A DNA stretch of 64,000 bases. Origin: an actinobacterium SCGC AAA278-O22. Its GTDB lineage: Bacteria > Actinomycetota > Actinomycetes > Nanopelagicales > Nanopelagicaceae. The stretch spans positions 1 through 64,000 of the forward strand of contig AQUA01000006.1 in NCBI GenBank assembly GCA_000372185.1, written 5' to 3'. Of the stretch, positions 1 to 64,000 are shown one piece after another; position 1 is the stretch's first letter; the number at the start of each line of letters is the position of its first letter. Under the pieces are notes generated by a model that saw only the letters and a list, made by a program, of their open reading frames with translations, did no database searches and had not been told where the DNA came from. Made by a program: the position numbers and the translations under genes.

Positions 1-773
1 ACATGCACATAACGTCCGCCTGATTCATCGAGATACTCGCGACGCGCTGCTGCAACGTCAGCAACAGCCGTTGCCATCGGTACCTGAATTCCAAGAACGG
101 TCTGTGTTGTGTGTGCTGCGCCGCCACCAAAACCAACGAGAACACCGGCAGCGCCTGCACGCATAAGGTGAAGTGCACCAGTAGTTGTTGCAACTCCTCC
201 AACAATGACTGGTACATCGAGTTCGTAGATAAATTTCTTAAGGTTGAGCGCTTCATTTTCGGCGGCGACATGTTCTGCAGACACCGTAGTTCCGCGAATG
301 ACGAAGATATCTACTCCAGCATCGATGACAGCCTTATGAAGTTGCGCAGTGCGCTGAGGAGAAAGTGAAGCAGCAACAGTGACGCCAGAATCACGAATCT
401 GCTTGATGCGCTCTTTAATTAGTTCTGGGCGAATCGGTGCTGCATAAATTTCTTGCATGCGTCGCGTTGCATGCTTATCAGGCATGGATGCAATTTCTCC
501 TAGAGGAATACGTGGATCGTCATAACGAGTCCACAAGCCTTCGAGATTAAGGACTCCGAGGCCACCCAATTTTCCAATGGCAATGGCAGTTTCAGGCGAA
601 ACAACAGAATCCATAGGAGCTGCAAGAAGTGGAAGATCAAACTTGTAGGCATCGATCTGCCATGAGGTGGTGACATCTTCAGGGGTGCGAGTACGACGGC
701 TTGGAACGATGGCGATATCGTCAAATGAATAAGCCTGACGGGCGCGTTTTCCGGGTGCGATTTCGTAATCCAT
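1..773 (-). CDS. guaB3: GuaB3 family IMP dehydrogenase-related protein (C-terminus cut by window edge)
   Basis: The frame is open from the ATG at 773 (protein begins MDYEIAPGKRARQAYSFDD) to the window edge, about 257 residues. Like GuaB it has a TIM-barrel start with a DDI..P motif and an APMDSV segment. No CBS domains are visible. The loop that carries the catalytic Cys in GuaB (GPGSICTT) reads GFGGGAAHTT here, so the Cys position is occupied by His in my hand alignment. Actinobacteria commonly carry this paralogue directly after guaB, as here (2-nt gap, same strand). It is probably a purine-nucleotide enzyme or a non-canonical IMPDH; the exact reaction cannot be told from sequence. The family call is confident, the function is not. 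Confidence 0.85.
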   Translation of the reverse strand, partial: MDYEIAPGKRARQAYSFDDIAIVPSRRTRTPEDVTTSWQIDAYKFDLPLLAAPMDSVVSPETAIAIGKLGGLGVLNLEGLWTRYDDPRIPLGEIASMPDKHATRRMQEIYAAPIRPELIKERIKQIRDSGVTVAASLSPQRTAQLHKAVIDAGVDIFVIRGTTVSAEHVAAENEALNLKKFIYELDVPVIVGGVATTTGALHLMRAGAAGVLVGFGGGAAHTTQTVLGIQVPMATAVADVAAARREYLDESGGRYVH

Positions 774-775
774 AG

Positions 776-1891
<1,116 letters not shown>

Positions 1892-1936
1892 CTAGGCTCC
1901 CCCAACTATCTGCGAGTGTGCAGTCTACCTGCTCAA

Positions 1937-2824
1937 TTAGGCGCCTATCGCCTGCGAAATCTCCTGGCATGCGTGCTCTAGGCCTTCGGCGCGGATGACT
2001 TCATCACATTTCACAGAGTCCCACCCTGGACCGCCGACCACGATTCGTGGTGCTGGACGAATTGCAGGAAGTTCTCTCCAATACTTATTTTCTGCATTCT
2101 TTGGCAACTGCGCCCATAAGAAAATTGCAGGTGGAGCACATCGCGTCACCATCGCAGAGAGCGCAGAAAGTGGAGTGCGAGCGCCTAATACATAGGTCTC
2201 GATATTTCTTTCGCAGAGCGCTGCAGCAAGTGCATAGACCGGAAGTGAATGAAGTTCTTCTCCGACGGCTGCGAGCAAGACCGGGCGATTGTTGAGAGGC
2301 TTCTTTAATTCAACAACCCGATTGTGCATGGTGCGCTTTAATATTTCTGAGAAGAGATGTTCGACTTCAATCCCTTTTTGATTGTTCTCCCACTCTTCTC
2401 CGATCATAAAGAGGGTGGGCACGATGACATCAGACCAAGCACCTTCGACGCCATAGGTTTCGATCTCATGGGCCAAAGTCTTTTCTACGAACTCTCGATC
2501 AAAAGCTTCGAGCGCTTTATAGAGGGCGTCGACAACTTCTTCACGGACTTCAAATACTTTAACAATCGTTTCAATCTTTACAGCGCTCTTGCAATTACGC
2601 GCTTGTTCAGCAGCCTCTGCCGGAGCAACGCCCGCGACAATAAGGCGACGCATCATGGTGAGCTTTGCTAAATCTTTAGGGCAGTAGCGGCGGTGTTCGC
2701 CTTCCACATGCTCTGATGGCCCTAAGCCATAGCGACGATCCCAGGTGCGCAATGTGGCAGGAGCGACGCCGATTCGGCGGGCGACGGCAGCAACCGTGAG
2801 CTTCTCTTCAACCTTCTCTGCCAT
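1937..2824 (-). CDS. MerR-type HTH regulator with cobalamin-binding domain (CarH/LitR-like)
   Basis: A 295-residue predicted transcription factor. Residues 9-75 are a MerR winged helix (LTVAAVARRIGVAPATLR, then WDRRYG and GEHRRY). Residues 90-165 resemble the four-helix cap of B12 photoreceptors and contain the signature W-x9-E-H (Trp145, Glu155, His156). Residues 180-295 look like a Rossmann cobalamin fold, with the usual E-x-H-x-x-G ligand motif appearing as GEELHSLP (His192). In CarH these residues sense adenosylcobalamin and light. It is divergent from whiB across 144 bp; the ATG at 2824 has no clear ribosome site, so the mRNA may be leaderless. The domain call is good. Light sensing and the target genes are inferred; repression of carotenoid or photolyase genes is typical for the family but none are in this window. 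Confidence 0.8.
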   Translation of the reverse strand: MAEKVEEKLTVAAVARRIGVAPATLRTWDRRYGLGPSEHVEGEHRRYCPKDLAKLTMMRRLIVAGVAPAEAAEQARNCKSAVKIETIVKVFEVREEVVDALYKALEAFDREFVEKTLAHEIETYGVEGAWSDVIVPTLFMIGEEWENNQKGIEVEHLFSEILKRTMHNRVVELKKPLNNRPVLLAAVGEELHSLPVYALAAALCERNIETYVLGARTPLSALSAMVTRCAPPAIFLWAQLPKNAENKYWRELPAIRPAPRIVVGGPGWDSVKCDEVIRAEGLEHACQEISQAIGA

Positions 2825-2910
2825 GGGGCAATCGTGGCGTGAAGTGTCTCAACTCACCACCTGAAATTCGGACATATCGCCCATTGAACAAGGCACGGCG
2901 CGATAGATAC

Positions 2911-2939
2911 TTGAACAACTTATGAAACGGTTGTAGCCT
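2911..2939 (+). promoter_or_regulatory. Candidate sigma70-type promoter for whiB
   Basis: TTGAAC (2911-2916) and TAGCCT (2934-2939) are separated by 17 bp and lie 30 bp upstream of the whiB start. An AAAGGAG ribosome site follows at 2955-2961. Found by eye only. No clear inverted-repeat operator for the divergent regulator was recognised in the 144-bp spacer. Confidence 0.35.
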
Positions 2940-2968
2940 GCTCGTAGCAAGAACAAAGGAGAAAAGTC

Positions 2969-3271
2969 ATGGCTGAACTATCACGTCTACCTCAACCGAT
3001 TGCAGAGCAATGGGAGTGGCAGTACGAAGGTGCGTGCCGTTCGATGGACTCTGAGATGTTCTTCCATCCTGATGGAGAACGAGGTCCACGACGTCGCAAT
3101 CGCGAAAATGCTGCCAAAGCTGTCTGCGCCTCATGCCCTGTCATCAATGCATGCCGCGAACACGCGCTCGCTGTGCAGGAACCTTACGGAATCTGGGGCG
3201 GTCTATCAGAAGATGATCGCGCAGCGATTCTTATGCGCCGTGGAATTCCGCTGATTTCAACCGCATCATAA
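2969..3271 (+). CDS. WhiB-family iron-sulfur transcription factor (WhiB3-like)
   Basis: A 100-residue actinobacterial Wbl protein. It holds a [4Fe-4S] cluster through Cys23, Cys53, Cys56 and Cys62 (C-x29-C-x2-C-x5-C) and has the GIWGG turn (74-78) followed by a basic tail, which in the family contacts the primary sigma factor and DNA. The segment MDSEMFFHPDGERGPRRR is the form seen in WhiB3-type rather than WhiB1/WhiB2-type proteins, as I recall them. Family members respond to redox or nitric oxide and adjust metabolism or development. AAAGGAG lies 7 nt before the ATG. It is one of the few plus-strand genes, divergent from the CarH-like regulator and convergent with groEL. Confidence 0.92.
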   Translation: MAELSRLPQPIAEQWEWQYEGACRSMDSEMFFHPDGERGPRRRNRENAAKAVCASCPVINACREHALAVQEPYGIWGGLSEDDRAAILMRRGIPLISTAS

Positions 3272-3295
3272 TTTTCAATCTCCTCCTTCAAAGAC

Positions 3296-3333
3296 AATAA
3301 TCCCCCGCACTCGAATGAGTACGGGGGATTATT
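3296..3333. terminator. Bidirectional intrinsic terminator between whiB and groEL
   Basis: A 12-bp perfect stem: AATAATCCCCCG at 3296-3307 pairs with CGGGGGATTATT at 3322-3333. It is followed on the plus strand by a T-rich stretch (TCTTTT). It sits between the convergent stops of whiB and groEL. Confidence 0.85.
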
Positions 3334-3355
3334 CTTTTACTAATTAACGAATTAA

Positions 3356-4993
<1,638 letters not shown>

Positions 4994-5287
4994 TTACTTC
5001 TCAATAATCGCGAGAATGTCACGAGCAGATAGAACGAGGTAATCCTCGTTGTTGTGACGAACTTCTGTTCCGCCGTACTTGCTGTAGAGAACGACATCGC
5101 CGACCTTTACATCCATCGGTACGCGAGCGCCATCATCGAAGCGACCTGGGCCGACTGCAACAACTGTGCCTTCCTGTGGCTTCTCTTTCGCGGTATCTGG
5201 GATAACGAGACCTGATGCAGTTGTTGTCTCGGCTTCATTTGCCTTTACAACGATGCGATCTTCGAGCGGCTTAATGGCTACTGCCAT
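4994..5287 (-). CDS. groES: 10-kDa co-chaperonin GroES
   Basis: Heptameric lid for GroEL, 97 residues, with the typical [11 protein letters not shown] start, [13 protein letters not shown] loop and [13 protein letters not shown] roof motif. A strong AAGGAG lies upstream of the ATG. First gene of the groES-groEL operon. A CIRCE-like inverted repeat lies 65 nt upstream of its start, so heat-shock control by HrcA is expected. Confidence 0.98.
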
Positions 5288-5352
5288 GGTTGTACTCCTT
5301 CTTATTCGAGTTTTAGATTCGATATATCCACTTTATGAGGGGCTCACCTGCT

Positions 5353-5379
5353 TTAGCAGTGTCGACCCTAGAGTGCTAA
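5353..5379 (-). promoter_or_regulatory. CIRCE element (HrcA operator) upstream of groES
   Basis: TTAGCAGTG (5353-5361), a 9-nt spacer, then GAGTGCTAA (5371-5379). The consensus is TTAGCACTC-N9-GAGTGCTAA; the right half is perfect and the left half has two mismatches. Its position before groES is the expected one. hrcA itself is not in the window. Confidence 0.88.
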
Positions 5380-5446
5380 CGCCAAGCCTATGGGGGGTTA
5401 TTCCCCGAGACAAATTGAAACTAGGGCAAATCGAGCGGAGCCTCGT

Positions 5447-6475
5447 TTAGAGGCTGACTTGCTCGACCTTGAGGCTGGAATCGGCATCGAAGGCGCCTTG
5501 GGTGGCAGGCCTTCCAGCGCTGACCATCAGGCTGCCAAGGGAGGCAACCATCGCTCCGTTATCAGTGCACAGGGCAGGGCTTGGAATCCGCAGCTGAATG
5601 CCCGCTTTCTCGCATCGCTCAGTGGCAACTTCGCGCAAGCGAGAGTTGGCTGCAACTCCCCCTGCGATGACTAATGAATCAATCCCCGAAGACTTACATG
5701 CAGCAAGTGCTTTAAGTAAGAGCACATCCACGATCGCTTCTTGGAATGATGCAGCAACATCGGCGCGAACAATTGAGGGAGTGCTTTCGAGATAACGAGC
5801 AACGGCAGTTTTCAGACCTGAGAATGAAAAATCATAGGGACGTGATGCCCAATCCTGTGTTGTTGTCAGGCCGCGAGGAAAATCGATGGCGCTCGCATTT
5901 CCATTCACCGCTTCGCGATCAATGGCAGGACCACCGGGAAAACCGAGTTCGAGAATGCGGGCAATTTTATCGAAAGCTTCACCGGCTGCATCATCCATCG
6001 TTGCACCCAACTTTGTTACCGAACGAGTGATGTCATCGACTTGTAATAGTGATGAATGGCCACCACTCACAAGAAGTGCAATGGTGGGATCGGTTGGTTG
6101 GGTATGAGTGAGGTAATCAACGGAAACGTGTGCAGCTAAGTGGTTGACCCCATACAACGGACGACCCAAACCTTGAGCTAACCCACTCGCTGATGCAACA
6201 CCGACAAGGAGTGCGCCGACCAACCCGGGGCCAGCAGTCACTGCAACTGCATCGATATCAGAAAGTGAAATCGCGGCATCTTTTAGCGCACGTTCAATGC
6301 TGGGAAGCATCGCTTCTAAGTGTGCACGGGATGCAATTTCTGGAACAACTCCCCCAAAGCGTGCATGCTCATCAACACTTGATGCAATCACATTGGCAAG
6401 CAATGTGCGGCCGCGAACAATGCCGATTGCGGTCTCATCACAGGATGTTTCAATACCAAGAACTATCGGCTGCAT
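5447..6475 (-). CDS. tsaD: tRNA N6-adenosine threonylcarbamoyltransferase TsaD
   Basis: Transfers the threonylcarbamoyl group to A37 of tRNAs that read ANN codons (t6A). The 342-residue ASKHA-fold protein starts with [14 protein letters not shown]. It has the iron/zinc-binding H-x3-H motif NHLAAH (His112, His116), [11 protein letters not shown] and a C-terminal CTDNGAM. Its start overlaps the rimI stop by 1 nt (TAATG). With tsaB and tsaE in the same operon, three of the four t6A proteins are here; TsaC/Sua5 is elsewhere. Confidence 0.97.
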
Positions 6476-6930
6476 TATGCGAAATCCTTTCGCATGACAA
6501 AGGCATCTTTTCTTGGCCCGTAATAATCCATCCGCACCGAGATCTTCATATAACCGAGTGATATATAGAGCGCGATAGCAGATTCATTGGTGTGCTCGAC
6601 TTCTAGCATCATCGCGCTAGCCCCACGCTCTTTCGACCACTGCTCAATCTGGCGCATAAACTCTTTGGCAATTCCCTGCCTGCGGTATTCAGGGAGAACG
6701 GCAACGGTTAACACATCTGCTTCAACTCCAGCTGCCGGAAGGAATACACCGCAATATCCGATGATGGTGTTACCGCTTTCAGCAATAGACATGTAGCGAG
6801 TAGTGGGGATGCCAGCAAGCTCTTCCTTAAATTGCGCGGAGTTCCACGGTGAATAGGGAAAGAGCTGTTTCTCATAAGTGACAAGTACAGGAATATCTAA
6901 AGCAATCGGTTGGCGATAGGTAATCATCAT
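6475..6930 (-). CDS. rimI: GNAT N-acetyltransferase, RimI-like (ribosomal protein S18 alanine type)
   Basis: A 151-residue acetyltransferase. The acetyl-CoA loop is RRQGIAK within [15 protein letters not shown], followed by [19 protein letters not shown], the usual GNAT C-terminal pattern. In E. coli RimI acetylates the N-terminal Ala of S18; in actinobacteria the gene sits between tsaB and tsaD as here, and its target may be broader. It overlaps tsaB by 4 nt (ATGA). A second ATG lies one codon downstream. Confidence 0.88.
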
Positions 6931-7457
6931 CGCTCCGCCGTTGGCACAGCATCTGGACGGCGCAGATACATGGGTTCAGTTACATTCTGCGTCTGTGCAA
7001 GCGAGACCAATTTCTTCATATCTGGATAGTGGTCAGCGATAAATCCATCAACGTCAGCCGGTTTACTCACCGCCGGTCCTTCAACGCGCACGCCATTTCT
7101 ATAGCGCGCCCAATAAATCTCTTTACGGCGTGCATCAGTAGCGACCGTGTATTCGTTCTGATCAATGGCAATCGCATCGAGTGAGCAGATTCCAATCACG
7201 GGGATTGTGCGCGCCAAGGCAAAGGTATGCGCAAAAGAAATTCCAACTCGAAGCCCAGTAAAAGGTCCAGGTCCCATTCCGACAACAACTTGCTGTGGTG
7301 GTGCTGAAACTTTCAAGGCCTCAGCTACCAACTGAGAGAGTGCACGTCCATGATCGGTTGCTCCCTCATGAAACTTTTCGAAGATAACTCGCTGCTCATC
7401 AATAATTCCCACGATAGTGCGGGAAGTGGATGTATCAATCGCTAAAGAGATTGTCAT
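6927..7457 (-). CDS. tsaB: tRNA threonylcarbamoyladenosine biosynthesis protein TsaB
   Basis: Scaffold partner of TsaD in t6A synthesis. The N-terminal ASKHA half is clear (LAIDTSTSRTIVGI, then VVGMGPGPFTGLRVG). At 176 residues it is shorter than typical TsaB (about 220-240), the shortening being in the C-terminal half, so the second lobe is reduced. It is coupled on both sides: 4-nt overlap with tsaE upstream and with rimI downstream. Confidence 0.92.
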   Translation of the reverse strand: MTISLAIDTSTSRTIVGIIDEQRVIFEKFHEGATDHGRALSQLVAEALKVSAPPQQVVVGMGPGPFTGLRVGISFAHTFALARTIPVIGICSLDAIAIDQNEYTVATDARRKEIYWARYRNGVRVEGPAVSKPADVDGFIADHYPDMKKLVSLAQTQNVTEPMYLRRPDAVPTAER

Positions 7458-7891
7458 ACGCTCAATCCCTGCCAGCGTGGACCAATAGGTGTAATAGTGA
7501 CTTCACGAACTTCGTTGGTGCGATCGATAACTATCTCTAGGCGCTCTTCACTTAAACGCGCAGACTCTTCGCCGCCCCACTCAATGACGGTGACAGCACT
7601 TTCTCGTGGTGAATCTAGATCGAGATCATCGAGATAGAGCGCAGCTTTACCGCCTTCAAGTAATCGATAGGCATCGACATGAATCAGTGGCAGCGCAGCT
7701 TTATGTATGCGAGAGATAACGAAAGTAGGAGAAGTAACGTCGCTGATTCCGAGCGATTCACCAATACCTTGAACCAGAACTGTCTTTCCTGCACTCAGAG
7801 GGCCATTGAGCAAGATGAGATCGCCAGCTTTGCATTGAGCCCCAATGCGCTTTCCAAGATCATGCATATCGGCAGCTGTAGCAATCTTCAC
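7454..7891 (-). CDS. tsaE: tRNA threonylcarbamoyladenosine biosynthesis ATPase TsaE
   Basis: P-loop ATPase that cycles the TsaB-TsaD complex. It is 145 residues with Walker A GPLSAGKT (30-37); the usual form is GxLGAGKT. It also has the family segments TSPTFVI, HVDAYRL and VIEWGG. The start is GTG at 7891; a later in-frame ATG (residue 9) is possible but would trim the first strand. First gene of the tsaE-tsaB-rimI-tsaD run. In many actinobacteria alr precedes it directly; here a transporter block intervenes. Confidence 0.93.
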   Translation of the reverse strand: MKIATAADMHDLGKRIGAQCKAGDLILLNGPLSAGKTVLVQGIGESLGISDVTSPTFVISRIHKAALPLIHVDAYRLLEGGKAALYLDDLDLDSPRESAVTVIEWGGEESARLSEERLEIVIDRTNEVREVTITPIGPRWQGLSV

Positions 7892-7934
7892 TCACCAAAG
7901 ATAGTTGACTGGGGATGGTTGATGTGAGAAAAGA

Positions 7935-7966
7935 AGAAGGGCCCCAGGTTTACCTGAGGCCCTTCT
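7935..7966 (-). terminator. Intrinsic terminator after the hydrolase gene
   Basis: AGAAGGGCC (7935-7943) pairs with GGCCCTTCT (7958-7966), and inner CAGG pairs with CCTG around a TTTA loop. On the minus strand the stem is followed by TCTTTTCTC. It ends the liv-hydrolase unit and insulates tsaE. Confidence 0.85.
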
Positions 7967-7980
7967 CTACTTAGCTTTTG

Positions 7981-9618
7981 TTACGCGAGTGACTTAAATG
8001 TCGGTACGCGGAACTTCTTGTCGTAAGACAAGCCCACCTTCTTTGCAGCGGTGGTGATTGGTCCCTGGTTAGGGAACTTACCTGTGCTCACTGCACCGGC
8101 AGCCATTTTTGCGGCGGCGATGTATTGAGCAGATGTGTAGAGGCAGTGGCCAGTACCAGCTCCAGCAGCAGCGCTGAGATCAGGTGAACCAGCGGCAGTG
8201 AACTTGGAGTACTTAGGAGCAGTCTTTTGCCACAAAGTTACCAACTTATTCACTGGAGCTTGGTAGCTACGTGAAGATTTAGCTGCTGCAATTGCGGCAT
8301 CTTTAGCTGCTGCAAATTGATCGCCGTAGGAATCGATAAGCCATTGGGCACCAGATGCTGGAGCATATTCATCGCTCTCGCCGACAATCATGACTGTTGG
8401 CTTTGCAACTGTTCCCTTGAGCCCAACGAATGATGGGATCTTTGCAACAGCTGCTGCATCTGCCTTTTCACGTGGAGTTGCAGCTAGTGCGCCAAGCATT
8501 GCATCAACTGCAGAATTGCCGCTGAATGCGAATGAATAGATATCGCGATCTGCTGCAACACGAGCTGCGTAATCAGTCTTTGAATTATCAAAGACCTTTC
8601 CACCAGTGAGCAATTCACCATCTGCAATAAGAAGGCTTCCTGCAACGCCGACAGTTCCCATATTTTCAAGAATTGCCACAGCCGGAGCAACTGCTAATGG
8701 ATAGGTCTCTGCGGCACCCGCTGGTCCTGAAGTTCCATCGACATGCTTGCTTCGAGTTGGAATTCCTGCCATTGATCCGACTAGAAGTAGTGCAGATCGT
8801 GATGGAATTCCTGCTGCTTCAAGAGCCTTACCTGCAGGGCTTGAGCTATCAGGCCATGCACCGGATGAGAGTCCAGCTTGTAGCTTTCCAAGCACGGTCA
8901 GAACTTTACCGATATTGGCAAGCTGTTCTGCTTGGCGAGTAGCTGGATCTGTTGAGTATCCACCTACCTTGATGCTTGGATCAAAGAATGCTTTGAAACC
9001 ATAGAGTGCATCACCAAAGTAATTTACTAGTCCGTCATTGGGATTAGCTGCGGGACAGGCTAAGACAAGGCCATCAACGAGTTCAGGATTTGTCTCAGCA
9101 AGTTTCTGTGAGTGCATTGCTCCGAGTGAATTGCCCCAAGCGATAACCTTCTTTGTTGTTGGGAACTTCTTCTTAAATGTTGCAATGAGTTCGACGTTTG
9201 CAGCAAGTGCTTCTTTCACGTTCAAGCTCTGTCGAGAGAAACCAGAACCTGCAACACCGTAGCCAGCCGCAACAAGTGCATTAACTACTGAAAGATCACC
9301 TGATGCAGCTAGTGGACCTGGTTCTGCAGCATTGGTAATTGTGTAAGGACCAGCTGGAGCGAGAGTTGCTGGGATATTGATTGCTGGGCGAATTCCATGG
9401 GACCAGATAAATACTGTTCCGTTGAAGTTCGCTGCTGCGATCATGAGGTAAGGAGCACCATCAGCACCCGCACCTGCGCATTGAGTTACATAACTTGCAG
9501 TTGCGCACTGTGGGTCAGCTGCCTGAGCAACTGATGGGATTCCGATGAATGCTGTAGCAACAAGTGCTGCTGATGCAACAGTTGTTATTACGCGTGATTT
9601 CTTAAATGAGATTTTCAT
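7981..9618 (-). CDS. Secreted alpha/beta-hydrolase family protein
   Basis: A 545-residue exported protein. The signal peptide has basic KKSR, a hydrophobic core at about 11-26 and likely cleavage after Ala33 (VAQA-AD). An alpha/beta-hydrolase core follows: oxyanion WSHG (72-75) and nucleophile elbow GNSLG with Ser164. Candidate acid Asp is in GESDEYAP and candidate base His in GTGHCLYT near the C-terminus. Substrate is unknown; esters, amides or peptides are possible. Its ATG overlaps the stop of the binding-protein gene by 1 nt (TAATG), so the two are translationally coupled, which suggests it releases a product the transporter imports. That link is inference. Confidence 0.8.
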   Translation of the reverse strand: MKISFKKSRVITTVASAALVATAFIGIPSVAQAADPQCATASYVTQCAGAGADGAPYLMIAAANFNGTVFIWSHGIRPAINIPATLAPAGPYTITNAAEPGPLAASGDLSVVNALVAAGYGVAGSGFSRQSLNVKEALAANVELIATFKKKFPTTKKVIAWGNSLGAMHSQKLAETNPELVDGLVLACPAANPNDGLVNYFGDALYGFKAFFDPSIKVGGYSTDPATRQAEQLANIGKVLTVLGKLQAGLSSGAWPDSSSPAGKALEAAGIPSRSALLLVGSMAGIPTRSKHVDGTSGPAGAAETYPLAVAPAVAILENMGTVGVAGSLLIADGELLTGGKVFDNSKTDYAARVAADRDIYSFAFSGNSAVDAMLGALAATPREKADAAAVAKIPSFVGLKGTVAKPTVMIVGESDEYAPASGAQWLIDSYGDQFAAAKDAAIAAAKSSRSYQAPVNKLVTLWQKTAPKYSKFTAAGSPDLSAAAGAGTGHCLYTSAQYIAAAKMAAGAVSTGKFPNQGPITTAAKKVGLSYDKKFRVPTFKSLA

Positions 9619-10916
9619 TAGTTTGGTAATCCCTTCGCAGGCATAGCTGGACGCTTGTATGTAGATTCAACAACCGGTCCATTGCCTGAGTCTGTTGTGT
9701 AGACGGTGTACTTCCCACCATCTGGCTTAAGTGCTCCAGTTGGATCGTATGTACCAATCCAGTATCCAGTTGCACCTACGTGAGATGTCGCTGAATATCC
9801 GAGTGGAGTAAGGAATGGGCTTGCAAATGTTGCGCCCTTTGTTTCAACTGCCTTAATCAGGCCATCGCGAGTCAAATCTGCACCAGCTGCCTTCAGCGCC
9901 TGCACTGCAAGGAATGCGTTAGACATACCTGCAACAACGTTGTTGTCGAAGGTCTGAGTTGGCTGTGCTGCTGAGTAAATTGACTGGAACAACTTGATGT
10001 ATTCATCAGTTGCATCTGTAGGAGCAGGAGCGAATGAGAAGCCCTTTGCGCCGTAGAGAAGTGGTACATATGCCTTATTAGTTGCTGCGATTGTTGTCGC
10101 GTCTCCACCAACAGAACCAAGTACCCACTGAGTCTTGAACTGAGCAGCATATGCATTGGCAAGTGCTGCAGTTGAAGCTGATGTGACACCGAAGAGAACT
10201 GTTACTTCAGCACCTGATGCCTTGAGCTTTGAGATCCATCCTGCACCAGTTGCAGGAAGTGCCTGTGAGCCTGATGCATAAGGAATGTATGTGCCAAATG
10301 TGACACCAGCTTGCTTGAAGCCAGCGAGAGCATCGCGACCAAAGTCATCATCCTGATAGATCAGTGCGAGCTTCTTATCTGGGTACTTCTCTTTCAGGAA
10401 CTTACCCATGATCTTTGCTTCCATTTGGTATGAAGGAAGGATCGAGAAAGTAGTTGGGTATCCCTTTGGATCAGCGAATCCACTGAAACCTGTATTGACG
10501 AAGAGTGATGGAATTCCGCGCTTTGCAAGTTGCGTTGAAGCTGAAATCGCCTTGGTGCTTGCAGTTCCAAGTGTTCCAACGAGTGCAAAGACCTTATCTT
10601 TCAAGATGAGCTCGTTTGCCTTCGCGACTGCAGTTGTTGGGATGTACTGGTCATCTTTGATTACCAAAGTGATCTTGCGACCGTTGACTCCACCATTTGC
10701 ATTGACGTAGTCGAAGTAAGCCTTCATCGCACCTGGAATCTTGTTGTAGCCAGGAGATGCAATGCCTGTCATTGGGACTGTAATACCCAATTTAATTGAA
10801 GAGGCAGTCACACCTGGATCAGATGCCGCTTGTGCAGGTAACGAGCTAGCGGTCATTGCAGCAACGGCTAGCACCGCAGAAGTTAGAGCTAACTTCCGAC
10901 GATTTATTCGGATCAT
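9618..10916 (-). CDS. ABC transporter substrate-binding protein, branched-chain amino acid (HAAT) type
   Basis: A 432-residue type I periplasmic-binding fold protein (Peripla_BP_6/LivJ-like). The signal peptide runs to about residue 31 (PAQAASD) with no lipobox Cys. It then shows ASSIKLGITVPMTG, GVNGRKITLVIKDD and FALVGTLGTAST, as in amide/branched-chain amino acid binders. It probably feeds the livHM permease. HAAT systems also carry amides, urea and aromatic acids, so the ligand is open. It is followed in 1-nt overlap by a secreted hydrolase and preceded by livM across 45 nt. Confidence 0.88.
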   Translation of the reverse strand: MIRINRRKLALTSAVLAVAAMTASSLPAQAASDPGVTASSIKLGITVPMTGIASPGYNKIPGAMKAYFDYVNANGGVNGRKITLVIKDDQYIPTTAVAKANELILKDKVFALVGTLGTASTKAISASTQLAKRGIPSLFVNTGFSGFADPKGYPTTFSILPSYQMEAKIMGKFLKEKYPDKKLALIYQDDDFGRDALAGFKQAGVTFGTYIPYASGSQALPATGAGWISKLKASGAEVTVLFGVTSASTAALANAYAAQFKTQWVLGSVGGDATTIAATNKAYVPLLYGAKGFSFAPAPTDATDEYIKLFQSIYSAAQPTQTFDNNVVAGMSNAFLAVQALKAAGADLTRDGLIKAVETKGATFASPFLTPLGYSATSHVGATGYWIGTYDPTGALKPDGGKYTVYTTDSGNGPVVESTYKRPAMPAKGLPN

Positions 10917-10961
10917 GTCATTCCTTCCATCGAGGGTCCTTACGTAGTTGTACGTAAGAAA

Positions 10962-11939
10962 TTATTTTTTCGCCCGATGCTCCCGACGGGTACGCAACTG
11001 TTCAACAGGTCCGTTCGGGACAAACAACACTGTCAAAATCAGTAACGTACTTACCAAGAGACCCGGCAAGTTATTAGCAACGGACTCTGAACTCTCGAAT
11101 CGGCTGACGACCGTGTCGACGATTTCAGGTATCGCTACCAATGTCACTGCCCCAATCATTACGCCTCCGAGGGTAGTTACGCCAGACAGGACCGCGCCTG
11201 TCGCGAGCGAAAAAGAGAGGGCTAGTGGGAATGCACCGGGTGAGACCGTGCTGATCGTCATCGCCAAAAGGGCCCCCGCAAGGCCTGCTAAGCCTGCGCT
11301 GATGGTGAAAGCAAGGACCTTATTGCGACCGACATTGATACCCGCCAATTCAGCTGCAACATCATTACCCCGGACAGCTTTCCAACTTCTGCCATAACGA
11401 GAGTTCATAACATTTCGTAACCAATAAATAGCAATGAGGGCAGCAAGGGCTGCAATCCAGAAGTACCACTTGTACTGGCTGAAATTTTCTCCGAGTGAAG
11501 CAGGAGGTGCACCAATATCAAAGAGAAGACCTTGCTCGCCACCAAAGATTGAAAATTGATTTGCGATAGATGGAAGACCAATTGCAAGAGCAAGAGTTGT
11601 TCCAGCCAAATAAGGACCACTTAATCGAGCAGCAGCTATACCAAGGAGATAGCCACCGAGTGCTGCAGCAAGAACTGCAATACAGAATGTGAGCCACACT
11701 GGTGCGCCCCAGTGGTTACGTGCAAGCGCTGCGGCATATCCGCCGATTGCAAGGAGCGCTCCTTGACCCAGTGAGACTTGTCCTGAATAACCAGTGAGAA
11801 GAATGATGGATGCTATCGCGATGACATAAATCGCAACTGTTGCTCCCTGGAAGACTCGCAGCTCATCAACGCGGTTGCTAAGTATAAATAGGATTATTCC
11901 GAAGAGAGAAAAACCAGCGAGTGGATGTTTTTTAAGCAC
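10962..11939 (-). CDS. livM: Branched-chain amino acid-type ABC transporter permease LivM
   Basis: Inner-membrane permease, about 325 residues, with multiple hydrophobic helices and the LivM hallmarks LTGYSGQVSLGQGALLAIG and NDVAAELAGINV. I place the start at GTG 11939 because AAAGGCGG precedes it; a TTG at 11960 is in the same frame. Either start overlaps the end of livH (8 or 29 nt). It pairs with LivH to form the channel. Confidence 0.88.
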   Translation of the reverse strand: MLKKHPLAGFSLFGIILFILSNRVDELRVFQGATVAIYVIAIASIILLTGYSGQVSLGQGALLAIGGYAAALARNHWGAPVWLTFCIAVLAAALGGYLLGIAAARLSGPYLAGTTLALAIGLPSIANQFSIFGGEQGLLFDIGAPPASLGENFSQYKWYFWIAALAALIAIYWLRNVMNSRYGRSWKAVRGNDVAAELAGINVGRNKVLAFTISAGLAGLAGALLAMTISTVSPGAFPLALSFSLATGAVLSGVTTLGGVMIGAVTLVAIPEIVDTVVSRFESSESVANNLPGLLVSTLLILTVLFVPNGPVEQLRTRREHRAKK

Positions 11940-12840
11940 GACGACCCGCCTTTGTTCCAATAAATCCTTGCGGACGAATTAAAAGCACGAGCAGAAGGAG
12001 AGCAAATGCAACGACGAAGACAAAGGTACCGCTGATATAAATTTGAACACATGCAAGAACTAAACCAAGAACTACTGCGCCAAGAACTGCGCCAGGAAGT
12101 GATTCAAGTCCACCAATAACTGCAGCAATAAAACCAAAGGTGAGCAGGAGGCTGAATTCAAGAGAGTCAGGCGACACTGCCCCGGTTCCATTGACCGTTT
12201 GTAGCAAACCTGCAGCAGCACCTGCAGCACCTGCAATTGCCCATCCGATGGTGCGAATGGCCCCTACTCTGATTCCAGCTAATTGCGCGATCTCTGGCGA
12301 GTACGCAGATGCACGGAGTGAAAGGCCCAAACTTGTCTTCTGGAAGATAAATCCAAGAACAAGAACCATCGCAAGGACGGTAAGAAGTACAAGTAAGTTC
12401 ATAGGAGAAAGTGCAATCGTCTCTTGCCCCAACTTAAAGCCCACCTTGGATAGCGGTGGTTGAATCTGAATATCTTGATTTCCCCAGATAAAACCAATCA
12501 TTGCTCTGATTAATCCCAGAAGCCCCAGCGTTGCAATAATGGGAACAATTCCTGCAACTGGCCCAGAAGTGCTATGCCTGATCAATGTGCGAATCAATAA
12601 GATTTCAATCACGGCGCTAAAGAACGCGCCAAGAATCATTGCAAGTGGAAGTGCAATCCAAAAATTGCCAGTCTTCTGCACCAATTCAAAACCAATATAG
12701 GTTGAGAGCAGCGCCATTCCTGCTTGGGCAAAGTTAATGACTCGAGTGGATCGCCAGACTAAGACCATCGCAATCGCCATCAGCGCATAGATAGAGCCTG
12801 CACCAATTCCAATCAGAAGCATGTTGATAAATTGAGCCAT
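11932..12840 (-). CDS. livH: Branched-chain amino acid-type ABC transporter permease LivH
   Basis: A 302-residue integral membrane protein with the LivH pattern: GSIYALMAIAMVLVWRSTRVINFAQAG at the N-terminus (split over two helices), RASAYSPEIAQLAGI and GGLESLPGAVLGA. It pairs with LivM. The ATG at 12840 overlaps the livF stop by 1 nt. Confidence 0.9.
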   Translation of the reverse strand: MAQFINMLLIGIGAGSIYALMAIAMVLVWRSTRVINFAQAGMALLSTYIGFELVQKTGNFWIALPLAMILGAFFSAVIEILLIRTLIRHSTSGPVAGIVPIIATLGLLGLIRAMIGFIWGNQDIQIQPPLSKVGFKLGQETIALSPMNLLVLLTVLAMVLVLGFIFQKTSLGLSLRASAYSPEIAQLAGIRVGAIRTIGWAIAGAAGAAAGLLQTVNGTGAVSPDSLEFSLLLTFGFIAAVIGGLESLPGAVLGAVVLGLVLACVQIYISGTFVFVVAFALLLLVLLIRPQGFIGTKAGRRA

Positions 12841-13550
12841 CAGTACCCCAAATAAGCAGCGCGCACTGCTGGGTCGGCGATGAGATCTGCTGCGCTTCCT
12901 GACGTTGCTACAGACCCGAGATTTAAAACAACTGCTGTATCGGCAATTTTCAAAGCTCCCATTGCATTCTGTTCAACGAGAACAACGGTCAAATTCATCG
13001 AATCCACAATGCCGCGGATAGTCTGAAAGATTTGTTCGATGACCAGAGGTGCAAGTCCTAACGATGGTTCATCGAGTAAGAGAAGTTGAGGCTTTGACAT
13101 CACAGCACGCCCGATGGCAAGCATCTGACGTTCGCCGCCAGACAAGGTATCTGCGCGTTGGCTTAATCGCTCGCCAAGTCGTGGAAAGAGTTCTACTACT
13201 TGATTCTTTGTCTCTGCTGCTTCCTTCTTATTGCGTCGCCATAGCGCACCTAGATCAAGATTCTCTTCAACTGTCAGCTCTGCTACAACTGACTTTCCTT
13301 CAGAGACATGTGAAACACCATTGCGAACATGGCTTTCAGCTTTGCCCTGTAGCAAATTATGCTCGCCCCAATGTGCAGAACCTGCGGTCGCCTTGTTAAG
13401 ACCCGACAATGTGCGAAGCAGCGTGGACTTGCCTGCGCCATTGGCGCCAATGACTGCAGATAACTTTCCGGTTTCGACGGTAAATGAGACTCCACTAATT
13501 GCACGAATTGCACCGTGATCCACAACGAGATCTTTGACTACAAGGCTCAC
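12840..13550 (-). CDS. livF: ABC transporter ATP-binding protein LivF
   Basis: One of two ATPases energising the HAAT transporter. It has Walker A GANGAGKST, signature LSGGERQML, Walker B LLLLDEPSLGL and the switch His replaced by Gln in the LVEQN motif, as usual for LivF. A GGAG box 6-10 nt before GTG 13550 favours that codon as start (236 residues); the TTG at 13580 would give a longer protein running into livG. The livG stop ends 1 nt before this GTG. Confidence 0.92.
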   Translation of the reverse strand: MSLVVKDLVVDHGAIRAISGVSFTVETGKLSAVIGANGAGKSTLLRTLSGLNKATAGSAHWGEHNLLQGKAESHVRNGVSHVSEGKSVVAELTVEENLDLGALWRRNKKEAAETKNQVVELFPRLGERLSQRADTLSGGERQMLAIGRAVMSKPQLLLLDEPSLGLAPLVIEQIFQTIRGIVDSMNLTVVLVEQNAMGALKIADTAVVLNLGSVATSGSAADLIADPAVRAAYLGY

Positions 13551-13551
13551 C

Positions 13552-14316
13552 TTATGCTCCCGTTCCAAGATAGGCAGCAATTACCGCTGGATCACGACGC
13601 ACATCATCAGAAACACCACTTGAAATTACTTCACCAAAGTTGAGTACATAGAGGCGATCACAGACTGACATCACCACATCCATATGGTGTTCGACGATAA
13701 GAACTGACATATGTGAAGTGAGGTTACGAATGAAGCCATTCATCCATTCGATATCTTGGGGACCAAGTCCACCTGCTGGTTCATCAAGCATCAGAACTTG
13801 AGGTTCGCTCACCAGTGCGCGCGCAATCGCAACGCGCTTAGTATCGGGATAAGAAAGTGTGTTGGCGCGACGATTTGCTAGCGCTCCCGCATAAACGCGC
13901 TCGAGCGCAGTCATAGCGCGATCCATCAGCTCTGCTTCATCTTTTGTATTGCGACCAAAACTTGCCGAGATCAATCCGGTCTTTGCAAACTTCTGAGCAC
14001 CAATCATGACATTTTCTAGAACGGTCAGATCAGGAAAGAGTCCGACTCCTTGAAGTGTGCGCGCGATTCCAAGTTCAGCTAATTGATCGGTGCGAGGCCA
14101 TGAACGCTGCTTACCTTCAAATGAAAAAGTTCCGGAGTCTGGCGTAACGAGGCCGCAGATTGCGTTGAAGAGCGTTGTCTTTCCCGCGCCGTTAGGACCA
14201 ATTACTCCAACGACTTCATTGTGGTTAAGTTGAAGGTAAACATCATGCAATGCGCGTAGCCCACCGAAGGAGACTGAAACTCTTTCGGCTTGTAAGAGCG
14301 GCGTATTAGTAGACAT
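13552..14316 (-). CDS. livG: ABC transporter ATP-binding protein LivG
   Basis: Second ATPase of the transporter, 254 residues from ATG 14316. Walker A GPNGAGKTT, a LivG-type signature region degenerate to TLSYPDTKRVAIARAL, Walker B VLMLDEPAGGL and LIVEHHMDVVM. The canonical LSGGQ is replaced by LSYPD, which LivG proteins often show in modified form. A GTG at 14340 would extend it by 8 residues. The start overlaps the end of alr by 11 nt, so the transporter is physically tied to the acpS-alr transcript. Confidence 0.9.
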   Translation of the reverse strand: MSTNTPLLQAERVSVSFGGLRALHDVYLQLNHNEVVGVIGPNGAGKTTLFNAICGLVTPDSGTFSFEGKQRSWPRTDQLAELGIARTLQGVGLFPDLTVLENVMIGAQKFAKTGLISASFGRNTKDEAELMDRAMTALERVYAGALANRRANTLSYPDTKRVAIARALVSEPQVLMLDEPAGGLGPQDIEWMNGFIRNLTSHMSVLIVEHHMDVVMSVCDRLYVLNFGEVISSGVSDDVRRDPAVIAAYLGTGA

Positions 14317-15409
14317 GAGCTGAATAGATTCTAGGCACACGGGGCCCGATTCGTGTGACTATCTCGTAATTAATTGAGCCCGACGCAGCGCCCCAATCAT
14401 CTGCGGTGTATTCAGCATGTGATCCGTTACCAAAGATAACTACCCAGTCTCCTGACTTAGCCTTTGAAGCAGCACCTAAATCAACAACAAATTGATCCAT
14501 CGAGACACGGCCAATGATGGGAGATCTCTTTCCTGCACACCACACTCCAGCGCCATGAGCAATGCGCGGAATTCCATCTGCGTAACCCATGGCGATAACA
14601 CCGAGTTTGGTATCAGCACTTGTGCTTTCAGTTGCGCCATATCCCACTGGAGTATGTGCAGGGACATCTTTTACTAGATAGAGAGCAGCACGTACCTGCA
14701 TTGCAGGGCGCAGACCCAGAGATTGTGAGGTGCCCAAAGTATTCACATCGGGAGAAAGTCCATACATCGCAATTCCAGTACGGACCATGTCAAAGGCTGC
14801 AGCGTGATTTTTGAGAGTTGCTGCCGAGTTAGATAAATGGCGAATTGCATGGGTAAATCCGAAAGAGTGTAAACGTGCCACCATCTCGTTAAAGCGTGTG
14901 AGTTGTTCTTCATTCTGCTTCTCGCCAGGTTCATCAGCTCGTGCAAAGTGAGAGAAGATTCCTACAATCTCAATATTCTTAATATGTTCTGCATCAATCT
15001 GGTCCCACTCACTGAGAAATCCCCCGCGAGTCATTCCGGTATCAACTTCCAGATGCACTTTGGCCTTCTTATTCGTTGATGCATCAGAGATCTCTTTCAA
15101 GGCAGCAAGAGATGCCGCTGCCAATTCAATATCGAGTTCGATAGCTCTCTTAAAATCAGAGCCAGGTTGAACAAGCCAGGCCAGAATCGGTGCATCAATA
15201 CCTGCCTCGCGAAGCGCTATCGCTTCTTCGAGAAGTGCAACACCTAAATAATCTGCCCCTGCTGATAGCGCAGCTTGCGCAACTGGAACGAGTCCGTGGC
15301 CATAGGCATCTGCCTTGACGACTGCAAGCAACTTGGTTCCGGCAGTCTTTTTCAACAGCTGCACATTGTGCTTAATAGCGCTGAGATCAACGATTGCTTC
15401 TGCTCTCAT
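14306..15409 (-). CDS. alr: Alanine racemase
   Basis: PLP enzyme converting L-alanine to D-alanine for peptidoglycan. 367 residues. The PLP lysine is Lys32 in VVKADAYGHG. The C-terminal beta-domain contributes a Tyr in VGYGATES and the MDQFVVDLG segment. A 4-nt overlap (ATGA) with acpS. In many actinobacteria alr leads directly into tsaE; here livG follows. Confidence 0.96.
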   Translation of the reverse strand: MRAEAIVDLSAIKHNVQLLKKTAGTKLLAVVKADAYGHGLVPVAQAALSAGADYLGVALLEEAIALREAGIDAPILAWLVQPGSDFKRAIELDIELAAASLAALKEISDASTNKKAKVHLEVDTGMTRGGFLSEWDQIDAEHIKNIEIVGIFSHFARADEPGEKQNEEQLTRFNEMVARLHSFGFTHAIRHLSNSAATLKNHAAAFDMVRTGIAMYGLSPDVNTLGTSQSLGLRPAMQVRAALYLVKDVPAHTPVGYGATESTSADTKLGVIAMGYADGIPRIAHGAGVWCAGKRSPIIGRVSMDQFVVDLGAASKAKSGDWVVIFGNGSHAEYTADDWGAASGSINYEIVTRIGPRVPRIYSAHVY

Positions 15410-15747
15410 CGTTCAACCACCACCATGGCAGATGCGATTCCTGCATCGTGAGAAAGTGAGAGGTGAACCTGTGCTCCATCTACTAAATCGGCAATCTCGC
15501 CACGAAAGAGAAATTCCGGTTTTCCATTGGGTTGATTGATCACTTCGGCATCATGCCAATGAAGACCATGACTTGGACTGAGCGCCTTGTAGAGCGCTTC
15601 TTTCGCCGCAAATCGGGCAGCAAGTGATTGTGATGTCTGAAGTCGTTCAGATTCTGTAAAGAGTTTCTCGCGAAGTCCTGGTGTACGTTCGAGAGATTCG
15701 AGGAATTGAGCAATATCCACGACATCGATGCCGATTCCATCAATCAT
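15406..15747 (-). CDS. acpS: Holo-[acyl-carrier-protein] synthase
   Basis: Transfers 4'-phosphopantetheine from CoA to apo-ACP. 113 residues with the metal/CoA motifs GIGIDVVDI (Asp8) and RFAAKEALYKAL (Glu50). Start ATG 15747; 20 nt downstream of the PAP2 gene and coupled to alr by ATGA. Confidence 0.95.
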   Translation of the reverse strand: MIDGIGIDVVDIAQFLESLERTPGLREKLFTESERLQTSQSLAARFAAKEALYKALSPSHGLHWHDAEVINQPNGKPEFLFRGEIADLVDGAQVHLSLSHDAGIASAMVVVER

Positions 15748-15767
15748 GGTCGGAAGTCTATAAGTGG

Positions 15768-16436
15768 TTAGTGGAGTTGGCTATCAGATGGAAAGAAGCG
15801 ATCAATCGCGATAATCAGAACTAAGAGAGCTGAACCTAAAAGTAAGCCACCAAAAAGGTCTGAGAACCAATGTGTATTTCGAATGAGGGAGACCGCACAG
15901 ACTGTCAGCGCCAGAACGCCTACTGCCGCACTCGCAAGACGACCTCGATATCTATCGACATGTGCATACCTGTAAATCAGATAAGCAATAACTCCCCAAA
16001 TTAAAATTGCATTAGATGCATGTCCGCTGGGATAAGACATTCCGCCTGCATGCAAAATATCCAGACCCATTCGTGGCTTAGTGCGACCGAGTGCATATTT
16101 GAATGCACCAACAACTGCATTGAGAGCAATAAATGCCAGAAGTCCAAGATTTATTGGTCGCCACGTTTTAAATCGAATTGCAATGTAAGAGCCAACAATG
16201 ATGAGTGCAATACCCGAGACACTGCGCAGCCCCAAATCGTCGAGACGACGAATTAGGAAATAAGAGAACCCATGAAATTTAGGGTGATGCCAATTATTGA
16301 GTTCACGATCGATTCGTACCAAGAATCCATCGGTCAGAACTATGTAAGTGACAAAGAGATATCCCGCAAAGAGCCAAGCTGACCAATTGAGCGCACGACG
16401 CATCTGCGCTTTACGCAGATCAGGATACGTGCTCAT
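15768..16436 (-). CDS. PAP2-family membrane phosphatase
   Basis: A 222-residue protein with about six hydrophobic segments. Acid-phosphatase motifs: KYALGRTKP (Lys113; the normally conserved Arg of K-x6-R-P is Lys120), YPSGH (136-139, catalytic His139), and NTHWFSD (nucleophile His189, Asp193). The Arg of the third motif is three residues before His189 instead of six, so two motif Arg positions are unusual. Likely acts on lipid phosphates such as undecaprenyl- or phosphatidyl-phosphates at the membrane; substrate unknown. It lies 2 nt after glmS, so an envelope role is plausible. Confidence 0.82.
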   Translation of the reverse strand: MSTYPDLRKAQMRRALNWSAWLFAGYLFVTYIVLTDGFLVRIDRELNNWHHPKFHGFSYFLIRRLDDLGLRSVSGIALIIVGSYIAIRFKTWRPINLGLLAFIALNAVVGAFKYALGRTKPRMGLDILHAGGMSYPSGHASNAILIWGVIAYLIYRYAHVDRYRGRLASAAVGVLALTVCAVSLIRNTHWFSDLFGGLLLGSALLVLIIAIDRFFPSDSQLH

Positions 16437-16438
16437 AT

Positions 16439-18277
16439 TTATTCGACAGTGACTGATTTAGCCAAATTACGAGGCTGATCCACATCAGTACCGCGCGCAA
16501 CTGCAATTTCATAGGCAAATACTTGCAGTGGAACTGTCGCAAGAACAGGTTGGAAGAGAGGTGAAGCAACGGGGATACGAATGATGTGTTCTGCGCCAAT
16601 GACTTCAGCGCCTTCAGGTGCGATTACAACTACACGTGCACCTCGTGCCTTGACCTCTTGGATATTGCTCAACATTTTTTCATCAAGGGCATGCTCATCA
16701 GCGGGAGGAAGGATTGCAATCACCGCAGTTCCTTCTTCAATGAGAGCGATGGGGCCATGCTTAAGTTCGCCACCTGCAAAACCTTCAGCGTGAATATAGG
16801 CGAGCTCTTTTAATTTGAGAGCACCTTCAAGTGCAACTGGATATTCGATGCCACGGCCCAAGAAAAGTACGGTGTCGTTCTTTACAAATTTACGTGTGAG
16901 TTCGCGAAGTGGTTCAATGGTTTCGAGTATTTGTTCGACCTTACCCGGTAGCTCGAGCATCTCGTAGTAGTGGTTCCGTACTTCACTGTCGGTGAGTGTG
17001 CCGCGCACCTGTGCCAATTTGAGACCAATGAGATAAACGGCGACTATTTGAGTAAGGAATGCTTTTGTCGAAGCCACTGCAATCTCAGGGCCGGCATGTG
17101 TGTATAGAACAGCATCGGACTCACGTGGAATTGTTGAAGAGTTGGTATTGCACACTGCTAAAACTCGAGCGCCTGCAGCCTTTGCATGGCGTACGGCCAT
17201 GAGTAGATCCATTGTTTCACCTGATTGAGAGATAGCGATTACAAGAGAATCTTTATTAACAATCGGATCGCGATAGCGATATTCCGATGCAATCTCAACA
17301 TCGACAGGAACCTTTGCCCATTTTTCGATTGCATATTTAGCGACCATTCCTGCGTGATAGGCAGTACCGCAGGCAATGACTGAGATGCGGTTTATCTTCT
17401 TAATTTCATCATCGCTCAAATGAAGTTCGTCGAGCTGAACTTGATTGTTATCGCTTAAGCGACCAATCAAAGTATCTGCAATCGCCTTCGGTTGATCAAA
17501 GATTTCTTTCAACATGAAGTGTGCGAAGCCACCTTTTTGTGCAGCCGCTGCATCCCACGTAATTTCATACTCTTTGAGCGGAAGTGCCTTACCTTCAAGG
17601 TCGCAGATTGCAATGCCATCTGGATTAATGGTGACTACTTGATCTTGGCCAAGTTCTACAGCGCGCTTGGTGAAATCGATAAATGCGGCAACATCTGAAG
17701 CAAGGAAGTTTTCACCATCACCAAGCCCTGCAACCAGTGGTGAATTACGGCGCACTCCCACAATTGTTTGTGGGGCATCCGCATGGATAGCAAGAAGTGT
17801 GAAGGAGCCGCGCAGGCGCTTTACCGCAGCTCGCATCGCAGCGGTGAGATCGCCGTTATGTTCCTTGCGAAGTTCAGAAAGTAGATGCGCGACAGATTCT
17901 GTATCGGTCTCGGATTTAAAGGTATGTCCACGTTTTTCAAGTTCTGCTTTAAGTTCAGCATAATTTTCAATAATGCCGTTGTGAATTACTGCGAGCTTGC
18001 CTTCGTTATCAAGATGGGGATGAGCATTGCGATCTGTCGGGCCACCGTGTGTTGCCCAACGAGTGTGGCCAATTCCAGAGTGAACAGTGGGAAGGTTGGC
18101 AGGAAGTGCGCCTTCGAGATTTGCTAACTTGCCAGCCCGCTTTTCAACGAAGAGTGAAGTGCCTGTGCCGAGTGCAATACCGGCAGAGTCATAACCGCGA
18201 TATTCGAGGCGACGTAGACCTTCAACGATGGGAGTGAATGCAGATTGTGGTCCTGTGTAACCCACGATTCCGCACAC
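16439..18277 (-). CDS. glmS: Glutamine--fructose-6-phosphate aminotransferase
   Basis: Makes glucosamine-6-phosphate for peptidoglycan. 612 residues: class II glutaminase with Cys2 (MCGIVGYTG), GHTRWATHG, then two SIS domains (SQSGETMDLL; GRGIEYPVALEGALKLKE) and the C-terminal KSVTVE. The start is GTG 18277, fixed by the need to expose Cys2 after Met removal. 3 nt after glmM. No glmS ribozyme space exists in the 3-nt gap. Confidence 0.98.
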   Translation of the reverse strand: MCGIVGYTGPQSAFTPIVEGLRRLEYRGYDSAGIALGTGTSLFVEKRAGKLANLEGALPANLPTVHSGIGHTRWATHGGPTDRNAHPHLDNEGKLAVIHNGIIENYAELKAELEKRGHTFKSETDTESVAHLLSELRKEHNGDLTAAMRAAVKRLRGSFTLLAIHADAPQTIVGVRRNSPLVAGLGDGENFLASDVAAFIDFTKRAVELGQDQVVTINPDGIAICDLEGKALPLKEYEITWDAAAAQKGGFAHFMLKEIFDQPKAIADTLIGRLSDNNQVQLDELHLSDDEIKKINRISVIACGTAYHAGMVAKYAIEKWAKVPVDVEIASEYRYRDPIVNKDSLVIAISQSGETMDLLMAVRHAKAAGARVLAVCNTNSSTIPRESDAVLYTHAGPEIAVASTKAFLTQIVAVYLIGLKLAQVRGTLTDSEVRNHYYEMLELPGKVEQILETIEPLRELTRKFVKNDTVLFLGRGIEYPVALEGALKLKELAYIHAEGFAGGELKHGPIALIEEGTAVIAILPPADEHALDEKMLSNIQEVKARGARVVVIAPEGAEVIGAEHIIRIPVASPLFQPVLATVPLQVFAYEIAVARGTDVDQPRNLAKSVTVE

Positions 18278-18280
18278 GAA

Positions 18281-19627
18281 TTAGTTCCCCAGTTCTGCCT
18301 TAACGGTTGCAGCGAGTGATGCTGCTATTTCTTGTGCAAGGTTATCACTCGAGGCTTCGACCATCACTCTAATGAGTGGTTCAGTGCCTGAAGCACGCAA
18401 TAACACGCGACCCTCGGAGCCAAGTGTTGATTCAGCCTGTGCAACTGCATCGGCAATTGCCTGAGATGACGAGAGCTTCTCTTTTGCAACATTAGGAACG
18501 TTGATCAATACTTGAGGAAAACGCTTCATAGTTGAAGCAAGATCTGCAAGTGATTTCTTGGTGCGAACAACTTCTTGCGCTAACTGCAGAGCAGTAAGAA
18601 TGCCATCACCAGTATTTGCGAATTCGCGCATAATGAGGTGGCCTGATTGTTCGCCACCCAAGGAGAAATCTCCCTCGAGCATCTTCTCAAGAACATATCG
18701 ATCGCCCACTGCAGTTGTGATGACATCTATGCCGGCTTCTTTCATGGCGTGCATAAAGCCAAGGTTGCTCATGACAGTTCCAACGATTGTGTTGGAGTTA
18801 AGGGCGCCACGTTCTTTAAAGCCACGCCCCAAAATCGTCATGATTGCATCACCATCGATGACATTGCCCTGAGCATCAACTGCCAGGCACCGATCTGCAT
18901 CGCCATCGTGAGCGATACCGAAATCTGCACCTTCTTTAACTACACGTGCCTGTAAATTTTCTAAGTGTGTCGATCCGCAGTTATCGTTGATATTCCAGCC
19001 ATCAGGTGCGTGATGGATCGCAACAACTGTAGCGCCGGCCTTTTGATAAGCAAGTGGGCCAACAACAGATGAGGCGCCATTTGCACAATCAACAACAATC
19101 TTGAGTCCAGCAAGTGGAGTTGATACTGATGCGAGCAAGTGGCTTACATATCGCTCACTTGCTGTTTCATCAAAGGTAATGCGGCCAACGTCGCGGCCTG
19201 TGGGACGTGTCCATGGTTCGCCCATGCGCTTTTCAATAGCAGCTTCGATTGCATCGTCGAGCTTTCCACCACCACGAGAGAACAACTTGATTCCGTTATC
19301 AGGCATCGGATTATGAGACGCTGAAATCATGACACCGAGGTCGGCACCTGATTCACCAACAAGATAAGCAATTGCAGGAGTAGGTAGAACACCGACGCGA
19401 TAGACATCGATTCCAGCACTTGCAAGTCCTGCAGAAACAGCTGCTTCTAGGAATTCACCTGATGCACGAGAATCTTGGCCGATAATCGCTCGTGGGCGCT
19501 TACCCTTATTAGATGATGACTCAACGAGGATATGAGCTGCAGCTACTGCAACATCGACCGCGATTTCAGCTGTGAGATTTTCGCTATTGGCTAAAGCACG
19601 AATCCCGTCTGTTCCAAAGAGAGTCAT
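18281..19627 (-). CDS. glmM: Phosphoglucosamine mutase
   Basis: Converts glucosamine-6-P to glucosamine-1-P, the step after GlmS. 448 residues from ATG 19627, which has AAAGGAG 6 nt upstream (a TTG one codon earlier is less likely). FGTDGIRA start, phosphoserine loop ISASHNP (active Ser104), metal loop DGDADR, sugar loop GGEQSGH and phosphate loop RASGTEPLIRVM. Transcribed glmM-glmS-PAP2, after rpsI. Confidence 0.97.
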   Translation of the reverse strand: MTLFGTDGIRALANSENLTAEIAVDVAVAAAHILVESSSNKGKRPRAIIGQDSRASGEFLEAAVSAGLASAGIDVYRVGVLPTPAIAYLVGESGADLGVMISASHNPMPDNGIKLFSRGGGKLDDAIEAAIEKRMGEPWTRPTGRDVGRITFDETASERYVSHLLASVSTPLAGLKIVVDCANGASSVVGPLAYQKAGATVVAIHHAPDGWNINDNCGSTHLENLQARVVKEGADFGIAHDGDADRCLAVDAQGNVIDGDAIMTILGRGFKERGALNSNTIVGTVMSNLGFMHAMKEAGIDVITTAVGDRYVLEKMLEGDFSLGGEQSGHLIMREFANTGDGILTALQLAQEVVRTKKSLADLASTMKRFPQVLINVPNVAKEKLSSSQAIADAVAQAESTLGSEGRVLLRASGTEPLIRVMVEASSDNLAQEIAASLAATVKAELGN

Positions 19628-19669
19628 CAAAAACTCCTTTGCAACAAACGGGATATCGAGATAAAAATA

Positions 19670-20158
19670 TTAACGCTTTGAGTACTGTGAACGCTTACGC
19701 GCCTTCTTAAGGCCGTACTTCTTACGTTCAATAACACGTGCATCGCGCTTGAGGAAGCCAGCCTTCTTAAGCGCTGGACGGTTTGCCTCAACATCAATCT
19801 CATTGAGTGAGCGAGCAACGCCGAGACGAAGTGCGCCAGCCTGACCTGAAACTCCACCACCGTTGATACGTGCAAATACATCGTATGTATTTTCAGCACC
19901 TACTGTGCGGAATGGTTCAGAGACAAGCTGCTGGTGAACCTTATTTGGGAAATATGCTTCAAGAGTCTTGCCGTTAACAACCCAACGACCTGTACCTGGC
20001 ACGAGACGAACACGAGCAACTGCTTCCTTGCGGCGACCTGTTCCAGCACCTGGTGCTGTGATTGCCTTACGGTTTGTTGCAGGTGCAGGAGTTGAAGAAG
20101 AGTAAGAAGTAGGTGTATCTGAATCGAGTTCTAGCTCGTTGAAAGTTGTATCTGACAT
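19670..20158 (-). CDS. rpsI: 30S ribosomal protein S9
   Basis: Small-subunit protein whose C-terminal tail (KRSQYSKR, ending in the conserved Lys-Arg) reaches the P-site tRNA. 162 residues; the first 30 or so (acidic, then Ser/Thr/Pro-rich) are an actinobacterial-style extension before the core that starts near [16 protein letters not shown]. Second gene of rplM-rpsI, 13 nt after rplM. Confidence 0.98.
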
Positions 20159-20171
20159 ATTTACTTATCCC

Positions 20172-20624
20172 TTACTTAACTTCTTGAGAAACTTGGTTGA
20201 ATACATATGGCGTTGGAGCTTGAGCACCGTGTGGATGCTCTGGACCTGCATAAATCTTGAGCTTTGATGCAACCTGTGCGCCGAGACGGTTCTTAGGAAG
20301 CATTCCCTTGATCGCCTTTTCTACAGCGCGTGTTGGGTGCTTTTCGATGAGTTCGCCGTAGACAGTTGATGTAAGTCCGCCTGGAAAACCTGAGTGGTGG
20401 TGTGCAAACTTTGTTGTCGCCTTAGTTCCTGAGAGAGCGACCTTCTCTGCATTGATGATGATGACGAAGTCACCCATATCCATGTGTGGGGCAAATGTCG
20501 CCTTATGCTTTCCACGAAGAAGAATTGCAGCATGAGTTGCAAGGCGACCGAGCACGACATCTTGTGCATCGATGACGTGCCACTTACGGACGACGTCGCC
20601 TTCCTTGGGGCTATATGTACGCAT
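20172..20624 (-). CDS. rplM: 50S ribosomal protein L13
   Basis: Early-assembly 23S-binding protein, 150 residues. Motifs [26 protein letters not shown] and [10 protein letters not shown]. First gene of the rplM-rpsI unit. A spacer of 133 nt to truA holds a candidate promoter and two small hairpins. Confidence 0.98.
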
Positions 20625-20694
20625 GCTTTATTACCTTCTTCTTTTTCAGTTGAGCTTGGACTTGCTTGCAGCGCCTCGCTGGCGCAGGGGTCCT

Positions 20695-20724
20695 ACTTTA
20701 CCCGCCTTGCTGGGCGCGAGCCAA
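20695..20724 (-). promoter_or_regulatory. Candidate promoter for rplM-rpsI
   Basis: On the minus strand TTGGCT (20724-20719), an 18-bp spacer, then TAAAGT (20700-20695), 71 nt before the rplM start. Downstream in the leader a GCGCC/GGCGC hairpin (20671-20685) could be a leader structure. By-eye call. Confidence 0.35.
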
Positions 20725-20757
20725 ATCGGCTAACTCCCTTGAAAAATGACACAAAAG

Positions 20758-21600
20758 CTAGATTTCACGCTTAGCGATAGTCCTTTTTGCCCTCTCTAGG
20801 AGCTGGTCATCACTTGGGTAATCGACGCGATACAGAGTCAGCCCACGGGCTGGAAATACCAGCGAATCAGAGACTCGTTCCTTATTCGCAAGCAATTCAG
20901 CCATCCAACTTGGATCTTTACGTCCGTCGGCTACACAGACGACTGCGCCAACGAGATTGCGCACCATTGAATAACAGAAAGCATCTGCAACTACATCTGC
21001 AACAAGAACACCATCTTTATCTCGCACCCACTCATACTTTTCGAGCGAACGAATAGTTGTTCCACCTTGCCGAAATTTACAGAACGCTGCGAAATCATGA
21101 TGGCCCAGCACTAACTTGCTCGCTTCATTCATGCGGTCAACATCAAGTGGGCGATACCACGATGCGACGTTATATCGAGACTGCGGTGGAACCACATCAT
21201 TGTTATCGATGATTTTGTAGGTGTAATAGCGCCTCAGAGCAGAGAAGCGAGCATGAAAACCTTCTGGCGCATCAGAGATATCCATGATGCGCACATCTTC
21301 ATCGAGAATGCGATTGAGTTTGTAACGCAAATCTTTATAGGTTAAATCGCCTTCAAACATGGCATCGGGAAGATCGACATGCACCACCTGGCCAGTGGCA
21401 TGCACCCCAGCATCAGTACGGCCGGCAACGATGGATTCAACATCAGTACGTGAAATGCGCGAGATTGCTTCTTCAATCAAATCTTGAATGGTGCGACGGT
21501 CTGGTTGAGCTCCCCAGCCATAGAAGTTGGTGCCGTCATAAGCGATATCAAGGCGTAAACGACGAAACCCACTCTCAGGAAAGAGAGTGGGCTGCGCCAT
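20758..21600 (-). CDS. truA: tRNA pseudouridine(38-40) synthase TruA
   Basis: Isomerises uridines 38-40 in the anticodon arm. 280 residues. Catalytic Asp63 in AGRTDAGVHATGQ, RLRLDIAYDGTNFYGW at the start, and RFSALRRYYTYKI and FCYSMVRNLVGAVV downstream. Follows rplQ by 17 nt, as in many actinobacterial alpha operons. Confidence 0.97.
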   Translation of the reverse strand: MAQPTLFPESGFRRLRLDIAYDGTNFYGWGAQPDRRTIQDLIEEAISRISRTDVESIVAGRTDAGVHATGQVVHVDLPDAMFEGDLTYKDLRYKLNRILDEDVRIMDISDAPEGFHARFSALRRYYTYKIIDNNDVVPPQSRYNVASWYRPLDVDRMNEASKLVLGHHDFAAFCKFRQGGTTIRSLEKYEWVRDKDGVLVADVVADAFCYSMVRNLVGAVVCVADGRKDPSWMAELLANKERVSDSLVFPARGLTLYRVDYPSDDQLLERAKRTIAKREI

Positions 21601-21617
21601 TGTAAGAGTAAGTGTTT

Positions 21618-21977
21618 TTACTTATCTGTTACGAGTTCGATCACTGCCATAGGAGCGTTATCGCCCTTACGAGGACCGATCTTTGTAATACGTGTGTATC
21701 CACCATCGCGGTTAGCAAATGTTGGAGCAATCACTGTAAAAAGGTTGTGAACAACAGTCTTATTAGCGATACGCGCCATTACTTCGCGACGAGCTGGAAG
21801 GTCACCCTTCTTACCGAAAGTGATCAACTTTTCTGCAAGTGGACGAAGACGCTTCGCCTTTGCTTCTGTAGTTGTGATCTTTCCGTGCTCGAACAACTGC
21901 TCAGCAAGAGTACGAAGAATCAAGCGCTCGTGTGATGGGCCTGAACCCAAACGTGGGCCTTTAGTTGGCTTTGGCAT
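21618..21977 (-). CDS. rplQ: 50S ribosomal protein L17
   Basis: 119 residues, start [19 protein letters not shown], with the family [17 protein letters not shown] and RIGPRKGD-like C-terminus ([17 protein letters not shown]). Follows rpoA by 11 nt, the usual last ribosomal gene of the alpha operon. Confidence 0.98.
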
Positions 21978-21988
21978 TGTCTTCTCCC

Positions 21989-22999
21989 TTATGCCTGATC
22001 TGCGTCAGCGAAGTCTTCATCTGACACGTTGTAGTTCTGGTGTTGTGATGGATCGAAACCTGCTGGGCTGTCCTTGAGAGACATTCCCATTGATACAAGC
22101 TTCGCCTTGATCTCGTCGATTGACTTTGATCCAAAGTTACGGATGTCGAGTAGGTCAGCCTCTGAACGATTGACGAGTTCGCCAACTGTGTGGATGCCTT
22201 CGCGCTTCAAGCAGTTGTATGAACGAACTGTGAGATCAAGGTCTTCGATTGGAAGAGCAAGATCTGCAGCAAGAGCTGCATCCATAACAGATGGCCCCAT
22301 CTCGATACCTTCTGCATCAAGATTGAGTTCGCGTGCAAGACCGAAGAGTTCGACAAGTGTCTTACCAGCTGATGCAACTGCATCGCGTGGCTTCATTGAT
22401 GGCTTTGTTTCGACATCAACAACGAGACGATCGAAGTCTGTGCGCTGTTCAACGCGAGTTGCCTCGACCTTGTAAGTAACCTTCAAAACTGGTGAATAGA
22501 TTGAGTCAACAGGAATGCGACCGATCTCTGCACCTGCTTGCTTATTCTGAACTGCTGTCACGTAACCGCGACCGCGTTCGACTGTAAGTTCGATTTCGAG
22601 GTTTGCCTTGCCATTCAGAGTTGCGATGTGAAGTTCAGGATTGTGAACTTCTACGCCACTTGGGACAGCAATATCAGCACCTGTAACAGCGCCTGCACCT
22701 GACTTGCGGATGTAGATAACTGAAGGCTCATCGTTATCGCTTGAAAGAACAAGGTTCTTGATATTCAAGACGATATCTGTGAGATCTTCCTTAACACCTT
22801 CAAGTGTTGTGAACTCGTGGAGAGCTCCTGCAACGCGAATGCTTGTCACTGCTGCACCTGGAATAGATGAGAGCAGGGTACGGCGCATTGAGTTGCCGAG
22901 TGTGTAGCCGAAACCTGGCTCGAGCGGTTCGATGATGAAACGTGAGCGGTTCTCGGAAATTACTTCTTCGCTAAGCGTTGGGCGTTGTGCAATTAGCAC
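21989..22999 (-). CDS. rpoA: DNA-directed RNA polymerase alpha subunit
   Basis: 336 residues. N-terminal dimerisation domain ([25 protein letters not shown]) and C-terminal DNA/activator-binding domain ([34 protein letters not shown]). Starts with GTG 22999, five nt after GAGGAG; the [13 protein letters not shown]-terminus matches actinobacterial RpoA. Intact, no gaps. Confidence 0.98.
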
Positions 23000-23059
23000 T
23001 TGTGCTCCTCTTTCTTCTCGCGGAAATCCACTATTTGATTTCCTCTAGGGTTGAAAAAA

Positions 23060-23686
23060 TTACTTGCTGTAGAGCTCAACAATGAGCTGTTCTTGAACCT
23101 GTGTATCGATTACTGATCGAGCAGGTACGCCGTGGATGATGATGCGCATCTGTGATGCAACAACTTCCATCCATGCTGGAACAGACTTCTCACCGAACTC
23201 TGCGCTTGCGACGATAAATGGTGTGAGGTCGTGTGACTTTGGAAGAACATCGATGATGTCCATTGGAGAGACACGGAATGAAGGAATGTTTACCTTCTTA
23301 CCATTTACGAGGAAGTGACCGTGGCGAACCAACTGGCGCGCCATGTCACGTGACTTTGCAAAGCCTGCGCGGAATACAACGTTGTCGAGACGTGTCTCAA
23401 GAAGGATAAGAAGGTTTTCACCAGTCTTGCCCTGCTTGCGGTTTGCCTCTTCGTAGTAACCACGGAACTGCTTCTCGAGAACACCGTAGATACGTGCGCA
23501 CTTCTGCTTTTCACGCATCTGCAATAGGTATTCAGATTCCTTTGAACGGCCACGGCCGTGTTGTCCTGGTGGATAAGGACGTGATTCGATCGGACACTTT
23601 GGTCCATCGCACTTTGAGCCCTTGAGGAAGAGCTTTACTTTTTCGCGACGGCAACGCTTGCAGTCTGCTCCGGTATAACGAGCCAT
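23060..23686 (-). CDS. rpsD: 30S ribosomal protein S4 (zinc-binding form)
   Basis: Nucleates 30S assembly on the 5' domain of 16S rRNA. 208 residues from ATG 23686 ([16 protein letters not shown]). Cys9, Cys12, Cys26 and Cys31 form the zinc knuckle of the C+ version. The S4 RNA-binding domain follows ([32 protein letters not shown]). A longer open frame upstream lies inside rpsK and is not used. In E. coli S4 is the alpha-operon translational repressor. Confidence 0.97.
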
Positions 23687-23702
23687 TTTTTCTCTTCCTT
23701 CC

Positions 23703-24122
23703 TTAAACTCGACGTGGTTTCGGTGGGCGGCAGCCATTGTGTGGAGCTGGAGTTGTATCTGAGATAGCTCCAACTTCTAGGCCAGCTGCTTGCAATGAAC
23801 GGATTGCAGTTTCGCGTCCGGAACCAGGTCCCTTAACGAATACATCTACCTTCTTGAGGCCGTGCTCCTGTGCGCGACGAGCTGCTGCTTCTGCTGCAAG
23901 CTGAGCTGCGAATGGAGTCGACTTACGTGAGCCCTTGAAACCAACTTGGCCAGATGATGCCCAAGAGATAACAGCGCCAGTTGGATCTGTAATAGAGATG
24001 ATGGTGTTGTTAAAGGTTGACTTGATGAAAGCCTTACCTACTGCAACGTTCTTCTTCTCTTTCTTACGAAGCTTTACTTTGCCCTTTGCTGGAGCAGCAG
24101 TTTTAGTCTTAGGAGCAGCCAT
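23703..24122 (-). CDS. rpsK: 30S ribosomal protein S11
   Basis: Platform protein, 139 residues. A basic N-terminal extension ([20 protein letters not shown]) precedes the core [20 protein letters not shown]; ends [15 protein letters not shown]. Its start overlaps the rpsM stop by 1 nt. Confidence 0.98.
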
Positions 24123-24499
24123 TACTTAGTCACCTTCTTCTTACCTGCAATTGCCTTACGTGGACCCTTACGAGTACGAGCGTTTGTATGTGTGCGCTGA
24201 CCACGTACAGGAAGTCCCTTGCGGTGACGAATACCTTGGTAGCTCTGGATTTCAACTTTACGACGGATATCGCCTGCGATTTCGCGGCGGAGATCACCTT
24301 CGATTTTGTAGTTCGCTTCGATGTATTCACGAAGCTGAGCAAGTTCTGACTCTTGCAAATCTTTAACGCGGGTATCTGGAGAAATCCCAGTTGCCTTAAG
24401 CGTTTCGTGGGAACGGGTAAGACCCATTCCAAAAATATAGGTGAGTGCAATCTCAACACGCTTTTCGCGTGGAAGATCGACACCGACTAGACGTGCCAT
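24122..24499 (-). CDS. rpsM: 30S ribosomal protein S13
   Basis: Head protein contacting P-site tRNA and L5. 125 residues from ATG 24499 ([19 protein letters not shown]), with GMGLTRSHE and RQRTHTN-like C-terminal motif ([18 protein letters not shown]). No strong ribosome site at the proper distance; an ATG 4 codons earlier (24511) is possible. A hairpin-rich 131-nt spacer separates it from rpmJ. Confidence 0.96.
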
Positions 24500-24518
24500 A
24501 TATTCAACCATTCTGTAT

Positions 24519-24600
24519 CCGGAGGTCCTCCGCAATGCTCCCAAGGATTTTTCCTTGGCCCTGGCCTACCGGTCCGGGGGTCTTAACTATTTCTAGTTAA
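24519..24600 (-). promoter_or_regulatory. Hairpin-rich leader before rpsM
   Basis: Three potential stems in the rpmJ-rpsM spacer: CGGAGG/CCTCCG palindrome (24520-24532), CCAAGGA-TTTT-TCCTTGG (24541-24558), and TTAACTA-loop-TAGTTAA (24583-24600). In E. coli S4 binds a leader at this place (alpha operon). Homology to that pseudoknot cannot be shown by eye. Confidence 0.45.
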
Positions 24601-24630
24601 GTCGCATCACGCGTACTTATTGTCTGGGTA

Positions 24631-24744
24631 TTAGCCCTGACGCTGTTTGTGACGAAGATTTTCGCAGATCACCATTACGCGACCTTTGCGACGAATGACT
24701 TTGCACTTGTCGCAAATCTTCTTCACGCTTGGATTAACCTTCAC
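24631..24744 (-). CDS. rpmJ: 50S ribosomal protein L36 (zinc-binding form)
   Basis: A 37-residue protein, [19 protein letters not shown]..., with zinc ligands Cys11, Cys14, Cys27 and His32 (C+ type). Starts at GTG 24744 behind AAGGAG. It lies between infA and rpsM as in most bacteria. Confidence 0.97.
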
Positions 24745-24768
24745 GCGCTATCTCCTTCATCATCTCAA

Positions 24769-24990
24769 TTACTTGTAACGGTAAATGATTCGACCCTTTG
24801 TAAGGTCGTATGGACTTAGTTCTACGATCACACGGTCAGCGGGAAGGATACGAATGTAGTTCTTTCGCATCTTTCCACTGATATGTGCCAAGACTTTATG
24901 TCCATTTGTTAGTTCAACACGAAACATCGCATTAGGTAGCGCCTCAGCAACGGTGCCCTCGATTTCGATCGCACCATCTTTACTTGCCAA
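24769..24990 (-). CDS. infA: Translation initiation factor IF-1
   Basis: 73-residue OB-fold factor that occupies the A site during initiation. Sequence is canonical ([34 protein letters not shown], ending GRIIYRYK). The only start giving the standard N-terminus MASKDG is TTG at 24990, 9 nt after AAGG; there is no nearby ATG or GTG that fits. Confidence 0.97.
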
Positions 24991-25147
24991 GGATCAATAC
25001 CTTCTTCTCTACTTCGAATATGAACGAAGGGCGATTCTATTCGAGCCCCCCTTATAAGGGAAATCCTGTCCGAGCCTGGCATCTCGCCCCAGCGTGTCCG
25101 AGGTTCCTCCTCGGGTTGTGAGGTCGGTCATGCGTGGGATTGAGCCG
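24991..25147 (-). promoter_or_regulatory. infA upstream spacer with two inverted repeats
   Basis: 157 nt without a gene between map and infA. It has a CCGAGG-loop-CCTCGG hairpin (25098-25114) and a perfect 12-nt palindrome CCCTTATAAGGG (25049-25060) whose TATAAG could serve as a -10 box. A promoter for infA-rpmJ is plausible but no good -35 was seen. Confidence 0.35.
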
Positions 25148-25960
25148 TTATTGCAGAAGGTCTGAAATTTCGACTCCAAAGCGGGCCAGCTCGGCCTTGC
25201 CACCATCGATTGAAGTTAAGACGAAGGGCTTGCCATCTGGGCAGATGACATAGGAATTTTCGAAGTGGGCGCCGCGAGATTTATCGGTTGAGACAACAGT
25301 CCATTCATCAGCCAAAACTTTTGTCTTGTGAGTACCGCGAGTGATCATCGGTTCGATCGCAAGTGCCATGCCAGGAATAATTTCAGGGCCATTGCCGGCT
25401 TTACCAAAGTTAAGAACATGTGGCTCTTGATGCATCTCAGTACCAATTCCATGTCCGCCGTACTCTTGCAAGATTCCATAACTGCCTTGGGAGTTAATAT
25501 ATTTTTCGATTGCATTGCCGATATCAGAGAGCTTGCCACCGTTTTTACCAGCTGCAATACCAACCCACATAGATTCTTCGCAAACATCCATCAACTTTTG
25601 ATCTTGAGGGTCAACTGCTCCGATGCCGATGGAGAAAGCTGCATCACCATGCCAACCATCGATGATGGCTCCGCAATCGATGGATACAACATCGCCCTCG
25701 TTGATGATACGTGGACCAGGAATTCCATGAACGATTTCTTCATTAATAGAGACGCAGATTGTCTTGGGATATCCGTGATATCCCAAGAAGTTTGAGGTTC
25801 CTCCCCCACGCTTAATGTTTGCAGCAGCAATTGCATCGAGGGCATCGGTTGTCATTCCAGCTTTAATATTTTCGCGCAGTAATTGAAGAGTCTGGCCAAC
25901 TAGTAATCCAGCGCGGCGCATCACCTTGAGTTGATCAAGGTTCTTTATCTGGATTGCCAT
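25148..25960 (-). CDS. map: Methionine aminopeptidase
   Basis: Removes N-terminal Met. 270 residues in the pita-bread fold; dinuclear metal ligands are visible in VVSIDCGAIIDGWHGDAAF (two Asp), GGHGIGTEMHQEPHV (His), LAIEPM (Glu) and HFENSYVI (Glu). Sits 9 nt after adk in the usual secY-adk-map-infA order. Confidence 0.97.
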   Translation of the reverse strand: MAIQIKNLDQLKVMRRAGLLVGQTLQLLRENIKAGMTTDALDAIAAANIKRGGGTSNFLGYHGYPKTICVSINEEIVHGIPGPRIINEGDVVSIDCGAIIDGWHGDAAFSIGIGAVDPQDQKLMDVCEESMWVGIAAGKNGGKLSDIGNAIEKYINSQGSYGILQEYGGHGIGTEMHQEPHVLNFGKAGNGPEIIPGMALAIEPMITRGTHKTKVLADEWTVVSTDKSRGAHFENSYVICPDGKPFVLTSIDGGKAELARFGVEISDLLQ

Positions 25961-25969
25961 TGAAGTAAT

Positions 25970-26605
25970 TTAGCCGTGAACGCGGCTGAGTGCAGTAATC
26001 GCACGCTCAGTAATTTCAGAGACTTCGCCATCTGCGGAGATTGTGATGAGCAGACCTTCAGTGCGATAGAAGTGCACGATTGGAGCAGTTTGCTCTTCAT
26101 ATACTGCAAGGCGCTTTGCAATGACTTCTTCCTTATCGTCTTCGCGCTGGTAGAGCTCACCGTTACATGAAGAACAAGCTGCTGCATCTGGAGATGCTGG
26201 CGCGCCGCAATCTTTACAGGTACGACGTGAAGAAAGACGTTTAATAATGATTGCATTCTCGATTGCTAATTCAAGAACTGCATCGAGTGGTGTGCGCTTT
26301 TCTGCAAGAAATGCGCGAAGAACTTCAGCTTGGACAGTATTGCGTGGGAATCCATCAAGTAAAAAGCCATTGGCAACATCGTCATGAGTGAGGCGATCTT
26401 TCACCATCTCATTGGTAACTTCGTCAGGAACAAGCTGCCCTGCATCCATATAACCCTTTGCTTGCAAACCAAGTGGAGTGCTCGCTTTGAGATTAGCGCG
26501 GAAGATATCGCCCGTAGAGATATGGGGAATTGAATAGTGCGCGGCTAGAAACTGAGCTTGTGTTCCCTTACCTGCACCTGGTGGACCTACCAGGACTAAG
26601 CGCAT
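25970..26605 (-). CDS. adk: Adenylate kinase, long form with zinc-binding LID
   Basis: Interconverts ATP+AMP and 2 ADP. 211 residues with P-loop GPPGAGKGT (7-15), FLLDGFPRN and a long LID. The LID carries Cys130, Cys133, Cys144 and Cys147, a structural zinc site; mycobacterial enzymes lack this long LID. Start ATG 26605 overlaps the secY stop (TAATG). Confidence 0.97.
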   Translation of the reverse strand: MRLVLVGPPGAGKGTQAQFLAAHYSIPHISTGDIFRANLKASTPLGLQAKGYMDAGQLVPDEVTNEMVKDRLTHDDVANGFLLDGFPRNTVQAEVLRAFLAEKRTPLDAVLELAIENAIIIKRLSSRRTCKDCGAPASPDAAACSSCNGELYQREDDKEEVIAKRLAVYEEQTAPIVHFYRTEGLLITISADGEVSEITERAITALSRVHG

Positions 26606-27900
26606 TACTTCAAGAAGCCTTCATAGGAACGCTGCTGCAACTGGCTCTCGATCTGCTTTGCAGTATCAAGACCAACACCGACAACAATGAGGATCGCAGT
26701 TCCACCGAATGGGAAGTTCTGTGAAGCGCCGAAGACGATGAGAGCAAGGATTGGAATAATCGCAACGAGTGCAAGATAGACAGATCCTGGAGCCGTAATA
26801 CGTGAAAGCACATATTGCAGATATTCAGAAGTTGGGCGTCCTGCACGGATACCTGGAATAAATCCACCGTACTTCTTCATATTATCGGCAACCTCATCTG
26901 GGTTAAATGTGATTGCTACATAGAAGTAGGTAAAGAAGATAATCAAAGTCGCATACGCAACTATGTAAATTGGGTGATCTCCACGAACCAAGTTACGTGA
27001 AATCCATACGGCCCACGCTGCTTGGCTATTGGTGAAGTTAACAATCAGCGACGGAATATAAAGAAGTGATGATGCGAAGATAACCGGGATAACACCAGCC
27101 TGGTTTACCTTAATTGGAATATAGGTAGAAGTTCCGCCATATGCCTGACGTCCCACCATGCGCTTTGCATACTGCACAGGAATACGACGTTGAGCTTGCT
27201 CAACGAAGACAACAGCAGCGATTACCAGGATTCCAACTGCGCAGACAAAGAGGAATGCAAACAAGCCCTTCTGGAGCTTGATTGACCAGAGCTGGCTTGG
27301 GAATCCTGCAGCGATAGATGTAAAGATCAAGATCGACATACCGTTACCAACACCGCGATCTGTAATGAGTTCGCCGAGCCACATAATTACCGATGTTCCG
27401 GCGGTCATCACGATGATCATTGTCAAGATACGTTGCCATGAGGCATCAGGAATGATTGGTAGTGAACAACCTGAGATCAAACGACCTGGTGTGCGAGCAA
27501 CTGCAATCAATCCAGTTGACTGCAAGATTGCAAGACCAATTGTTAAATAACGTGTGTACTGAGTAAGAGTTGCAGTTCCTGACTGACCCTCATTCTTGAG
27601 CGCTTCAAAACGTGGAATAACCACAGTAAGCAACTGAATAATGATCGAGCTGGTGATGTACGGCATGATGCCGAGGGCAAATACTGAAAGGTGAAGGAGC
27701 GCTCCACCAGAGAACAAGTTGATCAGACCGAAAAGTCCGCCACCTTGAGCTTGATCAATACATTGCTTGACGTTGCCGTATGACACACCTGGAGTTGGAA
27801 CAACAGAGCCGAAACGGAATAGGGCCATGATTGAGAGAGTGAAGAAGATTTTCTTACGAAGTTCTGGCGTCTTAAAAGCCATTCCAAATGCTGAAAGCAT
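26605..27900 (-). CDS. secY: Protein translocase subunit SecY
   Basis: Channel of the Sec translocon, 431 residues with ten predicted membrane helices. N-terminal MLSAFGMAFKTPELRKKIFFTL, plug region after GGALLHLSVFALGIMPYITSSI, and cytosolic loop FTYFYVAITFNPDEVADNMKKYGG. Start ATG 27900 behind GGGAG; a TTG one codon earlier is less likely. The partner secE lies in this window at 53.5 kb. Confidence 0.97.
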   Translation of the reverse strand: MLSAFGMAFKTPELRKKIFFTLSIMALFRFGSVVPTPGVSYGNVKQCIDQAQGGGLFGLINLFSGGALLHLSVFALGIMPYITSSIIIQLLTVVIPRFEALKNEGQSGTATLTQYTRYLTIGLAILQSTGLIAVARTPGRLISGCSLPIIPDASWQRILTMIIVMTAGTSVIMWLGELITDRGVGNGMSILIFTSIAAGFPSQLWSIKLQKGLFAFLFVCAVGILVIAAVVFVEQAQRRIPVQYAKRMVGRQAYGGTSTYIPIKVNQAGVIPVIFASSLLYIPSLIVNFTNSQAAWAVWISRNLVRGDHPIYIVAYATLIIFFTYFYVAITFNPDEVADNMKKYGGFIPGIRAGRPTSEYLQYVLSRITAPGSVYLALVAIIPILALIVFGASQNFPFGGTAILIVVGVGLDTAKQIESQLQQRSYEGFLK

Positions 27901-27935
27901 CAATCTTCTCCCTCTAGCTCAATAATGATTACTAA

Positions 27936-28376
27936 TTAAAGTGTTGCTGTTGATCCGCCAGCTGCAGAGATCTTTTCGACCGCTGATGCTGAGAATGCAT
28001 GTGCTGTAACTGAAACCTTGACTGCAATATCGCCATTTCCAAGAACCTTGACAGGTAATGAATCGCGAACTGCACCCTTTGCAATGAGATCAGCAACAGT
28101 GACATCGCCACCCTTTGGGAAGAGTGCGTTGATTGTTGAGACATTCACTGCCTGGTATTCGATACGTGCTGGGTTCTTAAAACCACGAAGCTTTGGAAGA
28201 CGCATGACGAGTGGAAGCTGACCACCTTCGAAACCTGGACGAACCGTGTTACGAGCGTGAGTACCCTTGCCACCGCGACCTGCGGTCTTACCCTTTGATG
28301 CTTCACCGCGACCCTTACGAGTCTTAGCTTTCTTAGCACCAGGAGCTGGACGAAGATGATGAAGTTTAAGAGTCAT
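27936..28376 (-). CDS. rplO: 50S ribosomal protein L15
   Basis: 146 residues with the Gly-rich loop [19 protein letters not shown] and [18 protein letters not shown]. Follows rpmD by 2 nt; last ribosomal gene of the spc operon before secY. Confidence 0.98.
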
Positions 28377-28378
28377 CG

Positions 28379-28561
28379 TTATTCGACCTCCTCTACCTTG
28401 ATCAAGTGGCGAGCAGCAACTGCCATGCCACGAATTTCTGGACGATCTTCTTTGACGACAACATCATTGATGCGCTTGAGTCCGAGTGAACGAACGGTGT
28501 TGCGAATCTCTGGCTTGTTGCCGACGGTTGACTTAACCTGAGTGATTTTCAAACGTGGCAT
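28379..28561 (-). CDS. rpmD: 50S ribosomal protein L30
   Basis: 60 residues, [20 protein letters not shown], ferredoxin-like fold. Overlaps the rpsE stop by 1 nt (TAATG), between rpsE and rplO as in the standard spc order. Confidence 0.98.
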
Positions 28562-29181
28562 TAGGCACCAACTGTCATCTGTGAAGCGCGGATAATTGCT
28601 GCAGGTGCAACATCTTCGAGCGCGCGGCCACGACGAGTTGCAATCTGTGCAGGTGACTCGAGCAACTTCAGTGCAGCAACGGTTGCATGAACCATGTTGA
28701 TTGCATTTGAAGAACCGAGAGACTTAGTAAGAACATCCTTAACGCCAGCGCACTCGAGTACGGCACGAACAGGACCACCAGCGATAACTCCGGTACCTGG
28801 ACTTGCTGGGCGAAGAAGAACTACGCCAGCTGCTGTCTCGCCCTGAACTGGGTGAGGAATTGTTCCTTGAACACGAGGGACTGTGAAGAATGACTTCTTA
28901 GCTTCTTCAACTGCCTTAGCAATAGCTTGTGGAACTTCCTTAGATTTTCCGTAGCCAATACCGACAGTGCCGTTTTCATCGCCCACAACAACAAGTGCTG
29001 TGAATGAGAAGCGACGTCCGCCCTTTACAACCTTTGATACGCGGTTAATGAAAACTACGCGCTCGGTGTAAGGAGACTTCTCCTTCTCGCGATCATCACG
29101 ACGTTCGCGGCGTTCGCCACGACCCTTGTTAGAAGGTGCGCCCGTTGTTGACGCTGCATCGTTCGTTGGATTAACAGCCAT
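28561..29181 (-). CDS. rpsE: 30S ribosomal protein S5
   Basis: Decoding-fidelity protein, 206 residues. A charged, low-complexity N-terminus (to about 38) precedes [21 protein letters not shown]; the second domain has [16 protein letters not shown]. The 1-nt TAATG overlap with rplR indicates coupling. Confidence 0.98.
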
Positions 29182-29558
29182 TAGAACTCCAATCCGTTCT
29201 CTCGTGCAGAATCTGCAACTGCTGCAATACGACCGTGGTACTTGTTACCTGCGCGGTCAAAGACAACTGTAGAAATTCCAGCTTTCTTAGCGCGTTCAGC
29301 AATGAGTGCTCCGACCTGCTTCGACTTATCTGTCTTATCGCCAGATGCCTTGCGAAGATCTGCTTCCATTGTTGATGCGTAAGCAAGTGTCTTGCTTGAT
29401 GTGTCATCAATGACCTGAACGAACAAGTGACGTGATGAACGTGAAACGACGAGGCGTGGACGTGATGGTGTGCCTGCAATCTTCTTGCGAAGACGGAATG
29501 CACGACGAGCACGCGCGTTCTGCGCTGAACCCTTGCGGACCTTAACTCCGATAGCCAT
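29181..29558 (-). CDS. rplR: 50S ribosomal protein L18
   Basis: 5S rRNA-binding protein, 125 residues, with [17 protein letters not shown] and the C-terminal [20 protein letters not shown]. 1-nt overlaps with both neighbours rplF and rpsE. Confidence 0.98.
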
Positions 29559-30097
29559 TACTTCTTACCTGCCTTTCCTGCCTTGCGACGAACAACTTCG
29601 CCTTCAAGACGCAAGCCCTTGCCCTTGTATGGATCTGCCTTGCGAAGCTTCTTAATCTTCGCTGCAGTTTCACCAACGAGCTGCTTATCAATTCCATTGA
29701 TAATCAACTTGGTCTGTGAATCCACCTTGAAGGAGATTCCTTCAGGAGCTGGGAAGAGAATTGGGTGGCTGTAACCGAGCTGGAATTCAAGATCCTTGCC
29801 CTTTTCAGCAACACGGTAACCAACACCAACGATGTTGATTGTGAGTGAGTAACCCGCTGTGACACCTTCGATCAAATTCGCAACAAGAGTGCGAGATAGA
29901 CCGTGAAGTGAACGAGTTGCACGCTCTTCATTTGGACGAGCAACGGTGATAACACCATCTGCTTGTGAAACTTGGATAGGTGCTGGAACTGCAATTGCGA
30001 GTGAACCCTTAGGTCCCTTCACTGCAACGTTCTGACCTGTGATTGAAACTTCTACACCGTTTGGAACGGTGATAGGCATACGACCGATACGTGACAT
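29558..30097 (-). CDS. rplF: 50S ribosomal protein L6
   Basis: 179 residues, two-domain protein near the sarcin-ricin loop. Start [17 protein letters not shown] and C-terminal [19 protein letters not shown]. 7 nt after rpsH. Confidence 0.98.
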
Positions 30098-30104
30098 GAG
30101 ATGG

Positions 30105-30509
30105 TTACCATACGTAAGCGAGAACTTCTCCGCCTACACCCTTCTTATTTGCCTGCTTATCAGTCAAGAGACCTGATGATGTTGAAATGATTGCAACACC
30201 AAGTCCACCAAGAACCTTAGGAAGCGCAGTTGACTTTGCGTAGACGCGAAGTCCTGGCTTGCTTACACGGCGAAGACCGGCGATTGAACGTTCGCGGTTT
30301 GTGCCGAACTTAAGGTCGAGGATAAGGCTCTTGCCTACTCCATTTGCATTTGCTTCAACGCGATGTCCTGCAATGTAACCCTCTTGCTTGAGGATTTCTG
30401 CAATACGTACCTTGACCGATGATGACGGCATTGAAACCGAATCATGGTAGGCAGCATTCGCATTGCGCAGACGTGAAAGCATGTCTGCGATTGGATCTGT
30501 CATTGTCAT
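30105..30509 (-). CDS. rpsH: 30S ribosomal protein S8
   Basis: 134 residues, [21 protein letters not shown] start and [26 protein letters not shown] end. In E. coli S8 represses the spc operon by binding near the rplE start. Here an unusual 108-nt spacer with two inverted repeats precedes it. Confidence 0.98.
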
Positions 30510-30540
30510 ACGTGGCCTGTGGCCTTTCTCGAATTAGTTT

Positions 30541-30557
30541 CCTGACAATTTGTCAGG
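30541..30557. terminator. Hairpin in rpsN-rpsH spacer
   Basis: CCTGAC-loop-GTCAGG within an interrupted 17-nt palindrome. On the plus strand it is followed by a T-run (ACTTTTT), on the minus strand it is preceded by A5, so it resembles a terminator in the wrong orientation for the operon or a weak pause site. Confidence 0.4.
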
Positions 30558-30595
30558 ACTTTTTCCGTTTGTAGTTTTACCGAGATTGCTCAGCT

Positions 30596-30619
30596 AAAAA
30601 TGATGGCGCCATCATTTTT
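30596..30619 (-). terminator. Perfect 24-nt palindrome at the rpsN stop (terminator/attenuator-like)
   Basis: AAAAATGATGGC (30596-30607) is the exact reverse complement of GCCATCATTTTT (30608-30619). It overlaps the TAA of rpsN and ends in U5 on the operon strand, so it can fold as an intrinsic terminator between rpsN and rpsH. Full termination would starve the promoter-distal genes, so partial read-through is expected. Confidence 0.6.
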
Positions 30620-30803
30620 ACCAAGAAGCCTTGCTGATACCTGGAAGTTCGCCGCGGTGCGCCATTTCACGGAAGCAGATGCGACAAATTCCAAATTTTT
30701 GGTAGACAGAGTGCGGACGACCGCAACGCTGGCAACGTGTGTAACCGCGAACCTTGAACTTTGGCTTGCGAGCAGCTTTAACCTTGAGTGATGTCTTAGC
30801 CAT
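30618..30803 (-). CDS. rpsN: 30S ribosomal protein S14, zinc-binding type Z
   Basis: 61 residues with Cys24, Cys27, Cys40 and Cys43 (CQRC...CRIC), the C+ type Z form. Ends GISKASW. Follows rplE by 2 nt. Confidence 0.98.
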
Positions 30804-30805
30804 TC

Positions 30806-31363
30806 TTATGCCTCCTTGAAAGGAAAGCCGAGCGCCTTAAGTAGTGCGCGACCTTCGTTATCGTTCTTAGCTGTTGTTACAACAGTGATATCCATACCGC
30901 GTGTGCGGTCGATCTTGTCTTGTTCGATTTCTGGGAATACAACCTGCTCGGTAAGACCGAAGGTGTAGTTGCCCTTTCCATCAAATTGCTTTGGTGAAAG
31001 ACCGCGGAAGTCACGGATACGTGGAAGAGAGATTGAGAGAAGACGATCTGCGAATTCCCACATGCGATCTCCGCGAAGTGTGACATGTGCACCAATTGGC
31101 ATGCCTTCGCGAAGCTTGAACTGCGCGATTGACTTACGTGACTTGGTGACCTGTGGCTTCTGACCGGTGATAACAGCGAGATCGCGGATTGCTCCTTCGA
31201 TCAACTTTGAATCACGAGCAGCTTCACCAACACCCATGTTGACGACAATCTTTACGAGTGTAGGAATCTGCATTGGATTTGTATATCCAAATTCGCTCTT
31301 GAGCGTTGACTGGATTTCGCTCTTGTAGCGAGCCTTTAAGCGAACATCTGTAGTTGTGCTCAT
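30806..31363 (-). CDS. rplE: 50S ribosomal protein L5
   Basis: 5S rRNA-binding protein, 185 residues, with [19 protein letters not shown] and [19 protein letters not shown]. 1-nt overlap with rplX. Confidence 0.98.
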
Positions 31364-31674
31364 TAGATGTCCTTTCCTGTGCGACGTGAGATACGAACAT
31401 TGGAACCGTCTTCAGCTGTGCGAACGCCAAGACGTGTTGCCTTGCCATCGCCATCAACAATCATGACGTTTGAAATATGGATTGAGGCTTCCTGTGTGAT
31501 GATTCCGCCGACCTTAACGCCACGTTCGGTTGTTGATTCCTTGGTGTGGCGCTGAATGCGATTAACGCCTTCAACAGTTACGCGGGATCCATCTACATGA
31601 AGGACCTTGCCGGTTACGCCCTTGTTCTTGCCAGCGATAACCAAGACTTCGTCATCTTTCTTAATCTTCGCCAT
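31363..31674 (-). CDS. rplX: 50S ribosomal protein L24
   Basis: 103 residues, KOW domain start [19 protein letters not shown] and [20 protein letters not shown]. 2 nt after rplN. Confidence 0.98.
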
Positions 31675-31676
31675 GG

Positions 31677-32045
31677 TTAGAGCACCTCCGGAGCGAGTGA
31701 AATGATCTTCATAAACTTCTTGTCGCGAAGTTCGCGAGCAACTGGTCCGAAGATACGAGTTCCGCGTGGTTCGCCATCAGCCTTGAGGATGACAGCTGCG
31801 TTCTCGTCAAACTTGATGTAAGAACCGTCTGGACGACGACGTTCTTTTACTGTGCGAACGATGACAGCCTTAACGACTTCACCCTTCTTAACCTGTCCGC
31901 CAGGAATTGCATCCTTAACAGAACAGACGATGATGTCACCGATGCCTGCGTAACGGCGCTTTGATCCTCCGAGTACACGGATGCAGAGAAGCTCTTTAGC
32001 TCCTGTGTTATCCGCAACGCGTAGGCGGGATTCTTGTTGAATCAT
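31677..32045 (-). CDS. rplN: 50S ribosomal protein L14
   Basis: 122 residues, [20 protein letters not shown] start and ending [12 protein letters not shown]. 14 nt after rpsQ; conventional first gene of the spc operon. Confidence 0.98.
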
Positions 32046-32059
32046 TCTTTATTCGCCCC

Positions 32060-32329
32060 TTACTTAGCTTTCTCGATGATTTGAACTAAACGCCAGCGCT
32101 TAGATGCAGAGATTGGTCGTGTTTCCATGATCAATACGCGGTCACCTGTGCCTGCTGAGTTTGTCTCATCATGCGCCTTGAGCTTGTGTGTGCGGCTCAT
32201 GACCTTTGAGTACATTCCGTGTGCAACACGATTTGAAACCTCAACGGTGATGGTCTTATCCATCTTGTCTGAGACAACAATGCCTTCACGAGTCTTACGA
32301 GATCCGCGATCTTCGGTATTAGTAGCCAT
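32060..32329 (-). CDS. rpsQ: 30S ribosomal protein S17
   Basis: 89 residues. OB fold with [18 protein letters not shown] and [18 protein letters not shown]. 1-nt overlap with rpmC. Confidence 0.98.
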
Positions 32330-32541
32330 TACGCAGCGCCTCCAATTCCTAATTCGCGTTCACGAATGATTGTGTAGATACGAGCAATCTCTTTGCGAAC
32401 TGCACCGAGACGACCATGTGATTCGAGCTGACCTGTTGCAGCTTGGAAGCGAAGGTTGAAGAGTTCTTCCTTACCTTCACGAAGCTTTGCAGTTAACTCT
32501 TCAGCTGATAGCTGACGAAGTTCTTCATTAGTAATCGCCAT
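32329..32541 (-). CDS. rpmC: 50S ribosomal protein L29
   Basis: 70 residues, helical hairpin at the exit tunnel: [20 protein letters not shown] and [20 protein letters not shown]. 2 nt after rplP. Confidence 0.98.
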
Positions 32542-32543
32542 GG

Positions 32544-32957
32544 TTATGCCTCCTCACGCTTTACAACGCGGCACTTCATTGGGAGCTTGTGAATCGCAAG
32601 GCGCATAGCTTCATTAGCTACTGCCTCAGTTACGCCTGAAATTTCAAACATAATGCGACCTGGCTTCACGTTTGCGATCCACCATTCTGGAGAACCCTTA
32701 CCGGAACCCATACGAGTTTCAGCTGGCTTCTTTGTCAGTGGGCGATCTGGATAAATATTGATCCAAACCTTTCCACCACGCTTGATGTAACGAGTCATCG
32801 CAATACGCGCTGCTTCGATCTGACGGTTAGTGACATATGCAGGAGCAAGTGCCTGGATACCGAAGTCTCCAAATGCAACCTGTGTTCCACCCTTTGCTGC
32901 GCCTGAACGCGATGGGTGGTGCTGCTTACGGTGCTTAACCTTGCGAGGGATCAACAT
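32544..32957 (-). CDS. rplP: 50S ribosomal protein L16
   Basis: 137 residues, [14 protein letters not shown] start, [20 protein letters not shown] and [19 protein letters not shown]. 1-nt overlap with the rpsC stop. Confidence 0.98.
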
Positions 32958-33760
32958 TATTCAGCGCCTCCTTCTGTAACTACTGGAGCTGGTGTTGCTG
33001 CTTCAGATGCTTGAGCCGCATCAACGCGAGAATGCGTAACTTCAGCACGTGGTGCACGAGGTGTACGTGGTCCGCGGCGTTCTGGCTTTGGTGCGCGTGC
33101 TTCAGCAAGCGCCTTTTCAGCACGCTCTGCACGTGAACCAATAACTTCGCCCTTGTAGATCCATACCTTTACACCCAAGCGACCGAATGTTGTATGTGCT
33201 TCGTAGAAGCCATAGTCGATATCTGCGCGGAGTGTATGAAGTGGAACGCGTCCTTCACGATAGAACTCAGAACGTGACATTTCTGCACCACCGAGACGAC
33301 CACCGCACTGAACACGGATGCCCTGTGCGCCAGCCTTCATCGCTGATTGCATTGACTTCTTCATTGCGCGACGGAATGACACACGTGCAGCAAGCTGCTC
33401 TGCGATTCCTTGTGCAACAAGTTGTGCATCAACTTCTGGGTTCTTTACTTCGAGAATATTGAGCTGAACTTGCTTGCCGGTGAGCTTCTCAAGCTTCTGA
33501 CGAAGAACGTCAGCTTCTTGTCCGCGGCGACCGATAACAATTCCTGGACGAGCAGTGTGAAGGTCGATACGTACACGATCACGTGTGCGCTCGATTTCAA
33601 TGCGTGAAACGCCTGCGCGCTCCATGCCCTTCTGCATAAGTCGACGGATTTCGACATCTTCCTTGACGTAATCCTTGTACAACTTATCTGCATACCAACG
33701 TGACTTAAATTCAGTTGTGATGCCGAGGCGGAAGCCGTGTGGGTTTACTTTTTGACCCAT
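32957..33760 (-). CDS. rpsC: 30S ribosomal protein S3
   Basis: 267 residues. KH domain ([19 protein letters not shown]) and [13 protein letters not shown]. About 50 extra C-terminal residues are Pro/Arg/Ala-rich and turn acidic, as in actinobacterial S3. 1-nt overlaps with rplV and rplP. Confidence 0.98.
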
Positions 33761-34227
33761 TAGTTGGACGCTCCCTTCGCTGCTGTATTAAGTGGTGATT
33801 TCTCTGAACGCTTTGGATTACGTGTCTGCGCACGATTTGATGTGCGTGAAAGTGACTTTGACGTCGACTTTGTATCGCTGACAGCAACTGAGATGTGGCT
33901 TGAACGCTTGAGGATACGGAAACCGCGACCCTGTGCACGAGGGCGGAAACGCTTCATGGTGCGTCCCTCGTCAACGAGCGCTTCTACAACCCAGAGCTCG
34001 GAGGCATCGCGGATTGCTGGATTCTGCTGCTTCGCATTTGCGATTGCAGAGTTAAGAAGTGTGTACACATCTGAACCTGCAGCCTGTGGTGCAAACTTGA
34101 GAACGTTAAGAGCTTCATCGGCACGCATTCCACGAACCAAGTCGACAACGCGACGAGCTTTCTGTGGTGTGTGGCGAATGTCGCGCAATACTGCGCGAGC
34201 TACGAGTGCGTCTTGTGTATTAGGCAC
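33760..34227 (-). CDS. rplV: 50S ribosomal protein L22 with basic C-terminal extension
   Basis: Exit-tunnel protein. I choose GTG 34227 ([19 protein letters not shown]...), 8 nt after GGAG and overlapping the rpsS stop by 8 nt, giving 155 residues; an ATG at 34245 or the longer frame from 34290 would run deeper into rpsS. The core ends near [20 protein letters not shown]. The last 40 residues are Ser/Thr/Arg/Lys-rich and likely disordered; usual L22 is about 110-115 residues. Confidence 0.94.
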
Positions 34228-34501
34228 GAGTTGCTCTCCGATCATCTTTAACGTGTCCGCGGAATGTACGTGTTGGTGCGAACTCACCAAGCTTGTGACC
34301 GATCATTGCGTCGGTAATAAATACTGGGACATGCTTGCGACCGTCGTGTACCGCAATTGTGTGTCCGATCATTGAAGGTGTGATCATCGAACGTCGTGAC
34401 CATGTCTTAATGACATTCTTTGTATTGGCTTCATTTTGGGCATCCACCTTTTTGGTGAGATGTCCATCAATGAATGGACCCTTCTTGAGACTACGTGGCA
34501 T
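34220..34501 (-). CDS. rpsS: 30S ribosomal protein S19
   Basis: 93 residues, [20 protein letters not shown] start and [20 protein letters not shown]. Overlaps rplV start by 8 nt; 9 nt after rplB. Confidence 0.98.
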
Positions 34502-34510
34502 GAGGGCTCC

Positions 34511-35344
34511 TTAGCGCTTCTTGTTCGACTTACGACGACGGACGATCATTGAATCTGAAGCCTTCTTCTTACGAGTACGTGCTTCAGGCTTACCCCATGG
34601 AGTCACTGGGTGACGTCCACCAGAGGTCTTACCTTCACCACCACCGTGTGGGTGGTCGACAGGGTTCATAACAACACCACGAACAGATGGACGAACACCT
34701 AACCAGCGCTTACGTCCAGCTTTTCCGTAGTTAATGTTTGCTTGTTCTGCGTTTCCAACTTCACCAACAGTTGCGCGGCAACGAACATCAACGTTACGGA
34801 TTTCTCCAGATGGCATACGAAGTTGTGCGTATGGACCATCTTTTGCAACGAGCTGAACTGATGCGCCAGCTGAACGAGCGATCTTCGCTCCGCCACCTGG
34901 GCGAAGTTCAATTGCGTGAACAGTTGTACCTACTGGGATGTTGCGAAGTGGCAAGTTGTTTCCAGGCTTGATATCGGCCTTTGGACCGTTTTCAACTGTT
35001 GCACCTTGCTCAAGTTTATTTGGAGCGATGATGTAACGCTTTTCTCCATCTGCATAGTGAAGAAGTGCGATACGCGCTGTGCGGTTTGGGTCGTACTCAA
35101 TGTGCGCAACCTTTGCTGGAACTCCATCTTTATCGTTACGTACGAAATCGATAAGACGGTATGCGCGCTTGTGACCGCCACCTTGGTGACGAACTGTGAC
35201 GCGGCCCTGGTTGTTACGACCACCCTTTGAATGGATTGGACGAATGAGTGACTTCTCAGGTGTTGAGCGAGTGATTTCTGCGAAATCTGGAACAGTTGCT
35301 CCACGCTGACCTGGTGTAGTCGGCTTAAGTTTGCGAAGTGCCAT
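34511..35344 (-). CDS. rplB: 50S ribosomal protein L2
   Basis: 277 residues, peptidyl-transferase-centre protein. The conserved [14 protein letters not shown] with its catalytic-region His is present, and [19 protein letters not shown]. Intact. Confidence 0.98.
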
Positions 35345-35379
35345 GGGATGTCCTTTTCTAGTAGGTCCTCAGTCTCGGA

Positions 35380-35673
35380 TTACGAAACTGGGCCTCCAAA
35401 GATGTCGATACGGTCGCCAGCGGCCACATGCACGATTGCTCGCTTTGTGTCTTTGCGCTTTCCATCACCAAAACGTGTGCGCTTGTTCTTTCCTTCGCGG
35501 TTCATTGTGTTAACACTAAGAACCTTTACGCCGAATACCTTTTCAACAGCGATCTTGATCTCTGTCTTATTAGCATCTGGTGCTACTAGGAATGTGTACT
35601 TGTTTTCATCTAGCAATCCGTAGCTCTTTTCAGAGACAACTGGCGCTAGCAAAACGTCGCGGTAATCCTTCAT
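35380..35673 (-). CDS. rplW: 50S ribosomal protein L23
   Basis: 97 residues, docking site for trigger factor and [23 protein letters not shown] and [18 protein letters not shown]. 1-nt overlap with rplD. Confidence 0.98.
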
Positions 35674-36356
35674 TATGCAGATACCTCACTCTCGCGTGCT
35701 ACTGACTTAACAGACTTTCCAGTTGCCTTGTCAGAACCCTTGAACTTCAAGAAATCTTTGATCGCAGCTTCTGAGAAGACAACGTCATCTGACTTCAAGA
35801 TGTCATATGCATTGAGCTGATCTGGAACTAGAAGGTGGAGGTCATCAGCGTTACGAAGTGAGCGCCATGCAGCGTCCTCGTTACGTGAAACGACTACCAA
35901 AAGGTTTTTACGTGTTGAGAACTGACGAACTGCTGCAAGAGCTGCCTTTGTTGAAGGAGCTGCTGTCACAGAGTCAAGAACGTGAATACGCTCGTTGCGC
36001 TGACGATCAGAGAGAACACCGCGAAGTGCTGCTGCGATCATCTTCTTTGGTGTGCGCTGGAAATATGTACGTGGGCGAACTGCATGTGCAGCACCACCAC
36101 CACGCTGAAGAGGAGCACGGACAGAACCCTGACGAGCACGACCTGTTCCCTTCTGCTTGAAAGGCTTCTTACCTGAACCAGAAGTTTCTCCGCGGTTCTT
36201 TGCCTTCTGTGTACCTTGGCGTGCAGCTGCAAGTTGAGCTGTTACGACTTGGTGAATAAGAGGAATGTTTGTCTGCGCATCAAAGATTTCTGCTGGCAAA
36301 TCAACTGAGCCAACTTTCTTTCCTTCTGCGTTCTTTACTTCAACTGTAAGCGCCAT
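35673..36356 (-). CDS. rplD: 50S ribosomal protein L4
   Basis: 227 residues. The tunnel loop contains [20 protein letters not shown]-terminus has an extra charged stretch. In E. coli L4 represses the S10 operon. 2 nt after rplC. Confidence 0.98.
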
Positions 36357-36358
36357 GG

Positions 36359-37057
36359 TTACTTACCTGCCCCAACTGTCTCGACAATTGCCTTCTTGGC
36401 AGCTGAACGGATAAATACAAGACCGCCATCTGTACCAGGAATTGCACCCTTGATAAGAAGTAGGTTGCGCTCTTGATCAACACCCTGAACTGTGAGGTTC
36501 TGTGTTGTGACCTTCTCGGTACCCATTCGACCCATCATGCGCATTCCCTTGAAAACGCGACCTGGTGTTGAACATGCTCCGATTGAACCTGGCATGCGGT
36601 GCTTGCGATCTACACCGTGTGAAGAACCAAGACCACCGAATCCGTGGCGCTTCATAACACCAGCAGTTCCCTTACCGGTTGATGTTCCGGTTGCATCGAC
36701 GATATCGCCGACAGCAAATGTTGATGCGCCAATCTCTTGTCCAACTGTGTAATCAGCAGCAGACAATGTGCGGAGTTCTGCAACAGAGCGACGAGGAGTG
36801 ACGCCTGACTTTGCATACTGACCAGCGAGTGGCTTTGAAATCTTCTTTGGATCGATTGCACCAAAACCGAGCTGAACAGCTGAGTAGCCATCCTTCTCAG
36901 GTGTGCGAATCGATGTAACAACGCAAGATTCAACTGAAACTACTGTTACAGGAATCATCTTGTTATTTGAATCGAATACTTGGGTCATACCAAGCTTCTT
37001 ACCGAGAACGCCCTTGATGGACGAACCGTAAGACTGAGTTACAACTGTGCGTGTCAT
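36359..37057 (-). CDS. rplC: 50S ribosomal protein L3
   Basis: 232 residues. Start around [19 protein letters not shown] (about 17 residues N-terminal of the usual GLLGTKLGMTQ), with [20 protein letters not shown] and [12 protein letters not shown]. 17 nt after rpsJ. Confidence 0.98.
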
Positions 37058-37074
37058 TAGTTTTCGTCCTTTCC

Positions 37075-37383
37075 TTAGAGCTTAATCTCGATGTCGACGC
37101 CAGCTGGCAAGTCGAGACGCATCAATGAATCAACAGTCTTAGGTGTTGGGTCGATGATGTCGATGAGGCGCTTATGTGTGCGCATCTCGAAGTGCTCGCG
37201 GCTGTCCTTGTACTTGTGAGGAGAGCGAATCACGCAATAGGTGTTCTTCTCTGTTGGTAGCGGCACTGGACCCGCGACGGTTGCACCAGTGCGCTCGACT
37301 GTCTCAACGATTTTCTTCGCTGATGAGTCGATTACCTCATGGTCATACGCCTTGAGTCGAATGCGGATCTTTTGTCCCGCCAT
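37075..37383 (-). CDS. rpsJ: 30S ribosomal protein S10 (NusE)
   Basis: 102 residues, [20 protein letters not shown]; also NusE of antitermination complexes. Starts the S10 operon 90 nt after tuf; the spacer contains a GC-rich hairpin. Confidence 0.98.
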
Positions 37384-37437
37384 GTCGTTCTCCTCTTTAC
37401 TTTCGTTAGTTCAAACTTTGTTTTCTAGTGTGTGTTT

Positions 37438-37465
37438 GCGCCGGCGGTTTTTACGCCGCCGGCGC
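37438..37465 (-). terminator. GC-rich 10-bp hairpin between tuf and rpsJ
   Basis: GCGCCGGCGG (37438-37447) pairs perfectly with CCGCCGGCGC (37456-37465) around an 8-nt loop, 8 nt after the tuf stop. It has no U-tract on the operon strand, so it may be an actinobacterial-type terminator, pause or RNA-processing/stability element separating str and S10 units. Confidence 0.55.
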
Positions 37466-37473
37466 TTTCACGA

Positions 37474-38667
37474 TTACTTCTTGATCTTTGTAACGCGACC
37501 TGCACCTACTGTGCGGCCACCTTCGCGGATAGCGAAGCGAAGACCATCTTCCATAGCGATTGGCTGGATGAGAGTTACTGACATCTCAGTGTTATCGCCA
37601 GGCATAACCATTTCGGTGCCTTCTGGAAGTGTTACAACACCAGTCACGTCAGTTGTACGGAAGTAGAACTGTGGACGGTAGTTGTTAAAGAATGGAGTGT
37701 GGCGTCCGCCTTCATCCTTAGAAAGGATGTATGCAGATGCTTCGAACTCTGTATGAGGTGTGATTGAGCCAGGCTTGCAAACAACCTGACCGCGTTCTAC
37801 ATCTTCACGCTTTGTTCCACGGAGGAGAAGACCGACGTTCTCGCCAGCCTGACCTTCGTCGAGCAACTTACGGAACATTTCAACGCCTGTAACAGTTGTC
37901 TTCTGAGCATCTGGACGGATACCGACGATTTCAACTTCTTCGTTAACCTTAACGATTCCGCGCTCAATACGACCAGTGATAACTGTTCCACGACCTGTGA
38001 TTGTGAAAACGTCTTCAACTGGCATAAGGAATGGCTTGTCGATGTCACGAGCTGGCTGTGGGATAAATGTATCTACAGCATCCATGAGCTCCATCAACTT
38101 ATCTGCCCACTTAGCATCTCCTTCGAGAGCCTTGAGTGCTGAGATACGAACGATTGGAGTGTCATCGCCTGGGAACTCGTACTTAGATAGAAGTTCACGA
38201 ACTTCCATTTCAACGAGTTCAAGAATTTCTTCGTCATCAACCATGTCTGACTTGTTAAGTGCAACAACGATTGATGGAACGCCAACCTGACGTGCAAGGA
38301 GAACGTGCTCCTTAGTCTGTGGCATTGGACCGTCTGTAGCTGCAACAACGAGGATTGCTCCGTCCATCTGTGCAGCACCAGTGATCATGTTCTTGATGTA
38401 GTCAGCGTGGCCTGGGCAGTCAACGTGTGCGTAGTGACGCTTCTCTGTCTGGTACTCGATGTGAGCGATAGAGATTGTGATACCGCGCTGGCGCTCTTCT
38501 GGAGCCTTATCGATCTGATCAAAAGGTGTGAATGGGTTTACATCTGGATACTTATCGTGCAAAACCTTAGAGATCGCAGCAGTAAGAGTTGTCTTACCGT
38601 GGTCAATGTGGCCGATGGTACCGATGTTTACGTGCGGCTTATTACGCTCGAACTTGGCTTTTGCCAT
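37474..38667 (-). CDS. tuf: Elongation factor Tu
   Basis: 397-residue GTPase that delivers aminoacyl-tRNA. GTP motifs [17 protein letters not shown] and NKSD; C-terminal domains intact to [10 protein letters not shown]. 61 nt after fusA. Only tuf copy in the window. Confidence 0.99.
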
Positions 38668-38728
38668 TTTGGTTCCTCTTTCGTTTCCTAGTGCTTAGTT
38701 ATTAGGGGTTGTGCTGTTTTTATTAGGG

Positions 38729-40840
38729 TTATTCGCCGCGAACTTTCGCAATGATTTCCTTTGCGACGTTGCCTGGAACTTCGGCATAGCTGTCGAACTC
38801 CATGCTGTAGCTCGCGCGACCTTGTGTTCTGGAGCGGAGATCTCCGACATAGCCGAACATCTCTGACAACGGAACTAGCGCCCTAACAACGCGGGCACCT
38901 GACCGCTCGTCCATGGCCTGGATTTGGCCACGACGACTGTTGAGATCGCCGATGACATCACCCATGAAGTCTTCAGGGGTAACAACTTCGACTTTCATCA
39001 CTGGTTCGAGAATTGCAGGATCAGCAAGCTTTGCTGCTTCCTTAAATGCTGCGATACCAGCCACCTTGAATGCGAGTTCAGATGAGTCAACATCGTGATA
39101 CGCGCCGTCAAGAAGAGTTACTCGTACATCGGTAAGTGGATATCCAGCAAGTGGTCCTGCTGTCATCGCTTCCTTACATCCGGCGTCAACTGAAGGGATG
39201 TACTCCTTCGGTACGCGACCACCGGTGATCTTGTTGACGAATTCGTATCCGCCTTCAACTTCACCAGTTGGTAGAGGTTCAATGGCAATCTGAATCTTTG
39301 CAAACTGTCCAGAACCACCAGTCTGCTTCTTATGTGTGTAATCGTGGCGAGCAACTGGCTTACGAAGAGTTTCGCGGTATGCAACCTGTGGTTTACCAAC
39401 GTTTGCTTCAACCTTGAACTCGCGACGCATACGGTCGACAAGGATTTCGAGGTGAAGTTCACCCATACCAGCGATGATTGTCTGGCCAGTTTCTTCATCT
39501 GTTTGAACGTGGAATGTTGGATCTTCTTCTGAGAGACGCTGGATAGCAACGCCAAGTTTTTCCTGGTCGCCCTTTGTCTTTGGCTCGATAGCAACAGAGA
39601 TAACTGGTGCTGGGAAGTCCATTGATTCAAGAATTACTGGTTTTGCTGGATCGCAGAGAGTTTCACCTGTTGTTGTGTCCTTAAGACCCATAACAGCAAC
39701 GATCATTCCTGCACCAACATTGTCGCGTTCTTCGCGCTTGTTTGCGTGCATCTGGTAAATCTTTCCGATGCGCTCTTTGCGGTTCTTTGTTGAGTTAAGG
39801 ATTGTTGATCCTGTCTCAAGAACGCCAGAGTAGACGCGGATAAAGGTGAGCTTTCCAAGGTGTGGATCTGTCATGATCTTGAAGGCAAGTGCTGAGAAAG
39901 GTTCTTCGTTAGCTGGCTTACGTGAAATTTCTACTTCAGCGTTGTTCATATCTGTACCGACAATTGCATCGATATCAAGAGGTGATGGAAGGTAGCGGTT
40001 TACAGCATCGAGCATTGGCTGAACACCCTTGTTCTTAAAGGCAGAACCTGTAAGGACTGGTGAGAGCTTTGCTGCGATTGTTGCGCGACGGATACCTGCA
40101 ATGATTTCGTCTTCGGTTGGTTCTTCTCCACCGAGGTACTTCTCCATGATCTGATCATCATTTTCAGCGAGAGTTTCGATCATGTCGTGGCGAGCTTGCT
40201 TGCACTTATCGACCATATCCGCAGGAATTTCTTCAACTACGTAATCTTCGCCCTTCTTTGTTTCACCGCGCCATACGAGCGCCTTCATTGCGATGAGATC
40301 AACTACACCGATGAAATCTGATTCGTTTCCGATTGGAAGTTGAAGAACGAGAGCAACAGCGTTAAGGCGATCCTTGATCATTCCTACGCACTTATCGAAT
40401 GAAGCACCTGTGCGGTCAAGCTTATTGACGAAACAGATACGTGGAACTGAGTAACGATCTGCCTGGCGCCATACTGTTTCAGATTGTGGTTCAACACCAG
40501 CAACACCATCGAAGACAGCAACTGCACCGTCGAGAACACGGAGAGAACGTTCTACTTCAACTGTGAAGTCAACGTGACCCGGTGTATCAATGATGTTGAT
40601 CAGGTTGCCCTTCCACATACATGTTGTAGCAGCAGAGGTGATAGTGATACCGCGCTCTTGTTCCTGCTCCATCCAGTCCATGGTTGCTGCACCTTCGTGC
40701 ACTTCACCGATCTTGTATGAGATACCTGTGTAGAAAAGGATTCGCTCAGTAGTCGTGGTTTTGCCCGCGTCGATGTGAGCCATGATTCCAATATTGCGAA
40801 CCGTAGCTAGATCGATCTTCTCTACTGTTGACGTTGACAC
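38729..40840 (-). CDS. fusA: Elongation factor G
   Basis: 703-residue translocase GTPase. [24 protein letters not shown] and [10 protein letters not shown]. Domains IV-V intact ([17 protein letters not shown]). Starts at GTG 40840 with GAGG upstream. 46 nt after rpsG. Confidence 0.99.
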
Positions 40841-40886
40841 TTATATTCCTCTTCTCGTCGCGCTAAATCTCTAGTTGTTTTCTTTA

Positions 40887-41357
40887 TTACCAGCGGTAGT
40901 GAGCAAATGCCTTATTTGCTTCTGCCATCTTGTGGGTATCTTCGCGGCGCTTTACTGCTGCTCCGAGACCGTTTGCTGCATCGATTAATTCGTTCTGAAG
41001 ACGCTCTGCCATTGACTTTTCGCGGCGATCGCGTGAGTAGTCAACTAACCAGCGGAGTGCAAGAGTTGAAGAGCGTGATGCCTTCACTTCTACTGGCACC
41101 TGGTATGTAGCTCCACCAACACGACGTGAGCGAACTTCAACAGCAGGCTTGATGTTGTCGAGCGCGCGCTTGAGAGTGATTAGTGGATCAACCTCAGTCT
41201 TCTTACGTGTGCCTTCGAGTGCACCATAAACAATTGCTTCTGCTGTTGAGCGCTTACCGTGAAGGAGAACGCGGTTAATGAGCGCTGTAACAATTGGTGA
41301 GCTGTAAACAGGATCAGCAACTACAGGAGTCTTTACTACAGGACCTTTACGTGGCAT
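40887..41357 (-). CDS. rpsG: 30S ribosomal protein S7
   Basis: 156 residues, [18 protein letters not shown] start; [14 protein letters not shown] and ends KAFAHYRW. Binds the 16S 3' major domain; the E. coli homologue represses the str operon. 1-nt overlap with rpsL. Confidence 0.98.
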
Positions 41358-41737
41358 TAGCTAGCCTTCTTCTCTCTCTTAGCACCGTAACGTGAGCGTG
41401 ATTGCTTACGGTTCTTTACACCTTGTGTATCAAGTGATCCACGAATAATTTTGTAACGAACACCAGGAAGATCCTTTACGCGGCCTCCGCGTACAAGAAC
41501 AATGGAGTGCTCTTGAAGGTTGTGACCTTCACCTGGAATGTATGCAGTAACTTCCATGCCGCTAGTAAGACGAACACGTGCAACTTTACGAAGCGCAGAG
41601 TTAGGCTTCTTAGGTGTTGTTGTGTAAACACGTGTGCACACACCACGACGCTGAGGTGAACCCTTAAGCGCTGGTGTACTTGTCTTCGTAGTCTTTTCTG
41701 CACGACCACGACGCACTAACTGTTGAATAGTTGGCAC
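41357..41737 (-). CDS. rpsL: 30S ribosomal protein S12
   Basis: 126-residue decoding protein. Starts at GTG 41737 ([12 protein letters not shown]), 8 nt after AGGAG; the long in-frame extension upstream is leader, not protein. The streptomycin-relevant [11 protein letters not shown] and the [13 protein letters not shown] loop are wild type in sequence. First gene of the str operon. Confidence 0.98.
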
Positions 41738-41779
41738 TACATTTTCTCCTTTTAGTATCCGTACTTTTACGCTCACTGT

Positions 41780-41796
41780 CCGACCCACGCGGTCGG
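41780..41796 (-). promoter_or_regulatory. Hairpin in rpsL leader
   Basis: CCGACC (41780-41785) pairs with GGTCGG (41791-41796) around a 5-nt loop, about 43 nt before the rpsL start. Possible leader structure controlling the str operon. Confidence 0.4.
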
Positions 41797-41852
41797 GTGT
41801 GTTGCCTGTAAAAGCGCAGAGGAGAAAGGTATCTGCAGGCCATAGCAAAGGT

Positions 41853-41898
41853 CAAAACGGCCCTTTTACTCCGCAGGACCCCGTCACAGGGCCATTTT
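41853..41898 (-). terminator. Long hairpin upstream of rpsL, terminator-like
   Basis: On the minus strand AAAATGGCCCT pairs with AGGGCCGTTTT (11 bp, one G-U), loop about 24 nt, ending in UUUU. It lies after the split-barrel gene and about 115 nt before rpsL. It could end the upstream transcript or act as an attenuator in the rpsL leader. Confidence 0.5.
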
Positions 41899-41946
41899 CG
41901 CCCTTTTTACCTCTTCGGCGTGTCGCGTCTGGGCCCCTAAAAAGCC

Positions 41947-42588
41947 CTAAATCTTTCGATGAAGGATGTGCTCCGGGACTGCTTTTACGCGTGAATCCTC
42001 AGAGGTAATGGGGGTTCCGAGCTTTCGCTCGATTGGGATCGTCCCTGCCCATATATCGAGCTCTACATGCTCGGGAGAGTCCACCGGTCCCCCTTTTCGG
42101 GATTTTGCGGTGACCTTATCTAATGGCAATTCCACGATGATTGTCCCAGCGAAATCTTTTGAGCTTGGAAGGACCGCATAATCCCAGATACCTGGAATTA
42201 ACTTATTGGAGAGTTGCTTCATAGCCTCCAACTTTGCATCCTCTTGTAAGACAGTTGCCTTTCCGAAGATCATCACAGATTCATAATTCATAGAACTCAC
42301 TGCCGGAGTTCGAGCCGAGACAAGAGCATTGATTCGAGTGACTGTAACGCAGATATCCATGCCTTTTGCCATCTGCATAAATAATCGAGAACCGGTTGAG
42401 CCATGTAAAAGTATGCGATCACCATCGCGAACAAATCCCAGTGGGATCACAAATGGCATTCCTGTCTCGAGATCGGAGAATCCAACGTGAGCTACAAATT
42501 CAGAGTCAAGGAGTTGATTAATTTCATCCCGATCGAATAGTTCTCGTTGTGGCTTGCGTTGAACTGAATACTTCTTATCGTCACTCAT
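41947..42588 (-). CDS. Pyridoxamine 5'-phosphate oxidase-like split-barrel protein
   Basis: A 213-residue protein of the FMN/F420-binding split-barrel superfamily. The N-terminus EINQLLDSEFVAHVGFSDLE and TGMPFVIPLGFVRDGDRILLHG match the general PPOX fold; MAKGMDICVTVTRINALV and ESVMIFGKATVL follow. True PNPOx substrate residues are not evident, so a flavin- or F420-dependent reductase or sensor role is more likely than PLP synthesis. It lies between the rpoC terminator and the rpsL leader. Specific substrate unknown. Confidence 0.75.
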   Translation of the reverse strand: MSDDKKYSVQRKPQRELFDRDEINQLLDSEFVAHVGFSDLETGMPFVIPLGFVRDGDRILLHGSTGSRLFMQMAKGMDICVTVTRINALVSARTPAVSSMNYESVMIFGKATVLQEDAKLEAMKQLSNKLIPGIWDYAVLPSSKDFAGTIIVELPLDKVTAKSRKGGPVDSPEHVELDIWAGTIPIERKLGTPITSEDSRVKAVPEHILHRKI

Positions 42589-42601
42589 ATTTGTAGTCTA
42601 A

Positions 42602-42642
42602 ATCAAAGAGGACCAATCCGAAATGGATTGGGCCTCTTTGAT
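42602..42642 (-). terminator. Strong intrinsic-type terminator after rpoC
   Basis: ATCAAAGAGG (42602-42611) pairs with CCTCTTTGAT (42633-42642), and inner CCAATCC pairs with GGATTGG with single mismatches between, making a 17-bp hairpin 8 nt after the rpoC stop. Little U-tract on the minus strand. Confidence 0.8.
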
Positions 42643-42650
42643 AACTAACT

Positions 42651-45600
42651 TTATCGAGGAATTTCTACCTCATCGAGTCGTACAGCTTCTCCTGAACCAC
42701 CCTGATCGAATGGTGTGAAGTCGTATTCGTCGTAAGCTGCGTACACCGCTGCCTTTGCTTCTTCTGTTGGCTCAACTCGGATGTTGCGGTAACGGGCAAG
42801 GCCTGTACCAGCTGGAATCAACTTACCGATGATGACGTTCTCCTTAAGACCCAAGAGTGGATCTGACTTTTCAGAGAGCGCTGCATCTGTAAGTACGCGA
42901 GTTGTTTCCTGGAATGAAGCAGCTGACAACCAGCTTTCAGTTGCAAGAGATGCCTTGGTGATACCCATAAGTTCTGGGCGACCTGATGCAGCTTTGCCAC
43001 CGGTTGTCACAACGCGACGGTTTTCAGCTTCAAAGCGACCGCGTTCGACGAGTTCGCCAGGAAGCATGTCTGTATCGCCAGCTTCAAGAACTGTGATGCG
43101 CTTGAGCATCTGGCGAACGATTACTTCGATGTGCTTATCGTGAATGCCTACGCCCTGTGAGCGATAAACAGATTGGATTTCGTTAACCAAGTGAACCTGA
43201 GTTGCACGTGGTCCGAGAATACGAAGTACCTGCTTTGGATCAATTGCACCGACGACCATCTTCTGGCCAACGTCGACGCGTGTTCCTTCTTCTACAAGTA
43301 GCTTCTGACGTCGTGTGATTGGGTAAGCAACTTCTTCGCCACCATCATCTGGTGTAACGATGATCTTCTTACCCTTTGCATCTTCACGGAATGAAACAAC
43401 ACCGGCTGCTTCTGCGATTGGCGCAACACCCTTAGGTGTACGTGCTTCGAAGAGCTCGACGATACGTGGAAGACCGTGAGTGATGTCATCACCTGCAACA
43501 CCACCAGTGTGGAAGGTACGCATTGTGAGCTGTGTACCTGGTTCACCGATTGACTGTGCAGCGATAATTCCCACTGCTTCACCAACTGCAACGAGTTGAC
43601 CAGCTGCAAGTGAGCGACCGTAGCACGCTGCGCACTGTCCGACCTTGCTATCGCAAGTAAGAACTGAGCGAATCTTTACTTCGTCGACACCAGCTGCAAC
43701 GAGTGCATCGATGACGCGGTCACCAAGATCTGAGCCAGCCTTAGCAAGAACTTCGCCATTAACTTCAACATCTTCAGCCAATGTACGACCGTAGACAGAA
43801 GTTTCAACGTGATCATGCTTTACAAGGTTGCCAGCTTGCTGACGGATTGCGATTGGAAGTGCGAGACCACGATCGGTTCCGCAATCTTCTTCACGAATAA
43901 TGACATCTTGTGCAACGTCGCAGAGACGACGTGTGAGGTAACCAGAGTCAGCGGTACGAAGCGCTGTATCTGCAAGACCTTTACGTGCACCGTGTGTAGA
44001 GATGAAGTACTCGAGAACTGACAAGCCTTCACGGAAGTTGGACTTAATTGGGCGAGGAATAATTTCACCCTTTGGGTTTGCAACGAGTCCGCGCATACCT
44101 GCAATCTGACGTATCTGCATCATATTTCCACGTGCACCTGAGAAGACCATCATCCAGACTGGGTTAACGCGTGGGAAGTTATCTTCCATCGCCTTACCAA
44201 CTTCAGCAGTTGCCTTTGTCCAGATTTCGATGAGTTCTTGGCGACGCTCGTCATCTGTGATGAGACCCTTTTCGTACTGTGATTGAACCTTGTCGGCTTG
44301 TGTTTCATAACCGTCGAGGATTTCACGCTTACGTGGAGGTGTAACAACATCTTCGATACCGATTGTTGCGCCGGCACGAGTTGCCCAGTGGAATCCGAGC
44401 GACTTAAGCGCATCGAGAGTCTGTGCAACTGTGACCTTTGGATAGAACTCAGCAAGCTTGTCGACGATTGCGCCGAGAGCCTTCTTGGTTACATCGTGAT
44501 CAACAAATGGGAAATCAGCAGGAAGTGCTTCATTAAATAGTGCGCGGCCGATTGTTGTCTCGAGAGTTTCTCCCTTAACGCGAATCTTTACCTTCGCCTG
44601 CAATGAAACTGAGTGCTGATCGTGAGCCATAATCGCTTCAGAGATTGATCCGAATGCGCGACCTTCGCCGAGTTCGCCTTCACGTTCCATGGTCAAGTAA
44701 TAGAGACCAAGAACCATGTCCTGTGTAGGTGAAGTAATTGGACGACCATTAGCTGGTGACAAGATGTTATTTGAAGACAACATCAAGATGCGTGCTTCAG
44801 CCTGAGCTTCTGCAGACAATGGAAGGTGGACAGCCATCTGGTCACCGTCGAAGTCAGCGTTAAATGCTGTACATACGAGTGGGTGAATTTGAATTGCTTT
44901 ACCTTCAACCAACTGTGGTTCGAATGCTTGGATACCTAAACGGTGAAGTGTGGGAGCGCGGTTCAGAAGCACTGGATGTTCTGCAATTACTTCTTCAAGA
45001 ACATCCCACACCACTGGACGAGCACGTTCAACCATGCGCTTTGCAGATTTAATGTTCTGCGCGTGGTTGAGGTCTACAAGACGCTTCATTACAAATGGCT
45101 TGAAGAGTTCAAGCGCCATCTGCTTTGGAAGACCGCACTGGTGCAACTTCAACTGTGGACCAACAACGATTACTGAACGACCTGAGTAGTCAACGCGCTT
45201 TCCGAGCAAGTTCTGACGGAAACGTCCCTGCTTACCCTTGAGCATGTCTGACAGTGACTTCAGTGCACGGTTTCCTGGGCCAGTTACTGGACGACCACGA
45301 CGACCGTTATCGAACAAAGCATCTACAGCTTCCTGCAACATACGCTTTTCGTTGTTAACGATAATTTCTGGAGCACCGAGATCAGCAAGACGCTTCAAAC
45401 GATTGTTACGGTTAATAACGCGGCGATAGAGATCGTTGAGATCTGATGTCGCAAAACGTCCACCATCGAGCTGAACCATTGGGCGCAGATCAGGTGGGAT
45501 AACCGGTACGCAATCGAGAACCATTGATGCTGGGTGGTTGCTCGTTGTCATAAATGCATTGACGACCTTGAGGCGCTTGATAGCACGAGTCTTCTTTGCA

Positions 45601-46457
45601 CCCTTTCCGTTTTCAGAAAGATCGGTGAGCATTTTATGCTCTGACTCGAGATCGAAAGTTTCGAGGCGGCGCTTAATTGCAGCAGCACCCATATCTCCCT
45701 TGAAGTACATGCCGTAGCGGTCACGCATTTCGCGGTAAAGATTTTCATCACCTTCGAGATCTTGAACCTTGAGGTTCTTAAAACGTGACCAGACATCTTC
45801 TAGACGTGTGAGTTCGCGTTCTGAACGCTCGCGGATTGCCTTGAGCTCGCGCTCTGCAGATTCACGAACCTTGCGCTTTACATCTGACTTAGCATCTTCT
45901 GCTTCGAGTTCAGCAATATCTGCCTCGAGCTTCTTGGTGCGTGCATCAAGATCTAGATCGCGCTTTGTTTCGATCTTCTTGCGATCGTTTGCCAGCTTCT
46001 TTTCGAGCTGTGGCATATCTTCTTCGCGAGCTTCTTCATCAACTTCAGTGATCATGTAAGCAGCGAAATAGATAACCTTTTCGAGATCTTTTGGAGCAAG
46101 GTCGAGTAGGTAACCAAGGCGTGAAGGAACACCCTTGAAGTACCAGATGTGAGTTACAGGAGCAGCAAGCTCGATGTGACCCATGCGTTCGCGACGAACC
46201 TTTGCACGTGTTACTTCAACACCGCAACGCTCGCAGATGATTCCCTTAAATCGAACGCGCTTGTACTTACCGCAATAACATTCCCAGTCGCGAGTTGGTC
46301 CGAAGATCTTCTCATCGAAGAGTCCGTCCTTCTCTGGCTTGAGTGTGCGGTAGTTGATTGTCTCTGGCTTCTTTACTTCGCCGAAAGACCAATCACGAAT
46401 ATTTTGAGCAGATGCAAGACCGATTCGTAGTTCATCAAAGAAGTTGACATCTAACAT
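42651..46457 (-). CDS. rpoC: DNA-directed RNA polymerase beta' subunit
   Basis: 1268 residues. N-terminal zinc site (Cys60, Cys62, Cys75, Cys78), a long Lys/Glu-rich coiled coil near 145-235, active-site NADFDGD (533-539) that holds the catalytic Mg, bridge helix and trigger loop ([19 protein letters not shown]), and a second Cys cluster ([14 protein letters not shown]). Start ATG 46457, 14 nt after rpoB. Intact. Confidence 0.99.
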
Positions 46458-46471
46458 GTTTGATTCGCTCC

Positions 46472-49400
46472 TTAAATTTCTTCTACTGAGCTTGGCTCAA
46501 CTCGTGACAAGTTGATACCTAGTTCTTCGGCGGCACGGAAAATTTCTTCATCGTTATCGCGCATTTCAATTGCGACACCTTCAGAAGAGAGAACTTCGAC
46601 ATTGAGACAGAGTGACTGCATCTCCTTGATAAGTACCTTGAATGATTCAGGGATACCTGGTTCTGGGATGTTTTCGCCCTTCACAATTGCTTCGTAAACC
46701 TTGACGCGTCCGAGAACGTCGTCAGATTTAATGGTGAGCAACTCTTGGAGTGTGTAAGCAGCACCGTAAGCTTCAAGTGCCCACACTTCCATTTCACCAA
46801 ATCGCTGACCACCGAATTGAGCCTTACCACCGAGTGGTTGCTGAGTGATCATTGAGTATGGACCAGTTGAACGTGCGTGAATCTTGTCGTCTACCAAGTG
46901 GTGGAGCTTCAAGATGTACATGTATCCAACTGAAATTGGAGTTGGGTATGGCTCGCCAGAACGACCGTCGAAGAGACGAGCCTTTCCGGAACGACCAATT
47001 AGTTGGTTGCCATCACGGTTTGGAAGTGTTGATGAAAGAAGACCTGAGATTTCATCTTCAAGTGCACCATCGAAGACCGGAGTTGCAAGGTTAGTTCCTG
47101 GTGCGCCTTTTTCTGCGCCAATTTCTTTGAGGTGGTTTGCCCACGCTTCAGAAACTCCAGATACATCCCAGCCTGTCTTTGCAACCCAGCCGAGGTGCAT
47201 TTCAAGAACCTGTCCGACGTTCATACGTCCTGGAACACCAAGTGGGTTCAAGACAACATCGACTGGAGTTCCATCTTCAAGGAATGGCATATCTTCAACG
47301 GGAAGAATCTTTGAGATAACACCCTTGTTACCGTGGCGACCAGCGAGCTTGTCACCATCTTGAATCTTGCGCTTCTGTGCAACATAGACGCGAACCAACT
47401 GGTTAACGCCTGCTGGAAGTTCGAAGCCTTCTTCAGATTCGAAGATTTTTACGCCGATAACTTTTCCTGATTCACCGTGTGGAACCTTGAGAGATGTATC
47501 GCGAACTTCGCGAGCCTTTTCTCCAAAGATTGCGCGGAGCAGACGCTCTTCTGGTGTGAGTTCAGTTTCTCCCTTAGGAGTTACCTTTCCAACCAAGATG
47601 TCACCTGGCACAACATCGGCACCAACGCGGATGATTCCGCGCTCGTCGAGATCTGCAAGAACTTCTTCAGAGACGTTAGGGATATCGCGAGTGATTTCTT
47701 CGGCACCAAGCTTGGTGTCGCGTGCATCAACTTCGTACTCTTCAATGTGGATTGAAGTAAGAACATCGTCCTGAACGAGTCGCTGTGAAAGGATGATCGC
47801 ATCTTCGTAGTTGTGACCTTCCCATGACATAAATGCCACAAGCAGGTTCTTACCAAGAGCCATTTCACCATTCTGAGTACATGGACCGTCAGCAATAACT
47901 GAACCGATCTCAAGCTTCTGACCTTCGGCGACCACAACCTTCTGGTTGTAAGAAGTTCCTTGGTTTGAGCGAGTGAACTTAGCGAGTGAATATGTTTGGT
48001 AAGTACCGTCATCTGCCATGACCTTAACTTCGTCAGCAGCAACTTCGGTTACTACGCCAGCCTTTGTTGCTGTGACAACATCACCTGCATCGACAGCTGC
48101 GCGGAATTCCATACCAGTACCAATAAATGGTGCCTCTGCACGCATCAAAGGCACTGACTGACGCATCATGTTAGAACCCATGAGTGCGCGGTTTGCATCA
48201 TCGTGCTCGAGGAACGGAATCATTGCTGTTGCAACAGAAACCATCTGACGTGGTGAGACGTCCATGTAATCCACTTCGTCAGCGATGATGTATTCAACTT
48301 CGCCACCGCGACGTCGTACAAGTACGCGTGCTTCAGCGAAGTGATTGTCATCTGTGAGTGGAGCATTTGCCTGAGCAATAACGTGCTCGTCTTCTTCATC
48401 TGCAGTGAGGTAATCAACCTGATCGGTGACCTTGCCCTTAACTACCTTGCGATAAGGAGTTTCGATAAATCCAAATGCAGTGACACGACCATATGTTGCA
48501 AGCGAACCGATAAGACCAATGTTTGGACCTTCAGGAGTTTCGATTGGGCACATACGTCCGTAGTGAGATGGGTGAACGTCACGAACTTCGAAGCCCGCAC
48601 GATCACGTGAGAGACCGCCAGGTCCGAGCGCTGAAAGGCGACGCTTGTGTGTAAGACCTGAAAGTGGATTTGTCTGATCCATGAACTGTGACAATTGAGA
48701 TGTTCCGAAGAACTCCTTGATCGATGCAACAACTGGACGGATGTTGATCAGTGTCTGAGGAGTAATTGCTTCGACATCTTGAGTAGTCATACGTTCGCGA
48801 ACAACACGTTCCATACGTGAAAGTCCGATACGTACTTGGTTCTGAATAAGTTCACCAACGGTACGAAGGCGACGGTTACCGAAGTGATCGATATCGTCCT
48901 TTTCAACGCGAACTTCGCGGCCGTAATCCATTGTGAGATCGCCGCGGTGCAACGCTACGAGGTAGCGAAGTGTTGCGACGATATCTGAAATTGTGAGCAT
49001 GCTCTGTGAGAGCTCAAGATCAAGACCTAGCTTCTTATTTACCTTAAAGCGACCGACCTTGGCCAAGTCATAACGCTTAGGGTTGAAGTAAAGGTTTTCA
49101 ATGAGGTTCTGTGCAGCTTCCTTAGTTGGAGGCTCGCCAGGACGCATCTTGCGATAGATATCGAGAAGCGCTTCATCTTGAGTCTTCACTGTGTCTTTCT
49201 CAAGTGTTGCCATCATTGAAGCGAAGTCACCAAACTCTTCACGAATTTGTTCGTCGGTCCAACCGAGAGCCTTGAGGAATACTGTTACTGACTGCTTACG
49301 CTTGCGATCGATACGAACGCCAACGAGATCCTTCTTATCAACTTCAAATTCAAGCCAAGCACCGCGGCTTGGGATGATCTTTGAAGTGAATACATCTTTA

Positions 49401-49924
49401 TCTGAAGTCTTTTCGATCTGACGTTCGAAGTAAACGCCAGGTGAACGAACAATCTGTGAAACAACTACGCGCTCAGTTCCGTTGATAACGAATGTTCCGC
49501 GAGGTGTCATTACAGGGAAGTCACCCATGAAGACTGTCTGCGATTTAATTTCGCCAGTTTCGTTGTTAGTGAATTCAGCTGTTACGAAGAGTGGTTGCGC
49601 ATATGTCATGTCGCGTTCTTTGCACTCTGCGATTGAATACTTTGGTGGCTCGAAGCGATGGTCGCGGAATGAAAGCGACATCGTTCCTTGGAAATCTTCG
49701 ATTGGTGAAATCTCTTCAAAGATTTCTTCCAAACCGGACTTTGAAGGAAGTTCTCCTCGGTTGGTGTTGGTTGATTCTGCAAGACGTGAACGCCATAGAT
49801 CGTTACCAAGCAACCAGTCAACGCTTTCAACTTGCAGCGCGAGTAGGTTTGGAACTTCTAGTGGTTCACGGATCTTTGCGAATGAAATACGGCGTGGGGC
49901 TGTTGAACTCTTTTTCGCGGCCAA
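46472..49924 (-). CDS. rpoB: DNA-directed RNA polymerase beta subunit
   Basis: 1150 residues. The rifampicin pocket (407-437) carries the sensitive-type residues: Asp416, His426 and Ser431 (E. coli 516, 526, 531). C-terminal [23 protein letters not shown] is intact. The start is TTG 49924, 7 nt after AAGGA; no ATG fits the N-terminus MAAKKSS. Mycobacterial rpoB also uses a rare start. Separated from rplL by a terminator and 227 nt, so it depends on read-through or its own promoter. Confidence 0.99.
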
Positions 49925-50106
49925 GAGATGTCCTTCCAGACAAAATTCACTTTTATGTGGACACGCACATCTAGAAGGTCGCCGCCGCTATATGCAAAGA
50001 CCTTCATGAAAAATATGCGAAGGGGAAGAGTATCGGCTCACCCCCCGCCTGGGCAAACCGACCCCTTATACCCCCAACTCCCCCCGCTTGTCTGCCAAAT
50101 GGGGAT

Positions 50107-50136
50107 AAAAAAACCCGGTCCCACGAAGGGACCGGG
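50107..50136 (-). terminator. Intrinsic terminator between rplL and rpoB
   Basis: CCCGGTCCC (50114-50122) pairs with GGGACCGGG (50128-50136), loop ACGAA. On the minus strand it is followed by T7. It lies 15 nt after the rplL stop. Partial read-through would lower rpoBC output relative to rplJL; the remaining 49925-50106 spacer shows no other clear element. Confidence 0.88.
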
Positions 50137-50151
50137 CTCTTTTGCTCAAAT

Positions 50152-50538
50152 TTACTTGAGTGTGACCTTTGCGCCAGCTGCTTCGAGAGCTGCCTTTGCC
50201 TTATCTGCTGTCTCCTTGTTTGCCTTCTCAAGAAGGGTTGCTGGAGTTGCATCGACGAGATCCTTAGCTTCCTTAAGACCAAGTGCAGAGTTGAGGTTAC
50301 GTACTTCCTTGATAACCGCAATCTTCTGTGAACCTGCATCTTCGAGGATAACTGTGAATTCATCCTGACCAGCATCTGCTGCGCCGCCTGCTGCTGCGCC
50401 GCCTGCTGCTGCAACTGCAACAGGAGCTGCTGCTGTTACATCGAATTCTTCTTCGAATGCCTTTACGAACTCTGAGAGCTCAACGAGTGTGAGTTCCTTG
50501 AACTGAGCCAAAAGGTCTGCTTGTGAGAGCTTTGCCAT
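50152..50538 (-). CDS. rplL: 50S ribosomal protein L7/L12
   Basis: 128-residue stalk protein. N-terminal dimerisation helices ([21 protein letters not shown]), an Ala/Gly-rich hinge at about 38-58, and C-terminal domain [19 protein letters not shown] that recruits GTPases. 18 nt after rplJ. Confidence 0.98.
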
Positions 50539-50556
50539 TTTCTATTTTCCTTTTCT

Positions 50557-51192
50557 TTATTCCGCTGGAGTTTCTGCTGGTGTTTCTGTTGCAACCACTT
50601 CTTCTGTGGTTTCAACTTGAGCTGGAACCTCTGCCACTTCGGCGAGAGCTTCTGGCTCGGACACAGCAACTTCAGCTGCTGTTTCAACTACTGGTGCTGA
50701 AGCAGGTGCACCTGCCTCAAGTTTGATGCGAAGTGCATCGAATGAACGCGCTGCCTTAGCAAGCGATCCCTTCATTGCACCAGCAAGCTTTGCAAGAAGT
50801 ACTTCGCGAGACTCGAGGTCCGCGAGCTTCATGATCTCTGCTGTTGTAACAAACTTTCCTTCGTAAATTCCACCCTTGATGATGAGAAGTGGATTTTCCT
50901 TCTGGAAGTTCTTGAGGTTACGAGCTGCATCGATTGCATCGCCCTTAATGAATGCAACAGCTGATGGACCAGCAAGAAGATCATCTGAGAGATCTACGCC
51001 AGCATTCTTCGCTGCAATCTTTGTAAGAGTGTTCTTTACGACGCTGTACTTGGTATCTGCACCAAGGCTGCGACGTAGCTGCTTCATCGAAGTCACGGTA
51101 AGACCGCGATATTCGGTAAGGTATGTAGCAGTAGCTGACTTGAAGTCTTCAGTCATTTCAGCAACTGCTGCTGCTTTATCTGGGCGAGCCAT
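50557..51192 (-). CDS. rplJ: 50S ribosomal protein L10
   Basis: Stalk base protein. ATG 51192 ([13 protein letters not shown]) with AAAGG upstream; a GTG three codons earlier is also in frame. 211 residues: the core ends near 175, then a 40-residue Glu/Ala/Val/Thr/Pro tail that is acidic and low-complexity. Preceded by a 240-nt spacer with a terminator-like leader. Confidence 0.97.
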
Positions 51193-51268
51193 GAGGTTCA
51201 CCTTTCGCTAGATGTTCACGCGATGGTCGCTTTCGCTCTATCGCTTGGACTAGGTGACCGCGGGCAAT

Positions 51269-51302
51269 AAAAAAATCCGTGACGCGTAAATGCGCACGGA
51301 TT
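51269..51302 (-). terminator. Terminator-like attenuator in the rplJ leader
   Basis: AATCCGTG (51274-51281) pairs with CACGGATT (51295-51302), with an inner CGC/GCG stem. On the minus strand it is followed by T6-7 (A-run 51269-51275). It lies 77 nt before the rplJ start. Placement fits an L10-leader attenuator, or simply the terminator of rplKA. Confidence 0.75.
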
Positions 51303-51390
51303 AACGTTCACACCTACGCGGGCTGAGATTCCTCAATTATCTTCACTCTTGCGAGATCAGACCTGCGGTCTTTGGTTATGGGTAAATCTT

Positions 51391-51425
51391 AAGCAGGGGA
51401 CCTGAACTGGTCAAATCCCCTGCTT
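51391..51425 (-). terminator. Hairpin directly after rplA
   Basis: AAGCAGGGGA (51391-51400) pairs with TCCCCTGCTT (51416-51425), 7 nt after the rplA stop; an alternative inner GACC/GGTC stem exists in the loop. No U-tract follows on the minus strand. Possible terminator, processing or L10-binding leader element. Confidence 0.6.
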
Positions 51426-51432
51426 AATAGAG

Positions 51433-52137
51433 CTAGTTTGCTGATGGTTCGCGAACGAGGTTTGGATCGACAGCGATTCCAGGTCCCATTGATGATGAGA
51501 CGACAGCCTTTGCGATGTAGCGACCTTTTGAAGAGTTTGGCTTTACGCGGAGAACTTCTTCAATAGCTGCTGCATAGTTTTCTGCAAGTTGTTCTGCAGT
51601 AAATGATGCCTTGCCGATAATGAAGTGAAGGTTTGAATTCTTATCAACACGGAATTCGATCTTTCCGCCCTTGATGTCATTGACCGCCTTAGTGACATCT
51701 GTTGTCACTGTTCCGGTCTTTGGGTTTGGCATCAAGCCACGTGTTCCGAGAACTTTACCGAGACGACCAACTTTGGCCATCAAATCTGGAGTTGCAACAA
51801 CTGCATCGAAGTCGAGGCGACCCTTTGAAACTTCATCGATCAATTCATCGCCACCGACGATATCTGCGCCAGCTGCGCGTGCTTCTTCAGCGCGCTCACC
51901 GTTTGCAAATACCAATACGCGAGCTGTCTTACCTGTGCCGTGTGGCAAGTTAACAGTTGAACGAATTGCTTGATCAGCTTTCTTTGGGTCAACGCCAAGA
52001 ACGAGCGCAACGTCAATTGTTGAGTCGTACTTAGTTGTTGTTGTCTCTTTGGCAAGTGTGACTGCCTGAAGAGGTGTGTAGAGGTGGTCTTTGACGACCT
52101 TCGCTGCTACTTCGTTGTACTTCTTTGAGCGCTTCAT
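51433..52137 (-). CDS. rplA: 50S ribosomal protein L1
   Basis: 234 residues. [41 protein letters not shown] (split motif) and [19 protein letters not shown]. Forms the L1 stalk and in E. coli represses its own operon. 101 nt after rplK, with stem-loops between. Confidence 0.98.
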
Positions 52138-52150
52138 TTCATCCTTCTTT

Positions 52151-52230
52151 CTCTACCGGAGTAGAGCTTTGGGTTGTGGTTAGCGAACCAGCGCGGTTCT
52201 CCCACATCTTGTAACCACCGTGGCTACAAG
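52151..52230 (-). promoter_or_regulatory. Three stem-loops in the rplK-rplA spacer
   Basis: CTCTAC-CGGA-GTAGAG (52151-52166), GAACC-loop-GGTTC (52185-52199), and CTTGTA...TACAAG with inner CCA/TGG (52208-52230). The first would sit beside the rplA ribosome site. Compatible with L1 autoregulation or transcript processing; unproven. Confidence 0.45.
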
Positions 52231-52238
52231 AAATTCAC

Positions 52239-52667
52239 TTATGAGACTGTTATTCCCATAGAACGTGCTGTTCCCGCAATAATCTTTGCAGCAGCATCAA
52301 TGTCATTTGCATTGAGGTCAGCCATCTTTGTTGTTGCAATCTCCTTGACCTGAGCCATGGTGATATTTGCAACCTTGTTCTTGTGAGGGATTGCTGATCC
52401 CTTTTCGATTCCAGCTGCCTTAAGGATGAGACGTGATGCTGGAGGAGTCTTTGTGATGAAGTCGAATGAACGATCCTCGTAGACAGTAATTTCTACAGGG
52501 ATGATCTGGCCCTTTTGTGATTCAGTCGCAGCGTTATATGCCTTGACGAACTCCATGATGTTGACACCATGCTGTCCGAGCGCAGGACCTACTGGTGGTG
52601 CAGGTGTTGCTGCGCCAGCCTGGATCTGCAACTTGATGAATCCGGTGACCTTCTTCTTTGGTGCCAT
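52239..52667 (-). CDS. rplK: 50S ribosomal protein L11
   Basis: 142 residues, GTPase-centre protein with [21 protein letters not shown] and the C-terminal RNA-binding [10 protein letters not shown]. 28 nt after nusG, usual order. Confidence 0.98.
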
Positions 52668-52695
52668 TTCTCTTCTCTTTTCCTTTGTTTTTCTA

Positions 52696-53436
52696 CTAAA
52701 TCTTCTGAACTTGGTTAAATGAAAGTTCTACTGGTGTTTCGCGACCGAAGATCGATACCAAAACCTTGAGCTTTGCCTGCTCTGGCATGATCTCGGAGAT
52801 TGATGCTGGAAGTGTTGCAAATGGGCCATCCATAACGGTGACTGATTCGCCAACTTCGAAATCAACAAACTTCATATCTGCCTTGTCAGCCTTCTTGACT
52901 GGACGAGGAGCAAGAATCTTCTCGACTTCATCCATGCTGAGTGGGCTTGGGTTATGTGCATTACCAACGAAACCTGTAACTCCAGGAGTATTGCGAACTA
53001 CTGACCATGATTCATCTGTGAGATCCATGCGAACAAGAACATAACCTGGATAGATATTGCGCTTAACCATCTTGCGAGCGCCATTCTTGACTTCCATGAC
53101 CTCTTCTTCAGGAACTTCTACCTGGAAGATGTAATCCTCCATATTCAGTGACTGAATACGGTTGGCAAGGTTGCCCTTTACCTTCTTTTCATAGCCAGCG
53201 TATGAGTGGATGACATACCAGTCACCAATAGCGGCACGAAGTGTGCGGCGGAATTCTGCGTTGGGATCGTTCTCGTCGGATTCGATATCGCCATCTTCAT
53301 CGCTAGCGAGCGCGAGATCATCGACGATTACATCTGCAACAGGGGTTTCAACAACGTCCTCTGTGGGTGTCGCGATTTCTTCAGCGCTAGCAGCGAGCGC
53401 TGCTTCAAATGCGTCCGGCTTAAGTTCGTCAGTCAT
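52696..53436 (-). CDS. nusG: Transcription termination/antitermination factor NusG
   Basis: 246 residues. An acidic N-terminal tail (about 70 residues, actinobacterial feature) precedes the NGN domain ([37 protein letters not shown]) and a C-terminal KOW domain ([17 protein letters not shown]). 12 nt after secE. Confidence 0.98.
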
Positions 53437-53448
53437 GATCTGTGGCCT

Positions 53449-53673
53449 TTATCCAAATACCCAGAATACGATCTTGGTGAGTACCAAATCGATGATGGAT
53501 ACGACTGCAATGATGAAAGATACGAATACGAGAACGACAGCTGTATAAGTGGTCAACATATTGCGGGTCGGCCATACAACTTTCTTGAGCTCGTTGACTA
53601 CCTGGCGATAGAAAAGTCCAACGCGCGCGAAAATTCCGAGCTTCTCCTCGGTAACTTCAACTGCATCAGTCAT
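53449..53673 (-). CDS. secE: Protein translocase subunit SecE
   Basis: 74 residues from ATG 53673 (MTDAVEVTEEKLG). The family motif VVNELKKVVWPTR and one membrane helix with a second hydrophobic stretch at the C-terminus. A longer open frame would run through the tRNA-Trp gene and is not used. Partner of SecY. Confidence 0.96.
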   Translation of the reverse strand: MTDAVEVTEEKLGIFARVGLFYRQVVNELKKVVWPTRNMLTTYTAVVLVFVSFIIAVVSIIDLVLTKIVFWVFG

Positions 53674-53738
53674 TGTGACTTCCTTTTCTATCTCTGTTTC
53701 TTGCTGTGGTGTTCGTGCTCGTTCTGTTCTGCGGCTTG

Positions 53739-53812
53739 CAGGGCAAGAGGGACTCGAACCCCCAACCGGCCGCTTTGGAGACGGCAACTCTAGCCAATTG
53801 AGCTATTGCCCT
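53739..53812 (-). tRNA. trnW: tRNA-Trp (CCA anticodon)
   Basis: Cloverleaf on the minus strand: acceptor AGGGCAA/TTGCCCT, D-arm GCTC...GAGT, anticodon loop CTCCAAA (anticodon CCA), T-loop TTCGAGT, discriminator G. The 3' CCA is not encoded. Co-directional with secE-nusG, a placement seen in other actinobacteria. Confidence 0.97.
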
Positions 53813-53964
53813 TCGCGACGAATTTTCAGGCGCGCCAAGGCGAGGAAGAAATTCATCGTGAGCGTCGAAGTGTAAGGGCAGGTACGGCGTTGAGTAAAAC
53901 TGGGTGCTCAGGACCACTCATTCTGAGCGCGCAAGCCCCACTCTTCATGGTGCAGACTTCCCCC

Positions 53965-55158
53965 ATGAGCAGAATCTCCGCACGAATTGCAGCAATCGCA
54001 GAATCGGCCACTTTGGCCGTCGATGGAAAGGCAAAAGCGCTCAAAGCAGCTGGTCGTCCAGTTATTGGCTTCGGTGCTGGCGAACCAGATTTTCCTACTC
54101 CTGATTACATTGTCGATGCAGCAGTTGCGGCAGCAAAAGTTGTTGCAAATCATCGCTACACACCAACACCAGGTCTACCAGAACTTCGCGAAGCAATCGT
54201 TGCTAAGACAAAGCGCGATTCCAATTACGAGATCACAGTAGACCAAGTTCTTGTCACTAATGGTGGAAAGCAAGCTGTCTATCAAGCATTTGCATCCATT
54301 GTCGATCCCGGCGATGAAGTTCTTCTTCCATCTCCATTCTGGACTACCTATCCAGAGGCAATCAAACTTGCTGGCGGAAAGAGCGTTGAAGTCTTTGCCG
54401 ATGAATCACAGAATTATCTGGTCACAGTCGAGCAACTAGAAGCTGCTCGTACACCAAAGACAAAGGTCTTGCTCTTCTGTTCACCATCTAATCCAACCGG
54501 TTCTGTCTACACACCAGCACAAGCCAAAGAAATTGGTGAATGGGCGCTCAAGAACAACATTTGGGTCATCTCTGATGAGATCTACGAACATTTGCTCTAC
54601 GACGGTGCAACAGCGCCATCACTTCCAGTGTTAGTTCCGGGCCTTGCAGATACCTGCATCATTCTTAATGGAGTTGCCAAGACATATGCAATGACCGGTT
54701 GGCGCGTGGGCTGGATGGTTGGACCGAAAGATGTCATCAAAGCAGCAACTAATTTGCAGTCTCACCTGACATCCAATGTCTGCAATGTTTCACAGCGCGC
54801 TGCAATTGCAGCGCTGACCGGAAATCTTGATGCCGTTCATAAGATGGGTGAGGCATTTAATCGTCGTCGTAAGTTGATCGTTGGCTTGCTCAATGAAATT
54901 CCAGGATTTGAATGTCCAACACCGCAGGGTGCTTTCTATGTATATCCATCTGTAAAAGGTGTTCTTGGAAAGACAATCCGCGGCAAAGTAGCGAATTCAT
55001 CTGCAGAACTAGCAACAATCATTTTGGATGAAGTTGAAGTAGCTGCTGTTCCAGGCGAAGCATTTGGTCCATCTGGATACCTTCGATTCTCCTACGCTAC
55101 AAGCGATGAAGATATTGTCGAAGGTATCGGACGTATTAAAAAGTTACTTTCAGAGTAA
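53965..55158 (+). CDS. aspC: Pyridoxal-phosphate aspartate aminotransferase (AAT class Ib type)
   Basis: Transfers the amino group between aspartate and 2-oxoglutarate. 397 residues from ATG 53965 ([20 protein letters not shown]); a longer frame reaches into tRNA-Trp and an ATG at 53947 is possible. [33 protein letters not shown] lysine Lys239 in [16 protein letters not shown], and substrate Arg in GYLRFSYA. No strong ribosome site. Converges with murB; the two stops are separated by 1 nt. It lies at its conserved actinobacterial position beside secE. Confidence 0.93.
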
Positions 55159-55159
55159 T

Positions 55160-56176
55160 TTAAAGCGAAATTCCCACCAGGTTTACTTCTGCCTCAAGTG
55201 TAATTCCGAACTTCTCAAAGACACTTCTTTGAGCACTCTTTGCTAACTCTGCAATATCTGCAGCCGTTGCATCGCCAGCATTAGTGAGCGCAAGCACATG
55301 TTTGCTAGATACTCGCGCACCACCATGGCTATCGCCTTTGTGCACTCCTGAATGTTCGATTAACCATGCTGCACTTGTCTTCACTTTGCCATCTGCAGTT
55401 GGCCAACGAGGTGCATCGGTAGGAAGAGTGGCTGCAATCTCTTGAGAAATAATTGGATTGGTAAAGAAAGATCCGGCAGACCATGAGTCACGATCGTTGG
55501 GATTCAGCAGCATTCCCTTTGCAGCTCGGAGCTCGAGAACAGCGGTGCGAGTTGCGGAGATCGGAGCTTTTTCGCCTACTTCGATTCCTAATTTCTTTGC
55601 AAGCTCTGCATAAGTAATTGGTGTAGTTAATTCGCCGCGGCGAAGATTAAATTGCACATCCAGTACGACGTATCGACCAGGATGAGCCTTGAAGTGAGAA
55701 TTGCGATAGGAAAATTCACATTCAGAGTTCGTAAAGGTCTTCAAGCCTTTTGCTTGGCGATCGTAAGTGCGTACGCGAGTAATGAACTCAGACACTTCAT
55801 GCCCATAAGCTCCGATATTTTGAATCGGCGCTGCACCAACAGTTCCTGGAATTCCACTGAGCGTTTCAAGCCCTGCAAATCCACGATCTAGAGTGGTTGC
55901 GACAAACTCATCCCAGTTTTCACCAGCACCAATAGTGAGCGTTGCTCCACTGCAAGCATCAACTTCTGATTGCATCGAATGGCTATTGATTCGAATCACT
56001 GTGCCTTCAAATCCTGAATCAGAAACGAGAATATTTGTGCCGCCACCGATAATCAGGATAGGCGTATCCCCTGCGGCTTCGATTGCTGCAATGATTTCGG
56101 ATTCTGTTGCCACTTCTACAAATTTCTTGGCAGGGCCACCTACACGCAATGATGTGTAATCGCGGAGATCGGCCAT
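55160..56176 (-). CDS. murB: UDP-N-acetylenolpyruvoylglucosamine reductase
   Basis: FAD enzyme that forms UDP-MurNAc. 338 residues. FAD-binding ILIIGGGTNILVSDSGF, GTVGAAPIQNIGAYG, FSYRNSHFK (Tyr157, Arg158), catalytic Ser236 in SWSAGSFFTNP, and the C-terminal Glu in LEAEVNLVG. 9 nt after the glycosyltransferase-like fusion. Confidence 0.96.
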   Translation of the reverse strand: MADLRDYTSLRVGGPAKKFVEVATESEIIAAIEAAGDTPILIIGGGTNILVSDSGFEGTVIRINSHSMQSEVDACSGATLTIGAGENWDEFVATTLDRGFAGLETLSGIPGTVGAAPIQNIGAYGHEVSEFITRVRTYDRQAKGLKTFTNSECEFSYRNSHFKAHPGRYVVLDVQFNLRRGELTTPITYAELAKKLGIEVGEKAPISATRTAVLELRAAKGMLLNPNDRDSWSAGSFFTNPIISQEIAATLPTDAPRWPTADGKVKTSAAWLIEHSGVHKGDSHGGARVSSKHVLALTNAGDATAADIAELAKSAQRSVFEKFGITLEAEVNLVGISL

Positions 56177-56185
56177 GTTCTAAGG

Positions 56186-57076
56186 CTACCTGCGCGGACT
56201 CAAGATTGCAGTCTTGCCTCTGAAGCGTTCGAGAATGCGGTCGTAATTCTTCTTTGATTGAGCATCGCGATATTCAGGGTCGGTGTCGTGATAACCGTGA
56301 TGGCGATCTTGCTCAAGAGGTAAATCCATCTGAAGTAATCGGCCATTTGAGTGGCGCAAGTTGAGAGAGAACTCAATGTCGGCATTGCGGTAATACAACG
56401 CTCGATTACTAAATCCACGAGCTGCAAGAGCATCTTCGCGATGCATTGCAATAAAGTAGCTAAAGAGAACATCGACTTCTCCGGCGCCTTTATCATCAAC
56501 GCTGCGCCACTCATCTTCTAGATTGATTAACCCCCCGCGCCAACCCACAGCAACGAATTCCCGCTTTTTCAATTCGGCAAGAACGGGAGTGATTGCATCT
56601 CCAGTAAAGCGAGTCGATGGATCCATGATCACGATAAATTCACTGGTTACATTGCGAAGTAGGGCATTGGCGTTTTCTCCCCACCCAAAATCTTCCGTTA
56701 ACTGAACAAGTGATGTTCGCGCATCAAGTTCATTGACAAGAATTCCCGGATCACCCAAAACCAGCAGGGCGATTGCGCATTGGCTGAATTCTTTGATGGT
56801 TGCAATGGTCTTGACTGCATCGTCATGGAATCCATTAATAATCATCGCAACTGTAATTTCATATTTGCCCGAATTGATGGGGCGGATATCGCGAGTGGAT
56901 TCATAGGTAGGAAAACGCTTCTTTGGGCGAAGTTCATATCCCCCGGCAACATCAACTACTTCAAATCCCTGCGCAGCGATTTCATCACGAAGTTGATCTG
57001 ACAACGCAAAATTCTTTTCGGCACGCGCTGCTTGGCGAGCCTTCGCTAACTCGTGAACTGAATCCGGAGCACTCAC
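56186..57076 (-). CDS. CysRS C-terminal-like segment fused to a glycosyltransferase-like domain
   Basis: A 296-residue protein. Residues 9-50 (ELAKARQAARAEKNFALSD..., then LRDEIAAQGFEVVDV and GGYEL) match the pattern of the extreme C-terminal helical segment of cysteinyl-tRNA synthetase (AxxARAxKDFAxSDxLRD...GVxxxDxxxG). Residues 72-260 resemble a GT-A type 2 glycosyltransferase: ITVAMIINGFHDDAVKTI, WGENANALLRNVTSEFIVIMD, YYRNADIEFSLNLR. The metal-binding DxD is replaced by MDPSTR (Asp152). No membrane helix. 4-nt overlap (ATGA) with the hadB-like gene upstream, then murB. Function unknown: an inactive or metal-independent sugar transferase, possibly tRNA-contacting. The fusion is visible; the role is inference. 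Confidence 0.65.
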   Translation of the reverse strand: MSAPDSVHELAKARQAARAEKNFALSDQLRDEIAAQGFEVVDVAGGYELRPKKRFPTYESTRDIRPINSGKYEITVAMIINGFHDDAVKTIATIKEFSQCAIALLVLGDPGILVNELDARTSLVQLTEDFGWGENANALLRNVTSEFIVIMDPSTRFTGDAITPVLAELKKREFVAVGWRGGLINLEDEWRSVDDKGAGEVDVLFSYFIAMHREDALAARGFSNRALYYRNADIEFSLNLRHSNGRLLQMDLPLEQDRHHGYHDTDPEYRDAQSKKNYDRILERFRGKTAILSPRR

Positions 57077-57468
57077 TTGAGAACTACCGCTTTAGCCATT
57101 CCAAGAACTTTTACACCTGCAGATGTTGCGGTGAGTGAAAGTGAAACTTTATTTCCATCTACTTCAGAAACTGTGCCGGTAACGGTGAGATCAACCTTTT
57201 CTCCCGCAGGGACAATGACAGGTTTGGTAAAGCGCGCGCTATATTCGATAACGTTGGCAGAACCACCAGCAAAGTCAGATACATATTTACCAACCAGAGC
57301 CATCGTGAGCATTCCGTGTGCGATGACATTGGGAAGGCCCACAGAGAGTGCAAACTCTTCATTCTGATGGATCGGGTTCTGATCTCCTGAAGCATCTGCA
57401 TATTGCTTCAATAGCTCACGATCGAGATAGAAAACTTTCTCATCTAAAACTGTGCCGACCTCAATCAT
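57073..57468 (-). CDS. MaoC-type (R)-hydratase/dehydratase, HadB-like
   Basis: 131-residue hot-dog protein. The hydratase motif is complete: YADASGDQNPIHQNEEFA with Asp29, Asn31 and His34, then AHGMLTMALVG. Mycobacterial HadB, which dehydrates 3-hydroxyacyl-ACP in FAS-II, has the same place after rpmG-hadA. This lineage is unlikely to make mycolates, so fatty-acid or related chemistry is more general. Overlaps hadA-like by 4 nt. Confidence 0.85.
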   Translation of the reverse strand: MIEVGTVLDEKVFYLDRELLKQYADASGDQNPIHQNEEFALSVGLPNVIAHGMLTMALVGKYVSDFAGGSANVIEYSARFTKPVIVPAGEKVDLTVTGTVSEVDGNKVSLSLTATSAGVKVLGMAKAVVLK

Positions 57469-57854
57469 GCGCGCACCACCAATGTGGACCAGGCAGAAAT
57501 AACTAGGCGTTCTTCGCGCTTTAGGTCAGACCGAACTGTGACGATTTCATTTCCTGCTGCAACCCGATAGCTTTCAATTGTTGCAGCACAGGTGAGTTGA
57601 TCGCCTGCTTTGACGGGTGAGAAGATTTCAAATTTCTGATCTCCATGAACTAGACGTGACCAATCAAGCCCAATCTCTGGTCGAGTAAGAATCTCTTCAA
57701 ATTGGGTCAGGGTGATGCGAATAGTGAAGGTGGGGGGTGCGATTGATGTATCGGTTTCGCCGATGACAGCACAGAAGGCATCTATCTCAGATTGAGAAAC
57801 GGTAATTGAATCTGTACCCGCGAAGGTACTCCCGACAGAATCGGGGTTGAGCAT
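57465..57854 (-). CDS. MaoC N-terminal-type dehydratase subunit, HadA-like
   Basis: 129 residues from ATG 57854 ([11 protein letters not shown]), which overlaps the rpmG stop by 1 nt. Hot-dog fold lacking the Asp/His catalytic motif, with IAPPTFTIRITL and LDWSRLVHGDQKFEIFSPV, typical of the substrate-binding partner of HadB. It should form a heterodimer with the next gene. Confidence 0.85.
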   Translation of the reverse strand: MLNPDSVGSTFAGTDSITVSQSEIDAFCAVIGETDTSIAPPTFTIRITLTQFEEILTRPEIGLDWSRLVHGDQKFEIFSPVKAGDQLTCAATIESYRVAAGNEIVTVRSDLKREERLVISAWSTLVVRA

Positions 57855-58024
57855 TAGCGGGTTTCGCGGTGAAGAGTTGAAGACTTGCAACGAGGACAGA
57901 ACTTCTTGAGTTCCATACGGTCTGGATCGTTGCGGCGGTTCTTCTTGGTGATGTAGTTACGCTCTTTGCAATCCACGCATGCCATGGTGATTTTTGGACG
58001 AACGTCCGCGCTCTTACTTGCCAT
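57854..58024 (-). CDS. rpmG: 50S ribosomal protein L33 (zinc-binding form)
   Basis: 56 residues, [20 protein letters not shown] start, Cys16/Cys19 and Cys43/Cys46 forming the zinc ribbon (C+ form). Start ATG 58024. Leads the rpmG-hadA-hadB-like run, a conserved actinobacterial order. Confidence 0.97.
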
Positions 58025-58098
58025 GGTCTTAACTCCTTCGTAGATGTCGATCTAACAGGCGCTTTAGATTACCCGAAGCACCTTTATTGGTGAAATCC

Positions 58099-58118
58099 AC
58101 GCGTAAATGAATACGCGT
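58099..58118. other. ACGCGT hairpin between tRNA-Met and rpmG
   Basis: ACGCGT (58099-58104) repeats in inverted sense at 58113-58118 around an 8-nt loop. No U-tract. Could be a tRNA 3'-processing or weak termination site. The rest of 58025-58124 shows nothing else clear. Confidence 0.3.
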
Positions 58119-58124
58119 TTGTAG

Positions 58125-58198
58125 TAGCGGAGGCGGGATTTGAACCCACGACACAGCGATTATGAGCCGCTTGCTCTACCAAGCTGAGCTACCCCGCC
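58125..58198 (-). tRNA. trnM: tRNA-Met (CAT anticodon, elongator type)
   Basis: Minus strand: acceptor GGCGGGG/CTCCGCT with two G-U pairs, D-arm GCTC...GAGC, anticodon stem AGCGG/TCGCT with loop CTCATAA (anticodon CAT), T-arm GTGGG/CCCGC, discriminator A. The anticodon stem lacks the three G-C pairs of initiator tRNA, so it is the elongator. CCA not encoded. A tRNA-Ile2 (lysidine) reading cannot be fully excluded. Confidence 0.93.
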
Positions 58199-58252
58199 AA
58201 GGGATGGAACGAACTTTCGTAGTACTTATTTAATTATCACTTCTTTACTGCG

Positions 58253-58325
58253 AGCCCCCCACCAGAATCGAACTGGTGACCTTTTCCTTACCATGGAAAC
58301 GCTCTACCGACTGAGCTAGGGGGGC
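58253..58325 (-). tRNA. trnT: tRNA-Thr (GGT anticodon)
   Basis: Minus strand: acceptor GCCCCCC/GGGGGGC, D-arm GCTC...GAGC, anticodon stem TTTCC/GGAAA with loop ATGGTAA (anticodon GGT), T-arm ACCAG/CTGGT, discriminator T. CCA not encoded. A tRNA-Thr/tRNA-Met pair ahead of rpmG is conserved in actinobacteria. Confidence 0.97.
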
Positions 58326-58380
58326 AGTGGTAGAGAGAGGAGTCTAGGGCTTAAGGTGAAAAGTAGAAAATTCGCCCAGA

Positions 58381-59328
58381 TTACCGCGCAGGATCTAAGG
58401 CAATTTTGCCTGTTGATTCGCGAGCAAGCATTGATCGATGAGCATCTGAAGCTTGGCTCATTGGATACGTGGCACCAATAACAGGCTTGAGTTTTCCATC
58501 TGCAACTAATTGAAAGAGCTCTGCCACAACGTCATTGAGCATCTCTTTCTTTCCAAAGCAGTTAGCTAACCAGAATCCAGAAACTGTCTTGGATCCGTGC
58601 ATTAACGAACCTGGATGAAGTGGAGTTGGCGCGGTGCGAGATGCCATTCCGAAAGTAATAATCTTTCCAAAATTTCCTAACGCTGCAAGGCTGTGATCAA
58701 AGGTTGTCCCACCGACCATTTCAAGAACAAGATCTACGCCATGTCCACCATTTGCCGCACGAAGAGCAGCTGTGAGATCAGAAGATTTCGCATCAACCAC
58801 AACATCAGCGCCGAGTGATTTAGCAAGCGCAGATTTGGTATCAGAAGACGTAACCGCAATTACTTTTCCGCCCCACAATTTCGCTAACTGAATTGCAATA
58901 GTTCCAACACCGCCTGCAGCTGCATGTATGACAACAGATTGACCTGTGCGAAGGTTGCCCATCGTTTTAAGTAAATGCCATGCAGTAGCGCCTTGCACCA
59001 GCATGCAGAGAGCTTGCTGATCTGTCACTGCATCAGGAATAGGAAAGAGAACAGATTTATGGGCAATCGCTTTCTGTGCATATCCCCCAGATGAGACGCT
59101 GGCTAGATATCGCTTACCATCGTGAGTCCCAACAACTTCGATGCCAGGAATCATCGGCAGAGTTTGTGGTGACAAATATGAATTTTCAGTTTGGTGCGTA
59201 TCTGCATAATTGATTCCAACCGCAGTTACCTCAAGTAAGACTTCATCAGCGCCTGCAACAGGATCCGCAAGCTCGACATACTTCATTACATCGGGGCCGC
59301 CAAAAGTCTCGATCTGAATTGCTTTCAT
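58381..59328 (-). CDS. NADPH:quinone oxidoreductase-like MDR family protein
   Basis: 315-residue zinc-free medium-chain reductase. N-terminal GroES-like fold (MKAIQIETFGGPDVMKY, GINYADTHQTENSYL), then Rossmann domain with HAAAGGVGTIAIQLAKLWG. The structural and catalytic Zn Cys/His of alcohol dehydrogenases are absent, as in QOR. Its ATG overlaps the stop of a 38-residue Cys-rich protein by 4 nt, so translation is coupled. Substrate (quinone or enone) unknown. Confidence 0.88.
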   Translation of the reverse strand: MKAIQIETFGGPDVMKYVELADPVAGADEVLLEVTAVGINYADTHQTENSYLSPQTLPMIPGIEVVGTHDGKRYLASVSSGGYAQKAIAHKSVLFPIPDAVTDQQALCMLVQGATAWHLLKTMGNLRTGQSVVIHAAAGGVGTIAIQLAKLWGGKVIAVTSSDTKSALAKSLGADVVVDAKSSDLTAALRAANGGHGVDLVLEMVGGTTFDHSLAALGNFGKIITFGMASRTAPTPLHPGSLMHGSKTVSGFWLANCFGKKEMLNDVVAELFQLVADGKLKPVIGATYPMSQASDAHRSMLARESTGKIALDPAR

Positions 59329-59441
59329 TTACAGCTGCAGCGATCTTCTTGAGCAATTCCTGCCAAGGCTTCTTCAATATGTTCTCCGCAGCCTTGCCAT
59401 GTTGGCTTTCCGCAATTCTTACATTGGACCTTGCTGCACAT
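59325..59441 (-). CDS. 38-residue Cys-rich microprotein
   Basis: MCSKVQCKNCGKPTWQGCGEH... ending RCSCK: six Cys in 38 residues, in C-x4-C-x2-C-x7-C spacing at the N-terminus and C-x-C at the C-terminus. AAGGAG (59449-59454) lies 7 nt before ATG 59441, overlapping the end of the FUSC-like gene; its TGA overlaps the next gene's ATG. I recall similar short CGKPTWxGCGxH proteins in many bacteria, annotated only as hypothetical. Probably binds a metal or is redox-active; function unknown. Too short for usual ORF cut-offs but well supported. Confidence 0.8.
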   Translation of the reverse strand: MCSKVQCKNCGKPTWQGCGEHIEEALAGIAQEDRCSCK

Positions 59442-59452
59442 GAGATTTCTCC

Positions 59453-60625
59453 TTAGAAATACTTTTGGGCCGAGCGCTTGATTCTATTCCAAAGTGTTGC
59501 AGTCTGCTCAAGAGGTGAGACCTCTAGAACTTTAGCCTTTGCGGGCTCATCCGGAGTGATGACATCTTTAAGAGCTGGTGAATTCTGATCGAGTGAATCA
59601 GCAATTCGGTCGATATTTGAAACGATAGAAAGGCCACGGATGATTTGTTCTTGATCGACATCCTTTCCATCTTCAATCAGAGTTTCTGCAAGTGCCGATC
59701 CTGCCTCGCGGGCATCATCAGTGGGAGAAGTTGAGAAGTCGTTAATGTCATCAGGTTTTTCAACATGGGCAGATATTGCGTAACTTGCAGCTGAGAGTGC
59801 CACCGCAATCTGCTTCTTTGTTGAATCTGCAATCCCGCCTTCTACAGCTGAATCAAAGAGCGTTCGCGCGATGGTGCGAACTTGCACCAATGTATGTTCG
59901 GTTGCAATTCCTTCGATGTACATCTCTTCTGCAACATCTTTCTCTGCTGTTGGAAACCAGCGGGCGTGGCTGCGGGCTTCGACTGCTTGTGAACGAATTG
60001 CCGGCACTTCTTCAACGAGTAGACGGGCCTGTGCCAACCACTTCCCCGCATCCTTCTGGGTATAGCCAGCAGCAACTCCTTCAGACATGCGAGCAAGTAA
60101 CTCCGCAGCTTTCTCAGAGACCGTCTTTATTTGGTTGCGCGCGCGATCAATTGGAGTATTGGGAACAGAGAAGTACGAGAAGAAGATTGCAACGCCTGCA
60201 CCAATAAGAGTAGATAGCAAACGGTGTACTGCCGTAGAGCCTGAAATTCCAGGACCGATAACGATGAGCGCTGTAACCGGAACATTTACCGATGCAACTT
60301 CGCCAAGATGAAGCGCTCTGGCAACGACGGCGCAGAAAATAATTGTTGTTCCAACTGCCAGAAATCCAAAGTTAAATAGGCTCACAGTCAAAAGTGCGAC
60401 ACCGGCACCAATGGCAGTTCCAACAATCTGACCAAAACCTTCACGGAGCGATTTATGGAGAGATATACGTATGCTCAATGTGGAGACAATTGCAGCAACT
60501 ACACCACCGTTGGGGACTAGGGCATCGCCGATGATCCAGGCAACCGAACCAGAAATTCCAGCGACGACAATCTGCCGTACCCAGTATTTGCGGTCGGTAA
60601 ATAGTTTGAGTAGACGCTTCAACAT
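59453..60625 (-). CDS. FUSC/aromatic acid exporter-like membrane protein
   Basis: 390 residues. Five to six hydrophobic segments lie in residues 15-170 (YWVRQIVVAGISGSVAWIIG; VAAIVSTLSIRISLHKSL; ATAIGAG-like GTAIGAGVALLTVSLF), matching the N-terminal half of FUSC/ArAE proteins. A long cytosolic helical domain follows. Only one membrane half is present, so a dimer is expected. Proposed efflux role by family; substrate unknown. Divergent from the CoA-binding gene over 34 bp; upstream of the microprotein and QOR-like gene in one apparent operon. Confidence 0.75.
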   Translation of the reverse strand: MLKRLLKLFTDRKYWVRQIVVAGISGSVAWIIGDALVPNGGVVAAIVSTLSIRISLHKSLREGFGQIVGTAIGAGVALLTVSLFNFGFLAVGTTIIFCAVVARALHLGEVASVNVPVTALIVIGPGISGSTAVHRLLSTLIGAGVAIFFSYFSVPNTPIDRARNQIKTVSEKAAELLARMSEGVAAGYTQKDAGKWLAQARLLVEEVPAIRSQAVEARSHARWFPTAEKDVAEEMYIEGIATEHTLVQVRTIARTLFDSAVEGGIADSTKKQIAVALSAASYAISAHVEKPDDINDFSTSPTDDAREAGSALAETLIEDGKDVDQEQIIRGLSIVSNIDRIADSLDQNSPALKDVITPDEPAKAKVLEVSPLEQTATLWNRIKRSAQKYF

Positions 60626-60659
60626 CAGGCGTGAGTTTACGCCTGAGTAGGATGGTCAC

Positions 60660-61064
60660 ATGCTTCTGACGCCGAAAGAAATACCAAATCTTCTTCGAAG
60701 CGCAAAGACCGTCGCTGTCGTAGGAATTTCAGATAAGCCCGATCGTCCAAGTTTCGGTGTTTCTCAGTACCTTCTAGAAAATTCAGAGTATGAAATATTC
60801 TTCGTGAATCCACTCGTGGACGAGGTGTTAGGCAAGCAGGTCTACAAATCCTTAAAAGATATTCCTGTTCATATCGATATCGTCGATGTCTTCCGCAAAC
60901 CAGCTGACTGCGTACAAGTTTTAGATGAAGCGATTGCAATCGGTGCAGGTGCAATCTGGCTACAGCTTGGAATCTCTGTACCTGAAGTTGCTGAGCGAGG
61001 TAGCGCTGCAGGGCTAGCTGTCGTGATGGATCGCTGCATCAAGATTGATTATGCAGCTCTGTAA
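60660..61064 (+). CDS. CoA-binding domain protein (YccU-like)
   Basis: 134-residue single Rossmann domain. TVAVVGISDKPDRPSFGVSQ at the start, FVNPLVDEVLGKQVYKSL, VDVFRKPADC and IWLQLGI match the CoA_binding_2 family. Usually stand-alone and of unknown physiology. Plus strand, divergent from the FUSC-like gene, and converging on the sugar permease gene 18 nt away. Confidence 0.88.
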   Translation: MLLTPKEIPNLLRSAKTVAVVGISDKPDRPSFGVSQYLLENSEYEIFFVNPLVDEVLGKQVYKSLKDIPVHIDIVDVFRKPADCVQVLDEAIAIGAGAIWLQLGISVPEVAERGSAAGLAVVMDRCIKIDYAAL

Positions 61065-61082
61065 TTAACCCTAGATTTCAGA

Positions 61083-61970
61083 TTAACCCTTGGTTGAACC
61101 GAGTGTAAGACCTGCAATAAATTGCTTACGAAGTACAAAGAACATGATCACTGTCGGTGATGCCGCAATGATTGCACCTGCTGCCAACAAGTTGAAGTCA
61201 GTCACATATTGACCTTGAAGGCGACGCAGCGCTGAAGTAATAGGGCGCTTTGAGTCGTCAGACATCAGCACAAGTGCCCAGAAAAATTCGTTGTAAATCC
61301 ATGTTGTCATCAGCACGCTAAGTGCAGCGAGAGCTGGACGCAAGAGCGGCAAGATGACGTTCCAGTAATGGCGGAAAACGTTTGCGCCATCAATGGTTGC
61401 TGACTCTGAAATTTCCTTTGGAATCGTCTTCATATATGAAGAGAGAACGAAGGTAGCGAAACCAACCTGGAAACCAACGTGCACCAGAATCAAGCCACCG
61501 TAGTTGTTATACAACAAATTTCGATTGCCAAAGAGTTCGCCTACCCAGATAAACATCCAAAAGACTGGGATATAGGTAAGAACAATCGGCAACATATTTC
61601 CAGCAGTGAAGAGCAGGAGTAACCCAAGATTAAATTTAAATTTATAGCGAGTGACCACAAATGCAACGAGTGAACCGAAGAAGAGAGTCAAGATTACGGA
61701 TGGAACTGTCACCATCAATGAGTTCATGAGATAAACACCAATGTGCATCTCGCGAATTGCGTTAAAGTAATTTACGAGCGTGATATGGCGCGGCCAAGAG
61801 AAAATGCCATAAGAAATGATGTCGTTATATGGACGAAGAGAAGTCCACACAGTCCAGAGAATTGGGAAAATCCAGACAAAGGCAAAGAATCCGATGAATA
61901 TCGAGATGTAGAAATCTTTCCGCTTCTGACTATTGCGATACTGTTCGTTCTGAACTACACCGGTGCTCAT
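61083..61970 (-). CDS. CUT1-type sugar ABC transporter permease (MalG-like)
   Basis: 295 residues, six membrane helices. The EAA loop is ISESATIDGANVFRHYWNVI followed by LPLLRPALAAL, the site for the shared ATPase. Ends FIAGLTLGSTKG as MalG proteins do. 4-nt overlap with the MalF-like gene. No ATPase gene is adjacent within the window; such systems often share an MsiK-type ATPase. Confidence 0.92.
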   Translation of the reverse strand: MSTGVVQNEQYRNSQKRKDFYISIFIGFFAFVWIFPILWTVWTSLRPYNDIISYGIFSWPRHITLVNYFNAIREMHIGVYLMNSLMVTVPSVILTLFFGSLVAFVVTRYKFKFNLGLLLLFTAGNMLPIVLTYIPVFWMFIWVGELFGNRNLLYNNYGGLILVHVGFQVGFATFVLSSYMKTIPKEISESATIDGANVFRHYWNVILPLLRPALAALSVLMTTWIYNEFFWALVLMSDDSKRPITSALRRLQGQYVTDFNLLAAGAIIAASPTVIMFFVLRKQFIAGLTLGSTKG

Positions 61971-62878
61971 TTGAGATCCTCTTTAAAGTTAATGCGAAGA
62001 TACGTAATGATTGGGACGATACAGAGAACGAGCAAGATCACTGCATAGGCAGCGCCCTTCATTGAAATACCTTGTCCAGCAAAGTTCTGGAATACCAAGA
62101 GGTTGAGCAATGGGAAGATGGTTGGACTTCCGTAGATGATGTACACCAAGTCAAAGGCGCGCAGCGACTCGATCAAAGTGATAACAACGATGATGATGTT
62201 CACTGGCTGCATGGTTGGAAAGATAATTTTGCGGAAAATCTGCCATTCGGTTGCGCCGTCAATCGCTGCAGCTTCTTTCAAAGCTGGGTCAACAGATTTA
62301 AGTCCAGATAAATAGAGAAGCATGATGTAACCAATATGGCGCCACGAAGCCACACCCAGGATTACCCATGTGTTGATTTTTGGGTTACCCCAAATGGAGA
62401 TTGCATTTCCGATATCCAGACCCATCAACCCTTGGACAAAACCACCTGGTTGCAACATGAAGTTCCAGATGATTCCGATAACCGCAAGAGAGAGAACTAC
62501 CGGTAAATAGTAAATAGATTCGTAGAAAGCGTGGCCTTTGATGCCACGATCAATTTGGTAGGCAAGCAAGATGCCAAGTGGGGTTGCAATCAAGACGAAG
62601 AATGCGAGCCAGGTACCGTTGTTCTTGAGGGCCTGATAGAAGAGTGGGTTATTAACAAAGATATTTTTATAGTTCTGGATTCCTGCCCACTGAATATCCT
62701 TTAAACGAACGCCGTTCCAATATGTGAAAGATAAAATAATTGTGACGACTGCTGGAACCCAGAGAAGAATGATTTGTAGAAGTGTTGGGATTCCAACGAA
62801 GGCGGTGAGTGTAAAACGATCTGTATTGGAAAGAGAGCGGCGGCTACGATTTTTCTTAACCGTAGCCGCCGTCTTCAT
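61967..62878 (-). CDS. CUT1-type sugar ABC transporter permease (MalF-like)
   Basis: 303 residues. A basic N-terminus (KKNRSRRSLSN) then six helices; EAA loop LKEAAAIDGATEWQIFRKII followed by FPTMQP. Forms the channel with the MalG-like protein. 50 nt after the binding protein, with an AT-rich hairpin in the gap. Confidence 0.92.
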   Translation of the reverse strand: MKTAATVKKNRSRRSLSNTDRFTLTAFVGIPTLLQIILLWVPAVVTIILSFTYWNGVRLKDIQWAGIQNYKNIFVNNPLFYQALKNNGTWLAFFVLIATPLGILLAYQIDRGIKGHAFYESIYYLPVVLSLAVIGIIWNFMLQPGGFVQGLMGLDIGNAISIWGNPKINTWVILGVASWRHIGYIMLLYLSGLKSVDPALKEAAAIDGATEWQIFRKIIFPTMQPVNIIIVVITLIESLRAFDLVYIIYGSPTIFPLLNLLVFQNFAGQGISMKGAAYAVILLVLCIVPIITYLRINFKEDLK

Positions 62879-62900
62879 ACCTTTAACTTACTAGCACTTG

Positions 62901-62934
62901 AACTAATTAACAACTAAATGATTAGTAATTAGTT
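62901..62934 (-). other. AT-rich hairpin at the binding-protein stop
   Basis: AACTAATT (62901-62908) pairs with AATTAGTT (62927-62934), with inner ACTAA-ATGA-TTAGT (62913-62926). It includes the stop codon of the binding protein. Such structures often protect the 5' transcript and raise binding protein over permease. Confidence 0.5.
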
Positions 62935-64000
62935 CTTAGGAAGTGCATCCCATTGTGCTTGTACGTTTTCGAGGATCTTGTTGATATCAGATGGCTTCTG
63001 CAAGAAGCTCTGGATAGCTGGACCAACAACTGGACCAGCAAAGTCTCCACGAGCATCACGATCTAGGAAGAACATGATGTTTGAAGCTGATGCAAGAACA
63101 GCAAGCTTCTGCTTGTTGAATGCATCGTATGAAGAAGTATCAAATGACTTCGATACGTAGATATTTGTATCTCCAGCCTTTACTGCTTCTGTAATACCTT
63201 CAGGTGAGGCCCAGAACTCTGCAAGAGCCTTACCGCCAGAAACGTTCTTACCGTTTGCAGCAACTGAAATACCATCAAGTGGCGCATCAATTGTGTCTCG
63301 ACCGAACTTAGGGTTGATCTGTGGGAATGGAACGACCCATAGATCGTCGTAATCTGCCTGTGACTTCGCCTTGAAGTCGTTAGCAAACCATGAACCCATC
63401 ATCATTGCGCCAGTCTTCTTCTGGAGAAGAAGGTCGCGCATACCATCCCAAGAAATATCCATGAAGTTTGTATTCATGAATGGGATGAGCTGTGCGAAGT
63501 ACTTAAATGTTTCCTTTGTACGTGCATCTGTCCACTTTGCACGACCGTTAAGAAGGTCGATGTGGTACTTGTAGCCGTTGACACGTGCGTTAAGGATGTC
63601 GAATGTACCCATTGCTTCCCAGCCGCCCTTTGCGCCGAGTGAGTATCCAACAAGACCCTTCTTCTGTGTAAGTGTCATCAACTTAACGAAGTCATCCCAG
63701 TTGTTGATGCTCTCTGGGTTCATTCCAAGATCCTTCACCATTGACTTGCGGTAGTGCAGCGCCCATGGGTAGTAGGTTGTTGGAAGGATGTAAGGCTTCT
63801 TTGTTACTGGGCTAGTTGAACCCTTAATCGCTGCAGTTGGAAGTGTTGACTTGAGGTGCCCGATTTCGCGTGTGAGATCTGCAAGAAGACCCAACTCACC
63901 GAAGTGATTTGAACGGTATCCAGCCATCCATCCAAATGCGTCATCAGGTGATCCCTGAAGAATTTGTGCAAAGTTATTCTGGAAGTCATCAGAGTTAACT
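62929..64000 (-). CDS. Sugar ABC transporter substrate-binding protein (N-terminus beyond window)
   Basis: The frame is open from the stop at 62929 to the window end, about 356 residues. The visible part fits family 1 (CUT1) extracellular binding proteins: PYILPTTYYPWALHYRKSM, INNWDDFVKLM, GAMMMGSWFANDF, PLDGISVAANGKN and ALAEFWASPEG. The signal peptide and lipobox lie outside. An internal Met at 63927 is not the start because clear family sequence (DDAFGWMAGYRS) continues upstream. Feeds the two permeases; ligand unknown. Confidence 0.9.
   Translation of the reverse strand, partial: VNSDDFQNNFAQILQGSPDDAFGWMAGYRSNHFGELGLLADLTREIGHLKSTLPTAAIKGSTSPVTKKPYILPTTYYPWALHYRKSMVKDLGMNPESINNWDDFVKLMTLTQKKGLVGYSLGAKGGWEAMGTFDILNARVNGYKYHIDLLNGRAKWTDARTKETFKYFAQLIPFMNTNFMDISWDGMRDLLLQKKTGAMMMGSWFANDFKAKSQADYDDLWVVPFPQINPKFGRDTIDAPLDGISVAANGKNVSGGKALAEFWASPEGITEAVKAGDTNIYVSKSFDTSSYDAFNKQKLAVLASASNIMFFLDRDARGDFAGPVVGPAIQSFLQKPSDINKILENVQAQWDALPKN

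Follow-up and report, generated by a model that had tools for sequence, protein, structure and literature searches.

A LitR-branch B12-binding regulator and its probable target, a divergent whiB3 gene, in Nanopelagicaceae and other Actinomycetes

The light-sensing protein of freshwater actinobacteria "has not yet been identified", according to a study of two Microbacteriaceae (PMC8591293). A 64,000-nucleotide stretch of DNA from the actinobacterium SCGC AAA278-O22 (Nanopelagicaceae), called the window below, carries a gene for a MerR-type regulator with a B12-binding domain that is divergent from a gene of an iron-sulfur WhiB redox factor. Does the regulator control its neighbour, and is light the signal to which it responds? 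The first-pass annotation of the window knew of no described pairing of this sort. We likewise found no published account of the pairing in a literature search limited to open-licence papers, and a review of Wbl proteins (PMC6282962) mentions neither a MerR regulator nor a divergent partner.

The genes stand in the order guaB, regulator (minus strand), whiB3 (plus strand), groEL, and the starts of the divergent pair are 144 bp apart. Both open reading frames and the shared region lie where the first-pass annotation had placed them. The features are listed in Table 1.

Table 1. Features of the regulator-whiB3 locus (positions in the window)
Feature	Position	Strand	Basis
guaB (IMP dehydrogenase family), context	776..1891	-	Pfam; neighbour in relatives too
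MerR HTH and B12-binding regulator, 295 aa (LitR branch)	1937..2824	-	Pfam, alignment, AlphaFold model
Shared intergenic control region, 144 bp	2825..2968		between divergent starts
Conserved block CTCACCACCTGAAAT, regulator's side of the intergenic region	2853..2867	.	alignment
Weaker tandem copy of the operator core, TTGAACAAGGCACGGCGCG	2884..2902	+	27 bp upstream of the main copy
Candidate main operator TTGAACAACTTATGAAACGGTTGTA, fills the whiB3 promoter from -35 to -10	2911..2935	+	conservation; lost with the regulator
Predicted -35 of whiB3, TTGAAC	2911..2916	+	from sequence; position and 17-bp spacing kept in 43 family loci
Predicted -10 of whiB3, TAGCCT (family form TAnnnT)	2934..2939	+	from sequence
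WhiB3/WhiD orthologue, 100 aa	2969..3271	+	ORF, Pfam, sequence match to WhiB3
groEL, context	3356..4990	-	Pfam; neighbour in relatives too

The regulator has an N-terminal MerR HTH and a C-terminal B12 domain made of a helix bundle and a Rossmann part. The HTH named in the first-pass annotation was recovered by Pfam (MerR_1, 6.8e-13) together with B12-binding_2 (5.2e-9), while the match to Pfam B12-binding was below the threshold. Thermus CarH matches the protein with an E-value of 7e-18 and about 25% identity. In the AlphaFold model (pLDDT 87) the B12 domain matches those of T. thermophilus CarH (TtCarH) and of photocobilins with Z-scores of 19-20. The residues that had been proposed as a Wx9EH motif and a lower-ligand histidine (W145, E155, H156 and H192) are aligned with W131, E141, H142 and H177 of Thermus CarH. 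They are nearly invariant in 122 paired homologues (W in 119, E in 113, H in 120 and the lower His in 121), and such retention argues against a chance pattern.

A strict CarH is defined by two signatures, Wx9EH and a second B12 motif, ExHx2Gx41SxV/Tx22-27GG (PMC8156234). In the second motif the regulator keeps E190, H192 and G264G265 with exact spacing and has P195 in place of G, W237 in place of S and Q239 in place of V/T. The same is seen across the 122 paired homologues, where G is replaced by P or A, S by W (117/122) and V by Q (98/122). Judging by these counts, the cofactor site looks maintained but consistently altered. CarH uses His132 as its cobalt ligand in the light state; this position is occupied by Glu146 in the regulator and by histidine in none of the 122 homologues. 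The NCBIfam CarH model NF052513 gives 106.8 bits at a cut-off of 400. Strict CarH membership is ruled out by His132, the second motif and this score; the label "CarH-like" holds for the fold and the lineage and fails for strict membership, as the second signature is only half kept and His132 is absent. In the tree the regulator is grouped with homologues linked to photolyase and ECF sigma genes (SH-aLRT 83-98 at the relevant forks). By its sequence it is best called a LitR-branch member of the LitR/CarH superfamily.

The partner is clearly a WhiB protein (Pfam Whib, 3.7e-26). It has cysteines C23, C53, C56 and C62 and the GIWGG motif, and it matches M. tuberculosis WhiB3 at 1.4e-34 against 2.8e-14 for WhiB1. 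With four cluster cysteines, G[VI]WGG and WhiB3 as the best match it belongs to the WhiB3/WhiD class, in agreement with the original description of the gene as WhiB3-like.

Conservation of the neighbourhood in close relatives had been set beforehand as a check. The divergent pair is present in 30/30 and 12/12 family loci (42 in all), so the coupling stands where absence from close relatives would have counted against it. Beyond the family, the pair was found in 76 of 80 named loci (75 by script and L088 by eye) that extend from Nanopelagicales to Pseudonocardia, Saccharothrix, Lentzea and Motilibacter; groEL is usually found alongside, and guaB often. The four loci without the pair come from three Actinomadura and one Frankiaceae MAG. 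On this distribution the pair is old and widespread in Actinomycetes, in freshwater forms and in many soil relatives; it is no speciality of a sunlit-water bacterium. The genus of the window, g1, is placed in Nanopelagicaceae by L142, a named member that has the same guaB as L065.

Several individual loci deserve mention. Four of them (L071, L072, L080 and L113), all from records titled as Bifidobacterium breve MAG, are grouped in the tree with uncultured freshwater actinobacteria, and these organism names look wrong. One genome (G364) contains two divergent regulator-WhiB3 pairs, L033 and L056; in the L056 regulator W, E, H and the lower His are all lost, as if the use of B12 had been abandoned, and yet the pairing is retained. 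At L025 (G139) the regulator is intact, but at 1290-1500 the entire intergenic region is missing together with the central part of whiB3 and its cysteines. The start codons there nearly touch each other, as a result of either a genuine deletion or a mistake in the assembly.

An alignment of 44 family intergenic regions contains one nearly unchanged block, TACTTGAACAACCTATGnnnCGGTTGTA. It reads as the predicted promoter of whiB3, with -35 TTGAAC, a 17-bp spacer and -10 TAnnnT; a generic sigma-70 scan of the region called no promoter. The tandem copy TTGAACAAGGCACGGCGCG scores 18.6 bits, whereas the best of 20 shuffles reached -1.2, and a second core copy is present 25-27 bp upstream in most loci of genus g1 and in some distant loci. 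The block CTCACCACCTGAAAT is conserved in most of the family and may belong to the promoter of the regulator gene itself. Perfect palindromy was rejected as the binding unit: the ACAACC/GGTTGT arms are present in many family loci and break down in the distant loci, which makes direct repeats equally likely.

The exact pattern of the element occurs in 87 of 151 family genomes, with one copy in each, and all of these genomes are regulator-positive. Thus the element is found in 87/106 regulator-positive and in 0/45 regulator-negative genomes (Fisher 1e-23, kinship ignored); the exact pattern is absent from 19 regulator-positive genomes. When 3 mismatches were allowed, each of 14 family genomes again had a single site. 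A diverged form is present in most distant pairs. Of 12 genomes of 5-13 Mb in which one such variant was searched for, 8 had it once, at the locus of the regulator, and 4 had no match. A larger regulon was therefore rejected, as no second site was found in the 14 family genomes at 3 mismatches or in the 8 larger genomes at 1 mismatch. For a shorter pattern, with 1 mismatch allowed, three near matches turned up in the genome that contains the window.

Loss of the regulator provides a natural comparison. Among 24 family genomes without it, WhiB3 is retained in 7, and the other 17 are left with distant WhiB paralogues alone. Genus g2 (G001, G018, G030) has neither the regulator nor the WhiB3 orthologue and keeps distant WhiB paralogues, so the two genes appear to be often lost together. 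In all six whiB3-positive, regulator-negative genomes with readable upstream DNA the element is gone and whiB3 lies directly beside guaB; the element scores at these loci are from -20 to -39 against 30 or more. The guaB tree requires at least three separate changes behind the loss of the regulator and the element. In L151, L156 and L157 the loss of the element could be a passive effect of deletion. In L153-L155 promoter-like hexamers are still present upstream of whiB3.

A change of neighbour is equally informative. In the three Actinomadura loci (L109, L130, L150) the regulator adjoins DNA photolyase and ECF sigma genes instead of whiB3, and in front of the sigma gene lies a form of the element that scores 26.2, 29.6 and, weakly, 11.2 (shuffle maximum 4.9, from 15.5 kb of L187). 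Before the Streptomyces-type ECF sigma gene, L188 had no match and L187 only a weak one (8.5, where the shuffle maximum was again 4.9), and for these reasons it is not counted as support. Since the element is kept and lost with the regulator and precedes the Actinomadura sigma gene, the regulator very probably binds it and controls whiB3. The comparison of genomes shows what appears to be a regulator-site-target unit dedicated to whiB3. The step from a gene pair to regulation is thus better supported than could be known from the single sequence available to the first-pass annotation.

We favour the following reading, with a probability of about 0.6: an adenosylcobalamin (AdoCbl)-binding LitR-branch regulator dedicated to whiB3 binds the promoter element and likely represses the gene, and light is the most likely signal. 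The binding site of the regulator would lie between the two promoter hexamers of whiB3 (-35 and -10), with a tandem second copy 26-27 bp upstream in the genus of the window. Repression is the most likely mode because the predicted promoter has a normal 17-bp spacer, and it would be exerted by blocking RNA polymerase. AdoCbl held between Wx9EH and His192 would set the DNA-binding state. Light would break the Co-C bond, the repressor would be released, and WhiB3, the presumed redox output of the unit, would be made as the photo-oxidative load rises. An adenosyltransferase is encoded in 36/36 genomes, and AdoCbl is probably made from cobalamin in these cells; being present everywhere, the enzyme is useless as discriminating evidence for a link to AdoCbl synthesis.

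Light sensing by the regulator is plausible by analogy, through members of its clade, in Actinomadura and in Streptomyces-type genomes, that have photolyase and ECF sigma genes as neighbours. In S. coelicolor, LitR uses coenzyme B12 and regulates litS in response to light (PMC12705666). Two presumably Streptomyces-type homologues, L034 and L037, adjoin a photolyase gene, and L034 also an ECF sigma gene. Both nest in the clade of the regulator and have the same altered residues (Glu at the H132 position, Pro at Gly and Trp at Ser). It is mainly because of these homologues and of S. coelicolor LitR that light is kept as the favoured signal despite the loss of His132.

The same regulator, operator and target could instead serve a different signal, namely the AdoCbl supply or corrinoid state of the cell, so that WhiB3 would follow the cofactor status. 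The absence of His132 from all 122 paired homologues speaks for this: in TtCarH its loss is reported to largely stop the light-driven breakdown of the tetramer, the H132A variant staying largely tetrameric in light (PMC10442372, at odds with an earlier report). However, AdoCbl is intrinsically photolabile, homologues that carry these very residues adjoin photolyase and ECF sigma genes, and S. coelicolor LitR responds to light (PMC12705666). We consider a pure cofactor sensor rather unlikely. It is less likely still that the domain binds another corrinoid, a tetrapyrrole or nothing, which would make the whiB3 regulator independent of B12. The replacements in the second motif at otherwise fixed spacing, the diverged paired copy L056 without W, E, H and the lower His, and a photocobilin as the top-ranked fold match are consistent with such a change. 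On the other side, Wx9EH and E-x-H, which cap the adenosyl group and provide the cobalt ligand, are almost invariant, and the Z-scores of photocobilin and CarH differ by no more than 1.

The remaining alternative denies any functional link: the gene order at groEL-guaB would be simply inherited, and the element would be the core promoter of whiB3 or a site of WhiB3 autoregulation, unrelated to the regulator. Some synteny is indeed expected here, as groEL and often guaB are conserved alongside the pair, and the element overlaps both the -35 and the -10. But the element is gone from all six regulator-less genomes that keep whiB3, even where promoter-like hexamers persist (L153-L155), and in Actinomadura it stands beside the regulator before an ECF sigma gene, not before whiB3. 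This explanation seems highly improbable to us.

A wider proposal goes further, and we make it only tentatively. A B12 light switch and a WhiB redox factor may form an old actinobacterial module, from which LitR-LitS and the Actinomadura photolyase/sigma switches would be derived by change of target; it may sense light without the His132 ligand swap and be a light sensor of abundant freshwater actinobacteria. Nanopelagicaceae gain a candidate light sensor whose target and 25-bp site are defined and with which natural knock-outs can be compared. For WhiB3/WhiD, a redox regulator that has been studied intensively, there is now a likely upstream regulator in many actinobacteria. The B12 switch itself would need to operate without the His132 of CarH. 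The coupling is new in its target, WhiB3, and in the altered switch; it lies within the LitR/CarH kind and is not a new category.

Among known systems, M. tuberculosis WhiB3 and Streptomyces WhiD share with the partner the Wbl class, as judged by sequence, and the place beside groEL. Photocobilins and the MerR B12 protein of Chloracidobacterium (8j2w, 8jbs) have the same B12 domain fold as the regulator (Z 18.9-20.3), but they are only 18-20% identical to it, and the photocobilin is not a MerR regulator in these records; the comparison of folds gave no evidence for a bilin cofactor in the regulator. T. thermophilus CarH (5c8d) is similar in the MerR HTH, Wx9EH, the lower-ligand His and tandem sites. 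Its B12 domain has the fold of the regulator model (Z 19.5-19.8, 2.6 A), and TACTTGAACAA fits the CarH half-site nAnnTnnACAn (PMC8156234). Unlike CarH, the regulator lacks His132, carries other residues at G, S and V of the second motif and has a predicted target outside carotenoid synthesis. S. coelicolor LitR-LitS resembles the regulator-whiB3 unit in the domain layout and in having one adjacent regulatory gene as a target. The photolyase/ECF sigma neighbourhood of L034 is similar to that of LitR-LitS, a likeness of gene arrangement, the S. coelicolor LitR sequence itself being outside the comparison. In contrast to the LitR system, the regulator of the window has no adjacent carotenoid or photolyase gene, and whereas S. 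coelicolor LitR targets an ECF sigma factor, the predicted target here is the redox factor WhiB3.
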